Positions 1 to 64,000 of a stretch of DNA of 64,000 bases are shown piece by piece. Location: NCBI RefSeq assembly GCF_000017165.1, contig NC_009634.1, forward strand, positions 572,249 to 636,248. The letters run 5' to 3'. The notes beneath the pieces are model-generated. The model made no database searches. It saw nothing but the letters and a program-made list of their open reading frames with translations, and was not told the origin of the DNA. The stretch comes from Methanococcus vannielii SB (GTDB taxonomy: Archaea > AGJL01 > Methanococci > Methanococcales > Methanococcaceae). A program made the translations under genes and the position numbers. How positions within the stretch are numbered: the first letter of the stretch is position 1; the number at the start of each line of letters is the position of its first letter.

Positions 1-809
1 TCGCCTTGCTTTGAATTCTTAAATACATTCTTTACTTCAATATCGGAATTTAATAAAACCCCTGTTGCAATTAAATATGACGCAGAAGAATAATCACCTT
101 CAATAGTATATTCACAAGGACGGTAACTTTGTTTTCCTTTAATTTTATATCCGGTTTTATTTTCTTCCACTATTTTTTCAATTTTTACCCCAAATTTATC
201 TAAAACGTCTATTGTAATGTTTAAATACGGTTCAGATTTTAAAGGGGTCGTCAAAATAATTTCCGAATCCGTTTCACTAAATGGTAATGTCATCATGAGC
301 GAGGTTATAAATTGAGAACTCATGTCACCCCGTATTTTAACAGAATTGCTTGTAATTTTTCCTGCTTTCACAATAATTGGTGCAATTCCGTTGTTTCTTG
401 TTGAAAAACTTTCTATTCCAAGCTGTTTTAATGCATCAAGTAGCGGTTGCATTGGCCTTTTCCTAATTGAATCATCCCCTGTAATTACGGCATATCCATC
501 AGGAATTTGGGAAGAAATTCCAGTTATAATCCGTAAAGTAGTTCCACTGTTCCCGATATCAATAATATTATCTGGAACTTTTAATTTAGACCCGATTATT
601 GTCCATTTTTCGACCTCATTTGTAATTTCTGCACCAAGCATTCTACATGCATGTGCTGAAGATAAACAGTCTGCACCGTTTAATGGATTTTTTAAAATAG
701 ATAGCCCATTTGCAAGGGATGCAGAAATTACTGCTCTATGTGTGTACGACTTTGATGGAGGGGCATTTATAATACCTTTTACTTCCGATGTCCTTTTAAC
801 GATAAGCAC
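1..809 (-). CDS. aroA: 3-phosphoshikimate 1-carboxyvinyltransferase (EPSP synthase), partial at left edge
   Basis: Transfers enolpyruvyl from PEP to shikimate-3-phosphate in the cytoplasmic shikimate pathway to chorismate. Reading from a GTG at 809, preceded by GGTGATTTA, the first residues include the PSKS..HRA substrate-binding motif (Lys20). A GNSGTTLR segment, a GDDSIRKRPMQPL segment (family G-D-x-S-L-x-x-R-P) and a RGDMSSQF stretch follow, all diagnostic of EPSP synthases. About 269 of the usual roughly 430 residues are visible; the C-terminal part lies beyond the left edge. The frame is intact throughout. It is divergent from glnA. Confidence 0.93.
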   Translation of the reverse strand, partial: MLIVKRTSEVKGIINAPPSKSYTHRAVISASLANGLSILKNPLNGADCLSSAHACRMLGAEITNEVEKWTIIGSKLKVPDNIIDIGNSGTTLRIITGISSQIPDGYAVITGDDSIRKRPMQPLLDALKQLGIESFSTRNNGIAPIIVKAGKITSNSVKIRGDMSSQFITSLMMTLPFSETDSEIILTTPLKSEPYLNITIDVLDKFGVKIEKIVEENKTGYKIKGKQSYRPCEYTIEGDYSSASYLIATGVLLNSDIEVKNVFKNSKQG

Positions 810-910
810 TAAATCACCGTGAATTTGCGAATAATTTCATAATTATCTGAAAAGTATATCAAACTATCCAAATATTAAAAATTACCGCCATTTAAAATAT
901 ATTGAATGTA

Positions 911-950
911 CCGTAAACTATATATATTGAAAAAGCGGAAAGCTATTTCC
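911..950 (+). promoter_or_regulatory. glnA promoter with NrpR-type operator
   Basis: A TATA-like element (TATATATT near 921-928) is followed by GGAAAGCTATTTCC at 937-950. This is a perfect GGAA-N6-TTCC inverted repeat, the operator form bound by the nitrogen repressor NrpR in Methanococcus. Its position places it over the expected transcription start about 25 bases after the TATA box, as needed for repression. The glnA ribosome binding site GGAGG lies at 966-970. The repeat is seen directly; binding by NrpR is inferred from established knowledge of this genus. Confidence 0.85.
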
Positions 951-977
951 TATAAAGATGATTTTGGAGGAATATAT

Positions 978-2318
978 ATGTGCAACGTTGAGCAGGCAGT
1001 GGAGTATATCAAAAAGAAAAACGTTAAATTTATCAGATTCCAATTTGTAGACATTCACGGAACCCCAAAAAACATTGCATTTCCAGTAAAAGAGGGAAAT
1101 TCAGGCGATGAAGAATTATACGATGTATTGAGTAAAGGATTATACTTTGACGGTTCTTCAATTGACGGTTTTGTATCAATTGAAGGATCAGACATGATGT
1201 TAAAACCTGATCTTTCAACATTGTTTGTTTTGCCGTGGAGATCTGCTGAAAAACCCGCTGCAAGAATTATCTGCGACGTATGTTATCCAAATGGAAAGCC
1301 CTTTGAAGGAGACCCTAGAGGATGCCTAAAAAAAATGCTTGATAAATTCGATGAACAGTTAAACGGCCAATATTTCGTAGGCCCCGAACCAGAATTTTTT
1401 GTTTTAAAGCAAGACGCATGTGGTTCGTGGGTTCCAGCAGATAATGCGGGATATTTCGATTTAGAGCCGGTCGATACCGGATGTGATATTAGAAAAAAAA
1501 TAGTTTGTGCTCTTGAAGATTTGGGTCTACACGTAGAAGCAAGCCACCACGAAGTAGCAGCTGGACAGCACGAAGTTGATTTTAGATTTGCAGATGCAGT
1601 TAAAACAGCAGATAATGTTATAACATTTAAAACTGCGATTAAAACTATTGCATCACAAAACGGATTGATGGCTACATTCATGCCAAAACCATTCTTTGGG
1701 GTTAACGGAAGCGGTATGCACTGCCACCAAAGTATCTGGTTAAATAATGAACCTTCATTCTATGATGAAAATGCAAAGTACCAGTTAAGTGGTATCTGTA
1801 TGGATTACATTGGAGGTATATTGGAACATGCAAAGTCAATAGTTGCCGTAACAAATCCGACAGTAAACTCATATAAAAGAATGGTTCCAGGATACGAAGC
1901 TCCTGCAAACATTGCATGGGCAAATTCAAACAGGAGTGCAATTATAAGGGTTCCTGCACCAAGAGGAAAGGGAACACGAATTGAATTTAGAGCACCAGAC
2001 CCATCATGTAACCCGTATCTTGCATTTACCGTCATGCTTGCAGCAGGTTTAGATGGAGTTAAGAAAAAAGGCGGCGCACCAGAACCCGTTGAAAAGAACA
2101 TCTTTAAAATGACTGAGGCTCAGAAAAAAGCAGAAGGAATTGAATCAGTACCTGCAAGTTTGAAAGCTGCACTTGAAGAGTTAGAAACCAATACAATATT
2201 GAAAGATGCTCTAGGAAAACACATCTATGAAAGTTTCCTTGAAATTAAAACCGCAGAATGGGATTCATTTAGAACTGCAGTTACAGACTGGGAAACTGCA
2301 AACTATCTAAGATTATAA
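978..2318 (+). CDS. glnA: Glutamine synthetase, type I
   Basis: Makes glutamine from glutamate, ammonia and ATP; the main ammonia-assimilation enzyme in the cytoplasm. The ATG at 978 follows GGAGG by seven bases and gives 446 residues, normal for GSI. An upstream in-frame start at 906 would overlap the promoter and is rejected. Visible motifs are FDGSS at residues 58-62, GPEPEFF, HHEVAAGQHEVDF, GSGMHCHQS and NRSAIIRVP with RIEFRAPDPSCNPY. The position of the adenylylated tyrosine in the NLY motif of beta-type enzymes reads NIF here. Control by adenylylation is therefore unlikely and transcriptional control by NrpR is expected. Confidence 0.97.
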   Translation: MCNVEQAVEYIKKKNVKFIRFQFVDIHGTPKNIAFPVKEGNSGDEELYDVLSKGLYFDGSSIDGFVSIEGSDMMLKPDLSTLFVLPWRSAEKPAARIICDVCYPNGKPFEGDPRGCLKKMLDKFDEQLNGQYFVGPEPEFFVLKQDACGSWVPADNAGYFDLEPVDTGCDIRKKIVCALEDLGLHVEASHHEVAAGQHEVDFRFADAVKTADNVITFKTAIKTIASQNGLMATFMPKPFFGVNGSGMHCHQSIWLNNEPSFYDENAKYQLSGICMDYIGGILEHAKSIVAVTNPTVNSYKRMVPGYEAPANIAWANSNRSAIIRVPAPRGKGTRIEFRAPDPSCNPYLAFTVMLAAGLDGVKKKGGAPEPVEKNIFKMTEAQKKAEGIESVPASLKAALEELETNTILKDALGKHIYESFLEIKTAEWDSFRTAVTDWETANYLRL

Positions 2319-2648
2319 CTTAAAATAAAATAATTTTTAAATACGTTTTTTACTAGTTTTACTATTTTTATTATGTTTAACATCAACTAAATTTAAAGAT
2401 AATTGTACAAATAAATTATATAGATTTTAAAACCTAATTTTTACAATTATTGCCGAATCTAAACCCATGCAAAAACTATAAAAATAATAAGTAAGTAATA
2501 AGAAAGAGACGGGAATCTAGGAAACTTTTGAAAAACACATTTTTAGAGATTTTTTGCGGCTATGTAAGTTGAAAAACTTTGTATAACGTAGCTTTTGTAT
2601 TCAATACTAACTAAAACACAAAAACGAATCAGAAAAAGAGGTAAAATC
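2319..2648 (+). promoter_or_regulatory. Intergenic region with eS6 promoter and structured leader
   Basis: This 330-base gap separates glnA from the eS6 gene and contains no credible reading frame. A weak TATA-like element (ACTATAAAAATAA) lies near 2475-2487, which would give a leader of roughly 140 bases. The leader contains a strong hairpin at 2559-2592. The outer stem is GCTATGT with ACGTAGC (one G-U pair), and the inner stem is AAGTT/AACTT closed by a GAAA tetraloop of GNRA type. The ribosome binding site GAGGT lies at about 2638-2642. The promoter position is inferred; the hairpin is read directly. Confidence 0.45.
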
Positions 2649-3005
2649 ATGGCATTTAAAGTTGTTGTTGCTGACCCTAAAGCGGGAAAATCATACCAAT
2701 ATGAAATAGACGGAAACGAACTATTAGGTAAAAAAATTGGCGATGAAATAAACGGTTCAATCGTTGGTTTAGAAGGATATAAATTAAAAATTACCGGTGG
2801 AGCAGACAAATGTGGTTTTGCAATGAGACATGATATTCACGGCGCTATGAAAATGAGAGTCTTATTAAGAGAGGGGCCAGGATACAACCCAAAAGAAAGC
2901 GGTATTAGAAGAAGAAAAAGTTTAAGAGGAAATACGATTTCAAAAGACATCGTATTGATAAATACGAAAGTTTTAGAATATGGGCAAACTCCAATTGGCG
3001 AATAA
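2649..3005 (+). CDS. rps6e: Small ribosomal subunit protein eS6
   Basis: Structural protein of the archaeal 30S subunit. The ATG at 2649 sits eight or so bases after GAGGT and yields 118 residues, close to the archaeal size. It corresponds only to the conserved core of eukaryotic S6, without the phosphorylated C-terminal tail. Family signatures are GGADKCGFAMRHDIHG and LREGPGYNP followed by an arginine-rich GIRRRKSLRGN segment. A longer frame from 2595 has no ribosome binding site and is rejected. It lies next to aIF2-gamma in the same orientation, the common archaeal arrangement, but a 199-base spacer with its own promoter-like elements separates them. Confidence 0.96.
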   Translation: MAFKVVVADPKAGKSYQYEIDGNELLGKKIGDEINGSIVGLEGYKLKITGGADKCGFAMRHDIHGAMKMRVLLREGPGYNPKESGIRRRKSLRGNTISKDIVLINTKVLEYGQTPIGE

Positions 3006-3138
3006 TTTCTTTTTTTCTTTTTAATCAATATTCTTTTTTGTAGATTATATATATCTATATAAAGTATTAGTTATAGAGTGACTATATCTTTTTTGTAAAA
3101 TCTGAGTTTTACAAAATCTACAAAAACGCTGTTTTTGT
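3006..3138 (+). terminator. T-rich terminator of eS6 and tandem hairpins before aIF2-gamma
   Basis: Immediately after the eS6 stop is TTTCTTTTTTTCTTTTT (3006-3022), a typical archaeal oligo-T terminator. Further on are two perfect hairpins. TTTTGTAAAA and TTTTACAAAA at 3091-3116 form ten base pairs with a six-base loop. ACAAAAAC and GTTTTTGT at 3120-3138 form eight base pairs with a GCT loop. A TATA-like stretch (GATTATATATATC, about 3043-3055) lies before them, so the hairpins could belong to the leader of the next gene or to a second terminator. Confidence 0.5.
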
Positions 3139-3204
3139 TTGGTGATATTATTTTCAATTTACCGTTAAATTGATTTAAGTTATAAAACTGTGCGAGGGAT
3201 AATT

Positions 3205-4437
3205 ATGGTGGCATCTAATCAATCTGAAGTAAATATAGGTATGGTTGGTCACGTAGACCATGGAAAAACGAGTTTAACTAGAAAATTAACCGGTGTTTGG
3301 ACAGATACCCATAGTGAAGAGTTAAAAAGAGGAATTTCAATAAGACTTGGGTATGCTGACTGCGAAATAAAAAAGTGTGAAAGCTGTAACGAACCTGAAT
3401 GTTATACTGTAGATAAAAAATGCGACTGCTGTAGTGGGAAAGTTGAAACTTTAAGAAAAATATCCTTTGTAGATGCTCCCGGACACGAAACACTGATGGC
3501 TACAATGCTTTCAGGAGCATCTTTAATGGATGGTGCAATTTTAGTTATTGCTGCTAGTGAAGAGTGCCCACAACCTCAAACAAAGGAGCATTTAATGGCA
3601 CTTGATGCACTCGGTGTTAAAAATATACTCATTGTGCAGAATAAAATTGACCTCGTAACTGAGGAACAGGCTGTTGAAAACTATGAACAGATCCAAAAGT
3701 TTACAAAAGGAACCGTTGCAGAAAAAGCACCAATTATTCCAGTTTCAGCCCACCATGGGGCAAACCTTGACGTGCTTTTAAAAGCAATTCAAGAGTTTAT
3801 TCCAACTCCAAAAAGAGATGAAACAGTATCTCCAAGACTCTATGTTGCAAGGAGTTTTGATGTAAATAAGCCAGGTTCAGAAATTAAAGACTTAAAAGGC
3901 GGAGTTATCGGCGGAAGTATTATTCAAGGAATTTTAAAAGTTGGCGATGAAATCGAGATAAGGCCGGGTAGTAAGGTAGTTGAAGGAAATAAAACCAAAT
4001 GGGTTCCAATCATTACAAAAATCATATCACTTGGTGCAGGTAGTAAAAAATTAAAAACTGCACTTCCAGGGGGATTAATTGGAGTTGGAACCGAATTAGA
4101 CCCTAATTTAACGAAATCAGATGCATTGAGTGGAAGTTTAGCAGGAATTCCCGGAACACTTCCTGAAACGTTAGAAAAAATAACTATTAGGCCACAACTA
4201 CTCGAAAGAGTTGTAGGTTCTCAAGATGAACTTTTAATAGAGCCTTTAAAAACCAATGAAGTCTTAATGTTAAACGTTGGAACATCAACAACAGTTGGAG
4301 TAACCGTTTCAGCAAAAGCAGAAAAGGTAGAAATAAAACTAAAACTTCCAGTATGTGCTGATTCAGGCGATAGGGTTGCAATTAGCAGAAAAATAGGGTC
4401 AAGATGGAGATTAATCGGATATGGAATAATATTATAA
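3205..4437 (+). CDS. Translation initiation factor aIF2 subunit gamma
   Basis: GTPase subunit of the archaeal initiator-tRNA carrier. The ATG at 3205 follows GAGGGATAATT and gives 410 residues, the family's usual length; the in-frame GTG at 3190 precedes the ribosome binding site. The G1 motif GHVDHGKT is at residues 15-22, with switch region [12 protein letters not shown]3 DAPGHE, G4 NKID and G5 SAHHG. A zinc knuckle of cysteines (CEIKKCESC...CDCC) is inserted between switch 1 and G3, as is typical of e/aIF2-gamma and distinguishes it from EF-Tu or SelB. Two beta-barrel domains follow. The alpha and beta subunits are not in this window. Confidence 0.96.
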
Positions 4438-4471
4438 TTTTTTATTAAAATTATACTATTTTGGTGTTTTA

Positions 4472-5536
4472 ATGGACTTTTCAACCTTAATTCAGAAAAA
4501 GGAGAAAGTAGTTTCAAAAATTCAAAATATAAATTTTAACCATGATCATTCCAAATACTGGATTGAATCGCTATTTATCCATAAATCCGACATGAAATTT
4601 TCTGGAGGAGATGGCAGTTTTAATAAAATAGACTATATTAACTACTGCTTATACCTAACTGGAGCTGTTTCATACTGTCAAAGCGTTGGCGGAACTATTG
4701 AAAAGTCTGTTTCAGCATTTGATGGAGATATTATCCTTCCATATAAGTACGTTCAAAATCGTTTAAGCCGTTACATGTTAAATACGGAATTAAAGGTTGC
4801 ATTATCTAATTTAATAAAAAGTGAAATAGATTACTACCTTTATGACGGTTCACTATATTCTTTTTTAGTCCAAACTAATAATCACATGACAGTCAATGGA
4901 AAAAAGCTTGAAGAAACTATTTTTGATTATTATAAGGAATATTCTCGTATTATACGATCCAAAATCTTTGAAGAGATTACCTCTGGATGCATAAGTTCAG
5001 CAGTAGACATTTCATTTGAAAATTCCCTGAATGAAGAGCAGAAGATTGCACTTGAACAGCTTGAATATTTAATACTATTATCTGAAATTACAAAATATCA
5101 AAAAAAAATGGTTGGAATTGCGAAAACTTCTAAAATGAATATTTATTTTGAAAATGCACTTATTCCTGATTTAGCATTATTTTCAAGGTGTAAAAAATCA
5201 GGATATTCCATTCCTGTAGACTTGATATCTGAAAAAGTAAATAAAAACTTTTATAAGAATGTCGATTACTTCAAAAAATTTGGAATTGACCTTAAAAATT
5301 TATATTACCAGTTTGTAAAACTTGAAGACAACAGCGGAATTTTATGTGCAACTTCCTTTGAAAAGCTAGATGAAACATTTTATTCGAATTTAAAAGAAAT
5401 ATCCGTTTCAGGTTATCCATACATATTAAAAAAATCACACGAAAACGTGAAAATTGAAAATTCAGATGTTTTAAAATTTGCTAGACTTCTTGGGATATAT
5501 GAAGAGTCCGATAGAGATTCAAATTTAAAATTTTAA
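4472..5536 (+). CDS. nurA: NurA-type nuclease
   Basis: Likely the NurA 5'-3' exonuclease that works with the HerA translocase in archaeal double-strand-break end resection. The 354-residue protein has the two Asp-containing signatures of NurA: GGDGSF (Asp47, manganese site) and YLYDGSLYSFL (Asp125). It also has a C-terminal segment GYPYILKKSHENVKI that matches the conserved YPxxLxxAHxxxKI region of the family. It starts 34 bases after aIF2-gamma with no obvious terminator between, so it may be co-transcribed with it. The partner HerA candidate in this window is 50 kb away at 54822-56315. Assignment is by motif, with overall low similarity expected. Confidence 0.72.
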   Translation: MDFSTLIQKKEKVVSKIQNINFNHDHSKYWIESLFIHKSDMKFSGGDGSFNKIDYINYCLYLTGAVSYCQSVGGTIEKSVSAFDGDIILPYKYVQNRLSRYMLNTELKVALSNLIKSEIDYYLYDGSLYSFLVQTNNHMTVNGKKLEETIFDYYKEYSRIIRSKIFEEITSGCISSAVDISFENSLNEEQKIALEQLEYLILLSEITKYQKKMVGIAKTSKMNIYFENALIPDLALFSRCKKSGYSIPVDLISEKVNKNFYKNVDYFKKFGIDLKNLYYQFVKLEDNSGILCATSFEKLDETFYSNLKEISVSGYPYILKKSHENVKIENSDVLKFARLLGIYEESDRDSNLKF

Positions 5537-5594
5537 AAGTTTAAAATTTTAAATAAAACTAATTTTTAAAGATATTTTATTTATTAGATTTTAT

Positions 5595-5616
5595 TTATTC
5601 GGCATATATCGAATAA
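5595..5616. repeat. Perfect 7-bp inverted repeat, candidate operator of the HTH gene
   Basis: TTATTCG and CGAATAA are separated by eight bases (GCATATAT), forming a 22-base perfect palindrome in a 133-base intergenic region. It lies about 20-40 bases upstream of the BRE/TATA element of the adjoining HTH gene. That position suits an autoregulatory or activator site. No binding factor is known to me. Confidence 0.4.
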
Positions 5617-5631
5617 GATTATATTTTAAAT

Positions 5632-5647
5632 CGAAATATTTATATAA
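5632..5647 (+). promoter_or_regulatory. BRE/TATA promoter of the HTH gene
   Basis: CGAAATATTTATATA is nearly a consensus methanococcal promoter. A start about 25 bases downstream would fall at 5668-5672, right at the ATG of the downstream gene, so a leaderless or almost leaderless transcript is predicted. Confidence 0.6.
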
Positions 5648-5669
5648 TGATTAAGCATTATATTGGGCC

Positions 5670-6359
5670 ATGGAAAGAATAGCGATACACATAATGGGAG
5701 AAATCGTTTTATCCGATGACATTGGAAAAGCGATGAAAAAATGGAGAGAAATGTTTGGGATACCACAGATAGAAACTGCAAGATACCTAGATGTTTCCCC
5801 TTCAGTTATAAGCGACTATGAAGTCGGTAGAAGAAAAAATCCCGGGGTAAATATCGTAAAAAAATATGTTTATGCACTCCTTGAAATTGATAAAGAAAGG
5901 GGCGGGCATACAATAAAAGCATTAAATAAAGTTTTAAACCCTACCTCAATGAAAGCAATTCTCCAGATAAAAGAGTATCAAAATCCAACAGGAATTAAAG
6001 ATTTAATTTCAATTATCGATGGAAAAATTGTTTGTGGTGAAAATAACACTAATTACCAAATATTTGGGCATACCGTCGTAGATAGTGTCAAAGCAATTTT
6101 AGAAATGAACGGCCAAGACTTTTTAAACCTTTATGGCTGGACTACTGAACGAGCACTAGTTTTTACAGAAGTTTCTGCAGGAAGGAGCCCGATGGTTGCC
6201 ATTAGGGTAAGTAATATCAAACCAAGGGTTGTTATTTTTAATGGAGTTTCCGAACTTGATAAACTTGCAGTAAAGCTTGCTGAAATCGAAGGAATCATGC
6301 TTGTAGTTACGGAACTGACTACGGACGAACTTTTAAAGCGATTAAAGGAAATTAGATAG
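5670..6359 (+). CDS. HTH-type transcriptional regulator (XRE-like N-terminus, conserved archaeal C-terminal domain)
   Basis: Predicted DNA-binding protein of 229 residues. Residues 27-63 hold a Cro/C1-type helix-turn-helix: IPQIETARYLDVSPSVISDYEVGRR, followed by NPGVNIVKKYVYALLEID. The C-terminal half has the GWTTERALVFTEVSAGRSPMVAIRV segment shared by a family of methanogen regulators with no named ligand. The start at 5670 fits a leaderless transcript from the promoter just upstream; ATG 5694 is the alternative, but it lacks a ribosome binding site. The upstream inverted repeat suggests self-control. It is followed by the mevalonate module 68 bases on, so it might regulate those genes, but that is only inference. 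Confidence 0.75.
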   Translation: MERIAIHIMGEIVLSDDIGKAMKKWREMFGIPQIETARYLDVSPSVISDYEVGRRKNPGVNIVKKYVYALLEIDKERGGHTIKALNKVLNPTSMKAILQIKEYQNPTGIKDLISIIDGKIVCGENNTNYQIFGHTVVDSVKAILEMNGQDFLNLYGWTTERALVFTEVSAGRSPMVAIRVSNIKPRVVIFNGVSELDKLAVKLAEIEGIMLVVTELTTDELLKRLKEIR

Positions 6360-6427
6360 ATTTATTTTGTTATTTTGTTTTATTGTTACTGGCATTTGAT
6401 GTTCATTAACAAAAAAATGGTGAGCTA

Positions 6428-7477
6428 ATGAAAGAAGTTGGTATTGTAGGATATGGGAGTGACCTTCCAAAATACAGGATAAAAGCCGAAGAAATTGCAA
6501 AAGCATGGGGCAAAGATGCTGAAGCAATTAAAAAAGGACTTGTAGTAAATGAAAAAAGTGTACCTGGCCCAGATGAAGATTCTGCAACAATTGCAGTTCA
6601 GGCTGCAAGAAGAGCATTATCTCGTTCAGGAATTAATCCAAAAAACATTGGTGCAGTATATGTTGGAAGTGAAAGCCACCCTTATGCGGTAAAACCAACA
6701 TCGGGAATTGTTGCCGAAGCGGTATGCACTTCACCAGAAGTTACTGCTGCAGATTTGGAATTTGCATGTAAAGCAGGAACTGCCGGAATTCAAATGTGTA
6801 TGGGGCTAGTAAGTAGTGGAATGATGGACTACGCAATGGCAGTCGGTGTAGATACTGCCCAAGGAGCTCCTGGAGATGCACTTGAATATACTGCAGCAGC
6901 AGGCGGTGCTGCATATATTATTGGCGGAAAAAAAGAAGAATTAATAGCTAAATTTAATGGTACGTACTCTTACACTACAGATACTCCTGATTTTTGGAGA
7001 AGAGAACACGAACACTACCCGAAACATGGCGGAAGATTTACTGGAGAACCTGCATACTTTAGGCACGTTTTAAGTGCTGCAAAAGGAATGATGGAAAAAA
7101 TGGATACAACTACAAAAGATTATGATTACTGCGTATTTCACCAGCCAAATGGAAAATTTTATTTAAGTGCTGCAAAACAACTTGGTTTTAACGAAAATCA
7201 GTATAGATACGGATTATTAACACCATACTTGGGAAACACATATTCAGGTGCGGTGCCACTTGGACTTTCAAATATTTTGGATCATTCAAAAACAGGTGAC
7301 CGCATATTTGTTGTTTCATACGGTAGTGGTGCAGGAAGCGATGCTTTTGATATCACTGTAACAGATAGGATTTCTGAAGTAATAAACAAAGCAGTAACTA
7401 CTGAAGAATTGTTAAGCAGGAAAAAATACATCGATTATGCAGTTTATTTAAAATACAGGGGAAAAATTAGAATGTAA
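6428..7477 (+). CDS. Hydroxymethylglutaryl-CoA synthase, archaeal type
   Basis: Condenses acetoacetyl-CoA with acetyl-CoA to HMG-CoA, the committed entry to archaeal lipid isoprenoids. The 349 residues contain the nucleophilic cysteine in LEFACKAG (Cys114), the general-base region [12 protein letters not shown] (Glu82), and the FHQPNGKF histidine motif near residue 236. The start ATG follows GGTGAGCTA closely. It is the first of three genes (synthase, thiolase, DUF35 protein) that are conserved together in archaea. Their products form one complex in Methanothermococcus that channels acetoacetyl-CoA from thiolase to synthase. Confidence 0.95.
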
Positions 7478-8674
<1,197 letters not shown>

Positions 8675-8733
8675 TTAATTAAAATAATTTAAAATAGTTA
8701 AAGTAATTTAAGAAAATGAGTTCCGGTGAAATT

Positions 8734-9123
8734 ATGGTAGTAAGAACCTGGAGAAGCATGCAGGAAAGATACAATCTTGTAGGTTCAAAATGTAAAACTT
8801 GTGGAAAAGTCTATTTTCCTGCAAGAAGTGTTTGTCCCGAATGTAGGCGAAAAGGAGAATTAATTGATTGTAAATTAAATGGAAAAGGAAAGATTTATTC
8901 TTATTCTGTAGTTTATGCAGCCCCCAAAGAATTTGATAAACAGTCACCCTACATAATTGGAATAGTTGAACTTGACGAAGGAACAAAAATAACCTCACAA
9001 ATTGACTGCGATATTGATAAAATAAAAATAGGGATGCCTGTTGAATCAGTCTTTAGAAAAATAAAAGAAGACGGACTTGATGGCGTAATTAGCTATGGAT
9101 ACAAGTTCGTTCCAGTAGTTTAG
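8734..9123 (+). CDS. DUF35 OB-fold/zinc-ribbon protein, scaffold of the thiolase-HMGCS complex
   Basis: A 129-residue protein with an N-terminal rubredoxin-like zinc ribbon (Cys20, Cys23, Cys34, Cys37) followed by a small OB fold (GKGKIYSYSVVYAAP...YIIGIVELDEGTKI). In the methanogen complex this family binds CoA between thiolase and HMG-CoA synthase and allows intermediate transfer. The ATG at 8734 has GGTGAAATT before it; the ATG at 8716 has no ribosome binding site. Position directly after the two enzymes supports the complex role. Confidence 0.9.
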   Translation: MVVRTWRSMQERYNLVGSKCKTCGKVYFPARSVCPECRRKGELIDCKLNGKGKIYSYSVVYAAPKEFDKQSPYIIGIVELDEGTKITSQIDCDIDKIKIGMPVESVFRKIKEDGLDGVISYGYKFVPVV

Positions 9124-9194
9124 TAATGAATTTAATTTTTAAATTAAACTTTTTTAGTATTTTAGTTTTAGATTTTTTATTAAAAATTTATTTA

Positions 9195-9863
9195 TCAATT
9201 CTTGAAAAGAACATGTTTTAATGAATCTAGGTCAACGTATATTTCATTGTGGACTTTCGAATATTTGTAAGGAACTTCAAGTTCATCAAGCATTTTACAT
9301 TTTTCCCCTGCTTCATTTAAATTTACAAAAAATGCATAGTAAGGACTCATTTTTTCAATATCAAATACTTTTGAAATTCTTTTAAACATTTCTTTTACCG
9401 TATCAGATATGTCCACCAATAAAATACCATTTTCAAGTGATATCCTAAATCCTAACTCTTTTAGTTCATTTAATGCGTATTCTTCGCCCCCATCAATCAT
9501 TTTAAATTTAATTATCCCTTTTTCACGCCCGCTTGTAAGTATTGGTTGAAAGTTTCGGGATAAAAATTCAATAACTGAGGAATGATATTCTAAAGATTCT
9601 TTTAAGTCATTTTTACGCTGTAATTTTAAAAGGTCAAGTAGCCTAGTAATATTTTGATTTCTCGGAATTAAAAGTAAGTTTTGTTCTTTTAAAAGTTTTA
9701 TAAAAATTCGCTCTTTTTCAAGCAGTTTTTTAAAATATTCCCGATAAAGTGAACTTTCAAACTCTATCTCGTAAAATTCGTCCGTAAGTCTGCTTTTATA
9801 TCCTCCATTTAAACCGTAACGAATATAGTATTCAAGTTCTGAAAAAATTGTATCACTTATCAT
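9195..9863 (-). CDS. Conserved protein of unknown function
   Basis: I do not recognise this 222-residue protein. It starts at an ATG after a strong GGAGGGG. The N-terminal 120 residues are predicted to be helical and charged (long runs of Lys, Glu and Leu). After a TSGREKGIIKF segment the second half looks alpha/beta (YALNELKELGFRISLENGILLVDIS). It contains one cysteine and no membrane segment or signal peptide. It is convergent with the DUF35 gene and lies 99 bases downstream of cobyric acid synthase on the same strand, so it might be the end of that transcript. No function is proposed. Confidence 0.6.
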   Translation of the reverse strand: MISDTIFSELEYYIRYGLNGGYKSRLTDEFYEIEFESSLYREYFKKLLEKERIFIKLLKEQNLLLIPRNQNITRLLDLLKLQRKNDLKESLEYHSSVIEFLSRNFQPILTSGREKGIIKFKMIDGGEEYALNELKELGFRISLENGILLVDISDTVKEMFKRISKVFDIEKMSPYYAFFVNLNEAGEKCKMLDELEVPYKYSKVHNEIYVDLDSLKHVLFKN

Positions 9864-9962
9864 TTTTTTACCCCTCCAAAATAACCCTTAAAAAAATATG
9901 TACTTAATTATTAAAAAAATTTGTTTATTAAAAAAAGTTATTAAAAAAAGCTAGTTTAAATT

Positions 9963-11438
9963 TTATAATATTTTTGAAAAGTCAATACTTTCCTCAATTA
10001 TTTTTGAAAGTTTATCCATGTTTTCCTGAAGTACTTTTTCATAATTATCTTTACTTATGTTTTTTAAATTCTTTTTGGAAAGCACCAAATTTACAAGATA
10101 GTTCCTAAACTCAAAATTTTCTAAAATTCCATGAAGGTACGTTCCAAAAATATATGAATTTTCAATTTGTTTAAAGGAGCCGTCATACATGTCCCCAAGA
10201 TTTCCAAAACCATTTGAAAGTGTTATTAACGGAGTTTCTTTTGAAACACTATATCCTTCATGTAATTCATAACCTGAAACTTCATATTCCATATCATTTA
10301 TTTTTAAAATTCCATTAGAGTTATTTATCGCCTTTTTATTTCCAAAAGTTGTTTCCATATTAAATACATCTAGTCCAGAAATTGTTCCAACATTTCCTTC
10401 AGAAAAATTTTCATCAATTAAAATTTTTCCTAAAGTTTGATATCCTCCACAAATTCCAAAAATTATGCCTCCTTTATTTATAAATTCGTGGATTTTTTTA
10501 TCCAACCCATATTTTTTCATTAAATTCATTTCAACAGTTGAACATCGAGTTCCAGGAAGAATTAAGATATCTCCAGTAATATCATCATTAAAGTCAATAT
10601 ATTTCATTAAACAGTCATTTGAAAGAGGGTCTAAGTCAGTAAAATTTGCAATTTTTGAAAATTTAACTATATTTACTTCCACTGGGCTTTTTAAGTTTCC
10701 AAAAACTTTTTTTCCCTGTATTGCCTGGCTATCTTCTTCAGGTAAAACTAATGTTTCATCATAAGGAATCGTACCAATTACCGGAATATTTGTAAGTTCT
10801 TCAATTTTTTCAAACCCGTCTTTTAGTACATCAATATTTCCTCTGAATTTATTAATTACAAAACCTTTCAGTAATTTTTTCCAATTTTCTGGAAGTAAAT
10901 TAACAGTCCCGTAAATTGAAGCAAAAACTCCTCCTCTATCGATATCTGAAACTAAAATTGCATCTGCATTTGAAAGTTCTGCAACTTTTAAATTTGCAAT
11001 ATCATCATTTAAAAGATTTATTTCACAACAACTTCCAGCACCCTCAATTACAACGTAATCGTAATTTTTATCAAGATATTCAATACTTTCTTTTATTTTT
11101 TCAAGAAAATAGTTCTTTTCTTTTCGATATTCGTTGTAATCCATGTCTTTGTACGGCTTTCCGTGAACTATAACTTGCGAAATAAAATTTCCCTTTGGCT
11201 TTAAAAGAACGGGATTAAAGTGAATTGAAGGATTAACCTTTGCAGCAATAGCTTGAGTGTACTGTGCAACTGCAATTTCCCCATCTTCGACACTTACCCT
11301 TGAATTTAAACTCATGTTTTGGGATTTAAAAGGAGCTACCTTGTATCCTTGATTTACAAGCATCCTACAAATTCCCGAAACTAAAACTGTTTTTCCACTG
11401 TTTGAAGCCGTTCCAACAACCATTATAAACTTAGCCAT
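9963..11438 (-). CDS. cbiP: Cobyric acid synthase
   Basis: Glutamine-dependent amidation of four carboxyl side chains of adenosyl-cobyrinic acid a,c-diamide in cobamide synthesis; methanogens need cobamides for methyltransferases. The 491-residue protein has the ATP-binding P-loop [11 protein letters not shown] near the N-terminus (dethiobiotin-synthetase fold). Its C-terminal class I glutamine amidotransferase domain has the nucleophile in [11 protein letters not shown] and the histidine in TYLHGILEN. Length is normal. A GGTGA ribosome binding site precedes the ATG. Two other cobamide genes, cbiT and cbiE, lie in the window but apart, so the pathway is dispersed. Confidence 0.95.
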
Positions 11439-11599
11439 TTATTCACCAGAAAATTTTATTATAATGATATCACTTAAACTTTTCTTTAAAACGAATATAG
11501 AAAAATCGAACATATATAGTTACTGAAAAATATTAAAAATAATTTTAAAATAAAAGTTTAAATTAAAATAATTTAGAATGTTTTTAAGGTTTTAGAATA

Positions 11600-12715
11600 T
11601 TATTCAATGATTTCAGACATTATCTCTAAAAATCTTTCGTTTTCCTCAAAAGTGCCAATAGAAACCCTGAAATAGTAAGGTTCAAGCCCTTCAAAAGAGT
11701 AACAGTCCCGTACAATAACGCCTTTTTTAAGTAGTATTTCACAGAATTCTTTTGAATTCATTCCATTTTTTATTTCAACAAGCAAATAATTTGTTTCCGT
11801 TGGGTAAACCTTTAATTGCTTGAATTTTTTTAATCCATCATGTAGTTGAGTTATACTTCTAATCCCGTTTATCTTACATCCATTAAAAAATTCCTTATCT
11901 TTTAAAGCAGTGATTGCAGATACTTGGGAAGCCCTAGTTAAACTAAATATCGGCTTTATTCTCATCATGTAATCTACAATTTTTTTATTTGTAACGCCAT
12001 ATCCGATTCTTTGCCCTGCAAGGCCAAATACTTTTGAAAAAGTCCTAAGAACAAGTACATTATCGTATTTAAGTGCCCATTGTGTTAAATCGTACTCTTT
12101 TTTCGAATATTCAATGTAAGCATGATCAATCATTATAAGTGCATCTGTACTTTCGATAATTTTTTTAATGTCTTCATTAGAAATTACGTTTCCCGTTGGA
12201 TTATTTGGGGTGCATAAAAATATTGCTTTTGTTTTTTCAGTTATATTATTCAATACACTTTCAACATCAAGTTTAAAGTCTTTTTCCTTGTCAAATTTTG
12301 CCCACTTTATTTTTGCACCGTGGATTTTTGCAGAAATTGCGTATTGTGTAAATGTTGGAATTGGAATAATTACTTCATCCCCTTCATCAATTAAAATCCG
12401 CATTATATTGTCAATTACTTCGTCTGCACCATCCCCGCCAATTATTATATTTTCACAAGGAACGCCTATAAAACTACTTATTTCCCCCAGTAATTCGGAA
12501 TTCAAAGGTTCCGGGTACTGGTGCAGTTTTGAAAGTTCCAAAAGAAGTGCTTCTTTGATTTTTGGTGAACAACCCCAGGGATTTTCATTTGAACCAAGCT
12601 TTATAATTTTTTCAATCGAAATGCCATAATTTCTTGCAATTTCCTCTTTTGATTTTCCTGGAACGTAAGCTTTAAATTCCTTTACTATTGGCCTTATTAT
12701 ATCATCTATTGTCAT
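11600..12715 (-). CDS. hisC: Histidinol-phosphate aminotransferase
   Basis: PLP enzyme that converts imidazole-acetol phosphate to histidinol phosphate in histidine synthesis. The start chosen is MTIDDIIRP at 12715, after CTGGTGTTTTT; a GTG/TTG-type extension to 12733 would absorb the binding site. The 371 residues show the class I/II aminotransferase pattern: [33 protein letters not shown], the Schiff-base lysine in [17 protein letters not shown], and C-terminal [17 protein letters not shown]. It is 23 bases downstream of the small conserved gene that begins at 13401, likely one transcript. Confidence 0.94.
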
Positions 12716-12738
12716 AAAAACACCAGAAAACAATTTTG

Positions 12739-13401
12739 TTATAGTAATTCTTCTGAATTTAATTTTTCAGCACCGTAAAGTTCTTTTGCACGCTTGAATA
12801 TTAATTCATCAGCAGTATCTCCCGATTTAACTACTACATATATTTTTGAAGGATTAATATTTAAAATAACTTTTGAAATCTGCTCTTTTATAATTTTACA
12901 TTTTTTTTCTATCCCTAAAAGTGCTTTTTCAGGAATTTCCGGGCTTACTATTTTCATATCTTCAATTTCCAAAACTCCTTCGGTAGATAATATGTTTAAA
13001 TCGGAATCTATTTCTTTTAACGACTTTAAGAGTTTTTTATTGCTTACAATATAAAGTGCTTTTCTATCGATTGATATTTTATCCTCTAAGTTAAATCCAA
13101 ATTCACTTAAGATTTTATTAATATGTTTTTGAACATCAAAAAGAAGTTTTGAAAATTCTTTTGCCTGTTCAGAATTTAATTCATGGTTTGGTGCAGTTTT
13201 ATACAGGTATTCATCAGCTTCGAAAAGAGACTGAACTGCCCGCTTAAATTCGTTTCCATTAATTTTTCCAGAAATTGCATCAGAATATATCTTTTTTTCA
13301 GCTTTTATAGGGTCACTTACAATTTCAAATTCTTTTTTAGTTTTTGAGATGGTTTCAATCGCTTTTACAATCAATTCTTTTGATACTTTTGTTTCAGACA
13401 T
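12739..13401 (-). CDS. Conserved methanogen protein, possibly DUF2100 family
   Basis: A 220-residue soluble protein rich in Lys, Glu and Ile with no cysteine and no membrane segment. The ATG at 13401 lies nine bases after GAGG; ATG 13407 is too close to it. The C-terminus ([33 protein letters not shown]) resembles a small conserved region I associate with DUF2100 of methanogens. That family label is from memory and uncertain. It lies between the TIGR00300 gene (25 bases upstream) and hisC (23 bases downstream), an apparent amino-acid operon, but no catalytic residues can be named. Confidence 0.6.
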
Positions 13402-13426
13402 AATCATGTTCCTCAAGAATAGTTAC

Positions 13427-14674
13427 TTATTTTCGTGATTCGAGTTTTTCAAGTTCGTTTAAAAGCAGTACTAAAAATACCCCTACATCAGTAACTACCC
13501 CTATTGCCTGTGAAGTTCCCCTGTCCATTAATTTAGTGACTGTTGACGGTTGGATATCTACACAAACTGTTTTAATGTATGAAGGCATTAAATTACCCGT
13601 TGCAACCGAATGTAATAATGTAGAAAGCATTATTACCATTTTTTTATCCATTACAGAACGCCTCATTTCATCCTGTGCAACCATAACATCGGTTATAACA
13701 TCAGGAATTGGGCCATCATCACGAATACTTCCTGCAAGGACGTATGGAACGTTATTTTGTATACATTGATACATTATCCCTTCTTTTAACCGTCCCTGTT
13801 CAACTGCATCTTTTATACTTCCTGCATCGATTATCGTGTTTATCGCATATATGTGGTGCTTATGCCCTCCAGTTACGGGTTTTGCCGTTTTTATGTCTAC
13901 ACCAAGGGAAGTTCCATAAAGAGCAGATTCAATATCATGAGTTGCGAGTGCATTTCCTGCCAAAATTGCCTGAATATATCCAAGTTCGACCATCTTCGCT
14001 AATGCTCCGCCCCCACCTGTATGAATTATTGCAGGCCCCCCAACAATTGCAATTCCACCTTTTCCGGTTTTTTTATATTCCTCACGAATTTCATGCATTT
14101 CTTCTGCAATTCTTCGAATAATAGCTTCTTTAGGCTTTTCTGAGGATACTTCTGAATTCATAAATTCAAAAAGCTGCCCTGCTTCCCTTGATTTTTCTGG
14201 AGGAATAACTCGTATTCCGTTGTGTCCAACTACTACGTAATCTCCGGCCTTAACTTTTCGCATTACTTTTGTTTCTGCAAGTTTTTCCTCAGGATAAACA
14301 ACAATTACTGCATCCATTTTTGGATTTGCTACCTCAATCCACTCATCATTTATTTTAACGTGTGTGGGATGGTTTGTAGTTGAATAAAATCCATCAGGCA
14401 ATACACTATCCTTTAAAGCCTTTTTTAAATTGGCATTTTCTATTTCAGGAATGTTTGCACCGACATTTTGAAGTGATTCAAGTATCTGATCAAGGTGTTC
14501 TTGAGTGTCCCCTGAAATCAAAAGTTTTGCATAAGAAGTATCGGTTTTTTTCTTCCCTATATCAAACTCCAAAACCTTGTAATCTCCGCCAAGTTCTAAA
14601 GTCTTATCAAATACTTTTGCAAGAATAAAACTATCAATTATATGTCCTTTTAATTCAATTTCTCTCATATACAT
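13427..14674 (-). CDS. TIGR00300-family LOR/SDH-domain protein, archaeal ornithine cyclodeaminase type
   Basis: A 415-residue enzyme of the family that includes the C-terminal domain of cyanobacterial AgrE/ArgZ. A methanococcal member is reported, from memory, to convert ornithine to proline and ammonia using NAD. The N-terminal 100 residues are a LOR/SDH regulatory-type domain. The C-terminal half is a Rossmann-like region with IAIVGGPAIIHTGGGGALAKMV, AGNALATHDIE, and GVDIKTAKPVTGGHKHHIYAINTI. The start ATG lies four bases after GGTGG; MREIEL at 14668 is an alternative with better spacing. A strong promoter stands 70-80 bases upstream. It heads an apparent operon with the small gene and hisC. 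Confidence 0.8.
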   Translation of the reverse strand: MYMREIELKGHIIDSFILAKVFDKTLELGGDYKVLEFDIGKKKTDTSYAKLLISGDTQEHLDQILESLQNVGANIPEIENANLKKALKDSVLPDGFYSTTNHPTHVKINDEWIEVANPKMDAVIVVYPEEKLAETKVMRKVKAGDYVVVGHNGIRVIPPEKSREAGQLFEFMNSEVSSEKPKEAIIRRIAEEMHEIREEYKKTGKGGIAIVGGPAIIHTGGGGALAKMVELGYIQAILAGNALATHDIESALYGTSLGVDIKTAKPVTGGHKHHIYAINTIIDAGSIKDAVEQGRLKEGIMYQCIQNNVPYVLAGSIRDDGPIPDVITDVMVAQDEMRRSVMDKKMVIMLSTLLHSVATGNLMPSYIKTVCVDIQPSTVTKLMDRGTSQAIGVVTDVGVFLVLLLNELEKLESRK

Positions 14675-14740
14675 AAAACCACCTAAAGTAAAAAAATAAA
14701 GTCCATTATTTTAATATTAAGATTTTAATGTCTTGCTTAA

Positions 14741-14755
14741 ATATATAATTTTTCG
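14741..14755 (-). promoter_or_regulatory. BRE/TATA promoter of the ornithine-cyclodeaminase-type gene
   Basis: On the minus strand the sequence reads CGAAAAATTATATAT, a near-consensus archaeal BRE plus TATA box. Transcription should start near 14718, leaving a leader of about 45 bases. The pseudoknot RNA further upstream is thus outside this transcript. Confidence 0.65.
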
Positions 14756-14806
14756 AATTAGATTAAGAATATAATTTTAATAAATGCAATAATTTTTGAT
14801 ACAAAT

Positions 14807-14907
14807 CATAACATTTATAATAAAATAAAGAAGTAATTTATTGTAAATAATTAACTATGTTAGTCCTCCGTGGGTAACGGGGACATTAAAACGTAGAATA
14901 TTACCCA
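14807..14907 (+). ncRNA. Predicted structured RNA with H-type pseudoknot, possible RNA antitoxin
   Basis: A TATA-like element (ACATTTATAATA, 14810-14821) is followed by a compact structure. GTCC (14863-14866) pairs with GGAC (14881-14884), and CCG (14868-14870) with CGG (14878-14880), leaving U67 bulged. This gives seven pairs enclosing the loop TGGGTAA (14871-14877). That loop is perfectly complementary to TTACCCA at 14901-14907. A T-run (14957-14963) follows. The segment is unusually GC-rich for this genome, as structured RNAs are in AT-rich archaea. A degraded reading frame begins at 14992. Expression is inferred; the reverse strand could in principle fold similarly. Confidence 0.45.
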
Positions 14908-14952
14908 ACTGTATGTTTTTGATGTAGTAATATGCAAATTAACAAAATATAG

Positions 14953-14966
14953 GTACTTTTTTTATT
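14953..14966 (+). terminator. T-run between the structured RNA and the degraded frame
   Basis: GTACTTTTTTTATT contains seven consecutive T, enough for archaeal intrinsic termination. It lies about 50 bases after the pseudoknot and 29 before the degraded frame, the place where type III toxin-antitoxin operons carry an attenuating terminator. Confidence 0.4.
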
Positions 14967-14991
14967 AATTATTATACTCAATTTTCAGGAT

Positions 14992-15386
14992 ATGATGAAC
15001 TCCTCGATAATAATGGGAACAATTTATCCATTTGCACTCGTTTTTAAATTAAAATAGGATTCTCAAAAATATTCATTTTTAATACCGTTTTGTTCAAATA
15101 TATCTCCAAAAGCAAACCGTTCCGAATATTTCACTGCCTCCCAACTAAAAAACCAATTCTGGCGAATAAATGGACTACATTATACAAAAATGTTTCCGAT
15201 AACGCCAATGTATTTACAAACATTTGCAATCGGTTCCGACCCGTATTGGAATTTAATCCAAAATAAATAACACAAAATAAATCAGACATAATTAATAATG
15301 CACAAAAATACATAACCAACTATGAAAATAATATACGACATAATTATTCTGTAGATATAGATAAAGTTATTTCTACATTAAAATAA
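14992..15386 (+). pseudogene. Broken gene, translation resembles ToxN/AbiQ-type endoribonuclease toxin
   Basis: From ATG 14992 the frame runs to an in-frame TAG at 15055-15057, continues open to TAA at 15268-15270, and resumes in another frame to TAA at 15384-15386. The frame break coincides with a repeat of CAAAATAAAT (15259-15268 and 15273-15282). Removing 14 bases joins the two parts into one sentence-like protein of about 126 codons. The pieces YPFALVFKL, YSFLIPFCSNISPK, FWRINGLHYTKMFPITPMY and DPYWNLIQNKSDIINNAQKYI follow the order of ToxN/AbiQ motifs. In those toxins the motifs are R-P-[FY]-x-x-V, a [FI]PLSSPK-like loop, F-x-I ending in MIPV, and a Y-x-x-L-x-x-Q helix. The resemblance is by eye. 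Two lesions argue that it is not functional. Confidence 0.5.
15259..15282 (+). repeat. Short direct repeat causing the frameshift in the toxin-like pseudogene
   Basis: CAAAATAAAT occurs twice, 14 bases apart. One extra copy plus AACA accounts exactly for the shift between the two open frames, the signature of a replication-slippage or tandem-duplication event. Confidence 0.7.
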
Positions 15387-15405
15387 AAAATGATTATATT
15401 TAAAT

Positions 15406-17415
15406 TTACTTAAAAAACGAGCTATTTTTCAAATTATCTTCTTTCATATTTTTCATAAATTGCGGAATGTAGTTCGATGCAGATTCAACTGTCATTTGCA
15501 TGAATTCATCTTTTAAATACTTTCTTTTTATCATTTCTAAACCCACCCACTCATTAAACCGCTTATCTTGGATAATTACTACCCCGTAATCTGTTTCAGT
15601 CCGTATGAGTCTTCCAATCATTTGTATTACAGTTCTTGCCATTATGTGAAATGAAGTCATTAAAAATGCACTCCAATGTGCATCTTTTACCGTCCTTGCC
15701 TTTAATCGCTCTTCTAATAGCCCTTGTTCCCGTTTTAAAAGTGGTGTTGGAACGGGAAATGGTAAACTATCGATAATAACACATGTTAAGGCATCTCCAG
15801 GAATATCCACCCCTTCTGCAAATCTTCCAGTTGCCAAAAGAAGCCCACCATATTTTTGAAAGTCTTCTTTTAGCTTTTTTGCAGCCTTTCCATCCATTCC
15901 TGATTCATAGCAGTAGATATTTCTAGAATATCCATTATCTAAAAAATATTCGTATGAAGTTTTTAAATCTCCAAAACTCTTAAAAAGTATTAAAGTATTT
16001 CCGTCTGCTGAATTTACAAGTTTAAACAATTTTTCATTTGCTTTTTTACGTTTTTTATCCTGTGAAGTTATATCCATAGAATTAAACTTCATATCTTCCC
16101 CATCACTCAATGCAATAATTTTTCTCCTATCCTTTGAAAATGGGCTATCTAAAATTAAATTTTCACTTTTTCCCATTCCTGTCTTTATTGCATGTATATT
16201 TAAGTTCCCAAGTGTTGCTGAACAATGTACTACCGAAGCACTGCCGTATAACTTATTAAGATACGTTGAAACAAGTACTGGTTCACAGAGTATCGAAAAA
16301 TTATTTTTATATATTACAAAATTTCCAGTAATAGTTTTTAAACCATTTAAATTTTCCAAAAATTCAGTTAATGGAACATCTGAAATTTTCCTATCTGAAA
16401 TAAACTGGAGTTCTAATGGGGTTAAAGATTTATTTTCTATTTTAAATTTTAAATCTTTTTTTTCTATCTCTTCATTTTCTTTTAAGTCCCCAATTAATTT
16501 TTTAATTTTCTTTATTTCCCGATAACCTTCAAGAAGTGACCCAAGTATTGCAACGTCTTCTTTAAGTCCTGATGCAGTTATACGAAACCCGTTAAACAGA
16601 AGTGAATTTATACAGTCTTTTCCAGATGCATTTTTTGTAACGTAATCTTCAACAATTGTCCAAAATATTTCGTCATCGTCATCAGGGGCCCTTTCAAAAT
16701 GCGTTCTAAGACGTGTTGTTGAATAATGGTAAGCCATGAATCTAAGCCGTTTTAGTGCATAATCAGGACTTATAACAATTGTTGCAGCATTTCTTATGCT
16801 CCCTTCAAGTTTATGTGCTTCGTCACAAATTACAATATCAGTCTGCTTTTTTTTATCAATTTCGTCTTTAAGATAATAGTAAATCGTGTTATTCATAACG
16901 ATTATATTTGCATCAAAGCATTCTATTTTTGCTTTTTGGTAACCGCAAATACATAGTGGGCAGTAAAATGAAACATTTCCTTCATATTCAATTTTGTCTT
17001 TTTTTGTTCCGCAAACACACACGGGTTTTTTATTTGGCCGATATGTACAGCCCTTGTTTAACTGACAATATAGAGTATTTGCTTTTTCTCCTTTTGACTT
17101 ACAGAAAAAATTACCCTTTCCCATCATAAAGGATATTTTTAAATTGTGCTTTAATGAATTTAAGTCTTCAAAAATCCTTTCCTGTTGGTCGATAGTTTCC
17201 GTAAGTATTATTATACGTTTTCCACGTTCTGCAAAGTAAAGTGCTGGAACTAAGTATGATAAAGTCTTTCCAACCCCAGTTGGTGCCTCTACAACAAGAT
17301 TTTTTTTATTTTGTACGCATTCGTAAATTTTAGCCATTAATTGTTCTTGTTGGGGCCTTTTACTGTAATATGGAAATTTTTCATTGGAATATTCTTTAAA
17401 TTCGCCAAAATTCAT
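15406..17415 (-). CDS. XPD/DinG-like superfamily 2 DNA helicase
   Basis: Predicted 5'-3' ATP-dependent helicase in DNA repair, 669 residues. Walker A is EAPTGVGKT (residues 43-51), the DEAH box is IVICDEAHKLE, and motif VI is IQMIGRLIRTETDYGVV. The iron-sulfur region between Walker A and DEAH is unusual. It contains nine cysteines (FFC, LYC, KGC, VCVC, YCPLCIC, EC) where XPD needs four, with a CxC...CPxC pair resembling an extra zinc ribbon. The ATG follows AAGTGATAAA. It stands alone between the toxin-like relic and the phosphorylase gene. Whether it is a nucleotide-excision helicase or a DinG-type one cannot be settled from sequence alone. Confidence 0.88.
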   Translation of the reverse strand: MNFGEFKEYSNEKFPYYSKRPQQEQLMAKIYECVQNKKNLVVEAPTGVGKTLSYLVPALYFAERGKRIIILTETIDQQERIFEDLNSLKHNLKISFMMGKGNFFCKSKGEKANTLYCQLNKGCTYRPNKKPVCVCGTKKDKIEYEGNVSFYCPLCICGYQKAKIECFDANIIVMNNTIYYYLKDEIDKKKQTDIVICDEAHKLEGSIRNAATIVISPDYALKRLRFMAYHYSTTRLRTHFERAPDDDDEIFWTIVEDYVTKNASGKDCINSLLFNGFRITASGLKEDVAILGSLLEGYREIKKIKKLIGDLKENEEIEKKDLKFKIENKSLTPLELQFISDRKISDVPLTEFLENLNGLKTITGNFVIYKNNFSILCEPVLVSTYLNKLYGSASVVHCSATLGNLNIHAIKTGMGKSENLILDSPFSKDRRKIIALSDGEDMKFNSMDITSQDKKRKKANEKLFKLVNSADGNTLILFKSFGDLKTSYEYFLDNGYSRNIYCYESGMDGKAAKKLKEDFQKYGGLLLATGRFAEGVDIPGDALTCVIIDSLPFPVPTPLLKREQGLLEERLKARTVKDAHWSAFLMTSFHIMARTVIQMIGRLIRTETDYGVVIIQDKRFNEWVGLEMIKRKYLKDEFMQMTVESASNYIPQFMKNMKEDNLKNSSFFK

Positions 17416-17550
17416 TTTATCACTTAAATTAAAAAATAGATGATACTTTTAGGTTAAAATAATATTAAAATATGCATTTTATGAGGATATATAATTATCC
17501 TAAATTTCTTTCTAAAAAAATTTGTAAAAAATTTATGGCCATAAAATAAG

Positions 17551-19113
17551 TTAATCAATATACAACTTTTCAGAATACTCTTTTATCATTCTTTCTGTAT
17601 CAAAATATTCAACAACGTGGTTTACAGAATTTGCAGCTTTTTTCCACCATTCTTCAGTATCATATAAAGATATAGCTTCTTTGAGTCTTTCATACATTTC
17701 CTCTGATTCGTAATCTTCATTAAGGTTTATTCCGTCCCCAATTGTAAAAGAATCTTCAGGATATTCTTTTGCCCATTCAACATGCCATCCATCTACAGTA
17801 CTCATGTGTATTGATGCATTCATTGCTGCAGTCATTCCAGAAGTTCCTGAAGCCTCATTTGGCCTTTTTGGAGTATTTAACCAGACATCCGAACCTTGTT
17901 TTAAAAGTTTACTTAGATTTAACTCATATCCTGTAAGAACTGCAACACCTTTCATTTCACGAGTTTTTGACATTATCCAGTTAAACGTTATCTGGGCATT
18001 TGAATCCGCAGGATGTGGTTTTCCAGCCCATATTATCTGCAACTTTCCACTTTCTATCAAATTTCTGAATTTTTTCTCATCCCTTAATAAAAATGAAGGT
18101 CTTTTATATTCTGCAAATCTTCTTGCCCATACAACAGTTAAAATATCTGGGTCAAGCATTTTACCAGCCTGATCTGCCACCACTTTAAAAAGTTCCCTTT
18201 TAAGTTCTTTTTTCCTTTTTTGAAGTCCATTGTAGTCTTTTTTTTCAGAAGCTTCTTTTAATCCGGCATCTTGCCAGTAGTACCTATCTTGAGCATTTGT
18301 GATATTAATTATAGGGACTCGATTGGTAACCCATGACCACATTTTTTCAGAGGTATCTGTATGTAATTTCGAAACTGCGTTTGCCCGTTTACACATCCTT
18401 AATGCTGCCACAGTTAGATTAAATGGATTTCCACCGTATTTTTCAGCCGTTATTGTATCGATACTACCAAAAAATCCCATATTTTTAAGCAATGTAATAT
18501 CTTGAACTTCATTTCCTGCTGCAACTGGCGTGTGTGTTGTAAATAATAAATGTTCTTTTACGTAATCTATGCCATAATCTTCAAGCATTTTAAAAGCAAT
18601 TGGGAGTGCATGGGCCTCGTTTATATGAAAGTATTTAACATTTTCTGCTTCACGAATTACTTTATACCCTCCAACACCAAGAACAATTTCTTGGGCTATG
18701 TGGGTTAAATTATTCCCATCGTAAAGTTCATAAGATATTGTTCTTGACAGGTGATCGTTTTCAGGGATATCCGTAGTTAAAAAATAAATTGGGCAAGTGT
18801 TAAAAACGTTTTCTTCTAATTTGTAAGCTTTTACCCAGATATTAGTTCCATTAATAGTAACTGGAACTTTTAAATTAATATCTGTTAAAAAGTCGTAGTA
18901 TTTACGAACGTGCTCTACCTTCATACGACCTTCCCGATCCTTAGCTTGGTCGTAATATCCATAACTCCAAAGCATTGAAACGCCCACTAAGGGTAAATTC
19001 AGCCTTTTTGCAGCCCTAAAATGGGACCCTGCTAAAAAGCCTAGTCCTCCAGCATAAGTTTTTAAAGACTGGTCTACTGCAAACTCCATGCTAAAATAAG
19101 CCGTCTTCTTCAT
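17551..19113 (-). CDS. glgP: Alpha-glucan (glycogen) phosphorylase
   Basis: Releases glucose-1-phosphate from glycogen, the storage polymer of Methanococcus. The ATG at 19113 follows GAGGGATTTA and gives 520 residues. This is the short archaeal/bacterial form related to TIGR02094, much smaller than animal phosphorylase. Signatures are KKTAYFSMEFAVDQSLKTYAGGLGFLAGSH at the N-terminus (split here for length: YFSMEF at about residue 5, TYAGGLGFLAG at about 19), HINEAHA, HTPVAAGNE, VVWARRFAEYKRPSF, and the PLP-lysine segment RPNEASGTSGMTAAMNASIH. In this family the lysine motif is modified, so PLP dependence should not be taken for granted. It is a single-gene transcript as far as visible. Confidence 0.92.
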   Translation of the reverse strand: MKKTAYFSMEFAVDQSLKTYAGGLGFLAGSHFRAAKRLNLPLVGVSMLWSYGYYDQAKDREGRMKVEHVRKYYDFLTDINLKVPVTINGTNIWVKAYKLEENVFNTCPIYFLTTDIPENDHLSRTISYELYDGNNLTHIAQEIVLGVGGYKVIREAENVKYFHINEAHALPIAFKMLEDYGIDYVKEHLLFTTHTPVAAGNEVQDITLLKNMGFFGSIDTITAEKYGGNPFNLTVAALRMCKRANAVSKLHTDTSEKMWSWVTNRVPIINITNAQDRYYWQDAGLKEASEKKDYNGLQKRKKELKRELFKVVADQAGKMLDPDILTVVWARRFAEYKRPSFLLRDEKKFRNLIESGKLQIIWAGKPHPADSNAQITFNWIMSKTREMKGVAVLTGYELNLSKLLKQGSDVWLNTPKRPNEASGTSGMTAAMNASIHMSTVDGWHVEWAKEYPEDSFTIGDGINLNEDYESEEMYERLKEAISLYDTEEWWKKAANSVNHVVEYFDTERMIKEYSEKLYID

Positions 19114-19240
19114 TAAATCCCTCAAAATATATTAAAGCATAATTTAACAACAATATAAATCTATTTTTTATATTTATTAAATATATCTAAATTAAATGTA
19201 AATGCCTAAAAAACTTTGGTATTTTATTTTGGCTAGAAAC

Positions 19241-19783
19241 TCATTTTTTAGCGGTAATTATAGTTATCGGGTTTTTAGAAAGCATCATATGGCCAGAACT
19301 TATCCGTTTACCATATGAAATTAGAACACTGATAACTTCGATTGAAAAATTAAGTCTTTCTAAAATTTGAATAACTTTTACTGAATTTTCAAGCACGATT
19401 GTATTTATTACTATATTTCTAACATTCTTTTCATTTAATTTTTCAATAACTGATTCTATATTTTGGGTACCCCCAATAAAAGCTTTATTTACTTTAAAAT
19501 TTGATATCAAATCTTTTGCATCCCCAAAATAAACTTCACAGTTTTTTACGTTAAATTTATCCATGTTTTTTAGGGTCGTATCGATAGCATCTTTTGAGCC
19601 ATCTACTGCATAAACAAATTTACATCTTTTAGAAATTTCAACAGTCATTCCCCCGCTTCCACATCCTATGTCTAAAATAATATCTTCAGGACAGATGTTT
19701 AATTTTTCAACACTTATTGCCCTTATTTCCTCTTTTGTTATGGGAACTCCATCAAGCCTATAAAATTCGCTGTCTTTTATCAT
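19241..19783 (-). CDS. cbiT: Cobalt-precorrin-6B/7 C15-methyltransferase (decarboxylating)
   Basis: SAM-dependent enzyme of the anaerobic corrin pathway that methylates C15 and decarboxylates the C12 acetate. The 180-residue protein has the SAM-binding loop LDIGCGSGGMTVEIS and AVDGSKDAI, plus FIGGTQNIESVIEKL, all typical of CbiT. CbiE, which methylates C5, is a separate gene at 24075, whereas many bacteria fuse the two as CobL. An N-terminal IKDSEFYRLDGVPITKEEIRA is the usual CbiT opening. It is divergent from radA, with about 150 bases between. Confidence 0.94.
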   Translation of the reverse strand: MIKDSEFYRLDGVPITKEEIRAISVEKLNICPEDIILDIGCGSGGMTVEISKRCKFVYAVDGSKDAIDTTLKNMDKFNVKNCEVYFGDAKDLISNFKVNKAFIGGTQNIESVIEKLNEKNVRNIVINTIVLENSVKVIQILERLNFSIEVISVLISYGKRISSGHMMLSKNPITIITAKK

Positions 19784-19931
19784 TTTACCATCTTATAGCA
19801 TCTTTTATATTATTAACAAGTTATAAATAGTCATATTACTTAATTATATAAAGGGCTTAATTATTAAATAATGTAACAGTTTTAGTATTTTTTTAAATTT
19901 ATTAACATCATATTCAATAAAAGGTGAAGCT

Positions 19932-20900
19932 ATGGCTGACGTTTTAACAGAATTACCGGGAGTAGGCCCATCTACTGCAGAAAAGCTAATTGAAGCAGGT
20001 TATTTAGATTTTATGAAAATTGCAACATCTACAATTGGCGAATTAACTGATATTGAAGGAATTAGTGAGAAAGCTGCTGCTAAAATGATTATGGCAGCGA
20101 GAGAAATGTGTGACCTTGGATTTAAAAGTGGAGTAGAGTTATTAAACCAGAGAAAGAGTGTATGGAGGCTTTCAACTGGAAGTAAGGAATTAGACGAAGT
20201 TTTAGCAGGCGGTCTTGAAAGTCAGTCAGTCACTGAATTTGCAGGAATGTATGGTAGTGGTAAAACACAAATAATGCATCAATCTTGTGTAAATTTACAG
20301 ATTGCTTCAAAAATATTTGCTGAAACAGAAAATGTTTTAGAAAAAGAACTCCCAAATCCAAAATCAGTTTATATAGATACTGAAGGTACATTTAGACCTG
20401 AAAGAATTTTACAGATGGCTGAAGGTGCGGGAGTTGATGGACAGTATGTTTTAGATAATACTTTTGTTGCAAGAGCATATAATTCCGACATGCAGATGCT
20501 ATTTGCAGAAAAAATAGAAGATTTGATAAAAGGCGGAAACAATATTAAATTAGTAATTATTGATTCTTTAACCAGTGCATTTAGAAACGAGTTTACTGGA
20601 AGGGGGAAACTCGCTGAAAGACAACAAAAATTAGGTAGACATATGGCAACCCTAAATAAACTTGCAGACCTTCACAACTGTGTTGTTTTGGTAACAAACC
20701 AAGTTGCTGCAAAACCCGATGCATTCTTTGGCGTTGCAGAGCAAGCTATTGGGGGGCACGTTGTTGGGCATGCTGCAACATTTAGATTTTTCTTGAGAAA
20801 ATCAAAAGGAGATAAAAGAGTTGCGAAACTTTACGATTCCCCACATTTGCCCGATTCAGAAGCAGTATTTAGAATTACTGAAAAAGGCATTCAGGACTAA
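19932..20900 (+). CDS. radA: DNA repair and recombination protein RadA
   Basis: Archaeal Rad51/RecA-family recombinase that forms filaments on single-stranded DNA and drives strand exchange. Its 322 residues begin with a helix-hairpin-helix domain ([17 protein letters not shown]), then the polymerisation motif region, Walker [10 protein letters not shown], Walker [10 protein letters not shown], and the L2 loop region ending [14 protein letters not shown]. The ATG follows AAGGTGAAGCT. A TATA-like AAGTTATAAATA precedes at about 19818-19829, implying a leader of some 90 bases. No intein is present, which sets it apart from some thermophilic homologues. Confidence 0.98.
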
Positions 20901-20973
20901 TTAGGATAAATATTATAAATTAGTTCCATACATAACTTTTTAAAAATAAAGAATAAAAAATAAAATTTTTAGA

Positions 20974-22452
20974 TTATCTTAACATTCCCATTTCTTTTTG
21001 ACGCTTTATTCTCTGTCCCAATATACAGGGTCCGTTTCTATTACCTCCAATTGGGATTTTTGGCGTTCCAAGGCAGTTCATGCACCTTGCCATGACACTT
21101 GAACCTAATGCAAGGCCATCTTCAACAAAAACAATATTTTTAGAAACGTCATCCCATATATCAAGTTCTGAGAGCATTTCAATTATCAATTTTGGTTTTT
21201 CACCAGTAATTCCCGCTCTTCCAGTAATTCCAATTGCAGTTTCTTTAGATACTATTTTTTCATCATGTGCTAACTTTATGAGCCTTTGCGTAATTTTTGC
21301 AGAAACTATGTCAAGCGTATAAAGAAGTGTTGGAACATTTGATTCCTGTAGAATTTTTGCTCCGATTTTTTCAAGTTCAAAAATATCACTACCATTTTCA
21401 CCAACGTCACAACCTATCAAAAATGTACCTGCTTTTTGTGCACTTTCAGGATTTACTGGGACTGTTCCAAATCTGGAAACGCCTTTTGGAACTTCTCTTA
21501 TTATAACAAATTTATGAATTTCTTCAGCATATTTTTTTGCAAGTTCTTTATCAAGTTTTCCTTTAGTATTTATGATATCTAAAACTGCACCGCCCCTTTT
21601 ATTTACTAAATCAGTTCCTCGAACTACTGAATCACATACTGCCCCTGCTAAACCACATAAATTTCCTACAACTTTTGCATAAGGTTCTGAATCATTAGTA
21701 ATCCTACCTGCCAAGGTTGTACCAAAGTCTATACTTATACAGGGATTTCGGTAATCAATTTCTGTCCATTTGCTTCCAATTTTTATTCCTGCAGTTACAA
21801 GTTCCCCTTCCATTTCATTTGCAACTACTTCTTTTCCAGTTGGGGGAACTACTCCTGTTACTGCCCCATCAAAAATTAATTTATCTATTAAAGTATAATC
21901 TTGTAATATTTCTGGAAGCTGCTTTTTTGTCATTATCGGCGTCATTTTTCCATTTGGAATTCCTGCCATCCTACAACCTTCAGCAAGGGATACTATCATC
22001 ATTCCAACTTCTTCAGGAGATGCAAATCCAGCAGTAACACCTGTACTCCTAACAACAAAATGAATATCATTTACACTTAAATGTGCTTTATCCATTGCTC
22101 CTTTTAAAACATCCCTAACCATTTCAGAAACTGCTTCTTTTGTAAGTTCAATATCCCATATTGTACGTCCAAAAACCTTCTCTCCTTTTTTAGGTGGCCG
22201 TACATCCCTTGTAAGCCTGACTTCCTTTGATACCACGTAAGTTTTTCCAGATTCCATATCTGTTGCAGAAATAATTGATTTAGTGGTTGTATTTCCAAGT
22301 TCAACCGAAGCTACCGTGTAATACGGTAAAATTCTCTGGTTTGGGCCAACTTTTTTTGGATTTAAATCCATTACATCGATAGATTGTGATTTAGCATATT
22401 GAATCTTTGGTGATTTTGAGAACATACCCTTAATTAACTTAATAAAGCCCAT
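20974..22452 (-). CDS. Methanogenesis marker protein 14
   Basis: A 492-residue protein of the methanogen-specific family known as methanogenesis marker 14. Its role is undefined but it co-occurs with methyl-coenzyme M reductase. Visible features are a central ASKHA-like pattern (SVELGNTTTKSII at about residues 50-62, and CISIDFGTTLAGRI further on), a GAVTGVVPPTGKE segment, and a cysteine-bearing C-terminus RCMNCLGTPKIPIGGNRNGPC. The paired phosphate-loop-like motifs suggest an ATP-binding actin-like fold, perhaps an activator of a corrinoid or metal enzyme; this is inference. Its 3' end faces radA. Confidence 0.9.
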   Translation of the reverse strand: MGFIKLIKGMFSKSPKIQYAKSQSIDVMDLNPKKVGPNQRILPYYTVASVELGNTTTKSIISATDMESGKTYVVSKEVRLTRDVRPPKKGEKVFGRTIWDIELTKEAVSEMVRDVLKGAMDKAHLSVNDIHFVVRSTGVTAGFASPEEVGMMIVSLAEGCRMAGIPNGKMTPIMTKKQLPEILQDYTLIDKLIFDGAVTGVVPPTGKEVVANEMEGELVTAGIKIGSKWTEIDYRNPCISIDFGTTLAGRITNDSEPYAKVVGNLCGLAGAVCDSVVRGTDLVNKRGGAVLDIINTKGKLDKELAKKYAEEIHKFVIIREVPKGVSRFGTVPVNPESAQKAGTFLIGCDVGENGSDIFELEKIGAKILQESNVPTLLYTLDIVSAKITQRLIKLAHDEKIVSKETAIGITGRAGITGEKPKLIIEMLSELDIWDDVSKNIVFVEDGLALGSSVMARCMNCLGTPKIPIGGNRNGPCILGQRIKRQKEMGMLR

Positions 22453-22656
22453 TTATACCATCTCCATACTCTAAACTTGCAAAATTATTATAATTATTTA
22501 AAAAAACATTAATAAATTATGAAAATTTGATTATATAAATGTGGTATTTTTGAATTTTAAAACCGCAAATATCTCATTATCTAAAATCAGCTACATTATT
22601 TTAAAATGGTTGTAACTTTAAGGGCTAAATTTTTAGAAATGTAGTTTAGTAACATA

Positions 22657-23832
22657 TTATTTTCCAAATACGGCCTTCTCCAAAATTGGCCAAACTACAC
22701 TTGAAGGGCTATCCATATCTCCTTTTTCATTTATAATGTCTAAAAGATTATTTTTAGTTACGTATTCCAAAATCCTGTCGATTTTGCCATCGTCAATCAT
22801 GTTAAAAATCCTTCTTATTTTAAGATTTTTATCGATTTCTTTTGAAAATTCCTTTTTCCAGTCTTTTTCATAGCTTTTTAGGAATTCAAGCGAATAATTT
22901 CCTTTAAAATAGTTATTTATAGTATTTGCACAGATTTTTCCACATTTAGCACCGTAGTAGAGTCCGCCACCACTTAAAGGTTTTACTTGCCCTGCAGAGT
23001 CCCCAACAAGCATTACATTATCCGTTACAGTTTTTGAATAGCCTATAGGAATTGCACCAGACGTAAATTCAATTGGAGTTGCATTTTTTAAAATTTCATT
23101 TGCAATACGGTTATTTTTTAAAAATTCCGTTAATTTTTTGTAAGAATTATTTGAATCACACGTTCCAACTCTTACTCTATCATTTCCAAGTGGAATTATC
23201 CAAGTAAAAAACCTTTCAGAATATCTTTTATCATAAAATACATTTACAAAATCATCATCAATTTTTGCATTTGCATATTCTATCTGTATTCCGGATATTA
23301 TTTCTCTTTTCTTATTCATTTGAAGTGATTTTCCAATATTTGAGCGGATTCCATCAGCACCGATAATTATTTTAGGGCATACTTCGTAACTTTCACCAAG
23401 ATGCATTATTTCAAGCTTTTGAAATTTTTCTTTAAGGCTAGATTTAGTAATGTAATTACGTCTTTTTTGGTTTGAATTTTTGATTTTCCCATACGATTTC
23501 ATTAAAACATCTACTCTTTTTGAGGCCCTTTTTGCAATATCTTTATCCATTACCTTTCTTTCAAAAACTTCTGCCCTAACTTTCTCATTTCCAACTGTAA
23601 ATACATTGTTTTTTGAAAATATATTTGCTCCTCGAACCTTATTTACTGAACCCTTAGGATTGCCAAGTTCTTTTACCCCATTTACACTTATAAGTCCTGC
23701 ACATTGTAGTGGTACCCCAATTTCTTGATGCTCCTCTAAAACAAGCACTTTTTTATCCGTAATATTTTCCCCAGTTATAAATCCGGCTGGGCCCCCTCCA
23801 ACAATTATTATATCGTACTTTTCAAAATCCAT
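22657..23832 (-). CDS. Digeranylgeranylglycerophospholipid reductase-like flavoprotein
   Basis: FAD-dependent reductase of the geranylgeranyl reductase family that saturates the isoprenoid chains of archaeal membrane lipids. The 391-residue protein begins with the dinucleotide-binding motif DIIIVGGGPAGFITGENI, followed by GVPLQCAGLIS (the conserved C-A-G-L region near the flavin). Then come IIGADGIRSNIGKSL, the second FAD motif VMLVGDSAGQVKPLSGGGLYYGAK, and a family-typical C-terminus. Length is right. Methanogens have several paralogues, so the exact lipid substrate is not certain. It is a solitary gene, divergent from cbiE. Confidence 0.87.
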   Translation of the reverse strand: MDFEKYDIIIVGGGPAGFITGENITDKKVLVLEEHQEIGVPLQCAGLISVNGVKELGNPKGSVNKVRGANIFSKNNVFTVGNEKVRAEVFERKVMDKDIAKRASKRVDVLMKSYGKIKNSNQKRRNYITKSSLKEKFQKLEIMHLGESYEVCPKIIIGADGIRSNIGKSLQMNKKREIISGIQIEYANAKIDDDFVNVFYDKRYSERFFTWIIPLGNDRVRVGTCDSNNSYKKLTEFLKNNRIANEILKNATPIEFTSGAIPIGYSKTVTDNVMLVGDSAGQVKPLSGGGLYYGAKCGKICANTINNYFKGNYSLEFLKSYEKDWKKEFSKEIDKNLKIRRIFNMIDDGKIDRILEYVTKNNLLDIINEKGDMDSPSSVVWPILEKAVFGK

Positions 23833-24074
23833 CTTATTCCCGAAAATTTTTTTAAAGTTACCGTAGTTTTTAAAAATAGCCCTAATTAAAAACTATTAAT
23901 TAAGAATTAATAACTAAGAATTACTAATAAAAATTTAAAAAATTTAAATATTTTTAAATTCAATATTAAATACCTGCATAAATATATTTTCATTATTATT
24001 CAAGTTAATCTCAAATGTGGGTTACTTATGGATTAATTGTAATATATTGTAAAATAAATACGGAAGATGGTAAT

Positions 24075-24701
24075 ATGATATATATCGTTGGAATTGGGCC
24101 GGGAAACCGAAATTACATTACTATTGAAGCATTAAATACTGTTAAAAACTCAGAAGTTGTTATTGGAAGTAAAAGGGCACTTAAAAACTTCGAAATTAAC
24201 GGAGAAGTTATTGAACTTACAAAAAATCTTAAATTAGAACTTTATAACTTTTTAAAAGAGCATCTTAAAACCGGGAATAAAAAAAATGTCTCGATATTGT
24301 CTACTGGAGACCCTTGTTTTAGCGGGCTTTTAAAAACTGTTCTGGATTTTGATTTTATTAAAAAAGAGGATATTGAAGTGATTTCAGGAATTTCTTCGAT
24401 TCAATATGCTGCTTCGAAGTTGAAAATTTCTTCGGAAGATTATCGAATTTTAACCCTTCATGGAAAAGAAGAAAATTTAAAAAAGTTACTTGAATGCGTA
24501 AAAAATAAAGAAAAAGTGATTTTTTTACCAAATAATATAAAAAGAGAACTTGGATATTTGATCAATAATGGAGTTTCAAAGGATATAACTGCAACAATTC
24601 TTGAAAATTTATCGTATGATAATGAAAAAATAGTTACTGGCCCGATATGCAATTTAATTAATGAAAACTATTCATATCTTTTAGTATGTGTAATTAACTA
24701 A
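24075..24701 (+). CDS. cbiE: Cobalt-precorrin-7 C5-methyltransferase
   Basis: Methylates C5 of the corrin ring in anaerobic cobamide synthesis; partner of CbiT. The ATG at 24075 opens MIYIVGIGPGN, the class III tetrapyrrole methylase glycine motif, after a weak GGTAAT. The in-frame ATG at 24015 would add 20 residues not seen in the family. Further motifs are ILSTGDPCFSGLL and EVISGISSIQYAASKL. It has 208 residues, normal for the single-domain enzyme. The 3' neighbour is a lipoprotein gene 50 bases on. Confidence 0.92.
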   Translation: MIYIVGIGPGNRNYITIEALNTVKNSEVVIGSKRALKNFEINGEVIELTKNLKLELYNFLKEHLKTGNKKNVSILSTGDPCFSGLLKTVLDFDFIKKEDIEVISGISSIQYAASKLKISSEDYRILTLHGKEENLKKLLECVKNKEKVIFLPNNIKRELGYLINNGVSKDITATILENLSYDNEKIVTGPICNLINENYSYLLVCVIN

Positions 24702-24750
24702 CTTAATTTAAGTAAATTGATTAAGTAAAAATAGTAAAATAGGGGAAATT

Positions 24751-25380
24751 TTGAAAAAAATAATTTTGATTGCAATTTTACTGAATGTAATATTTTTAAC
24801 CGGGTTTTCAGGGTGCATTGAAAAAAATTATAGTTCTGCAGAAATTATTAAAAATAGCCCGTATCCTGAATTTTTATACGTTAACAATAATGCGTTAAAG
24901 CTTTTTTTAAACGAAACTTCTAAAAAGGAGCTATCAGACTATTTTTTCATGATTTTTGAAGGGGCATACATAAATACTGAAAAACCAGATGAAATTGCGT
25001 TAAAAACGCCACTTTGGGTTTTTGGAAGCCTGTTTCAGGGCGAAAACATAAAATCAGAACAGGGTTTTATATTCCTAAATTCAAATTACGTTTCAAAGCC
25101 CGTAACTAATTTCAGCTATCCAACACAGTATAACGACATAGTTTACCACGGCAAAAATAAAACTATTCTATTTGAAATAAATAGTGATTACAGTAATTTT
25201 GCAGTTTTTATGGAAGATAATATAGAAAACAGACGTTTACTCAAAAATATTAGCGAAATTGGTGGAAAAAAGATTAAAAATAAAGATATTATTGAATATA
25301 ATAAAGTAATTCAGGGAACGTATTTTATAGATACTAAAGAATTTTCCTTTGAATTTATTTTTGAATTAATAGAAAATTAG
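24751..25380 (+). CDS. Predicted lipoprotein of unknown function
   Basis: A 209-residue exported protein. It starts at TTG after AGGGGAAATT. The N-terminus is a classic lipoprotein signal: KK, a hydrophobic stretch LIAILLNVIFLTGF, then the lipobox FSGC with Cys23 as the lipid-modified residue. The mature part is mostly polar with aromatic residues and repeated short beta-like stretches, and has no recognisable domain. It probably faces the outside of the cytoplasmic membrane. I do not recognise the family. It lies between cbiE and a FUN14 gene with short AT-rich gaps. Confidence 0.65.
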   Translation: MKKIILIAILLNVIFLTGFSGCIEKNYSSAEIIKNSPYPEFLYVNNNALKLFLNETSKKELSDYFFMIFEGAYINTEKPDEIALKTPLWVFGSLFQGENIKSEQGFIFLNSNYVSKPVTNFSYPTQYNDIVYHGKNKTILFEINSDYSNFAVFMEDNIENRRLLKNISEIGGKKIKNKDIIEYNKVIQGTYFIDTKEFSFEFIFELIEN

Positions 25381-25492
25381 AATTAATTATTAAAAATTTA
25401 TAACTGTTTTTTTAAAAATCAAATAACAAGTTATATAAAAAATGATTCAACGAATTAATATACTCCTTATAAAAAATAAAAGGGATTTAAAA

Positions 25493-25795
25493 ATGGATGT
25501 TATGCAGTTTGTTCCAGATATTGGAACTGGATTTATAACCGGATTTATTGTTGGATGGGGAATTAAAGTCGCAATGAAGGTTGTTATTGCTTTGATTGGC
25601 CTTTATGTGTTCAGTTTAATTTATTTAAGTAATTTAGGCGTAATTTCGATAAATACTGATGCACTTTTCGGACTTGTTGGAAACGTTGAAAGTGCCGTTG
25701 TTTCATATGGGAGTCAGGCCGCAGGATTAATTCACTCCGTATCTCTTGGAGGCGGTTTTGCAGCAGGTGCAGCAGTTGGATTAAAAAAAGGATAA
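25493..25795 (+). CDS. FUN14-family small membrane protein
   Basis: A 100-residue membrane protein. The ATG at 25493 follows AAAGGGATTTAAAA; the frame upstream to 25442 lacks a binding site. It shows the FUN14 pattern: GTGFITGFIVGWGIKVAMKV, a hydrophobic helix VVIALIGLYVFSLIYLSNLGVISIN, and a glycine/alanine-rich C-terminal helix GGGFAAGAAVGLKKG. FUN14 proteins are found in archaea with no firm function; in eukaryotes they are mitochondrial. Two to three membrane segments are expected. It is probably co-transcribed with the nucleotidyltransferase gene 49 bases downstream, though their products have no obvious link. Confidence 0.75.
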   Translation: MDVMQFVPDIGTGFITGFIVGWGIKVAMKVVIALIGLYVFSLIYLSNLGVISINTDALFGLVGNVESAVVSYGSQAAGLIHSVSLGGGFAAGAAVGLKKG

Positions 25796-25843
25796 TATAA
25801 AATTTAAATTTTTAAAATTATTCTACTTTAAAACGTGAAAAAT

Positions 25844-26908
25844 ATGGATATACGACTTAGGGATTTTGTAAAGACTAGAGAAGGATACTTTGCAGTAAAT
25901 ACGTACCAACACCCCAAAGACAAGATAATATCTTTTTTAAGGTACATAAATATTGATGAAATTGGGATGCATATTTTAAAAGACTATAATCTTGATGAAA
26001 ACGATATTAGGTCGCTTGAAGGGCATAACTATATAAAAATTGCAGAAAGTAAAACTGCTTATGATATTTTAAAAGAATATTACCCCGAATACCTGTTTTA
26101 TGATGATGTAAACGATGTACTGCTTCATGCAATTCCTAAAAATAGGATTGAATCAATATTAAGTCCAAATGCTCGGTTAAAAAATGTGCTTGAAACACAG
26201 AATACTAACGCCGAAAAAAAATGTGCAAAACTAGCAGAAATATTAAACAATTACGGGCTAAAATATGAAAATATGGGCGTTTCTGGTTCAACAGTATTAA
26301 AATTAAATAATAAATTATCAGACATTGATTTTGTAGTCTATGGAATGAAAAACCATAAATTCGCACGAGAAATATTAAATATGGCTTTCCAAGATAATGT
26401 TTTAAAACCTCTTTCAGATGAATTTTGGAAGAAAGCGTTTTTAAAAAGGATAAAAGATAAAACAATCGGTTACGATGAATTTGTATGGCATGAAAAGAGG
26501 AAATTAAATAGGGGAGTTATTGACGGCGTAATGTTTGATTTACTTGCTACAAGAGATTGGAATGAAATAAACGAATCTTACGGGGAAAAGAGATATAAAA
26601 ACCTTGGTTTTATCCAAATTAAAGCAAAAGTAGCCGATGATTCATTTATTTTTGATAATCCTGCACTTTATACATTAGAAGATGTTGAAATTCTAAATAA
26701 TGAAAATAATATAAATGTAACTGCTGATGAAATAAAAGAAGTCGTCTCTTTCACACACACCTATGCTGGTTCAGCATATTTTGGTGAAGAAATAGTCGTT
26801 AGGGGAAAATTAGAAGAAGTTTACGGGAAAAAATGCTATAAACGAGTTGTTGTTGGAACTACCAGAGAAGCGTTTAATGAATATGTAAGATTAAAAAGTA
26901 ATTTTTAA
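25844..26908 (+). CDS. Archaeal predicted nucleotidyltransferase (COG1665-like)
   Basis: A 354-residue soluble protein with a polymerase-beta-type nucleotidyltransferase core in its middle: GVSGSTVLKL...LSDIDFVVYG, where the GS and the DxD-like pair bind metal and nucleotide. The N-terminal 130 residues are a conserved helical domain of the family, and the C-terminal part (VVSFTHTYAGSAYFGEEIVVRGKLEEV) looks like a beta-barrel. The ATG at 25844 follows CGTGAAAAAT. The substrate is not known. It is convergent with modD. Confidence 0.75.
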   Translation: MDIRLRDFVKTREGYFAVNTYQHPKDKIISFLRYINIDEIGMHILKDYNLDENDIRSLEGHNYIKIAESKTAYDILKEYYPEYLFYDDVNDVLLHAIPKNRIESILSPNARLKNVLETQNTNAEKKCAKLAEILNNYGLKYENMGVSGSTVLKLNNKLSDIDFVVYGMKNHKFAREILNMAFQDNVLKPLSDEFWKKAFLKRIKDKTIGYDEFVWHEKRKLNRGVIDGVMFDLLATRDWNEINESYGEKRYKNLGFIQIKAKVADDSFIFDNPALYTLEDVEILNNENNINVTADEIKEVVSFTHTYAGSAYFGEEIVVRGKLEEVYGKKCYKRVVVGTTREAFNEYVRLKSNF

Positions 26909-26923
26909 ATTATTTGAAAAATA

Positions 26924-27775
26924 TTAATCTATTTTTTCAATTAATGCTTTTATATCCGCAGGCTTTGTAAAATAAAGCGATGAAGTAACTATAACGTCAA
27001 CACCTGTTTTTGCATATTCTTCAATATTTTCAATATTAATTCCACCTGCACAAGCCACAGTTATTTTCTGGTTTACTGATTTAGCATCTTTAATAAAGTT
27101 TTCTACCTCTTTTGGACTTAATTTATCAAGTTGAATAAAATCAAAACCCATTTTAACATATTTCAACCCAATTTCATGATTATCTGTTTCTATTCCTATT
27201 TTCTTTTCAAGAACTTTTGATTTCATTATTTCCAAAGTGTTTTGGAGTTCTGAATCATCTTTTAAAAATATAAGGTGTTCATTAAAAATCAGAACTGTCT
27301 CTGATAGCCCCATCCTATGAGGATAAGCACCTCCTGAAATTACTGCCTTTATTGAGAGTTTTTTAGTTCCAGCAGCGCTTTTTCTAGTTGTTACTATATT
27401 TACATGATTGTTGTACTTTTTTGAAATATCTACAAATTCCTTTGTTTTTGTAGCAATTCCAGAATATCCCTCAAGTAATCTTAAAACACTTTTCCATGCG
27501 AGGTGGATTTTATCCGCTCTTCCAAATGCTTCAAAAAATACCTGGCCTTTTTTTACAAAGGTTCCCGAACTTAAATAATTTTTTACAGTTAGTCCTATAG
27601 TAGTACAGATTCTTGCGGATTCCTCAGTACAACATATTACCATGTCATGTCTTGCAATGTATGAAATTTTTGCATTAAATCTACTTAAGTCCATTAATTG
27701 TGAAGTTAAATCTAATGGATTTACGTCTTCTTCAATTATTTTTTCTAATTCAGAATCAGCTATATAAAATGACAT
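26924..27775 (-). CDS. modD: ModD-family protein (quinolinate phosphoribosyltransferase-like, molybdate-associated)
   Basis: A 284-residue member of the NadC/ModD fold. Features matching ModD rather than NadC are the opening FYIADSELEKIIEEDVNPLDLTS, and SGIATKTKEFVD with TTRKSAAGTKKLSIKAVISGG. The family-characteristic PHRMGLSETVLIFNEH also favours ModD. ModD genes sit with molybdate/tungstate transport or cofactor genes and the reaction is unknown. The ATG at 27775 follows TTGAGGGTTAAA. Here it heads a neighbourhood with FdhD-, MoeB- and MoaE-like genes. A true NadC role is the main alternative, since nadA is 8 kb away, but the motifs favour ModD. Confidence 0.8.
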   Translation of the reverse strand: MSFYIADSELEKIIEEDVNPLDLTSQLMDLSRFNAKISYIARHDMVICCTEESARICTTIGLTVKNYLSSGTFVKKGQVFFEAFGRADKIHLAWKSVLRLLEGYSGIATKTKEFVDISKKYNNHVNIVTTRKSAAGTKKLSIKAVISGGAYPHRMGLSETVLIFNEHLIFLKDDSELQNTLEIMKSKVLEKKIGIETDNHEIGLKYVKMGFDFIQLDKLSPKEVENFIKDAKSVNQKITVACAGGINIENIEEYAKTGVDVIVTSSLYFTKPADIKALIEKID

Positions 27776-27918
27776 TTTAACCCTCAAATTATTATAATTT
27801 ATTAATCTAAATATTTATTTTAACATATATTATTTGCCATTTAAATTTCAAATAATGGCATTTTTTATAGGTTACATAAATTAGTGTTACTATCAAAAGA
27901 TTTAATGGTGGTAATATT

Positions 27919-28365
27919 ATAAAAATTCCTAATTATGGGGCAATAACTGCTAAAAACGTTGTTTTTGATTTAAATGGAACTCTTGCCGTTGATGGAAAAG
28001 TAAGTAGTGATGTAAAAATATTGTTAAAAGAACTTGGAAATACATATAATATCATAGTAGTAACTGCAGACACTTATGGCACACTTAAATTAGAATTTGA
28101 TGGCTTAAATATAACAATAGAAAAAATTAAAGACGAAATTGAAAAAGTAAATGCTGCAAAAAAATATTATCCATATATTGGGATTGGAAACGGAAATAAT
28201 GACTGTTCAATGCTTTTAGAAAGTGAACTTGGAATTTTAATTATTGGAAAAGAAGGTGCCGCAATAAAAGCCCTTTTAAATTCAGACCTCGTTGTAACAG
28301 ACATTAAAGATGCCATTAATTTATTATTAAATGAAAAAAGGCTTATTGCAACGCTAAGAAAGTAA
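27919..28365 (+). CDS. HAD-superfamily protein, soluble P-type-ATPase-like, apparent AUA start
   Basis: A small protein of about 148 residues with HAD motifs: nucleophile region VVFDLNGTL, motif II IIVVTADT, and motif IV IGNGNNDCSML, as in P-type ATPase phosphorylation domains (COG4087-like). The second aspartate of the DxDxT motif is Asn and the first Asp of GDGxND is Asn, so catalysis may be altered. There is no ATG, GTG or TTG in frame between the upstream stop (27877) and the conserved core. GGTGGT (27907-27912) lies six bases before ATA at 27919, which gives MKIPNYGAITAKNVVFD. An internal TTG at 28021 would delete motif I. It is divergent from modD. Confidence 0.7.
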   Translation: MKIPNYGAITAKNVVFDLNGTLAVDGKVSSDVKILLKELGNTYNIIVVTADTYGTLKLEFDGLNITIEKIKDEIEKVNAAKKYYPYIGIGNGNNDCSMLLESELGILIIGKEGAAIKALLNSDLVVTDIKDAINLLLNEKRLIATLRK

Positions 28366-28400
28366 ATTCAATTATTAAAACGTCAATTATAGGATAATTC

Positions 28401-29300
28401 TTAACTGAAATTCATTCGAAAAAGTACTTCATTAATTTTAGCAATATTTTCTTTAGTATTTGGAATTACAGTGATTTCTTTTTCTGGAAGAACTATTGAT
28501 GCCCTAAATCCATTTTTTCGTGCAATTTCCGTTGCTAACTTATTTACTACATAAAGATTATCAAATAATTCTTTTGAAATCATTGCTTCAGGACTACAAT
28601 ATTGAAGAGAACATCCCTCTCTCCAGTATCCTATTTTATTTCCCGCCTCATTTACCCGATTTATTTCAAGATTATAGTATTTTTGAAGGTTAAATATATC
28701 AAAATGACCTACACGGATTAAAGGCCTAAAAAAGTGAATTTTATATCTTTTTGGAACCTTTGTAAGTTCCATTTGGGAATATAATTCTTGTTCACTTTTT
28801 CTTTTTATATTCTTATTATTTTCACGAATGTGTTCAAAAATCGGCCCTGCAATCTTTTCTAGGGCAGTTTCACCAGTCATTATTATTTTTGCATTTTCTT
28901 CTTTTGCAATCTCAACCATTCGAGCCTTCATTATCGTTTTACATATTCGGCATATGCTCTTTCCTTTTGCACCTTGTGTCTTTTTCAATAATTCTTCCGT
29001 AATATCAGGAAATATTATTTTTACATTAAAACGGTCTGCCAATTTTTTTGCTTCATCTGTTGAAATATTCCACGACCAATCGTGTAAAAAGTGAACGCAT
29101 AAGTGTACATTAAGTCCAAGACTTTTTGCAATTGCAAGTGATACTGCACTATCTTTTCCGCCACTTAACATTACAACTATTTTTTCATTATTTAATCCAG
29201 AATTTTGAAAATTTTCCATTATTTCTTCTTTTAATTGATTTAAATTTTTTAAATTCCTGTTATTTTGAGTCCAAGGCCTAAATTCAAGATTATCTTCCAT
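28401..29300 (-). CDS. PP-loop ATPase (adenine nucleotide alpha hydrolase family)
   Basis: A 299-residue ATP-pyrophosphatase-type enzyme. The PP-loop MLSGGKDSAVSLAIA is near residue 50, followed by HFLHDWSW. SICRICKTIMKARM contributes a CxxC, MTGETALEKIAGP follows, and a second cysteine pair CSLQYCSPEAMI lies towards the C-terminus. The two CxxC/CxxxxC elements suggest a zinc or iron-sulfur site, as in tRNA- or cofactor-thiolating members such as TtuA. The start ATG at 29300 follows GTGATTTTT. The gene lies next to fdhD in the molybdenum/tungsten neighbourhood, so a sulfur-transfer role in cofactor maturation is possible but unproven. Confidence 0.75.
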   Translation of the reverse strand: MEDNLEFRPWTQNNRNLKNLNQLKEEIMENFQNSGLNNEKIVVMLSGGKDSAVSLAIAKSLGLNVHLCVHFLHDWSWNISTDEAKKLADRFNVKIIFPDITEELLKKTQGAKGKSICRICKTIMKARMVEIAKEENAKIIMTGETALEKIAGPIFEHIRENNKNIKRKSEQELYSQMELTKVPKRYKIHFFRPLIRVGHFDIFNLQKYYNLEINRVNEAGNKIGYWREGCSLQYCSPEAMISKELFDNLYVVNKLATEIARKNGFRASIVLPEKEITVIPNTKENIAKINEVLFRMNFS

Positions 29301-29379
29301 AAAAATCACTAAAACAATTATTTATAGTAAATTAGGTATTTTAGGTAAATTAAGTTAAATATGTTAGTAAAATAAACAG

Positions 29380-30093
29380 TTAAGATTTAAAATCTATGTT
29401 TTCTACCCCACTATACGCCGTAAACCGATCAATCCTTGCAAATCCAAGTAATACAACATTATTTTCCTTTGCCAAAATAACACCTTTATCTGTTGAAGGG
29501 GATTTTGTAATAACTACCGGGATTTTTGAATTTACTGCCTTTTTTACCATTGCGGTAGGCTGTCTTCCACTTGAAGCTAGAATTACATTTTGTAAATCAA
29601 TATTGTTTAAAATTGCATGACCTACAACCCTATCAACTGCGTTATGTCGACCAATATCTTCAAAATAAACTATTTTATTTCCCGAAAAATCAAAAAGTGC
29701 TGCCCAGTGGACTCCCCCCGTTACTTTCCAAGTATCAGACATGTTTGGCATTTTTTCCATTATCCTTTCAATCGTGCTTAAATTAACCGTAACATGTTTA
29801 GGTTTTCTATCACCCGAATTAGAATTTATATTTGGTAAATCTTTTGATTCTATAAAAATATCTTTACCAATTATGGAAGCCTTTAAAAACTGTTCTGGCG
29901 TTAAATGCCCCTCAGTTATTAAATAGCCAATTCCAAGTTCAATAATATTTTCTGGAGATACTGTCATACTATCTATTTTTTTATTATTTAGATATAAGTC
30001 ATAAAAGTCTTCAATGACAATTTCATCGATTTTTTCAAGTATTCCTTTATCTTTACTCCATGTATGTACATTAATTTTTGTGGTCATGTTCAT
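29380..30093 (-). CDS. fdhD: FdhD-like protein lacking cysteines
   Basis: FdhD moves sulfur from a cysteine desulfurase to the molybdo- or tungsto-bis-pterin cofactor of formate dehydrogenase. This 237-residue protein has the family hallmarks TGGVHWAALF, FEDIGRHNAVDRVVG, ASSGRQPTAMVKKA, and the C-terminal VVLLGFARIDRFTAYSG. However, it contains no cysteine at all; the CxxC loop that carries sulfur in E. coli FdhD is missing and the corresponding region reads NSNSGDRKPKHV. The ATG at 30093 follows GGTGATTTTT. It is divergent from the moeB-like gene, with 183 AT-rich bases between. Confidence 0.82.
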   Translation of the reverse strand: MNMTTKINVHTWSKDKGILEKIDEIVIEDFYDLYLNNKKIDSMTVSPENIIELGIGYLITEGHLTPEQFLKASIIGKDIFIESKDLPNINSNSGDRKPKHVTVNLSTIERIMEKMPNMSDTWKVTGGVHWAALFDFSGNKIVYFEDIGRHNAVDRVVGHAILNNIDLQNVILASSGRQPTAMVKKAVNSKIPVVITKSPSTDKGVILAKENNVVLLGFARIDRFTAYSGVENIDFKS

Positions 30094-30138
30094 AAAAATC
30101 ACCTGAAATAAATTAAAATTAAATAATTAGATAATTAA

Positions 30139-30240
30139 ATATGTAAAATATAATATGTAAAATAATATATGTGTACTTTTAGTCCAATATCACCAAATAT
30201 ACAAATTATATATACAAATATATAGTTAACGATTGTTATA
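30139..30240. repeat. Clustered short repeats between fdhD and moeB, candidate regulator sites
   Basis: ATATGTAAAATA is repeated at 30139-30150 and 30153-30164 (period 14). TATACAAAT is repeated at 30198-30206 and 30211-30219 (period 13), roughly the inverse of the first motif. TAAC-GATT-GTTA at 30227-30238 is a perfect inverted repeat overlapping a TATA-like TGTTATATTTT. The region separates divergent cofactor genes and could hold a shared operator. No factor can be named. Confidence 0.35.
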
Positions 30241-30276
30241 TTTTTAAATGCATTATTCGTGAGGCACTGAGAAAAT

Positions 30277-30990
30277 ATGAATTTTGAACGATACAAAAGA
30301 CAGATTATAATGGATAATTTTGGAATAAATTCCCAAGAAAAACTTTATAACTCAAAAGTAACTGTTATTGGAGTAGGCGGGCTTGGAACAGTGGTTTCCC
30401 AGTATTTGGTAGCCGCAGGAATTGGAAATTTGGGCTTAATTGATTATCAAGAGGTCGAAATTTCAAATTTAAATAGGCAAATACTCCATTTTGAAAAAAA
30501 TATTGGAAATTTAAAAGTAGTTTCTGCAAAAGAAAAGTTAGAAAGCCTAAATTCTGAAGTAAATATTAAAATATACCCTGAAAAATTAAAAGAAAGCCAT
30601 ATCAAGGATTCTGATATAGTTATAGACTGTCTTGACAACTTTAAAGCAAGATATTTTTTAAATGAACTTTCGATTAAATACGACATTCCACTTGTTCATG
30701 GTGCAATTGAAGGGCTTCGTGGGCAGGTTACAACATTAGTTCCCAAAGAAACCCCTTGTATTGAATGTATTTTCAAATTGGACGATGAAAATAAAACTTT
30801 TCCGGTTTTAGGAGTTACTCCTGGAATAATAGGTTCTATTCAAGCCAGTGAAGCGATAAAACTAATAACTGGTATTGGAAAACCTTTAAAAAATAAACTA
30901 CTTTCAATTGATATCGAAAATAATGACTATTTTACATTCAACTTGAAAAAAAACGAAAACTGTAAAGCTTGTGGTGATTTAAATGATTAG
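30277..30990 (+). CDS. moeB: MoeB/ThiF-family adenylyltransferase
   Basis: E1-like enzyme that adenylates the C-terminal Gly-Gly of a MoaD- or ThiS-type sulfur carrier. The 237-residue protein has the nucleotide motif VIGVGGLGTVVSQYL, the DxxxxSNLNRQILH motif, and VIDCLDNFKARYFLNE. Zinc-binding cysteine pairs are at CIECIF and CKACGD. No rhodanese domain is present. It overlaps moaE by eight bases, which strongly favours a molybdopterin role over thiamine. The small carrier MoaD is not adjacent and must be encoded elsewhere. Confidence 0.88.
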   Translation: MNFERYKRQIIMDNFGINSQEKLYNSKVTVIGVGGLGTVVSQYLVAAGIGNLGLIDYQEVEISNLNRQILHFEKNIGNLKVVSAKEKLESLNSEVNIKIYPEKLKESHIKDSDIVIDCLDNFKARYFLNELSIKYDIPLVHGAIEGLRGQVTTLVPKETPCIECIFKLDDENKTFPVLGVTPGIIGSIQASEAIKLITGIGKPLKNKLLSIDIENNDYFTFNLKKNENCKACGDLND

Positions 30991-31408
30991 GGTATCTAAT
31001 GAAGATTTTAATATTGATATTGAAACTAAGGCACTTTTAGAAAAATACCCGAATATAGGCGGAATTGTAAATTTTGTAGGGGTTGTAAGAAATGTCGGGT
31101 ACGATAAAGGCATTGAAAAAAATGCTGAGTATTTAGAATTTGAATGCTATGATAAAATGGCAGAAAAAAAACTTGAAGAATTAAAAAATAAAGCTATTGA
31201 GCAGTTTGGAATAATTGATGCAACACTAATACACAGGATTGGAAAACTAAGTGTTGGGGAAAATATAGTATTGATTATTGTTTGTGCAAAACATAGAAAA
31301 GAAGCATTTTTAGCTTGTGAATACTTAATAAATAATCTAAAAAAGGAAGTACCAATATGGAAAAAGGAATTTTCAAAAGACGGCTCTTACTGGGTTGAAC
31401 AACACTAA
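30983..31408 (+). CDS. moaE: Molybdopterin synthase catalytic subunit
   Basis: Inserts dithiolene sulfur from thiocarboxylated MoaD into precursor Z (cPMP) to make molybdopterin, needed here for the tungsten or molybdenum formylmethanofuran and formate dehydrogenases. The 141-residue protein shows GGIVNFVGVVRNVG, YLEFECYDKMAEKKLEEL, HRIGKLSVGENIVLIIVCAKHRKEAF, and the active-site stretch KKEVPIWKKEF, all canonical. Its start lies inside the end of moeB, implying translational coupling. The UPF0280 gene follows after 36 bases. Confidence 0.94.
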   Translation: MIRVSNEDFNIDIETKALLEKYPNIGGIVNFVGVVRNVGYDKGIEKNAEYLEFECYDKMAEKKLEELKNKAIEQFGIIDATLIHRIGKLSVGENIVLIIVCAKHRKEAFLACEYLINNLKKEVPIWKKEFSKDGSYWVEQH

Positions 31409-31444
31409 AATGCTTTAATCCATTTTTGTTTAAAAAGGGGTAAT

Positions 31445-32188
31445 ATGGAACTATTTTCAGAAAAAATCTCGATTAAGGAAACAAACGTACTTTTAAAAGT
31501 AGATAATCCAAAATTATTCAAAATTGCTAAAAAAAAGATTATAGATGAGCGGTTAAACCTTGAAAAGTACATATCTAAAAATCCGGTATTTTTAACAACA
31601 TATTCTCCTTTTAAAATTTCTAATGACGCACCAGAAATTGTGAAATTAATGGCAAATTCCAGCGAAAATGCAAACGTTGGACCAATGGCGGCTGTTGCAG
31701 GGACATTTAGTGAGTTAGTTATTCATAGTTTACTTGAAAATAATTCAAAATCAGCAATTTGCGAAAATGGAGGAGATATTGCACTTTCATCAGATTTTGA
31801 CATTATAGTTGGACTTTATGCTGGAAATTCACCAATTTCAGGAAATTTGGGCTTCAAATTAAAAAAAGAAAAAATTAAAAATGGATATGGTGTTTGCACT
31901 TCATCAGGAACCGTTGGTCATTCCGTTAGCTTTGGAAATGCAGATTCTGTTACGGTTTTTGCAAAGTCTGCAAGTATTGCAGATGCTGCTGCAACATCTA
32001 TTGGAAATTTTGCGGTTGGAAGCCCTGATGAAGCAATAAATAAATGTCTTGAACAGGCTGAAAATATTTTAAAAATAGATGGTGTGTTTGTTACATTCCA
32101 AGAGTACGCTGGAAAGGTTGGAAAAATTCCGACACTTATTAGAACTGAAAAAAAAGAGGCTTTTGGAAATGTTTTTGAGATGGTTTGA
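31445..32188 (+). CDS. UPF0280 family protein
   Basis: A 247-residue protein of a family conserved in methanogens and some bacteria, distantly related to the ApbE flavin-transferase fold. Family signatures are NVGPMAAVAGTFSELV, ICENGGDIAL, and CTSSGTVGHSVSFGNADSVTVFAKSASIADAAATSIGN; the longest of these is quoted here only to show key residues S-G-T-G-H-S-x-S-x-G and D-A-A-A-T. The start ATG follows AAAGGGGTA. Directly downstream of moaE and in the same orientation, it may belong to the cofactor operon. The function is not established. Confidence 0.8.
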   Translation: MELFSEKISIKETNVLLKVDNPKLFKIAKKKIIDERLNLEKYISKNPVFLTTYSPFKISNDAPEIVKLMANSSENANVGPMAAVAGTFSELVIHSLLENNSKSAICENGGDIALSSDFDIIVGLYAGNSPISGNLGFKLKKEKIKNGYGVCTSSGTVGHSVSFGNADSVTVFAKSASIADAAATSIGNFAVGSPDEAINKCLEQAENILKIDGVFVTFQEYAGKVGKIPTLIRTEKKEAFGNVFEMV

Positions 32189-32226
32189 TAATATATTATG
32201 ATAATTATTGCGTTTAGGTGAAAGCT

Positions 32227-32427
32227 ATGAAAAAGTTTCTAAAAGGTTTATTCATAGTGTTCGTATTTTTAACGTGTGTCATAATGTCAGGTTGTGCTGA
32301 ATTTACCGACCCCGCAAACGAAAAAGTACAGGTAGCAGTATTAAGTGAGGAATACGATAAAAGCAGTGGAAAGTATGAAACAAACCCGCAACAAGTAATT
32401 ACTCCGTCTGGTGAAAGTAGTAGGTGA
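32227..32427 (+). CDS. Small predicted lipoprotein
   Basis: A 66-residue protein. The ATG at 32227 follows AGGTGAAAGCT, a strong ribosome binding site. Lys-Lys at the N-terminus, a hydrophobic stretch GLFIVFVFLTCVIM and a lipobox MSGC (Cys22) make it a lipoprotein precursor. The mature part is only about 45 polar residues with no recognisable domain. It is located between the UPF0280 and BioB-like genes with 38- and 27-base gaps, possibly in one transcript. Function unknown. Confidence 0.6.
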   Translation: MKKFLKGLFIVFVFLTCVIMSGCAEFTDPANEKVQVAVLSEEYDKSSGKYETNPQQVITPSGESSR

Positions 32428-32454
32428 GTTTTATAATTTAAATTTGTCTAATTT

Positions 32455-33471
32455 ATGAACCATATAATAGTAAAAGGCGATTTTTTGAATGAACGTAAAC
32501 TAAATAAAGATTTTTTGGAAATTTATGAAATGTCTATTTCTGGAAAAATAAAAAAAGAGGATGCCCTTGAAATTTTAAAGTTAGATGTTTATGATTTACT
32601 GCATATTTCATATCACTTAAAAAAAGCGTTTAATAAAGAAAAAATAGAAACCTGCTCGATTATAAATGCAAAATCGGGATTTTGTAGTGAAAACTGTAAT
32701 TTCTGCTCCCAATCAATCCATAATAATTCTAAAATCAATATTTACGGCTTAAAATCTAAAGAAGAAATATTAAAAAGTGCTAAATCCATTGAAAACTATT
32801 CAAACCGTTTTTCGATAGTTTCGAGTGGGAAAAAAATTTCTGAAAAAGAATTTGAAGATATATTGGAGATAATTGACGAAATAAAAAATAAAACTAAACT
32901 AAAAGTTTGCGTATCGCTTGGACTATTGAATAAATCCCAATTAAAAGCACTAATGAAAAAAAATATTAGAATCCACAATAATCTTGAAACTTCGAAAAAC
33001 TATTTTAAAAATATCTGTACAACTCATGAATACGAGGACAAAGTAGACGTTATAAAAAATGGAAAAAAATTAGGGCTTCAAATATGTAGTGGAGGAATTT
33101 TTGGACTTGGTGAAGATATTATAGACCGCATAGATTTACTTTACGAGTTAAAAGAATTAAACGTCGATAGTATTTCGTTAAATCTCTTGAATCCAATAGA
33201 GGGAACTAAAATGCGTGAAAAAATTAATAGTAAAGAAATAAAAAGTATTGAACCAATAGATGCCCTGAAATCTATTTGTATTTCACGGATAATAATGCCA
33301 GAACGAGTAATTAGACTTTGCGGTGGAAGAGAATACGTTTTAAAAGATTTACAAAGTCTATCTCTTCTTGCAGTCGATGGATTAATGATTGGAAATTACC
33401 TGACAACATCTGGAAGAAATATTCAATCAGACTTGAGAATGATTGAGGACATGGGTTTTAAAAAGGGATAA
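32455..33471 (+). CDS. bioB: Biotin synthase-like radical SAM protein
   Basis: 338-residue radical SAM protein of the BioB type. The AdoMet cluster motif is CSENCNFC (Cys77, Cys81, Cys84), followed by SQS as in BioB. Of the E. coli auxiliary-cluster ligands, the Cys128 and Cys188 equivalents (KVCVSLG, QICSGG) and Arg260 (IRLCGGRE) are present. The Cys97 position (RFCM in E. coli) reads RFSI, and an extra Cys follows the Arg. The conserved N-x-N-x-D reads NNLE. So either it is a biotin synthase with a different sulfur cluster, or it acts on another substrate. A TTG at 32485 after AGGCGAT is a possible alternative start, because the ATG has no visible binding site. Confidence 0.75.
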   Translation: MNHIIVKGDFLNERKLNKDFLEIYEMSISGKIKKEDALEILKLDVYDLLHISYHLKKAFNKEKIETCSIINAKSGFCSENCNFCSQSIHNNSKINIYGLKSKEEILKSAKSIENYSNRFSIVSSGKKISEKEFEDILEIIDEIKNKTKLKVCVSLGLLNKSQLKALMKKNIRIHNNLETSKNYFKNICTTHEYEDKVDVIKNGKKLGLQICSGGIFGLGEDIIDRIDLLYELKELNVDSISLNLLNPIEGTKMREKINSKEIKSIEPIDALKSICISRIIMPERVIRLCGGREYVLKDLQSLSLLAVDGLMIGNYLTTSGRNIQSDLRMIEDMGFKKG

Positions 33472-33472
33472 T

Positions 33473-34246
33473 ATGGACGATACATTAAATTTAACTAAAA
33501 AGTATGAAGATTTAAAAAATTTTTTTAAAGGTAAAAATGTAGTTGTCGCATATTCTGGAGGTGTTGATAGTACTTTAATTTCAAAAATATCTTCAGAAAT
33601 TACAGATACTATTGCTGTAACTATTGATAACAGCTTTTTTTCGAAAGAAACAATTAAAAAAGCAGAAACTCGTGCAAAATTATTTAAAATTCCCCAAAAA
33701 ACGGTGAAAATTAATTATTTAACTGAAAACGTTTCAAAAGATATAAAAAACAGGTGTTACAATTGTAAGGCGAAAATTGCAGAAGAATTGCTTAAAATAA
33801 AAAATGAACTAAACTATGACATTATTGTTGATGGAACGATTTATGACGACATTTTTGAAGATAGGCCTGGAATTAAGGCATTTAAAGAAAAAGGCATAAT
33901 TTCCCCACTTTTGGAATTAAAATTTACAAAAAAAGAGGTATTATTCCTTTCAGAATATTTAAATTTAGAAATACCCTTAAAAGACACGTGTATGGCAACT
34001 AGAATACTATCTCAGCCCATATCGCTTGAAAAAATGAATAGATCTTATGTTGCAGAAGAGTTTATAAAATCAAAGTTCCATATTAAAAATTATTTAAGAG
34101 TCAGACACTTTGAAAATATTGCAATTATCGAAATAAATAAGAATGAATCTAAAATATTGCTTGAAATTGAAAACATTGATATGATAAATAAAGAATTAAA
34201 AAAAATTGGGTTTAAAAAAGTAACTTTTGATTTTGAGTTTAAATAA
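33473..34246 (+). CDS. larE: LarE-type ATP-dependent sulfur transferase
   Basis: PP-loop enzyme of the LarE family, which adenylates a cofactor carboxylate and inserts sulfur. The 257 residues contain SGGVDS (28-33), NRCYNCK (Cys95, Cys98), VDGTIYDDIFEDRPG, SPLLELKFTKKEV, and DTCMATRI with Cys173 at the sulfur-donor position of Lactobacillus LarE. Three-cysteine members bind a 4Fe-4S cluster that passes on sulfur; from memory the M. maripaludis protein is such a case. The ATG is two bases after the BioB-like stop, with AAAAGGGATAAT before it, so the two are translationally coupled. LarB and LarC are not seen here. Confidence 0.85.
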   Translation: MDDTLNLTKKYEDLKNFFKGKNVVVAYSGGVDSTLISKISSEITDTIAVTIDNSFFSKETIKKAETRAKLFKIPQKTVKINYLTENVSKDIKNRCYNCKAKIAEELLKIKNELNYDIIVDGTIYDDIFEDRPGIKAFKEKGIISPLLELKFTKKEVLFLSEYLNLEIPLKDTCMATRILSQPISLEKMNRSYVAEEFIKSKFHIKNYLRVRHFENIAIIEINKNESKILLEIENIDMINKELKKIGFKKVTFDFEFK

Positions 34247-34273
34247 TAATTTTTGCGAGAAATGGTGATTTAA

Positions 34274-35419
34274 ATGGATATAAACATTGACAAATATAAA
34301 AACATAACTAGAAACCTTGAAAGGGATATTGTAAATTTAAATCCCATACAAAGAGGAGGAATTCTTCCAACGGAGGCTAAAAAAGTAATTTACGAATACT
34401 GGGATGGATACAGCGTTTGTGACTACTGTTCTGGACGACTTGATAAAATTGAAACTCCTCCGATAAATGAATTTTTAGATGATATGTCAAAATTCTTAGG
34501 AATGGATATAACAAGACCGACACACGGTGCAAGGGAAAGTAAATATGCGGTAATGAATGCAATATGTAAAAAGGGGGATTACGTTGTTTTAGATGGAAAT
34601 TCACACTATACTTCATACGTGGCACTTGAGAGGGCTAACCTAAATTACGTAAAAACAGATGTTGAGGAATACCCCAATTTTAGAGTTATTCCTAAAAGTT
34701 ATGCTGAAAAAATAGATGAGTTGGAAGATTCAGGAAAAAATATCGGATTAATTTTATTAACTCATGTTGATGGAAGTTATGGAAATGTTTCAGATGTTTC
34801 AAAAGTTGGAAAAATTGCAAAATCAAAAGGATACCCATTATTATTAAATTGTGCTTATTCGGTTGGAAGAATGCCTGTTGATGGTAAAAAATTAAATGTT
34901 GATTTTATTGCGGCATCAGGACATAAAAGTATGGCTGCATCAGGCCCTTGTGGCCTTTTATCAATAAATGCGGAGTATGAAGACGAAATATTAAAAACTT
35001 CAAAAGTAAACGTTGTAAAAGAGCTCCAGATGCTTGGATGTACAAGTAGGGGAATTCCAATATTAAGTTTAATGGCAAGTTTTCCCCATATCATTGAAAG
35101 AGTTAAAAATTGGAACTTAGAACTTGAAAAAACAAGGAAAGTAGTATTTGAATTTGAAAAGCTTGGGTTCATCGCACTTGGTGAAAAACCGAGAAATCAT
35201 GACATAATACGATTTGAAACGCCTGTTCTTGATAAAATTGCGGAAAAAGATAAAAGAAGAGGTTTTTTCTTCTATGAAGAGTTGAAAAAAAGAGGAATAG
35301 GCGGAATAAGGCGAGGCGTTACAAAAGAGTTTAAAATGAGTGTTTATGGCCTTACAGGCATGCAGGTTGACTATATAATAGACTGTATCAAGTCAATAGT
35401 TTTGGAAAACGCCAATTGA
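34274..35419 (+). CDS. pscS: O-phospho-L-seryl-tRNA:Cys-tRNA synthase (SepCysS)
   Basis: PLP enzyme that converts Sep-tRNA(Cys) to Cys-tRNA(Cys); the only cysteine route in several methanogens. The 381 residues have VCDYCSGRLD (Cys49, Cys52), the PLP lysine in SGHKS (Lys218), and Cys256 in LGCTSRG. The three cysteines match those essential for sulfur transfer in characterised SepCysS. Further family features are RPTHGARESKYAVM and LTHVDGSYGNVSDV. The start ATG follows GGTGATTTAA. It is located just after larE, 27 bases apart, so a sulfur-handling operon is likely. SepRS is not in the window. Confidence 0.96.
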   Translation: MDINIDKYKNITRNLERDIVNLNPIQRGGILPTEAKKVIYEYWDGYSVCDYCSGRLDKIETPPINEFLDDMSKFLGMDITRPTHGARESKYAVMNAICKKGDYVVLDGNSHYTSYVALERANLNYVKTDVEEYPNFRVIPKSYAEKIDELEDSGKNIGLILLTHVDGSYGNVSDVSKVGKIAKSKGYPLLLNCAYSVGRMPVDGKKLNVDFIAASGHKSMAASGPCGLLSINAEYEDEILKTSKVNVVKELQMLGCTSRGIPILSLMASFPHIIERVKNWNLELEKTRKVVFEFEKLGFIALGEKPRNHDIIRFETPVLDKIAEKDKRRGFFFYEELKKRGIGGIRRGVTKEFKMSVYGLTGMQVDYIIDCIKSIVLENAN

Positions 35420-35429
35420 GGTGAATTAT

Positions 35430-35789
35430 ATGAATTCAAAGTATATAATTCCGGGAATTATGGTTTTACTCCTTATTGGTGCAATCTATATTGCTCTTGG
35501 CCCCAATATTCCTGAAAAGTACATTTTTGTTGATGTTACATTTAAAATGGGTGGGGCCGAATATCAAGGATACACAATTCAAGGTAGTAAAATAACTTTT
35601 GAATTTAAAAGAGAAGGTGACTTTTTTACACAAGCAATAACATCAGGATTTGCTAGCACTTCTGAAAGATTTAGAAATATTACTGACGTATATATAAAAA
35701 TAGATACTAATGGCGATATCAATTATTATAAAGCCGAAAAATTCTATGAAACTGACGATGTAGTCAAATATCAAGTAATAGAAAAATAA
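35430..35789 (+). CDS. Small membrane-anchored protein of unknown function
   Basis: 119 residues. The ATG at 35430 follows GAGGTGAATTAT, which overlaps the end of pscS, so it is coupled to it. An N-terminal hydrophobic helix (YIIPGIMVLLLIGAIYIAL) anchors a domain of about 95 residues that appears to be all beta (YIFVDVTFKMGGAEYQGYTIQ, ITFEFKREGD). No cysteine follows the helix, so it is not a lipoprotein. The orientation is probably with the beta domain outside. I do not recognise the family; co-occurrence with pscS gives no functional clue. Confidence 0.65.
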   Translation: MNSKYIIPGIMVLLLIGAIYIALGPNIPEKYIFVDVTFKMGGAEYQGYTIQGSKITFEFKREGDFFTQAITSGFASTSERFRNITDVYIKIDTNGDINYYKAEKFYETDDVVKYQVIEK

Positions 35790-35800
35790 AATATATAGTA

Positions 35801-36718
35801 TTAAATCAAAAGCATTCTATTAATTGCCTTTTTTGCATTTTCAATTATTTCTTCTGAAAGATTTATCTCGTAATTTTCTTCTAAAAGACATTTTTCTAAC
35901 TTTTCTAAAGAAATCGGTTTCATTGACGTACAGATTGCATTTTTTCTTAGTGGAATTAATTTTTTAGTTTTTCCAAGCTTTTCTAAATCGATTTTTATTC
36001 TTGTAATCATATCAACTTCTGTACCTATTACAAACTCCTCTTTTTCCGAGTTAAGTACGTGTTTTACCATTCCACCGGTACTCATTACATGATCTGCTAA
36101 ATCTTGAATTTCGGGGTCACTTTCAGGATGAATTAGGATTTCTGCGTTTGGGTATTCTTTTTTAACCCGATTAATGTCTTCAATTGTAAAAGTTTTGTGA
36201 ACATAACAGTGTCCACCTTCAGGCACTAAAATTATCTTTTTATCCGTTCTTTTTGATACAAAGTACCCTAAATTATTGTCTGGGCCAAATAAAATTTCTT
36301 TTTCGTCAAATGAATTTACTACTTTATCGGCATTTGCAGACGTACACGTTGCATCGGCAAGAGCCTTTGAAGATGCTAACGTATTTACATAAATTACTAC
36401 TTTCGCATTTGGGTGTTTTTTCTTTTCTTTAAGTATAACTTCCGGTGGAAGATCACGTGCCATTGGACAGTAAGTTTCAATAATTTCCGGAATTAACACT
36501 TTTTTTTCAGGATTTAAAACTTTTGCAGTTTCTGCCATAAAATCCACACCGCAAAATACAATTATATCTTTATTTGTATCCTTTGCAGCAATACAAAGTT
36601 CTAAGGAATCGCCAATTATATCTGCAATTTTTTGAATTTCTTCTGGCTGATAGTTGTGTGCTAAAATTATTGCATTTTTCTCTTTTTTAAGTTTATTTAT
36701 CCTATCCAGTATGTTCAT
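35801..36718 (-). CDS. nadA: Quinolinate synthase
   Basis: 4Fe-4S enzyme that condenses iminoaspartate with dihydroxyacetone phosphate to quinolinate in NAD synthesis. The 305-residue protein shows AIILAHNYQPEEIQKIAD, CGVDFMAETAKVLNPEK, and ADATCTSANADKVV. Further motifs are VPEGGHCYVHKTFT, HPESDPEIQDLADHVMSTGGM, and AICTSMKPISLEKLEKCL. Three cluster cysteines are visible. The ATG follows GGTGTATATTT. It is 28 bases downstream of the ThiF-like gene, so the two are probably co-transcribed. Confidence 0.96.
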   Translation of the reverse strand: MNILDRINKLKKEKNAIILAHNYQPEEIQKIADIIGDSLELCIAAKDTNKDIIVFCGVDFMAETAKVLNPEKKVLIPEIIETYCPMARDLPPEVILKEKKKHPNAKVVIYVNTLASSKALADATCTSANADKVVNSFDEKEILFGPDNNLGYFVSKRTDKKIILVPEGGHCYVHKTFTIEDINRVKKEYPNAEILIHPESDPEIQDLADHVMSTGGMVKHVLNSEKEEFVIGTEVDMITRIKIDLEKLGKTKKLIPLRKNAICTSMKPISLEKLEKCLLEENYEINLSEEIIENAKKAINRMLLI

Positions 36719-36746
36719 AAATATACACCTTTAATCTCACTTAAAA

Positions 36747-37358
36747 TTATTTAATAATCTCTTTTTTAATTTTTAAGGCTTCGATAACCATTTTTTCGGC
36801 AATTTTATCCAAGCTATAGGGGGTTATAGGTTCCATATCTTTTATAAATTTACCAGTTCCAACAACCAAATGGCCTTCTTCTTCCATTTTTAAAAATTCA
36901 ACAGGGCCATTTTCATATTTAGCATCACCAACCTTAACATTACAGTTAAGCCCGAATACCCCATTTGTTCCAATGCAGATTTTTTTAGTGGTTTTACAGT
37001 ATTCAATAATTTTTTTTCGTAAATTTAAAGTATCTCCGCCTGCAAAAACGACTAATACAATGTTTCCCGAAATTTTTTCAAGATTTTCTTTGGAAATATC
37101 TTCAAATACTGCATCTATTTTTTCAGGAAAAAAATCTTTAATAAATGATACTTTATACTCCCCAACTTTTCCGCCGTATTTTCTATGGATTACATCATTC
37201 ATATCAATTTTTGCAGCGTCAAACACTTCAATCTTCTTAAAACCTCCCCGATGTACCTCTAAAATATCCATAATAACCCTAACACCAAGTCTACCGCACC
37301 CGATAACTGAAACAGTCCCTTTAGAATTTAATTTGTCTTCAAGCAGTTTTATATCCAT
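36747..37358 (-). CDS. ThiF/MoeB-like Rossmann-fold protein
   Basis: 203 residues of the E1-like ThiF superfamily, lacking the zinc cysteines of full MoeB. The nucleotide motif is SVIGCGRLGVRVIMDIL, followed by EVFDAAKIDMNDVIHRKYGGKVGEYKV, which corresponds to the D-x-V-x-x-S-N-x-x-R-Q region, and VLVVFAGGDTLNLRKKIIEYC. It resembles methanogen-specific ThiF relatives such as those near the Hmd cofactor genes, but I cannot assign it. The placement directly before nadA is a hint towards NAD synthesis (for example iminoaspartate supply), offered only as inference. Confidence 0.65.
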   Translation of the reverse strand: MDIKLLEDKLNSKGTVSVIGCGRLGVRVIMDILEVHRGGFKKIEVFDAAKIDMNDVIHRKYGGKVGEYKVSFIKDFFPEKIDAVFEDISKENLEKISGNIVLVVFAGGDTLNLRKKIIEYCKTTKKICIGTNGVFGLNCNVKVGDAKYENGPVEFLKMEEEGHLVVGTGKFIKDMEPITPYSLDKIAEKMVIEALKIKKEIIK

Positions 37359-37511
37359 ATAATCACTTAAAATTATTTTTTTATTGTAATATTTGTTTTC
37401 CAGATATATTAGTTAGAATTTTTTAAATAAATATTTACGCAATTAATTTAAAAGTTACTCTTTGATGTGGTGAATAATACTCACAGATATTTATAAAACT
37501 TACTATTTGAA

Positions 37512-37533
37512 TTTAGAAGAATTATATATATAG
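37512..37533 (+). promoter_or_regulatory. Promoter of the fwd operon
   Basis: TAGAAGAATTATATATATAG provides a TATA box near 37521-37532, about 25 bases upstream of an expected start near 37550 and 40-50 before the first ATG of the operon. The location is inferred from spacing. Confidence 0.45.
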
Positions 37534-37575
37534 AAACATTCACTACGTTGTATATGACTCACATGAGATGAAATT

Positions 37576-38031
37576 ATGCCAGAGCATTTACTGTCAGGTA
37601 TCAAAGCAATTGTCGCAATAAATATGCGAAAAGAGGGAATGCTGCAAAGAGAAATAGCGGATTTTCTCAAAATGGATCGTTCAATCATTTCACACTATTT
37701 ACATGGCAGATATCCATCTGATAAAGTCATGCGAGTCTCTGAAGAGATTATAAGGTTACCCCTTGAATATGGAATTCCATTGATCACGTCTCTTGGTGAT
37801 GACAAAGAGATTACAAAAAAATTAGTAGAACGAATTTATAAAATAACTATAGAAATTGACATGGAAAAATGTATTGCGTGTGGTAATTGTTTAGAATGTG
37901 AATACGATGCAATATCGGTTTATTCGGAAGATATAGGCATATCTATTGATAAAGAAAAGTGCGTTCTTTGTCTACAGTGTGTTTCCGAGTGCCCTGTCAA
38001 TGCCTTGAAAATAACTAACTACAAGGTATAA
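37576..38031 (+). CDS. fwdH: Helix-turn-helix/ferredoxin fusion, first gene of the fwd operon (FwdH-like)
   Basis: 151 residues. Residues 5-58 form a DNA-binding-like domain (GMLQREIADFLKMDRSIISHYL is the helix-turn-helix; GRYPSDKVMRVSEEI follows). Residues 95-147 hold two 4Fe-4S motifs: Cys99, 102, 105, 108 (the last followed by Glu rather than Pro) and Cys129, 132, 135, 139 (canonical CxxCxxCxxxCP). In related methanogens the gene at this place is called fwdH. It could be an electron-transfer subunit or a redox-sensing regulator of the operon. The start follows AGATGAAATT. It is 17 bases before fwdF. Confidence 0.8.
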   Translation: MPEHLLSGIKAIVAINMRKEGMLQREIADFLKMDRSIISHYLHGRYPSDKVMRVSEEIIRLPLEYGIPLITSLGDDKEITKKLVERIYKITIEIDMEKCIACGNCLECEYDAISVYSEDIGISIDKEKCVLCLQCVSECPVNALKITNYKV

Positions 38032-38048
38032 TTTTCGGGAGGAATACT

Positions 38049-39107
38049 ATGAAAAATATTAAAAGAGACGAAAAAGACGGCGTCATCGAAATTTCGAGAG
38101 AGGGCGTTGAGAAAAGAGTCTTAAAATGGGAAGATTGTGTTTGCGTAGGATGCGGAATCTGTAACGAAATTTGTCCTACAAATGCTATTGAAATGGGGCC
38201 CCTTGGTGCCATTTTTAGAGGGGACATTGATGCTCCAAAACTAGATATTTCTGAAAAATGTGTTCTTTGTGGTATGTGTGCTTGTGCATGTCCATTTGAT
38301 GCAGTTACTTTAAAAATTAACGATAAATTAAATACAGAAATGCCCCAATATCCAAAAATTAAAAGGGGTATCGAATTAAACCAGAAAAAATGTGTTTTAT
38401 GTGAACAGTGTGAATTAGTTTGCCCACAGAGTGCAATTGATGTAGAAAGAACTATTCCTGAAAGAAAAACGTTGGTTTTAGGCGAAATTAACATTAAAAA
38501 AGATGCATGTGTTCTTTGTGGAATTTGTGCAGACTACTGCCCTGCTGATGCAATTGAATTAGTTCCAAACAAGATGAATGCACTAAATTTAAAGCCGATT
38601 GCGGACATAAAAGTGGATTTGGATGCATGCGTTTATTGTAAAGTTTGTGAAAAAGCTTGCCCGCATAACGCAATTGAAGCAATTTGTTACAAGTGCCCAC
38701 TTGCAAGCAGAATTAAAAAGCCAGAACTTTACAGCGAAATTAAAGGTCAGACAAACATAGATAAAGATTTGTGTGTTTCATGCGGATGGTGTGCAAATAT
38801 CTGTCCAGTTGAAGCAATAACTGTCGAAAAACCATTTGAAGGAGAATTATTAATCGATAATGATACTTGTGGAGCTTGTGGGGCCTGTATTTCAGTTTGC
38901 CCTTGTAAAGCACTTGTATTCCCAAAACCAGAAAAAGCTGCAGACAAGGTACCTAAAGTTTCAGTTAATCCGGCTGTCTGTATTTTATGTGGTGCATGTG
39001 CACAATCCTGTCCAGTAGATGCTTTAAAAGTTAAAAGGACAAAAATAAATATGACAGAAGCGAATGCACCGGCATGGAAGAAAGCTTTCGAAAAATTGAT
39101 GAAATAA
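38049..39107 (+). CDS. fwdF: Formylmethanofuran dehydrogenase subunit F, polyferredoxin
   Basis: Electron-wire subunit of the CO2-reducing formylmethanofuran dehydrogenase. The 352 residues contain eight CxxCxxCxxxCP-type 4Fe-4S motifs (CVGCGICNEICP, CVLCGMCACACP, CVLCEQCELVCP, CVLCGICADYCP, CVYCKVCEKACP, CVSCGWCANICP, CGACGACISVCP, CILCGACAQSCP). An extra CYKC pair lies in the middle. In the Methanothermobacter complex FwdF links distant active sites through a chain of clusters. The ATG follows GGGAGGAATACT. The reverse-strand and shifted frames in this cysteine-rich gene are artefacts. Confidence 0.96.
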   Translation: MKNIKRDEKDGVIEISREGVEKRVLKWEDCVCVGCGICNEICPTNAIEMGPLGAIFRGDIDAPKLDISEKCVLCGMCACACPFDAVTLKINDKLNTEMPQYPKIKRGIELNQKKCVLCEQCELVCPQSAIDVERTIPERKTLVLGEINIKKDACVLCGICADYCPADAIELVPNKMNALNLKPIADIKVDLDACVYCKVCEKACPHNAIEAICYKCPLASRIKKPELYSEIKGQTNIDKDLCVSCGWCANICPVEAITVEKPFEGELLIDNDTCGACGACISVCPCKALVFPKPEKAADKVPKVSVNPAVCILCGACAQSCPVDALKVKRTKINMTEANAPAWKKAFEKLMK

Positions 39108-39132
39108 TTGAGATTAAGTTCAAGGTGATTTA

Positions 39133-39375
39133 ATGTACAAACTCGAAGTATATCCTGAGAAGTGTCATGGATGCGGAAACTGTGTTGTTGCATGCCCTGT
39201 AAATGCACAAGACCCTGATGTGTCAGGGGGTAAAGGTCCAAGTAGTGATGAAAAATTAATTATGAGAGTTGAAAACGGTGTTGTATCCATCGTAAATAAC
39301 AGTTTGTGTGGTGGATGCGGCGCATGTATCGAAGCATGTCCTGTGGACGCTATTAAGTTAGTTATTGTAAAGTAA
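39133..39375 (+). CDS. fwdG: Formylmethanofuran dehydrogenase subunit G, ferredoxin
   Basis: 80-residue two-cluster ferredoxin subunit: CHGCGNCVVACPVNA near the N-terminus and CGGCGACIEACPVDAI near the C-terminus. It passes electrons between FwdB and the polyferredoxin FwdF. The ATG follows AAGGTGATTTA, 25 bases after the fwdF stop. The spacer between clusters (DVSGGKGPSSDEKLIM) matches methanogen FwdG. Confidence 0.95.
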   Translation: MYKLEVYPEKCHGCGNCVVACPVNAQDPDVSGGKGPSSDEKLIMRVENGVVSIVNNSLCGGCGACIEACPVDAIKLVIVK

Positions 39376-39415
39376 CGACAGTTAAAGCATTTTCTATTTG
39401 TTGTTGGGTGATATT

Positions 39416-39802
39416 ATGAAATTTATGCTAAATACTGGACGAACAATTTGGCAGGGCGAAGCTATTGAAGCTGGAAAAAACCTTGAAATGTACCGAAAAG
39501 CTGCTGCCGTCTGCTATATGAATGCTGAAGACATGGTGCTTTTAGGCGTTAAAGACGGGGATACCATAAAAATAACTTCAGAATATGGCGATGTTGCGGT
39601 ACATGCATTGACAACTAAAGAACCAGCTCCAATTGGAATGATTTTTGTTCCAATGGGGCCATGGGCAAATCTTGTTGTTATACCTGATACTGAAAGTACA
39701 TCAATGCCGTCATACAAGGGCCCACTTGCCGTTGAAGTTGAAAAATGCGATGAAGAAGTATTATTAATGGCTGACCTTATGAGAAAAGCATACATTAAAT
39801 AA
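39416..39802 (+). CDS. fwdD: Formylmethanofuran dehydrogenase subunit D
   Basis: 128-residue subunit that supplies the molybdopterin-dinucleotide-binding beta-barrel, homologous to the C-terminal domain of formate dehydrogenases. Visible features are MLNTGRTIWQGEAIEAGK, CYMNAEDMVLLGVKDGDTIKITSEYG, and VPMGPWANLVV. The ATG at 39416 follows GGGTGATATT; the frame from 39398 starts inside the binding site. Together with FwdB it holds the tungsten or molybdenum bis-pterin cofactor. FwdB is encoded elsewhere. Confidence 0.95.
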   Translation: MKFMLNTGRTIWQGEAIEAGKNLEMYRKAAAVCYMNAEDMVLLGVKDGDTIKITSEYGDVAVHALTTKEPAPIGMIFVPMGPWANLVVIPDTESTSMPSYKGPLAVEVEKCDEEVLLMADLMRKAYIK

Positions 39803-39824
39803 TATTGATTTTTGGGTGATCTTT

Positions 39825-41528
39825 ATGGAATACATAATCAAAAATGGTACCGTTTATGACCCGTTAAATAAAATTGACGGCGAAAAGATGGATATCTGTA
39901 TAAAAGACGGAAAAATTGTAAGCTCTGTATCAAAGAATGCAATAGAGATAGATGCAAATAAAAAAATCGTCATGGCTGGAGGTGTTGACTCCCACAGCCA
40001 CATTGCAGGAGCTAAAGTAAATACTGGTAGGGCATTAAGGCCTGAAGACAGTAAAAAGGATATCTACTCGAAAGAAGGTTTAAGAAAAGGTTCAGGATTT
40101 TCAATTCCTTCAACATTTAAGACGGGGTATCAATACTCTGGAATGGGTTATACGACAGTTATAGAAGCTGCAATGCCCCCGTTAGTTGCAAGACACACAC
40201 ATGAAGAATTTATGGATACCCCTCAAATCGATAAAGCTGCAATGCCTTTATTTGGTAACAGCTGGATGGTAATGGAGTATTTAAAAAATGGCGACCTTAG
40301 CATGTGTGCTGCATACATAGCTTGGGCACTTAAAGCTACAAAAGGCTTTGCAATAAAAATAGTAAACCCCGGTGGAACAGAAGCTTGGGGATGGGGTAAA
40401 AACGTTCATGGTTTAGATGATGAAGTGCCTTACTTTGGAATTACTCCAAGAGAAATCGTAACAGGACTTACAAAAGTAAACGAAATGCTTGGGCTCCCCC
40501 ATTCTGTCCACGTACACCCAAATAACCTTGGACATCCTGGAAACTGGGAAACTACTCTTGAAACGATGGATTGTGTAAAGGGGATTAAAGCTAAACCAAA
40601 ATACGGTGAAAGAGACACGGTTTATTATAACACTCACCTACAATTCCACTCTTACGGAGGAACTTCCTGGAAAGATTGCGTGAGTAAAGGAGTTGAAATG
40701 GCTGAGTACGTTAATAAAAACAGTCATGCAATGATTGACGTTGGACAGATAACTCTTGATGAAACAACGACAATGACTGCAGATGGCCCAATGGAATACG
40801 ATCTTCACATGACAAATGGTCTTAAATGGGCAAACTGTGACGTTGAACTTGAAACCGGTTCGGGAGTAGTTCCATTTATCTATTCTCCAAAAGGACCGGT
40901 TTATTCCCTCCAGTGGGCAATTGGTTTAGATATTTTCTTATACACAAACCCTGAAAAAGTAATTCTAACAACTGACCACCCTAACGCAGGGCCATTTATC
41001 AGGTACCCTAGAGTTATTGCATGGCTACTTAGTAAAGAGTACCGAGACGACTGGATTAAAAACCGGGTTCATGCATGGGCCGCACAAAAGAGCCATATAA
41101 CTGAAACTGATAAAGAATATTCAATGTATGAAATTGCGCAAGTTACAAGGGCAAATACTTCAAAAGTACTCGGTTTAAGTGATGACCGTGGACATTTGGG
41201 TGTAGGTGCAAAAGCAGACATTTCAATCTATGACATTAGCCCTGAAGAAAAATCCGGTAAAAAGATTGAAAAAGCGTTCCTTGAAGCAGCTTATGTTTTA
41301 AAAGATGGCGAAGTAGTTGTAAAGAATGGAAACGTAGTAAAAGAGATATATGGTGACACAATCTTTGTTAATGCAAAAATAAGCGAAGATTTAGAAGCAG
41401 AACTTTTAAGAGACCTGACTCCAAAATTCAAAAAATACTATTCCATTAATATCGAAAACTACCCTGTTCAGGATGCATATGCGAACAGCTGGATGCCAAT
41501 AAACATTGATGCTACAGACATTAAATAA
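39825..41528 (+). CDS. fwdA: Formylmethanofuran dehydrogenase subunit A
   Basis: Amidohydrolase-type subunit whose binuclear zinc site condenses formate with methanofuran; the second half-reaction of CO2 fixation. The 567 residues show the metal motif DSHSHIAGAK (His57, His59), NPGGTEAWGWGKN, and HSVHVHPNNLGHPGNWETT. Other family stretches are LTTDHPNAGPFIRYPRVIAWL and ITEAxK-like regions, with a C-terminal composite beta domain (KADISIYDISPEEKSG). The start ATG follows GGGTGATCTTT; the frame from 39816 begins inside the binding site. Length is normal. Confidence 0.97.
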   Translation: MEYIIKNGTVYDPLNKIDGEKMDICIKDGKIVSSVSKNAIEIDANKKIVMAGGVDSHSHIAGAKVNTGRALRPEDSKKDIYSKEGLRKGSGFSIPSTFKTGYQYSGMGYTTVIEAAMPPLVARHTHEEFMDTPQIDKAAMPLFGNSWMVMEYLKNGDLSMCAAYIAWALKATKGFAIKIVNPGGTEAWGWGKNVHGLDDEVPYFGITPREIVTGLTKVNEMLGLPHSVHVHPNNLGHPGNWETTLETMDCVKGIKAKPKYGERDTVYYNTHLQFHSYGGTSWKDCVSKGVEMAEYVNKNSHAMIDVGQITLDETTTMTADGPMEYDLHMTNGLKWANCDVELETGSGVVPFIYSPKGPVYSLQWAIGLDIFLYTNPEKVILTTDHPNAGPFIRYPRVIAWLLSKEYRDDWIKNRVHAWAAQKSHITETDKEYSMYEIAQVTRANTSKVLGLSDDRGHLGVGAKADISIYDISPEEKSGKKIEKAFLEAAYVLKDGEVVVKNGNVVKEIYGDTIFVNAKISEDLEAELLRDLTPKFKKYYSINIENYPVQDAYANSWMPINIDATDIK

Positions 41529-41559
41529 GGAATCTTATTCAATCTTTTTAGGTGAAATA

Positions 41560-42378
41560 ATGAAAGAAGTAGTTCTTACATTAAAGGACGATGTTTTCGT
41601 ACCTGTTGAAATGGACAAAGTAATTCCTGAAAAAATTCAGGAAATGAGTTTAGAAGAAATTGAAAAAATAGAGTTGCAACACGGAAATAAAACTGCAACA
41701 GTAAAGGAACTATTTAATGTTGAATTAAAAGAAAGCAGTGATCTAAAACTAACTATCAACAAATGTACCGGTAAATTTAAAAGAATTGGCGAAAAAATGA
41801 CTGTTGGCGAAATCGTAGTTAACGGTGATGCTGGAATGTATGTTGGAGCCGAAATGAAGAAAGGAAAAATTACTGTAAACGGAAACGTTGGCGGATGGGT
41901 AGGTCAAAACTTAAAAGGTGGCGAAATCGTAGTTAACGGCAATGCAGAAGATTACGTTGGTTCATCTTACAGGGGCGACTGGAGAGGAATGAATGGCGGA
42001 ACCATTACAATTAACGGAAACGCCGGTACCGAAATTGGAGAATACTTAAAAGGCGGAACAATTATTATTAAAGGAAATACTAAAATAATGCCCGGAGTTC
42101 ACCAAAATGGTGGAATTATCATTATTGAAGGCGATGTCGAAGGTAGGGCTGGCGGCGAAATGATGGCCGGTGCAATTATAATTTATGGTAAATTAAACGG
42201 GATATTGCCATCCTTTAAATTCGAAGGTATCGTTGAAAATCCAGTAATTAAACTATCCAAAAAAGACGAAGGAAAAGAATTTAAAGGAACTTTTATCAAA
42301 TTCAGCGGAGACCACGTAACTAACAAGCCTAAAGGGGAAGTTTACGTAGCTTTAGAAAATAACGCAGAATTATTATAA
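41560..42378 (+). CDS. fwdC: Formylmethanofuran dehydrogenase subunit C
   Basis: 272-residue subunit with a right-handed beta-helix built of repeated G-x-I-x-V-x-G-[ND]-[AV]-G motifs, seen at residues 85-220 (MTVGEIVVNGDAGMYVGAEM, GKITVNGNVGGWVGQNL, GEIVVNGNAEDYVGSSY and more). It is homologous to the C-terminal domain of glutamate synthase. It bridges FwdA and FwdB/D. The ATG at 41560 follows AGGTGAAATA; translation from 41506 would begin inside fwdA. It is the last gene of the operon; a T-rich terminator follows. Confidence 0.95.
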   Translation: MKEVVLTLKDDVFVPVEMDKVIPEKIQEMSLEEIEKIELQHGNKTATVKELFNVELKESSDLKLTINKCTGKFKRIGEKMTVGEIVVNGDAGMYVGAEMKKGKITVNGNVGGWVGQNLKGGEIVVNGNAEDYVGSSYRGDWRGMNGGTITINGNAGTEIGEYLKGGTIIIKGNTKIMPGVHQNGGIIIIEGDVEGRAGGEMMAGAIIIYGKLNGILPSFKFEGIVENPVIKLSKKDEGKEFKGTFIKFSGDHVTNKPKGEVYVALENNAELL

Positions 42379-42440
42379 TCTAAATTTCTTTTATTCCTTT
42401 ATTCTTTTCTTCTGTTATTTTTTATTTTCTATATTAATTT
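42379..42440 (+). terminator. T-rich terminator of the fwd operon
   Basis: Right after the fwdC stop the coding strand is dominated by T: TTTCTTTTATTCCTTTATTC then TTTTCTTCTGTTATTTTTTATTTTC. Several clusters of four to six T match archaeal oligo-T termination. No hairpin is needed. Confidence 0.6.
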
Positions 42441-42514
42441 TAATAAATTTTTAATCATTTTTTTATAGTGTTACCAATATAGTAATAATATAATTTAAAA
42501 ACAAGAGGACAACT

Positions 42515-43018
42515 ATGATTTTAGAATTAAATGGAATTTACGCAGGTCTCCGGTTTTCTTCGGCACATATAGTATTTGGGCATGATAGCTGTGGAGTGAT
42601 TCATGGACATTCTTATTATGTCGATGTAAAACTCTCAGGAAGTCCTTCTGGGGATTTTGGTTTTGTATGCGACTTTAAAATCGTAAAGCAGATTGTAAAG
42701 GAACTTTGTAATGAATTAGACCATAAGTTACTTGTACCAAGAGACCATGATAATATGGAATACTCAATTGATGAAGATTCTATTTTTTTAGAGTACGTGG
42801 AAAAATCGGGTAAAGTAAAAAAATACATGTTTCCGCTTGAAGATATAAATTTACTCCCTTTAAAGTCAACCACTGCTGAAGAGCTGTCCATATATTTTAC
42901 AGAATTTATTAAAAACAGACTTCAAAAGCTCAAAATGGATTCATCAATATTGGAAATCGAAACTACCGTAAACGAAGGAATAGGGCAAGGTGCAAGATAC
43001 AAAATGCTGCTAAGATGA
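42515..43018 (+). CDS. 6-carboxy-tetrahydropterin/6-pyruvoyl-tetrahydropterin synthase-family protein
   Basis: 167-residue member of the QueD/PTPS fold (T-fold). Zinc ligands are His18 (FSSAHIV) and His30, His32 (IHGHSY). Cys26 sits four residues before the HGH, the C-x3-HGH spacing of QueD. Near the C-terminus is ETTVNEGIGQGARYKM, placing the catalytic Glu. In archaea QueD-type enzymes serve archaeosine or pterin synthesis. The inserted segment between residues 70 and 110 (DHDNMEYSIDEDSIFLEYVEK) is longer than in bacterial QueD. GAGG lies seven bases before the ATG. Confidence 0.82.
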   Translation: MILELNGIYAGLRFSSAHIVFGHDSCGVIHGHSYYVDVKLSGSPSGDFGFVCDFKIVKQIVKELCNELDHKLLVPRDHDNMEYSIDEDSIFLEYVEKSGKVKKYMFPLEDINLLPLKSTTAEELSIYFTEFIKNRLQKLKMDSSILEIETTVNEGIGQGARYKMLLR

Positions 43019-43114
43019 CTTTAAATTGCTGTCTAAAATTAAATAAAAATATATATAAATTATAATTAGTACAATTAAGCATAATACTCATAATTTCTAA
43101 ACCGGGTGATTAAA

Positions 43115-43681
43115 ATGAACCTAGAGCTTTCAGTAACTGAAGCAATGAGCACCCCCGTTGCAACAGTAACTTTAGATACAACTGCTTACGATGTAGCAAA
43201 TATTCTAAAAGATAAGGGAATTGGGTGTTTAATAGTAGTAAATGATGCTAAAAAGCCGGTTGGAATTGTAACGGAAAGAGATTTGGCACTTGGAGTAGTT
43301 TCAAGAAATTTAAAGTCAAAAGAAGTATTAGTTAAAGAACTTGTTTCTCCAAAATTAATATCTATACCTCCAAAATCCACTTTAATGGATGCAGCAAGAA
43401 AAATGGATGCAGAAAATGTTAAAAGGCTTCCAATAATCGATGGGGAAGAATTACTTGGAATTGTTACAGTTAGTGATATCACTAAGGTGTCTCCAGAATT
43501 ATTCAATATTATGGTTGAAACAACCGAAATCCACAGTTCTGACTATGATTATGCAAAAAAAGAAATAATTGAAGGAATTTGTGAACTTTGTGGAAGTCAG
43601 GATAGTATAAATTACATTAACGGTAAATACATCTGTAAAAATTGTCGTGAAGATTCTGAAGAAGATGAAGACGAATACTAA
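43115..43681 (+). CDS. CBS-domain pair protein with C-terminal zinc ribbon
   Basis: 188 residues: two CBS motifs, one at about residues 5-60 (AMSTPVATVTLDTTAYDVANILKDKGIGCLIV...PVGIVTERDL in parts), the second at about 70-125 (ISIPPKSTLMDAARKMDAE). A zinc ribbon follows (CELCGSQ...YICKNC) with an acidic tail. CBS pairs bind adenosyl ligands such as AMP or SAM. The ATG at 43115 follows GGGTGATTAAA. It is 18 bases before the next CBS gene, so the two probably act together. The partner or ligand is not evident from the sequence. Confidence 0.85.
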   Translation: MNLELSVTEAMSTPVATVTLDTTAYDVANILKDKGIGCLIVVNDAKKPVGIVTERDLALGVVSRNLKSKEVLVKELVSPKLISIPPKSTLMDAARKMDAENVKRLPIIDGEELLGIVTVSDITKVSPELFNIMVETTEIHSSDYDYAKKEIIEGICELCGSQDSINYINGKYICKNCREDSEEDEDEY

Positions 43682-43699
43682 CCAAAAAGAGGGGATATT

Positions 43700-44539
43700 T
43701 TGAAAATTAAAGCACTTATCAGCGAAAAAAAGGTTGAAAAAGTATACCCTACTACAAAAATTATTGAAGCCCTTGAAATGATGAATAAAAACCATGTTAG
43801 ACGGATACCCGTTGTAGCTCCGGGAACTGGACGAGTTGAAGGAATATTAACAAACATGGATATTGTAAATTTAATGGGAGGGGGTTCAAAATACAACCTT
43901 GTAAAGTTCAAGCACGAATATAACATGATTTCCGCAATAAATGAATCAGTTAAGGAAATCATGACTGATAACGTGGTATTCGTAAGAGAAAATGCAGAGT
44001 TAGAAGAAGTAATAGACCTTTTTGTTAGTAAAAAAATTGGCGGAGTTCCTGTTGTTGATAAGTCTGGAATACTCATATCCACGATAAATGAAAGGGATGT
44101 TATAAAATATTTGGAAGACAGCATCTATAAAAATATTCTCGTAAGAGACTGTATGACTGAAAAAGTTGTATGTGCAACGCCTGGGGAACGGCTAAAAGAT
44201 GTTGCACGAACCATGCTTAGAAATGGATTTAGAAGACTTCCAGTAGTATTTGAGGAAAAATTAGTTGGAATAATTACCTCTACTGATTTTATATCATTAC
44301 TTGGAAGCGATTGGGCATTTAATAATATGAAAACAGGAAATATTCGAGAAATAACTAATTTAAGAATTCAAGAGATAATGAAAAAAGACGTTTTATCAAT
44401 TAGTCCAGATATGAAACTTTTTGATGCTGTTAAGGTCATGTCTGAAAAAGACATTGGTGTACTTCCAGTTGTTGAAGGAGAAATGTTAATTGGAATATTA
44501 ACTGAAAAAGACGTTGTAAGCTGTATTTTTAAAAAGTAA
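43700..44539 (+). CDS. Four-CBS-domain protein
   Basis: 279 residues consisting of four CBS motifs and little else. The repeated pattern is a V-x-P-x-x-x-x-x-E-A-x-x-x-M start and a R-x-P-V-V...G-I-L/I-T end; examples are RIPVVAPGTGRVEGILTNMD, VPVVDKSGILISTINERD, LPVVFEEKLVGIITSTD and LPVVEGEMLIGILTEKD. The TTG start follows GAGGGGATATT. A standalone pair of Bateman modules suggests a nucleotide-responsive regulator. It is coupled to the upstream CBS-zinc-ribbon gene. No catalytic domain is visible. Confidence 0.85.
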   Translation: MKIKALISEKKVEKVYPTTKIIEALEMMNKNHVRRIPVVAPGTGRVEGILTNMDIVNLMGGGSKYNLVKFKHEYNMISAINESVKEIMTDNVVFVRENAELEEVIDLFVSKKIGGVPVVDKSGILISTINERDVIKYLEDSIYKNILVRDCMTEKVVCATPGERLKDVARTMLRNGFRRLPVVFEEKLVGIITSTDFISLLGSDWAFNNMKTGNIREITNLRIQEIMKKDVLSISPDMKLFDAVKVMSEKDIGVLPVVEGEMLIGILTEKDVVSCIFKK

Positions 44540-44643
44540 TTCTTTTTAAATTTTTATTTTTAGTATCATGATTATTTTTTTATAGTGAAATTTACTAATT
44601 GTTTTTCACGTTAGATAATATTCATTTTAATTCTGGTGATATT

Positions 44644-45567
44644 TTGAAAATTAAACCTGAATGCGCAGTATGTATCACAAGGCAGGTTGTTGATGCAGTG
44701 AAAGAGATAACAAGCGATGAAAAAGAGCGCTTTAAGTTAATACATGAAGGAATGAAAAAAATAAATGAAGTTTACGGGGAATTTATAGTTCCTGCATTTA
44801 TGGGCACTAGTGTTCATAGACATTTAAAAGCAGTTTCTTATAATAATGACCCATATAAAAACTTGAAAGAATCTGCAAACGAATTTGCAATTAAATATTT
44901 AAAAGAAGAAGAGGCATTGCTTGAAGATATTGACCCTCTTAAACGATTAAAAAATAAAATAAAACTTTCAATTGCAGGAAATGTAATCGATTTTGGGCCA
45001 TATGGTACAGATATTGACGTAACTGAAAAAGTAAAAAATACCGTAAGTGGAACACTAAAAATCGATTTTAGCAGTGAATTATTTGATGACTTAAAAAAAT
45101 CAAAACAAATTTTCTATATCTGCGATAACGCAGGAGAAATTATATTTGACAGAGTTTTGATTGAAGAATTAAAAAAATACGTCAATGTAGTTGTTTCAGT
45201 TAAGGGCATGCCCATATTAAATGATGCTACCTATAATGACGCAGTTATTGCGGGAATTGATAAAATAACCCGTGTTATCACTAGCGGAACTGACGTAATT
45301 GGAACTAAGTTTGAGGAGTCTTCAAGCGAATTTATTGAAGAATTTAATAAGTCAGATATAATCATTGCAAAAGGAATGGGTAATTACGAAAGTTTAACAG
45401 AATACGAAGAAAATCCAGTATTTTTAAATGATAAAGAAAATAAAACCCCAAAATTAAAAGTTCCAATATATTATATATTTAAAGCTAAATGTCCGCCCAT
45501 TGCAAAAAATGTTGGCGTAAATGAAGGTGACAATATACTTTTAAAAAAAAGCATAAGTAAAGTTTAA
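44644..45567 (+). CDS. DUF89 (ARMT1-like) damage-control phosphatase
   Basis: 307-residue metal-dependent phosphatase-fold protein. It has the archaeal subfamily's N-terminal CxxC (KPECAVCITRQ), the metal-binding CDNAGEIIFDRVLI, VSVKGMPILNDATYNDA, and KGMGNYESLTE, all conserved DUF89 signatures. The family removes phosphate from harmful or surplus phosphometabolites. The TTG start at 44644 follows GGTGATAT; the frame beginning 45 bases upstream is rejected. It is followed at 65 bases by purM. The substrate is unknown. Confidence 0.83.
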   Translation: MKIKPECAVCITRQVVDAVKEITSDEKERFKLIHEGMKKINEVYGEFIVPAFMGTSVHRHLKAVSYNNDPYKNLKESANEFAIKYLKEEEALLEDIDPLKRLKNKIKLSIAGNVIDFGPYGTDIDVTEKVKNTVSGTLKIDFSSELFDDLKKSKQIFYICDNAGEIIFDRVLIEELKKYVNVVVSVKGMPILNDATYNDAVIAGIDKITRVITSGTDVIGTKFEESSSEFIEEFNKSDIIIAKGMGNYESLTEYEENPVFLNDKENKTPKLKVPIYYIFKAKCPPIAKNVGVNEGDNILLKKSISKV

Positions 45568-45632
45568 AATTAAGAAAAACTAATAAAAATAAAAATAGTT
45601 TTATCGTTATTTTGTTAATAAAAGGTGGTACT

Positions 45633-46682
45633 TTGGTAACTTATAAAGATGCTGGTGTTGATATATATGAAGAAGACAGGATTATTCGTGCACTTATTTC
45701 AAAAATAAATTTTGAACGGGAAGATGCGATAAAACCCGCAGATTTAAAAGGACATTATGCAGGAGCGATAGAATTTGGCGATTATTATTTGGTACTCTGT
45801 ACTGACGGTGTTGGGAGTAAAATGGTAGTAGCAGAAATGGCAAACAATTTTGAAACCGTTCCAATCGATATGATTGCAATGAATGTAAACGATGCTATCT
45901 GTATAGGCGCTGAACCTGTTGCATTAGTTGACTACATGGCAGTTGAAGAAATTACAGAAAATATTGCAGAACAGATTGGAAAAGGTCTTAACGAAGGAAT
46001 TAAAGAGTCAAACATTAATTTAATAGGTGGCGAAACTGCATCCTTACCAAATATGATAAAAGGAATTGACCTTGCAGGAACCGTTCTTGCAGTTGTAAAA
46101 AAAAGTGAGATTATTTCTGGTCAGACTGTAAAAAAAGGTGACGTAATAGTTGGTTTAAGAAGTAGCGGAATACATAGTAACGGTTTATCTCTTGCAAGAA
46201 AAGTATTTTTTGAAATTTCGAATTTAAATGTTAATAGTAAATTGTCATACGGAAAAACAGTTGCAGATGAACTTCTAACGCCTACAAGAATATACGTAAA
46301 GCCCGTTTTAGATATGATTAAAAAAGCAGACGTAAAAGGCCTTGCACACATTACTGGTGGTGGATTTAGGAAATTAAAAAGATTAAATAAGGAAGTATGC
46401 TATAAAATCGATAATTTACCAGAGATACCTCCCATATTTAAAGAAATCCAAACTTTAGGTAACGTTGCAGACGAAGAAATGTTTAAAACATTTAACATGG
46501 GCATTGGCTTTTGTGTAATTGTTTCGAAGGAAAATGCGGAAAAAATTATTGAAATTTCAAACCAATACAAAATTCCTGCATTTGTAATTGGTGAAATAGA
46601 AGATAATATTGAAATAGATGGAGAATTTAAAAAAGAAACCGTTTTAGTAGAATATAACGGTAAAAAAATGATTATGGAATAA
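45633..46682 (+). CDS. purM: Phosphoribosylformylglycinamidine cyclo-ligase
   Basis: AIR synthetase, fifth step of purine synthesis. The TTG at 45633, after AAAGGTGGTAC, gives the typical N-terminus MVTYKDAGVDI and 349 residues. Key motifs are CTDGVGSKMVVAEM, IDMIAMNVNDAICIGAEPVALVDYMA, GGETASLPNM, and LRSSGIHSNGLSLARK. The C-terminal HITGGGFRKLKRL is also present. It is directly upstream of pheT on the same strand with a 31-base gap. Confidence 0.96.
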   Translation: MVTYKDAGVDIYEEDRIIRALISKINFEREDAIKPADLKGHYAGAIEFGDYYLVLCTDGVGSKMVVAEMANNFETVPIDMIAMNVNDAICIGAEPVALVDYMAVEEITENIAEQIGKGLNEGIKESNINLIGGETASLPNMIKGIDLAGTVLAVVKKSEIISGQTVKKGDVIVGLRSSGIHSNGLSLARKVFFEISNLNVNSKLSYGKTVADELLTPTRIYVKPVLDMIKKADVKGLAHITGGGFRKLKRLNKEVCYKIDNLPEIPPIFKEIQTLGNVADEEMFKTFNMGIGFCVIVSKENAEKIIEISNQYKIPAFVIGEIEDNIEIDGEFKKETVLVEYNGKKMIME

Positions 46683-46713
46683 ATTAAGAATTGAAAGCTT
46701 TCAGGTGAATGTG

Positions 46714-48378
46714 GTGCCTACAATTAACGTAAATAAGGTTGATTTAGAAAGACTATGTAATTTGGTACTTTCTGATAAATTAATAGAAGACAAATTCCCG
46801 ATGATGGGTGTTGAAGTTGAAGAAATCTTTGAAGAAATCGATAAATCTGGAAAAAAACAAAAAATTATCCAATTTTCAATAAATCCGGATAGGCCAGATT
46901 ATTTAAGCGTTGAAGGTCTTGCGAGAGGATTCAGGGGATTCATGGGAATAAACACAGGATTTCAACAGTTTGACGTTTACGAGTCAGATACTAACGTTAC
47001 GGTTTTAGATAATGAATCAAGGCCATATATTGCATTTGCACTTGTAAAAAATGTACAGATGGATGAAATGGTTCTTGAAAGCATTATTAACTTACAAGAA
47101 AAGCTCCACTGGGCACTTGGGAGAGATAGAAAAAAACTTGCAATTGGAGTTCATGACTTTGACATGGTTAAAGGCCCTTTTACATATAAAGAAATAAAAG
47201 GTGATGAAATTAAGTTCGCACCTTTAGGTTACGATAGTGAAGAAATGACTCCAAAAGAAATTCTTGAAAAACATGAAAAGGGACAAAAATACGGGAAATT
47301 AATAAAAGATGGTAAATTCCCAATTATCGTTGATTCTAAAAATAATGTTCTTTCAATGCCGCCAATAATAAATGGGACTCTTACAAAGGTAACAAAAAAT
47401 TCGAAAAATTTATTAATCGACATTACGGGAACCGAAAAAGAAGCTGTTGAAGAAGCACTAAATATTTTTGTATGTTCTCTTTTTGAAAGAAGTGGAACAA
47501 TATATTCCGTTAATGTAAATGGGAAAAGATATCCTGATTTAACTCCAAGATACCGGGAAATTTCGATTGATTTGATAAATAAAAAATTAGGGCTTGAATT
47601 AAATGCTGGAGAAATAATTTCTGCACTAAAAAAAGCAAGAATGGATGTAAAATTTGAAAACGAAAAGCTAATGGTTAAAATCCCCGCATACCGAAACGAC
47701 ATACTACATAATGTTGACTTAAAAGAGGAAGTTGCAAAAAATCACGGTTATGAAAAATTTGAGGGTAAATTGCCATCAATTGCTACAACAGGTTCAAGAA
47801 ACCCTATTGAAAAAAAATGTAAACACTACCAAAATACAATGTTGGGATTTGGGTTTTTTGAAGTAATGAACCTTACTCTTTCAAATCAGGAAACATTATT
47901 TGAAAAAATGAATTTAAAATATTCTGAAAAAGATTATGTTGAAGTTTTAAAACCGGCTTCAATTGAACATCGGGTTTTAAGAACATCTATTCTTCCAATG
48001 CTCCTTGAAACACTCTTTATAAATAAACATAATGTACTCCCCCAAAAAATATTTGAAATTGGGGACTGCGTTTTAATCGATGAAAACGATACTAAAACAG
48101 ATACTAAATGTAAAAATATCAAAAAAATTTCATGTGCAGTAGTACATCCTTTAACGAACTTTAATGAAATAAAAACTGTAACTGAAGGGCTCCTTAGGGA
48201 GACTTTTGGTGAATTTGAAATTGAAAATTATGAACATCCATCATTTATTTCTGGAAGGTGTGCAAAAATACTAAATAATGGGAAAGAAATCGGATTCTTT
48301 GGAGAAATTCATCCGGAAGTGATTTTAAATTTTGAACTTGAACACCCGATTGTTGCATTTGAAATTTTAATTGAATAA
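46714..48378 (+). CDS. pheT: Phenylalanyl-tRNA synthetase subunit beta
   Basis: Beta subunit of the heterotetrameric class II synthetase that charges tRNA(Phe). The GTG at 46714 (MPTINVNKVDLERL) follows CAGGTGAAT; the GTG at 46705 overlaps the binding site. The 554-residue length is the short archaeal/eukaryotic form, without the bacterial N-terminal tRNA-binding EMAP domain. Segments include FSINPDRPDYLSVEGLARGFRG, the B5 domain (LDLINKKLGLELNAGEIISAL-like), KIPAYRNDILHNVDLKEEVA, and a catalytic-like core with ASIEHRVLRTSILPMLLE. The alpha subunit gene is not in the window. Confidence 0.96.
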   Translation: MPTINVNKVDLERLCNLVLSDKLIEDKFPMMGVEVEEIFEEIDKSGKKQKIIQFSINPDRPDYLSVEGLARGFRGFMGINTGFQQFDVYESDTNVTVLDNESRPYIAFALVKNVQMDEMVLESIINLQEKLHWALGRDRKKLAIGVHDFDMVKGPFTYKEIKGDEIKFAPLGYDSEEMTPKEILEKHEKGQKYGKLIKDGKFPIIVDSKNNVLSMPPIINGTLTKVTKNSKNLLIDITGTEKEAVEEALNIFVCSLFERSGTIYSVNVNGKRYPDLTPRYREISIDLINKKLGLELNAGEIISALKKARMDVKFENEKLMVKIPAYRNDILHNVDLKEEVAKNHGYEKFEGKLPSIATTGSRNPIEKKCKHYQNTMLGFGFFEVMNLTLSNQETLFEKMNLKYSEKDYVEVLKPASIEHRVLRTSILPMLLETLFINKHNVLPQKIFEIGDCVLIDENDTKTDTKCKNIKKISCAVVHPLTNFNEIKTVTEGLLRETFGEFEIENYEHPSFISGRCAKILNNGKEIGFFGEIHPEVILNFELEHPIVAFEILIE

Positions 48379-48445
48379 TCATTTTTACTTTTTTAAAAAC
48401 ATGTTAATTTTAAAATCAATTTTTTAAGTCAGGAGGGGGGTTATT

Positions 48446-48937
48446 TTGCAGTTATTCATATTAGATAATGACCCAAAAAGAGCAGCAAAAATGCACTGTG
48501 ATAAACACGTTGTAAAAATGACTCTTGAGACGGCCCAAATTTTATCAACCGTTCACCACCTCCATAATTCAATTTATGCGGAAAAATGTTATAAGAAAAC
48601 CCATGAAAAACATCCTTGTGTATTGTGGGCTTCAAAAACTCGCAAAAACTATGAATGGGCACTTGAATTATTTAAAGAACTTTTAAAAGAGTACACATAT
48701 AGGTATAAAAAAATTCATAAATCTTCAGAAATACTGCCTTATTTAAAACATAACCCCGTATATTCCGAAAAAAACGAATTAACTCCTTTTGCAAAAGCCA
48801 TTCCTGAACTATACTGGGAAGATGATGCAGTTTTAGCCTATAGAAAATATTATATTCTTGAAAAATCGAAATTCTGTAAATGGTCCAAAAGAAAAGTGCC
48901 TGAATGGTATTTAAAAGGTCTGAGTTTAAAATTTTAG
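48446..48937 (+). CDS. Conserved protein of a phage/bacterial family, unknown function
   Basis: 163 residues. I recognise the N-terminal pattern LDNDPKRAAKMHCDKHVVKMTLETAQILSTVHHLH, of which the key residues are D-P-x-x-A-A-x-x-x-C-D-K-H-V-V-K-M and E-T-A-Q. KTHEKHPCVLWASKTRKNYEW and TYRYKKIHKS follow, and it ends in VPEWY. The family is frequent in tailed-phage and bacterial genomes, where it is unannotated. The conserved Cys, Lys and His residues suggest an enzyme. The start is a TTG after the exceptionally strong AGGAGGGGGG. Its presence in a core methanogen region suggests past transfer. Function unknown. Confidence 0.7.
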   Translation: MQLFILDNDPKRAAKMHCDKHVVKMTLETAQILSTVHHLHNSIYAEKCYKKTHEKHPCVLWASKTRKNYEWALELFKELLKEYTYRYKKIHKSSEILPYLKHNPVYSEKNELTPFAKAIPELYWEDDAVLAYRKYYILEKSKFCKWSKRKVPEWYLKGLSLKF

Positions 48938-48950
48938 TATTCTAAAAAAC

Positions 48951-49919
48951 TTAAAGCTTTTTTGATATTTCTTTTGCCCAATAAGTTATTATAAAATCTG
49001 CACCTGCCCGTTTTATGCTCAAAAGTGCTTCAAAAATTGCTTTTTCCCTGTCAATCCAGCCTTTTTCTGCTGCAGATTCGATCATTGCATATTCGCCACT
49101 TACGCTGTATCCTCCAACGGGAATAAGGGTATTTTCTTTTGCAGTTTTTATTATGTCCAAGTAAGAGAGTGCAGGTTTTACAAGTATCATATCTGCACCT
49201 TCTAATACATCCATTTGTATTTCTTTTAAAGCTTCTCTTGAATTTCCACTATCCATCTGGTAAGTTTTCCTATCTCCAAATTGAGGCGTACTTTCAGCAG
49301 CTTCCCTAAACGGCCCATAGAATGCGGATGCGTATTTTGCCGCATAACTCATTATTGAAACATTTTCGAATTCATTTTCATCTAAAGTTTTTCGAATTTT
49401 TAAAACTCTTCCATCCATCATATCAGACGGTGCTACAATATCCACACCTGCTTTTGCATAGGAAAGAGCAATATCTGCTAAAACTTCCAAAGTTTCGTCA
49501 TTTAATACTTCATTGTTGCTAACAATACCGCAGTGACCGTGAGAAGTGTATTCGCACATACAAACATCTGCAATTACTAAAAGACTATCTCCAAGTTTCT
49601 TTTTCACTGCCCGAATAACTTTTTGAACCCCTCCATTTTCATCAAATGCCGAAAGTGCAAAAGGATCTTTTTCTTTTGGAATCCCAAATAAAATAACTGC
49701 TAAGACACCCAAATTTGAAATTTCAATGCACTCCAAAATTGCAGCACTAATTCCAAATCTAAATTGGCCAGGCATTGAAGATATTGGAGTTTTCTCGTTT
49801 TCATTTAAATTTTCATCAATAAAAATAGGCATTATTAAATCATTTTTTGTAAGGGTGGTTTCCCTAACTAAATTCCTTATTTTTTCACTCTTTCTAAGTC
49901 TTCTTGGTCGCATTATCAT
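48951..49919 (-). CDS. hemB: Porphobilinogen synthase (delta-aminolevulinic acid dehydratase)
   Basis: Condenses two 5-aminolevulinates to porphobilinogen, the common precursor of cobamide, F430 and siroheme. The 322-residue protein has both active-site lysines ([13 protein letters not shown] and [14 protein letters not shown]). The zinc-type cysteine cluster [14 protein letters not shown] carries three cysteines, so zinc dependence is expected. [18 protein letters not shown] is the usual N-terminus. ATG 49919 follows GGGGATTAA; ATG 49913 is a close alternative. It is convergent with the preceding gene. Confidence 0.96.
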
Positions 49920-50076
49920 TTAATCCCCTGTAAAATAATAATTATACCCTATTTTAATATGGTTAATAAGTTTAATAATACAAATTTAAAAGCTTGTATT
50001 ACTATAGTATAATAAATTTTGTTTTTAGTTTTAAAAGATTTAAAAATAGTTACTTTTTTAATTTAGTAGTTTAAGA

Positions 50077-51405
50077 TTAAAACTTTTCAAATGCATCCTC
50101 TGCTGCAAAAGTTAACGGGTCAATTACCATTGAAACAGGAGGCGCATAACTAAATTCTTGATTTAAAAGTTCGTCAACCGTCATTTTCTTTGAAATTGCA
50201 ATAGACATTGCGTCAACTCGTTCTGCAACTCGTTCTTTTGAAATAATCTGGCATCCGATAATCCTTCTTGAATTTTTTTCACATACCAGTTTTATAAATA
50301 TTGGTTCACCACCCGGATAATACCTTGCCCTTGTAAGTGCTTTTGCGTTACCGATAACCACATCTATTCCATTCATTTTTGCAGCAGTTTCTGTCATACC
50401 TGTTCCACCAATTTCAAGGGCGCCAATTTTTGAAACCATGCTGTTTAGTACCGGACTACTTTCTGCATCAATTCCTGCAATGCTTTTTGCTGCAACTTTC
50501 CCCTGCCTTACAGCAGTTGTTCCAAATGGTGAAAGAGTATTTTGGCCAGTTATTGCATCAATTACTTCAACACAGTCACCAACTGCATATATGTTCTCAA
50601 TTGAAGTCTGCATCAAGTTATTTGTAAGTATTGCCCATCGCCCAATCTCACAGCCTGCTAGTTTAGCAAGTTCAATGTTTGAACGAACGCCTGTTGACAT
50701 TATTACAAGCTCTGTATCAATTTGTTCTTCCCCGATAATTACTGCCTTAACTTTTTCATTTCCAATAATTTTTCCGAGTGGTTTTTCTAAAATAATTCTT
50801 ATTCCATTTTCTTCAAGATACTCCTGAACTATTTTTGCCATTTCTGGGTCAAGAGCCCTTGGAAACACCTGTGGAACCATTTCAACAACAGTTACATCTA
50901 TTCCAATTTCTTTCAATCCAAATGCCATTTCTAAGCCGATTGCCCCTGCTCCTGCAACTACTGCTTGTTTTGTAGTTTTTGTCCATTCTTTTATGCTTTG
51001 GCCGTCTTCAATTGTTCTTACCTTAAATACCCCTTTTAAATTTACGCCATCTATTGGTGGAATAAATGGAGTTCCACCTGTTGCGATTACTAATTTTTCA
51101 TAGGAAATTTCTTTTTTAATTCCTTTTTCTTCATAAATTACTATATTTTGGTTAGCTACTACATCAACTACTTTGGATTCAGTAATAACTTCAATTCCCT
51201 TTCTTTCGTAGTCTTTTGGAGTGTGCATTACTATATTTTCAAATTTTTCAATTTCTCCACCAATAACATAAGGTATTGCACATGGGGAATATGCAATATG
51301 TTTATCCTCCGTTAATATAGTAATTTTAGCATTAGCACTATATTTTTTTATATTTGATGCAGTAGTAAGTCCTCCAGCACCGCTTCCAATGATTACGACA
51401 TTCAT
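50077..51405 (-). CDS. FAD-dependent pyridine nucleotide-disulfide oxidoreductase, NADH oxidase/CoA-disulfide reductase type
   Basis: 442-residue flavoprotein. FAD motif VIIGSGAGGLTTASNIKKY at the N-terminus; redox-active Cys42 in YSPCAIPYVIGG, the single-cysteine active site of NADH oxidases, peroxidases and CoA-disulfide reductases. The NAD motif is VVAGAGAIGLEMAFGLKEIG and the second FAD motif is IYAVGDCVEVID. The C-terminal dimerisation domain is typical. In an anaerobe it probably detoxifies oxygen or reduces CoA disulfide. The start ATG follows CTGGTGAAAAA. It is a single gene, with a 236-base AT-rich gap downstream of which I see no features. Confidence 0.88.
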   Translation of the reverse strand: MNVVIIGSGAGGLTTASNIKKYSANAKITILTEDKHIAYSPCAIPYVIGGEIEKFENIVMHTPKDYERKGIEVITESKVVDVVANQNIVIYEEKGIKKEISYEKLVIATGGTPFIPPIDGVNLKGVFKVRTIEDGQSIKEWTKTTKQAVVAGAGAIGLEMAFGLKEIGIDVTVVEMVPQVFPRALDPEMAKIVQEYLEENGIRIILEKPLGKIIGNEKVKAVIIGEEQIDTELVIMSTGVRSNIELAKLAGCEIGRWAILTNNLMQTSIENIYAVGDCVEVIDAITGQNTLSPFGTTAVRQGKVAAKSIAGIDAESSPVLNSMVSKIGALEIGGTGMTETAAKMNGIDVVIGNAKALTRARYYPGGEPIFIKLVCEKNSRRIIGCQIISKERVAERVDAMSIAISKKMTVDELLNQEFSYAPPVSMVIDPLTFAAEDAFEKF

Positions 51406-51640
51406 TTTTTCACCAGTAGTAAAATAAAAATATTCAGTTAAATTAAAATATAGTTTTTAAATATAGGAACTTTTTTCAGATATATAAATTTAATTGATAA
51501 TACGAAAAATTAACCCAAATGGAGTCCTAAAAAAGCATTTTTTTAGATATAATTTGAAAATACGTAATTTAAAAAAATAAATGGTACAAAAATAGAGTCC
51601 TATTTATCTAATAAGTATAAAAAGAAAAAATAGAGGGTAT

Positions 51641-52789
51641 TTATTCAATTTCTTTCATGACTTCATGATATATTGTAAAATCATAAAGTATACTGTTTAT
51701 CTTTTCTGAATCGGTCATTCCTTTGAATTGACCAGTCATTGCACCTTGTTCATCCATTACTTTTACAAATGACGGCCCTAGTTCAGTTAATTTATTAATT
51801 TCATTTGTAAATCCAATGTTTGGAATTGAATGCTTTTCAACCTCTAAATCAGTTCCAAGCCATTCAACGCTTGCAGTTATTGCAAGTTCAGGATTTTTTG
51901 CAATTTCATTATTTGATAACGCCATTAATTTTAAGAATGATTTTACTGCTGATTTTTTATCTTTAATGGCATTTTCTGACGCTACAAGTACGCAGCACGG
52001 ATGATTTTCCCACATGCCTTCAGGAGGAAGATTTCCAGAGTAGATTATAGGTTTTCCAATTCCTGAAAGTTTTAACTGTTCAGGAGTAGGTTCCCATGCA
52101 ATTACAGCGTCTAATTCCTTACTGCTTAAAAGTTGGGGCATTGCACCTTGCCCATTACAGTTTACCAACTGAACCATTTTAGTTTTGTCGTTTGGATTTT
52201 CTGTGTAGGTTATTCCTTCAAAATCCAGTGCTGATTTTATCATAACGTACTGGATAGAGGTTGGAAGAGGATGTCCAATTTTTACGGTTTTTCCAGAATT
52301 TTGACTTTCTTTTATGTATAAAACAAATTCTTCCCAATTGTTTGCTGAAATATCGCTTCTAACAACTACTGCTGAGCCTTCGGATTGGATTGGACTTATA
52401 ATTTTTGCAGCATTTCCCTGATCTATTGAAAATACTGCCGGAGGAACCCCATTTAAACCCACATCAACCTGACCTTGTGCCATTAAAGTCATAATTTTTG
52501 CGCCCCCTTCAAGTACCCTTACGAATTCAACATTTGCTATTAATTTATCGTTTTCATATAATCCGTATACTTTTTTATTCTCAATTTCTTTTAAGTAAAT
52601 CCCGTAATTTTCCATGAAAATGTCGGAATGCTCTGCTGCAACAAAAAGCGGTGCATCATGGTCAGATGGTAAGTAAGCCACCTTAAGATTATATACATCT
52701 TCAGAACCACTATTTGTATCGATGCAACCTGCAAAGAGTAGCATTATTAAAAATCCCGCTAAAATTGCGTATTTTTTTATAAATAACAC
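51641..52789 (-). CDS. ABC-type substrate-binding lipoprotein, NitT/TauT family; start uncertain (possible AUA)
   Basis: 382 residues as drawn. A lipoprotein signal (KKYAILAGFLIMLLFAGC) is followed by a periplasmic-binding fold of the nitrate/taurine/sulfonate type: KVAYLPSDHDAPLFVAAEHSDIFMENYG, VDVGLNGVPPAVFSIDQGN, IGHPLPTSIQYVMIKSAL, and DAVIAWEPTPEQLK. No permease or ATPase gene is adjacent. The GTG at 52789 overlaps GAGGTG, the obvious binding site, so translation more likely begins at ATA 52780 (six bases after the site), giving an N-terminus of KKYAIL. Ligand unknown; tungstate, sulfonate or a B-vitamin precursor are all conceivable. Confidence 0.78.
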   Translation of the reverse strand: MLFIKKYAILAGFLIMLLFAGCIDTNSGSEDVYNLKVAYLPSDHDAPLFVAAEHSDIFMENYGIYLKEIENKKVYGLYENDKLIANVEFVRVLEGGAKIMTLMAQGQVDVGLNGVPPAVFSIDQGNAAKIISPIQSEGSAVVVRSDISANNWEEFVLYIKESQNSGKTVKIGHPLPTSIQYVMIKSALDFEGITYTENPNDKTKMVQLVNCNGQGAMPQLLSSKELDAVIAWEPTPEQLKLSGIGKPIIYSGNLPPEGMWENHPCCVLVASENAIKDKKSAVKSFLKLMALSNNEIAKNPELAITASVEWLGTDLEVEKHSIPNIGFTNEINKLTELGPSFVKVMDEQGAMTGQFKGMTDSEKINSILYDFTIYHEVMKEIE

Positions 52790-52901
52790 CTCACGTAAAT
52801 ATTCATAAAAAATATGTATTAAACTATATATAATTTATTAAGAAGCGTTTAACTATAATTAATGTATTAAAAAAGAAATCTAAAAATTTAATAGAGAATT
52901 C

Positions 52902-53474
52902 TTATTTTTTTAAACTTTTAAGTCTTGTACCGCAGTATGGGCACATCATCCATGATGAATCAACTTCACGCTTGCAATTTGAACATTTGATTATCCTATC
53001 TCGTTCTTCAATTAATTTAAATCCGCAATGTGCACAATTATTCCAATTTTCGGTAGTATGTTTTTTACAGTTTGGGCAGTCTTTTGATTCTTCAAAATTC
53101 ATTTCTATTAAATTTGAGCCACAGTTTGCACAATTTTCCCAACCAAGGTCAATTACCGCGTTACAATTTTTACAGTAGTTTAAAGTTTCTACAAACTTTG
53201 AACCTAATGTTATCTTTAATTTTTCAAGAGTTATTGTAGCTTCTCTTTTTAAAACTTCGTCAACGTCATATTCCATTATTCGCTCTAATCCCGAGATAAT
53301 TCTTTGAATTGACTGTTTATCGGTCATTTCCATGTATTGTAATGATTCAGGCCTTAAAATTGTTAAATCAACAATCTTTTTTAACGTTATTAATTTAGTT
53401 GCAGGCACTGAACTTTTGAGGCCGTTTATAATACTTGCTCTCTCTTCCTCATTTATTGGAATCACTGTAACCAT
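52902..53474 (-). CDS. Multi-zinc-ribbon protein
   Basis: 190 residues. The first 100 residues are helical with a HEAT-like pattern (LKSSVPATKLITLKKIVDL...ILRPESLQYM). Then come three zinc-ribbon units: CKNCNAVIDLGWENCANCG, CPNCKKHTTENWNNCAHCG, and CSNCKREVDSSWMMCPYCG. ATG 53474 follows GGAGGAAGAAA, so it overlaps the upstream membrane-protein gene by 26 bases. It is the last gene of a four-gene run headed by herA. Probably nucleic-acid or protein binding; function unknown. Confidence 0.75.
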   Translation of the reverse strand: MVTVIPINEEERASIINGLKSSVPATKLITLKKIVDLTILRPESLQYMEMTDKQSIQRIISGLERIMEYDVDEVLKREATITLEKLKITLGSKFVETLNYCKNCNAVIDLGWENCANCGSNLIEMNFEESKDCPNCKKHTTENWNNCAHCGFKLIEERDRIIKCSNCKREVDSSWMMCPYCGTRLKSLKK

Positions 53475-53976
53475 TTTCTTCCTCCATCCAGTAGGGGATA
53501 TTTTCATCCATTACATTTAATTTTCCAATTTTAACTAATTTACGATAGTAATATTCCATATATGTTAAAACTTCTGATTCAGAAGCGTCCCCTAATTTAG
53601 ATATCTCTATTTCCCATCGTCCAGTACGGTAAGTATAATATGGAAGCATTTTACCGCTATAATTATAATAAGATATTATTTCAACCTCTTCAACATTTTC
53701 AAAGTGGTTATAAGAATACCATAATATATAGCAAAGTTGTAACTTAGTCTGTTTATCAAGGTCACCCTTATGCCTTCTCCCAAGTTCATTTTTAACCTGG
53801 TAAGCACGAATAAGTTTCCCATTTTGAATGTTAACGTTTTGAACTTCGTAAACTCCATATTTTTCAAATCTTTCCATTTCAGATTTGTTCTGTTCCCTAT
53901 CCTGAATAATTATAATTGGAGCCATTGCAAGAATTATAATTATAACGGATAATACAATATATTCCTTTAAAATCAT
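53449..53976 (-). CDS. Single-pass membrane protein of unknown function
   Basis: 175 residues. An N-terminal helix (YIVLSVIIIILAMAPIIII) follows three charged residues. The rest is soluble, rich in Tyr and Glu, with WYSYNHFENVEEVEIISYYNYSGKMLPYYTYRTGRWEI giving an aromatic core. The ATG at 53976 follows GTGAAAACC; the GTG at 53985 is that site. Located between the YkgJ-type gene (18 bases) and the zinc-ribbon gene (overlap), it is part of the herA run. I do not recognise a family. Confidence 0.65.
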   Translation of the reverse strand: MILKEYIVLSVIIIILAMAPIIIIQDREQNKSEMERFEKYGVYEVQNVNIQNGKLIRAYQVKNELGRRHKGDLDKQTKLQLCYILWYSYNHFENVEEVEIISYYNYSGKMLPYYTYRTGRWEIEISKLGDASESEVLTYMEYYYRKLVKIGKLNVMDENIPYWMEEENGYSDSNK

Positions 53977-53994
53977 GGTTTTCACAAAGAATCT

Positions 53995-54807
53995 TTACGA
54001 AAGAAGGAGTTTTGAATCAATCATGCTTTCCCCCTTAAGCAAGTCATGATGATTATTTATTTCTTCCCCGATATTTATAAGATTGTGCATTTCCCTTTTA
54101 AGAGGCATTTTTCTAAAATGTTCACGTTTATTTAATTCATACATATACCTTAAAGTCTCTCTTTCACGGAAATTTTTATTTTTAGACTCTTTGTCAAGAT
54201 TTAATAACTTTAATTTATCAATTTTCTCAGAAACATCCTCTGAAAATATTTCTAAATACCTTTCAGAAAATTTATCAAATTTTTTAGTCTTTAAAAGGTA
54301 ATTTCCAAGTTTTTCCCGCTCTTCCCAATATATCCTCGTATTTTCATCCAAATTAGTTTTTTCACTTTTTTCAGCACCATTTATCGAAAGTTCAATTAGT
54401 TGGTCATGATAAAGCTCTTCACAACAATCTACTGCATGATTTATCATTTTTTTACCGGTTTTTCCAATTTGAACTCCATTACAATAGTGTTTTAATATCA
54501 AAAGCATTTCTCCGTTCCATTTTACCATAAAACTAAATGGAAAGAGTTTGCACATAGCAGGTTTTGATTCATAGTTTTTTTCAATCTGTATTCGGCATAA
54601 ATTATCATTTATAAGGCTGCATTTTCCATTCTTAAGTGCTAAAACGTGCTTGTATTCTGAATTTGATTTCTCAATATGGTTTTCATATCCTTGAAGTCTT
54701 AGTTTATCAAAGTATGTTAAGTATACCCTCCAGTTTTTACAGCTACAACAATAAGTACAGTTTATACATGAATATTTAAGTCCTTCAAACGTAATTTCAA
54801 AGCGCAT
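53995..54807 (-). CDS. YkgJ/UPF0153-family putative metal-cluster protein
   Basis: 270 residues. The N-terminal 100 residues contain the YkgJ cysteine pattern CINCTYCCSCKNW, then CSLINDNLCRIQIEKNYESKPAMCKLFPFSF with CRIxxxKPxxCxxFPF, as in the family thought to bind zinc or iron. The C-terminal 150 residues are helical and charged and lack recognisable motifs. It is 14 bases downstream of herA, on the same strand, so an operon with it is likely. Role unknown; linkage to a DNA translocase suggests DNA metabolism. Confidence 0.78.
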   Translation of the reverse strand: MRFEITFEGLKYSCINCTYCCSCKNWRVYLTYFDKLRLQGYENHIEKSNSEYKHVLALKNGKCSLINDNLCRIQIEKNYESKPAMCKLFPFSFMVKWNGEMLLILKHYCNGVQIGKTGKKMINHAVDCCEELYHDQLIELSINGAEKSEKTNLDENTRIYWEEREKLGNYLLKTKKFDKFSERYLEIFSEDVSEKIDKLKLLNLDKESKNKNFRERETLRYMYELNKREHFRKMPLKREMHNLINIGEEINNHHDLLKGESMIDSKLLLS

Positions 54808-54821
54808 GCTGCCTCTTTTGA

Positions 54822-56315
54822 CTACAAATCGTCATTAAAAAGTTCTTTATTTTTGATAAATTCGGGAGTATTTTTTTCACTTTCAATAGCCCATAATTCA
54901 TCGAATTTAACATCCTCTCCGCCATAGTCTCCCAAAAATCTATTAATTTTTACAAGTGCAGGAATTTTTAAACAAGGCCCTATTAAAACAGCTTCACCCA
55001 CATTTAAACCAGGAAGTTGCTTTAAAAGGTCTTCACTTAAGTTTTCAGATGCGTGCTGCACGTGTTTTTGGTCGCTTGGCTCTATCAGTTTTGATATTAT
55101 AAAATTATTACATTGAGATAAGGACTCTTGGTCAAGCGTTTTTGGCCTTTGAGAAACTAAGCAAATGCCCACTCCAAATTTACGACCTTCTCTTGCAATT
55201 TTTGAAATAGGTGATTTTGATTTTGTGGGCCGATTTTGGGGCACTATCAAGTGTGCCTCTTCGTATATTAAAAATATTGGTTTTGCAACTTTTGTATCCC
55301 ATAAAACCTTTTTTCTATCTTTTAAAATCTCTTTTGTAAAATAGGATATTATCAAATCAGTGCTGTTTTCATCAAGTTCACTTACATCGACAATATTTAT
55401 GAAGTTTTCTTTTATGTCGTGTAATGGATTATAATTTATTGCAGTTATTTTTTCTTTAAACGTTATTAAATCTTCAAATCTCATTATAAGCGTTAAAATA
55501 CTGTCCGCCTTATTTTTAAATTCATCCATTCCCATGTAATAATTTAATTCGTTTATTATGGCGTTTATATATTCATCCACAGCATTAAAATCGACTTCTT
55601 TAAAAGATTCTTTAATTTTTTTCATTGCACGTCTTCCAAGTGCTCTTTGAACGGTAGCCTGTGAGTCAACGCCTGAAAGATCCATTAAAGCATCATAAGA
55701 CATGTTATAAACGTTTATTTTTGGTTTTATAATATTTTTTCTAATCTCACTATTTTTAGATTCTAATTCGACATATTCTCGATGCATATCAAATACTAAA
55801 ACCGTTGCTTTGATATTATTTAACTGCTCTAAGATTACTGAAACCGTATTTGACTTACCCATTCCAGTAATTGCTAAAATTGCAAGATGTCTTGAACACA
55901 GCTTGTTTACATCCAATTTAACCTTAGAATCTGCAGAAATCAACTTTCCTATCTCTATTGAACCATTTGAAAATATTTCTTCAAGTATTTCGTCAGGTGC
56001 TTTAAAAACTTCAGTACCTGGTTTTGGAGGTATTCTTGGGATTTGCATATTTTTTACATCCCCAAGTATCTTTATTTTTCCAATCACATAATATGAATCA
56101 TTATTCTCGAAATTTTTTAATTTTTCAAGGTCTTTTACATTAAAAACGTCTTCAAAAACCTTACATCCTTGATTTACTGATTCAACCATTCCCAAAATTT
56201 CTAAATCGCCGTACTTTAATAGAGCATAACTTCCAATTTCAGGTAGCTGTTTTGCAAGAAAATCAAGTTCGGTATTTGTCGTTTCACCAATAATGTAGCC
56301 CATTAAAGATTCCAA
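54822..56315 (-). CDS. herA: HerA-like hexameric DNA translocase
   Basis: 497-residue FtsK/HerA-type ATPase. An N-terminal beta-barrel HAS domain (MGYIIGETTNTELDFLAK...SYALLKYGDLEILGMV) is followed by Walker A AITGMGKSNT. Walker B IFLIYEEAHLIVPQNRP and the RQ-loop VSQRPKTLDQESLSQCNNFI come next, and a C-terminal APGxxxVGEAVLIG-like stretch ends it. The TTG start at 56315 follows GGAGGTAGGTAAT; ATG 56303 is the alternative. HerA pumps DNA with NurA during end resection, but nurA is 50 kb distant and the partner slots here are filled by YkgJ-, membrane- and zinc-ribbon proteins. Confidence 0.88.
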   Translation of the reverse strand: MESLMGYIIGETTNTELDFLAKQLPEIGSYALLKYGDLEILGMVESVNQGCKVFEDVFNVKDLEKLKNFENNDSYYVIGKIKILGDVKNMQIPRIPPKPGTEVFKAPDEILEEIFSNGSIEIGKLISADSKVKLDVNKLCSRHLAILAITGMGKSNTVSVILEQLNNIKATVLVFDMHREYVELESKNSEIRKNIIKPKINVYNMSYDALMDLSGVDSQATVQRALGRRAMKKIKESFKEVDFNAVDEYINAIINELNYYMGMDEFKNKADSILTLIMRFEDLITFKEKITAINYNPLHDIKENFINIVDVSELDENSTDLIISYFTKEILKDRKKVLWDTKVAKPIFLIYEEAHLIVPQNRPTKSKSPISKIAREGRKFGVGICLVSQRPKTLDQESLSQCNNFIISKLIEPSDQKHVQHASENLSEDLLKQLPGLNVGEAVLIGPCLKIPALVKINRFLGDYGGEDVKFDELWAIESEKNTPEFIKNKELFNDDL

Positions 56316-56411
56316 ATTACCTACCTCCGTTAAATTGAAGATGATTAAAAAAATTAATATAAGTTAATATAATGTAGTATAAATTAATATAAATTAAGTT
56401 TAGATAGATTA

Positions 56412-58313
56412 CTACTGCCCTTGAACTTTTTCTTTTAATTTATTTTGTAATGTAACATTAATGAGTTTACCGTCAGCTTTTCCACGTAATTGTGCCATAC
56501 AACGTCCCATTAAAAGTCCTGTTGCCCCCATTCCTTTTTCATTAACTATCAAAATATTTTGGTTTATTATATCTAAAATTACCGCTTCAACTTCTTCTTT
56601 TGACATTTTAGACAGGCCTGCAACATCTAAAACTTCATCAAGTTTCATATTTGGATTATTGATATATCCTTTTATTACCTCAGGAATTGCTTCTTTTGAC
56701 ATTTTATCTTCAGAAAGGCCCAAAAATAATTCATTTAAGTGTTCATCAGTTAAAACTTCCGTATCAAGCCCTTCACGTTTTATTTCTTTTAATGTGGCTT
56801 CAAGAGTCGTTGCAATTAATGTAGGTTTTATATTTGGGTATTTCTTTGATAAATTTTCAAATAATTCAACGTTATATGACATTACCATCTGTTTTGCAAG
56901 GTCTTCATTCAACTCATATTCTTTTATAAATCGGATAGTTTTTTCTTCTGGCATTTCTGGGAGATTATTTTTGATTCTTTCGCAAATTTCGCTGGTTATT
57001 AAAATTTTTGGAACATCTGTTTCAGGATACATCCTAGCAGCACCTGGAAGGGGCCGTAAATATGAAGTATTTCCGTCATCAAGCGCTTTTCGGGTTTCTT
57101 CAGGAATTCCAATTAAAGATTCCTTTGCCCTTTCAATTACCGCCAAAAGAGCCCTTTCAGCTTTGTTTTTAGCATCCGCAACTAAAATTACGGCATCATT
57201 TTCGCCACAATTCATGAATTTTTTTAATTTATTGACTTCTTCGTCAGTTATTCCATATTTTGGAAGTTCATCAGTGTGGAACAATCCCCCCACCCCTCCG
57301 AGTACCTTTCCACGATCTGAAAATTCGGTTCCAAGTCGCCTCCCAGGTTGAACTTCTTTTCCAATCAATCCTGAAAACCCTTTTAAAAGAATTGCTTTAA
57401 TTACCCCTTTATTTTTAAGTGCGCCCCGTAAAACTTTTGATTCTGTATCATTTAAAAGTTCCGTAACATCGATAATTTCGTCCAAAACTTCTGCATTTCT
57501 ACCAATAAGTTCTTCTTTAAGGTTATTTAATGAAACTTGTCTTGTAACCTCATTTTCAATTATTTTTTCGATTAAATCAAGATTTTGAACTCCTTTAACT
57601 TCGATTCTTGCACCGTTTTTGATAGATATATTCACGTCCTGACGGATAGTGCCAAGTCCCCGTTTAACTTTTCCAGTTGCCCTTAAAATCGTTCCAATCC
57701 TTCTTGCAGCCTCTTTACCCATTTTTGGGGAAGTAATATCCGGTTCTGTCGTAATTTCTAAAAGTGGAATTCCAAGTCTATCTACACAGTATTTTGTGTA
57801 ATCCCTTCCATCTTCGACTTTTTTACAGGAATCTTCTTCTAAACAAAGGCTCGTAATCCTTATTTTTCCATATTCTGTTTCTATAAATCCATCTTGGGAT
57901 ACAAACATTGTTCTTTGAAAACCGGAAGTATTTGACCCATCAATTACCATCTTTCTCATTACATGAATTTCATCAGCAAAATTCATGTTCATCAACGTTG
58001 AAACTTCTAAAGCTGTATTTAATCCTTCTTCTGAGACATTATGGGGGGGTTCATCATCAAGTTCAACAAGACACGTTGTATCATTATAATACTGGTAAAT
58101 AAACTTCTTTTCTTTTCTAGACTCTAAAATTGCCGCTTTATCAACTTGCCCCATTTCACTTTGAGATGGCCTTAAAAATCTTTCAATTTCCCCATGTGGT
58201 TCATCATCTCTTATTTTTGTCGGGCAATTGCAAAAAAGCTTTCTTTTAGTATTTAACTGCTGGTGTATCTCAAGCCCTACTTTTAATCCTAGTTTTTCAT
58301 AGTCGTAATCCAT
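56412..58313 (-). CDS. gatE: Glutamyl-tRNA(Gln) amidotransferase subunit E
   Basis: tRNA-binding, kinase-type subunit of the archaeal GatDE enzyme that makes Gln-tRNA(Gln). The 633-residue protein has GLKVGLEIHQQLNTKRKLFCNCPT at the N-terminus, of which E-I-H-x-Q-L-x-x-x-x-K-L-F-C-x-C is diagnostic. KMVIDGSNTSGFQRT, LEEDSCKK, and LLEITTEPDI follow. An inserted GAD domain lies in the middle, and a YqeY-like C-terminus ends in GATGLLMGRCMAQLRGKADGKL. Length matches. It lies downstream of gatD with a 95-base gap. Confidence 0.97.
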   Translation of the reverse strand: MDYDYEKLGLKVGLEIHQQLNTKRKLFCNCPTKIRDDEPHGEIERFLRPSQSEMGQVDKAAILESRKEKKFIYQYYNDTTCLVELDDEPPHNVSEEGLNTALEVSTLMNMNFADEIHVMRKMVIDGSNTSGFQRTMFVSQDGFIETEYGKIRITSLCLEEDSCKKVEDGRDYTKYCVDRLGIPLLEITTEPDITSPKMGKEAARRIGTILRATGKVKRGLGTIRQDVNISIKNGARIEVKGVQNLDLIEKIIENEVTRQVSLNNLKEELIGRNAEVLDEIIDVTELLNDTESKVLRGALKNKGVIKAILLKGFSGLIGKEVQPGRRLGTEFSDRGKVLGGVGGLFHTDELPKYGITDEEVNKLKKFMNCGENDAVILVADAKNKAERALLAVIERAKESLIGIPEETRKALDDGNTSYLRPLPGAARMYPETDVPKILITSEICERIKNNLPEMPEEKTIRFIKEYELNEDLAKQMVMSYNVELFENLSKKYPNIKPTLIATTLEATLKEIKREGLDTEVLTDEHLNELFLGLSEDKMSKEAIPEVIKGYINNPNMKLDEVLDVAGLSKMSKEEVEAVILDIINQNILIVNEKGMGATGLLMGRCMAQLRGKADGKLINVTLQNKLKEKVQGQ

Positions 58314-58408
58314 TTTTCCACCAAAAATCTAAAGTATAGTGATAAAAATTATTAAAATCCAAGTTAAATTAATAAATCCAATTTAAACCAATATTATAAA
58401 TTTACATG

Positions 58409-59689
58409 TTAATATTTTAAATTAATCGATTCATTAATTTCTCCTACCCTATTTTTACAAATTAATTTTTTAGCATCTTTTAAATCATAATTTCCAAGTA
58501 AGTGCATTATTTTAACAAATAAAACTTCCGAAAGAATATCTTCACATGGTAGTACCCCTAAAGACTGTAATTCCCGCCCATTAGAATAAATATTCATATT
58601 TACCCGTCCATTAATAGTTTGTGTCGACATTAAAACTAAAACATTATTTTTATTTGCATAATCTATACCACTAAAAAAAGTTTCTGGAGTATGCCCTAAG
58701 CCAGTTCCTTCGAGAACAATTGCTTTGTAACCTTTATCGACGTAAAATTTCAAAATTTCTGAATCAATTCCGGGATAAACTTTTATCAAAGCAATTTTTT
58801 CTTCCAATTTTTTATTTATTGATACTTTTTTAATTTTTGACGAGTTTTGAGGTTTTATCTCTCTTAAATAGGTTATTTCTTTAGTAAATGGATTAATTTT
58901 TGCAACAGGCGTGTTATTTACTGATTTAAATGCATCTCTTCTTGAAGAATGAAGTTTTCTAACCTTTACCCCTTCGTGTAAGTTACATATAGTATCATCA
59001 ATTTCCCCGTGCATTACAACATAAACCCCTTTTATAGGTTCTGTTGCAGCCATTACTGCTGAAATGATATTTAGTGCTGCGTCAGATGACGGCCTATCAC
59101 TGCTTCTTTGAGCGCCAACTAAAATTATTGGAACTTCTGATTCTACCATAAATGATAATGCGGCAGCAGTATAGTGCATAGTGTCAGTTCCATGGGTAAT
59201 TACTATCCCTTCAGCTCCATTTTCGATTTCTTCCTTTATTGCTTCTGCAGTCATTACCCAGTACTTGGGGAGCATGTTCTCACTTAAAATGTTTAAAATA
59301 GCTCTTCCCTTGATATTTGCAATGTCTAAAAGTTCAGGGACTGCCCTTATTAAGTCGTTTGCCGTAAATGCAGGATGAACTGCCCCAGTTTTATAATCCA
59401 CTCTTGAAGCAACTGTCCCCCCAGTTGATAAAATTGAAATATTTTTTAAGTTAGGATTTTTTTCCAAATTTAGTGGCTTAAATTCGTTATTTGAGGACGT
59501 TAAAGGTTGAAAATTTGAAGAATTTTCTGGTTTTAATATTTCAATTGATTTTATTTTGGTTTTTTTAAGTCCTACATTATAGCCACTCTTCATTTTTACT
59601 ACAATTGTATCTTCATTGATTGAGGGCATTAATGTACCACAATACATGGTATTCTCCATTTTAATTTTTACAAAGTCGCCGACATCCAT
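58409..59689 (-). CDS. gatD: Glutamyl-tRNA(Gln) amidotransferase subunit D
   Basis: Asparaginase-like subunit that frees ammonia from glutamine for GatE. The 426-residue protein opens with an N-terminal domain ([22 protein letters not shown]) then [21 protein letters not shown], with the nucleophile Thr in [22 protein letters not shown] holds the second Thr-Asp pair, and the [16 protein letters not shown] motif follows. The ATG at 59689 follows AAGGTGGAAAA; the frame from 59710 begins before the binding site. It forms the operon gatD-gatE. Confidence 0.97.
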
Positions 59690-59787
59690 TTTTCCACCTT
59701 TTAAAAACACTAGTCTAGGATATAATTGTCATTTATGGTATAAAAAAATTAAACTTAGAGATTTTAATGTTTAATCCCTAAAGTTTA

Positions 59788-60519
59788 TTAAATTTCTTCA
59801 ATATATTCTTTTACAATTGGAATCAGCCTATCTATCGTTTTTGGAGTATATTTTGGGGAGATACTAAATACTGCAAAGTCAAAAGTTCCTTTTTCAAAAT
59901 AGTCCTTCCCCAAAACCATTTTAAAAGGAACTTCAGGTTCTAAATCCAAAATAATTTTATTTTTGATGTCATGATTAATATTTTTATCCGTTTTCACGTT
60001 TTTTTCAATTTTTTTAAGCTGTATTATTCCACTTTTTAAATCGTAATCCTTAAAATGAAAATCTAAAAGGTCATTTCCTCCTTTTGGGTGATTAACATAC
60101 GTTAGTTCATTGATCCAACGATTTGCAATCGCAAAGGAAAGATAATTTCCTTCATAAATCATTTCAGGACTATTTCTTTTTTCAAGAGGATTATGAAGAA
60201 GTTCTTCCATTATATACCTATAGGAAAAATCTCCAAAACCTAAATCAGCATGGGCATCGATATGAATAACCTCAAAAGGAACATCAAGTTGATTTTTTTC
60301 AATCAGTTCGTTCCAAAAATAAAACGCTTCGTGGTGTTTTTTTACAATTCTTCCTTTTATCTTATTATTTCTAGATAAATTACAGTTTTTTTCTAAAAAT
60401 TCGGAAAATTTATCTTTTTTCCATGCAATATATTCCTTTTCATCAAGTCTTTTATTTCCTTTTTTCCAAAATGCTATTTTATTTAAAAAAAAATCCAAAT
60501 CAATATCTAATACTCGCAT
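59788..60519 (-). CDS. UPF0489 family (peptide-arginase-like) protein
   Basis: 243 residues with the ureohydrolase-like metal motifs VLDIDLDFFL at the start and VIHIDAHADLGFGD in the middle (D-x-D-x-D and H-x-D-A-H-x-D), characteristic of UPF0489. Characterised members such as OspR are peptide arginases that convert arginine residues in ribosomal peptides to ornithine. Here no precursor peptide gene is visible nearby, so a housekeeping target or a free-amino-acid role is possible. The ATG at 60519 has no evident Shine-Dalgarno; upstream are CACTAC repeats. Divergent from the DUF1786 gene. Confidence 0.72.
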   Translation of the reverse strand: MRVLDIDLDFFLNKIAFWKKGNKRLDEKEYIAWKKDKFSEFLEKNCNLSRNNKIKGRIVKKHHEAFYFWNELIEKNQLDVPFEVIHIDAHADLGFGDFSYRYIMEELLHNPLEKRNSPEMIYEGNYLSFAIANRWINELTYVNHPKGGNDLLDFHFKDYDLKSGIIQLKKIEKNVKTDKNINHDIKNKIILDLEPEVPFKMVLGKDYFEKGTFDFAVFSISPKYTPKTIDRLIPIVKEYIEEI

Positions 60520-60524
60520 GATTT

Positions 60525-60568
60525 CACTATATTATCCCACTACAATAGTTCACTACATATTTCACTAC
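60525..60568. repeat. Four spaced CACTA(C) direct repeats
   Basis: CACTA at 60525 and CACTAC at 60538, 60551 and 60563 recur at 13-, 13- and 12-base spacing, immediately upstream of the UPF0489 gene start. The regular spacing near one helical turn suggests repeated protein contacts. Further TACTA-like words occur at 60648-60666, before the divergent DUF1786 gene. Function unknown. Confidence 0.4.
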
Positions 60569-60723
60569 GGTATACATTACTATACAAATTTAACCAGTAC
60601 TCCAAAATATATTGGTTTTATAATATAAATAAAAAGTCATAAAATATACTACTACAATACTATTACTGGATGTTACTATATATTATTAATAAATTCTAAC
60701 AAATGTAATGTAAGGTGATTACT

Positions 60724-61734
60724 TTGAATATTTTGTGTATTGATATTGGCAAGGGCACTCAAGACATATTATATTTTGATACTGAAAAAAACGTTGAAAA
60801 TTCAATTAAACTAATACTTCCATCCCCAACAACAATCATTTCAAGGAAAATTAAGAAATTAAAGGAAAATTTAAGAATTGACGGGGACATAATGGGTGGG
60901 GGCCCAGTTGCATTTGCAATAATGCAAAAGCTAAAGCAAGGGTACAGTGTAGAAATTTCCGAAAATTGTGCAAAAACGATAAGGGATGATTTAGACGAAG
61001 TTAGGGCAAAAGGAATTACCATAAAAGAAAATATTGGGGATCCAAATGTATATTTAAAAGACCTTGACTTTGAAATGTTGAATGCGGTTTTTTCGTCAAT
61101 AGGAATAGATTTTTCCCCGAATAGTGTCTGTGTAGCGTGCCAAGATCATGGATTTATGAAAGGGCAAAGTGACAGGATTACAAGATTTAAATACTTTGAA
61201 AAAAAGTTAAATGAAACAAATAATCCTTATGAGTTTTATTTTGATAATAAAAAATACAAAACTGAAAATTTTTCCAGATTTGAATCAGTATTAAAAATAC
61301 TTGATGAGAATAAATACAAAGGATTTGTAATGGATAGTAAAATGGCATCTGTTTGTGGCATACTAAATTATGCAGTTGAAAATAACATTAACGAATTTAT
61401 AGGTCTTGATATTGGAAATGGACATACTTTAGGAGTTTCAATAGCCAATAAACAAATTAATGGACTGTTTGAGCATCATACGGGATTGATAGATGCGGAA
61501 AAATTAAAAGGTATTGTAGAAAAAATGAGTATGGGGCTTTTAAAAAATGAAGAAATATATGCGGATAACGGGCATGGTGCTTGTGTCAATAATAAAACTT
61601 CACCTGAAAACATATATATTTCAGGGCCAAATCGGGAATTATTTAAACAATACGGAAATTACGCATACCCTGGTGGTGACGTGATGATTACCGGGTGTAT
61701 TGGGCTTTTAGATGTTTACAGGTATAAAAAATAA
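60724..61734 (+). CDS. DUF1786 ASKHA-type protein
   Basis: 336-residue protein of the DUF1786 family (COG4012), restricted to archaea and some anaerobic bacteria. Two phosphate-loop-like motifs are present: LCIDIGKGTQDILYFD near the N-terminus and FIGLDIGNGHTLGVSI in the C-terminal half. MGGGPVAFAIMQKLKQG lies between. The TTG at 60724 follows AAGGTGATTAC; the GTG at 60715 is within that site. Actin-like fold and ATP binding are expected. Some relatives have been annotated as activators of glycyl-radical enzymes, without proof. Confidence 0.8.
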   Translation: MNILCIDIGKGTQDILYFDTEKNVENSIKLILPSPTTIISRKIKKLKENLRIDGDIMGGGPVAFAIMQKLKQGYSVEISENCAKTIRDDLDEVRAKGITIKENIGDPNVYLKDLDFEMLNAVFSSIGIDFSPNSVCVACQDHGFMKGQSDRITRFKYFEKKLNETNNPYEFYFDNKKYKTENFSRFESVLKILDENKYKGFVMDSKMASVCGILNYAVENNINEFIGLDIGNGHTLGVSIANKQINGLFEHHTGLIDAEKLKGIVEKMSMGLLKNEEIYADNGHGACVNNKTSPENIYISGPNRELFKQYGNYAYPGGDVMITGCIGLLDVYRYKK

Positions 61735-61818
61735 TATAATTAAGCTTAATATTATTAAAAGTAATATATGTTCAAAATAACAATTTTATTTTTTAAAAGA
61801 TTTTAAAAAAGGGATATA

Positions 61819-63132
61819 TTATTTTTTTAATTCCCAATCTTTAAGTCGTATAACTTTTCCAAGTGTGTTTCCACGATTTATTTCTTCTTTAACCCTATCT
61901 TCACGTTCTTTTACATCTATTGCACGATTTGCAATTTCCATTGCATCTTTTTTTGGAACTACTATAATTCCATTTTCGTCACCAATAATCCAATCACCAG
62001 GTTCAACAGTTCTTCCAGCACACAAAATTGCTGAATTTATTTCACCAAAGCCTTTTGGTTCACCTGCTGTTGGAGTTATACTTTTTGAAAAAACAGGAAT
62101 TCCAATTTTTAAAATTTCTTCTACGTCCCTTACAGCCCCATCTACTATAACTGCAACTATACCTTTTGTTTTGCACGAAAGTGTTGCAAGTCCGCCCCAG
62201 CAAGAAATTTCAGAACCGCAATTATCAATTACTAAAACGTCACCGGCACTGCATACGTCTATTGCACTTACAGGTTTACTCCAATCGCCTGCATACGTTC
62301 TAACAGTAACCGCGGGCCCTGCAAACTTCAAAGGTTTTTTAAAATCCACTACGGGTTTTAATCCCCTCATTTCACCAGTTCTGTGCATTGCATCGCTTAT
62401 ATTGGAAGTGCTGACAATTTTAAAAGCATCTAACAATTCTTTTTCATTAAATTTCTTAAATTTGCTGGTTGATATTGGTTTTCCAGTCTTTAAACTTGTA
62501 ATAATGTCCCTTGCAGTTTTTTCAGGACTTTCTGATTTATAAAGTGGCCCGCCCACAATTATTATATCTGCTCCAGCTTCATAAGCTTTTACAGCAGTTT
62601 CACTATTTAATCCACCTGCTGCTGCAATTTTTGCGTGTTTACATCTTTCTGAAACTTTTTTAACGAGTTCTACAGGGTCAATGTTTAAAACTTGTTGGTC
62701 AAGTCCAACGTGTATGTTTATAATATCAACACCCAGTTTTTCAAGTTCATAAGCACGTTCTACAGGGTCATATGTAGCTATTAAGTCAGTTCCAACCAAT
62801 ACTCCGTATTTTTTTCCTGCAAGCACTGCTTCTTTTATCATTGAATCAGGGCCTACCCCAAGTATCAATATAACGTCTGCTCCAGCTTTTGCAGCCATTT
62901 CAACTTCAGTACTTCCTGCATCCATTGTTTTCATATCTGCTACAATCGTTAAATTTGGAAAATTTTCCCTTAATTTACGGATTGCATTCATTCCTTCGGA
63001 TTTTATGAGGGGAGTTCCCGCTTCAATCCATGTTACCCCGCCTAAAACCGCCTCTTTTGCAATTTCTATTGCTCTTGGAAGGTCTAAAAGGTCAAGGGCA
63101 ACTTGAACTGGAGGTATGTCATAGTTTTCCAT
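61819..63132 (-). CDS. Bifunctional 3-hexulose-6-phosphate synthase/RraA-like domain protein
   Basis: 437 residues in two domains. The N-terminal 215 residues are a hexulose-6-phosphate synthase of the orotidine-phosphate-decarboxylase fold: QVALDLLDLPRAIEIAKEAV, WIEAGTPLIKSEGM, IVADMKTMDAG and NIHVGLDQQVL. It interconverts formaldehyde plus ribulose-5-phosphate with hexulose-6-phosphate, the methanogen route to pentoses. The C-terminal 200 residues are RraA-like (ISDAMHRTGEMRGLKPV, VLVIDNCGSEISCWGGLA, VDGAVRDVEEI), an aldolase/regulator fold of unclear role. The fusion is common in methanogens. The adjacent isomerase (PHI) gene is not present here. Confidence 0.9.
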   Translation of the reverse strand: MENYDIPPVQVALDLLDLPRAIEIAKEAVLGGVTWIEAGTPLIKSEGMNAIRKLRENFPNLTIVADMKTMDAGSTEVEMAAKAGADVILILGVGPDSMIKEAVLAGKKYGVLVGTDLIATYDPVERAYELEKLGVDIINIHVGLDQQVLNIDPVELVKKVSERCKHAKIAAAGGLNSETAVKAYEAGADIIIVGGPLYKSESPEKTARDIITSLKTGKPISTSKFKKFNEKELLDAFKIVSTSNISDAMHRTGEMRGLKPVVDFKKPLKFAGPAVTVRTYAGDWSKPVSAIDVCSAGDVLVIDNCGSEISCWGGLATLSCKTKGIVAVIVDGAVRDVEEILKIGIPVFSKSITPTAGEPKGFGEINSAILCAGRTVEPGDWIIGDENGIIVVPKKDAMEIANRAIDVKEREDRVKEEINRGNTLGKVIRLKDWELKK

Positions 63133-63225
63133 AATATCACCTTTTTAAAATAAAAAGTAATTAAATTGGCAGTTAAAATAAAATATAAAAACTAAAAAAA
63201 TTATTTAAAAATACATTGTAGTCAA

Positions 63226-64000
63226 TTAAATGTCAAGATTTTCTTTTGCCCATTTTATTCCTGCCTTCAATATATCAACATTTACAGGAATAAGTTTTGG
63301 CTTTTTAGCAAACGTCTGCTCTATTGCACCAATAAATACTGATTCAGGTAGTTCAGTATATCCAATTGCTGCAAGTACGCCCAGCATTACTGTATTTGCA
63401 GCTTTTGAAACCCCTAAATCTTTTGCTATTTTTGTTGCAGGCACTTTAATAACATTTACACCCTTAATTACCTCAAAATCCCCGATATAATCATCGTAAA
63501 TTATAGTCCCCCCATTTTTAACATCTTTTGAAAAGTTTTCTAGAGAAGGTTTATTTAAAGCAATTAAAACTTCAGGATTATAAACTACTGGGGAACCAAT
63601 TTCCTGGCCCGAAATAATAACGGAGCAGTTTGAAGTTCCACCCCTTTGTTCTGGACCGTATGAAGGATACCATGAAACAAATCTCTGGGCCCTACATGCA
63701 GCTTCAGCCAATGTTAAACCCATACTTAAGACCCCTTGACCTCCAAATCCTGCAATTTTTACAAGTTTTTCCTTAAAAACAAAGTCATTTAATGGGTCAT
63801 TTACACTTTTTTCATTTACTTCAAAAATGCTGTCAAGATTTTCTTTTGAAAAGTCGCTTTCCCCCCTTAAAAGAGGTTTGACATCTTTTGAGTTATCCCT
63901 AAAGTTATTAAGTGGAAATTCTTTTTCAACTTCTTCATTTATAAACTTCTCAGCGGCCTTTGCATCTTGCTTCAAGTTTGTCGGACATGGTGCGAGTATT
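63226..64000 (-). CDS. vorA: 2-oxoacid:ferredoxin oxidoreductase beta-gamma fusion (VorA-like), partial at right edge
   Basis: The C-terminal part of a subunit that reads across the right edge. The visible N-terminal portion ILAPCPTNLKQD is the end of a TPP-binding beta subunit (P-C-P-T-N motif), followed by a 60-residue linker. A complete gamma subunit follows: VKIAGFGGQGVLSMGLTLAEAA, SWYPSYGPEQRGGTSNCSVIIS, and KAANTVMLGVLAAIGYTELP. The 54-kDa VorA of Methanothermobacter has this layout, so 2-oxoisovalerate ferredoxin oxidoreductase is likely. A start at the in-window TTG (63975) is rejected because the frame stays open and homologous beyond it. Confidence 0.82.
   Translation of the reverse strand, partial: ILAPCPTNLKQDAKAAEKFINEEVEKEFPLNNFRDNSKDVKPLLRGESDFSKENLDSIFEVNEKSVNDPLNDFVFKEKLVKIAGFGGQGVLSMGLTLAEAACRAQRFVSWYPSYGPEQRGGTSNCSVIISGQEIGSPVVYNPEVLIALNKPSLENFSKDVKNGGTIIYDDYIGDFEVIKGVNVIKVPATKIAKDLGVSKAANTVMLGVLAAIGYTELPESVFIGAIEQTFAKKPKLIPVNVDILKAGIKWAKENLDI

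What the first reader, a model, noticed from the sequence alone, without database searches (positions are those of the whole stretch)
14863..14907. Hairpin loop perfectly complementary to a downstream heptamer: predicted pseudoknot RNA
A seven-pair stem (GTCC/GGAC plus CCG/CGG, one bulged U) closes the loop TGGGTAA, and TTACCCA occurs 24 bases after the stem. Seven consecutive complementary bases in such a short space are unlikely by chance in a roughly 67% AT genome. The segment is also locally GC-rich, a mark of structured RNAs in AT-rich archaea. It does not lie in the leader of the neighbouring minus-strand gene, whose promoter is downstream of it.
Basis: partly seen in the sequence, partly recalled or inferred. 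Interest (0 to 1): 0.65.

Follow-up and report, generated by a model that had tools for sequence, protein, structure and literature searches.

The report
Lone GC-rich hairpin, pseudoknot unproven
A short GC-rich hairpin whose loop could pair with a nearby heptamer really exists in this methanogen's DNA, but it occurs in no relative, sits in a stretch found only in this species next to the probable wreck of a gene, and nothing shows it is made into RNA, so it is a weak candidate small RNA or a chance relic.

Summary
The sequence claim is right. At 14863-14884 there is a seven-pair stem with one bulged T around TGGGTAA, and TTACCCA lies at 14901-14907 (16 bases after the stem, not 24). A fold this GC-rich is rare: 2 of 1000 shuffles of the window held one. 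Of 23 hairpins of this strength in 464 kb of the genome, all but three lie in tRNA genes or rRNA-like stretches. Given the hairpin, the heptamer is expected by chance about 0.6-3% of the time. The pseudoknot is not the predicted best fold: an outer helix (14855-14861/14890-14896), itself unremarkable, gives -16.4 kcal/mol and would block it.

The element is absent from 60 other genomes by DNA and covariance-model search. The three nearest congeners have 88-126 bases where the window has 731, so the hairpin lies in about 600 bases found only here, which also hold a probable decayed glycosyltransferase 3' end. No strong + strand promoter precedes it. A minus-strand promoter-like site (14945-14963) scores like the neighbouring gene's own.

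Best reading: fortuitous or relic hairpin in decaying species-specific DNA (about 0.5); an orphan small RNA is the main rival (about 0.3).

The parts
14863..14884 (+). GC-rich hairpin: GTCC/GGAC plus CCG/CGG, bulged T14867, loop TGGGTAA (14871-14877)
   Evidence: Sequence; RNA fold -12.8 kcal/mol for 14863-14885, z -3.5, 0 of 200 shuffles as stable
14901..14907 (+). Heptamer TTACCCA, perfectly complementary to the hairpin loop (possible pseudoknot partner, or the second arm of a 7-bp inverted repeat in DNA)
   Evidence: Sequence; 0.6-2.7% chance given the hairpin, by flank shuffles
14855..14896 (+). Outer helix 14855-14861/14890-14896 (CTATGTT/AACGTAG, one G-U pair) that encloses the hairpin on the + strand and competes sterically with the pseudoknot
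   Evidence: Fold of 14855-14897: -16.4 kcal/mol, z -3.5; but with the hairpin fixed, 49% of flank shuffles fold as well
14957..14963 (+). T7 tract, a possible terminator of a + strand transcript (a T5 tract also lies at 14916-14920)
   Evidence: Sequence; U4-U7 tracts are the terminator signal in Methanococcus maripaludis (PMC8716108)
14945..14963 (-). Promoter-like site (AAAAAAAGTACCTATATTT) reading towards the hairpin on the minus strand
   Evidence: Weight matrix from 16 tRNA promoters of the same genome: 6.1 bits, rank 37 in the window, both strands
14737..14757 (-). Promoter of the ornithine cyclodeaminase gene, more than 100 bases beyond the hairpin
   Evidence: Score 5.9, rank 48; conserved as TTCAAAAAATTATATATT(T/C)A in three congeners
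14756..15390 (.). Species-specific stretch that holds the hairpin (edges approximate)
   Evidence: 731 bases between the helicase stop and the start of the next gene here; 88, 88 and 126 bases in the three congeners that keep the gene pair
15100..15386 (+). Probable decayed 3' end of a group 1 glycosyltransferase gene, with an in-frame stop
   Evidence: tblastn 31.2 bits to L176 (Pfam Glycos_transf_1) against at most 24.3 bits in 200 shuffles; 24% identity over 89 residues; tentative
13427..14674 (-). Neighbouring gene: TIGR00300, nickel-pincer-nucleotide-dependent ornithine cyclodeaminase
   Evidence: NCBIfam 648.5 bits, cut-off 410.8
15406..17415 (-). Neighbouring gene: DinG/Rad3-like helicase (below the equivalog cut-offs)
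   Evidence: NCBIfam YoaA 187.5 bits, DinG 173.3 bits, both below cut-off

Best explanation
The hairpin and its complementary heptamer are most likely a fortuitous or relic structure in species-specific, decaying DNA that lies between the helicase gene and the ornithine cyclodeaminase gene, without a selected function as a pseudoknot RNA. If the + strand is transcribed at all, the predicted product is a nested hairpin of about 43 nt rather than a stable pseudoknot. Shown: the sequence, its rarity, its absence in relatives, and the extra DNA at this place. Inferred: that the stretch is decaying (from the probable glycosyltransferase remnant) and that no function is under selection.
For: About 600 extra bases compared with congeners at the same gene pair; no copy elsewhere in the genome and no homologue in 60 other genomes by DNA or covariance model; no Rfam match at gathering cut-offs in the window and only chance-level matches (E 3.5 and 3.6) in the intergenic region; a probable glycosyltransferase remnant with an in-frame stop in the same stretch; no + strand promoter of note (best rank 342 in the window); the pseudoknot is estimated less stable than the nested fold; the outer helix is no better than chance; without the G-C requirement, loop-complement motifs of this geometry are common.
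Against: The G-C content of the motif is unusual: 2 of 1000 whole-window shuffles. In 464 kb of real sequence nearly every hairpin of this strength lies in a tRNA gene or an rRNA-like stretch, which is what a structured RNA would look like. The heptamer match given the hairpin is a 0.6-3% event. A T7 tract 50 bases downstream could end a small transcript. Absence from other species does not exclude a lineage-specific RNA.
Confidence: 0.5

Rival explanations
1. An orphan, species-specific small structured RNA on the + strand, about 120 nt from roughly 14843 to the T7 tract at 14957-14963, carrying the hairpin near its 5' end and an H-type pseudoknot or a switch between the nested hairpin and the pseudoknot; it might act by base pairing through the G-rich loop.
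For: Rarity of the motif; stable hairpin; heptamer match; T7 tract in the right place, U-tracts being terminators in Methanococcus.
Against: No good + strand promoter (a TTTATAATA-like site at 14814-14822 scores -4.75 bits, while tRNA promoters of the genome score 17-27); no conservation; whole-transcript fold z only -0.97.
Confidence: 0.3
2. Part of a long alternative leader of the ornithine cyclodeaminase mRNA on the minus strand, started at the promoter-like site 14945-14963, with TGGGTAA preceding the hairpin and pairing with its loop TTACCCA.
For: Promoter-like score 6.1, slightly above the gene's own proximal promoter at 5.9; minus-strand fold of 14770-14915 has z -2.1.
Against: The proximal promoter 14737-14757 is the one conserved in congeners; the minus-strand segment alone folds no better than shuffles (z -0.12).
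Confidence: 0.12
3. A DNA-level element: TGGGTAA-N23-TTACCCA is an inverted repeat serving as a protein-binding site or a leftover end of a mobile element.
For: The inverted repeat is perfect over 7 bp and lies in a species-specific stretch; 22-nt hairpins with a bulged T resemble in shape the ends of IS200/IS605 elements (recalled, not tested beyond the next point).
Against: No Y1 transposase in the genome; no second copy; the heptamer or its complement occurs nine times on the + strand of the window, so it is not a rare site.
Confidence: 0.05

Closest known systems
H-type pseudoknot RNAs (such as the preQ1-I class of riboswitches)
   Same: Hairpin loop complementary to a segment downstream of the stem
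   Different: No Rfam family matched; no intact downstream gene on the + strand, only a probable pseudogene; no conservation; the loop leaves at most one base to cross the second helix
Archaeal intergenic small RNAs (such as sRNA162 of Methanosarcina mazei, PMC3510493)
   Same: Intergenic, hairpin-bearing, of plausible small-RNA size
   Different: No transcript known, no good promoter, no target
IS200/IS605 end hairpins
   Same: 22-nt hairpin with a bulged T in a species-specific stretch (resemblance recalled from memory)
   Different: No Y1 transposase in the genome, no second copy

Membership tests
H-type pseudoknot RNA | Loop complementary to a downstream segment, with connecting loops long enough to form | tested here: inconclusive
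   Complement present. A 6-bp second helix leaves one base for loop 1 and 16 for loop 3, which is feasible only if the outer helix is open; the nested fold is estimated more stable
H-type pseudoknot RNA | Covariation of both helices across homologues | not testable with these tools
   No homologue found
Known RNA families (Rfam 15) | Match at gathering score | tested here: not met
   0 matches in the window; only chance-level matches in 14690-15420, none over the hairpin
Archaeal small RNA gene | Promoter upstream on the transcribed strand | tested here: inconclusive
   Best + strand site in 14700-15000 ranks only 342 in the window, but the matrix comes from strong tRNA promoters; a minus-strand site ranks 37
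Archaeal small RNA gene | Discrete transcript | not testable with these tools
   No transcriptome data were available
IS200/IS605 or its non-autonomous relatives | Y1 transposase or several copies in the genome | tested here: not met
   PF01797 absent from the genome; no second copy

The most novel reading that the evidence does not exclude
A lineage-specific, newly arisen archaeal small RNA with a hairpin/pseudoknot switch, born in the remains of a decayed gene.
Probability: 0.12. Interest if true: 0.5.

Novelty: new member of a known kind. Interest (0 to 1): 0.17.

Why it matters
If transcribed, it would be one more orphan structured RNA in a mesophilic methanogen and a case of RNA birth in pseudogene DNA. 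As it stands it mainly shows that a stem-loop plus a loop complement in one genome, without relatives, does not establish a pseudoknot RNA.

Tried and rejected
Rfam at gathering and relaxed thresholds: nothing at the hairpin. tRNA/tmRNA scan of the window: none. DNA, pattern and covariance-model searches of relatives: only the window's own genome, apart from chance AT-rich or weak matches. The 17-mer core in viral contigs: two exact matches in unrelated GC-rich DNA without the heptamer nearby, about what chance gives in a collection of that size. The DNA match to G032 (E 1.5e-7) lies between genes of that genome (L100) and is AT-rich chance similarity. Plasmid and phage searches and viral-contig protein searches: no relative. 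A minus-strand reading of the extra stretch (stop-interrupted frame within 15063-15344) found no relative. IS200/IS605 origin: no Y1 transposase. 3' end of the helicase mRNA: thought unlikely because a T6/T4 tract follows the helicase stop within about 30 bases, far before the hairpin (inference).

Full report
What is there. The window lies in a single-contig genome of 1,720,048 bases; the size and gene content point to Methanococcus vannielii (own knowledge, not shown by a tool). The finding's sequence is present at the stated coordinates. The stem is GTCC/GGAC and CCG/CGG with T14867 bulged, the loop TGGGTAA at 14871-14877, the complement TTACCCA at 14901-14907. The distance is 16 bases from the stem, not 24. 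Folding adds a U-A pair in the loop and, on the + strand, an outer seven-pair helix 14855-14861/14890-14896.

Is it more than chance? Motifs with this geometry are common in this AT-rich DNA (4.5 per shuffle of the window), but nearly all are AT pairs. With at least 9 G-C pairs of 14, as here, 2 of 1000 shuffles have one. In 400 kb sampled from the same genome, no other 7-mer motif exceeded 7 G-C pairs; with 6-mers, the only others with 9 or more are two hairpins that recur at three and two places in the stretches that look like rRNA (the rRNA assignment rests on repetition and 55-61% G+C, not on an annotation). A hairpin with at least 7 pairs and 6 G-C occurs 23 times in 464 kb. One is the window's; three lie in tRNAs recognised by ARAGORN and one more in the tRNA at 1379952-1380025; sixteen are in the rRNA-like stretches of L154, L167 and L169; one is in a 1164-codon frame; one is in an unexplained ORF-free stretch (L158). 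Given the hairpin, the perfect heptamer arises in 0.6% (150-base flanks) to 2.7% (47-base flanks) of flank shuffles. The thresholds were chosen after seeing the motif, so these figures overstate the case; my judgement is that the hairpin is unusual, the pseudoknot partner suggestive, and the whole not beyond a lucky find in a long scan.

Would it form a pseudoknot? A 6-bp loop helix with one crossing base and a 16-base return loop is geometrically possible when the outer helix is open. A rough energy sum, hairpin with open loop -8.2, loop-heptamer duplex -8.1 with about 4.1 of initiation in it, and a pseudoknot penalty of about 9.6 kcal/mol (Dirks-Pierce value, recalled), gives about -11 kcal/mol against -16.4 for the nested fold. 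So the pseudoknot is not predicted to win, though such sums are crude and count the loop penalty twice. The outer helix is itself no better than chance (49% of flank shuffles). On the minus strand the segment folds no better than shuffles.

Relatives. The helicase and ornithine cyclodeaminase genes are neighbours in the three nearest congeners with 88, 88 and 126 bases between them, and in a relative of another genus with 217; in the window the gap is 731. The cyclodeaminase promoter aligns among the congeners. About 600 extra bases therefore lie upstream of that promoter, and the hairpin is inside them. DNA, pattern and covariance-model searches find the element only in its own genome, once.

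What the extra DNA is. A + strand frame at 15100-15386 with an in-frame stop resembles the C-terminal part of group 1 glycosyltransferases of other Methanococcales (24% identity over 89 residues; 31.2 bits against at most 24.3 in 200 shuffles; weak hits in three genomes to ORFs of about 370 codons, two of which were read and are alike). The match was picked out of a search of 151 genomes, so this is tentative. If right, the stretch is the wreck of a gene, and its above-average G+C (up to 44%) is that of old coding DNA, which weakens the argument from local G+C.

Transcription. A weight matrix from 16 tRNA promoters of this genome gives no convincing + strand promoter before the hairpin (best rank 342 in the window; the TATA-like site at 14814-14822 scores -4.75, while tRNA promoters score 17-27). 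On the minus strand, 14945-14963 scores 6.1, like the cyclodeaminase promoter (5.9). The matrix is trained on strong stable-RNA promoters and may miss weaker mRNA-type ones. A T7 tract at 14957-14963 could end a + strand transcript, as U-tracts do in M. maripaludis (PMC8716108).

Verdict. I put about 0.5 on a fortuitous or relic hairpin, 0.3 on an orphan + strand small RNA, 0.12 on a long minus-strand leader, 0.05 on a DNA-level element. The novelty grade applies only if it proves to be an RNA: it would then be a new member of a known kind (an orphan intergenic archaeal RNA with a possible H-type pseudoknot).

Noticed in passing
window 15100-15386 (+): Probable decayed C-terminal part of a group 1 glycosyltransferase gene, with an in-frame stop, in a stretch absent from congeners.
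   Followed up: partly
L158:1-1500 (G000:C1:320001-321500): Stretch with no ORF of 80 or more codons and about 44% G+C around a strong 11-pair hairpin (TCACCACCGTACTTGGTACGGTGTGA at 120-145) followed by T6; no Rfam match or tRNA. Possibly an unannotated structured RNA or the edge of a mobile element.
   Followed up: partly
window 14945-14963 (-): Second promoter-like site reading towards the ornithine cyclodeaminase gene, scoring as high as the conserved proximal one.
   Followed up: partly
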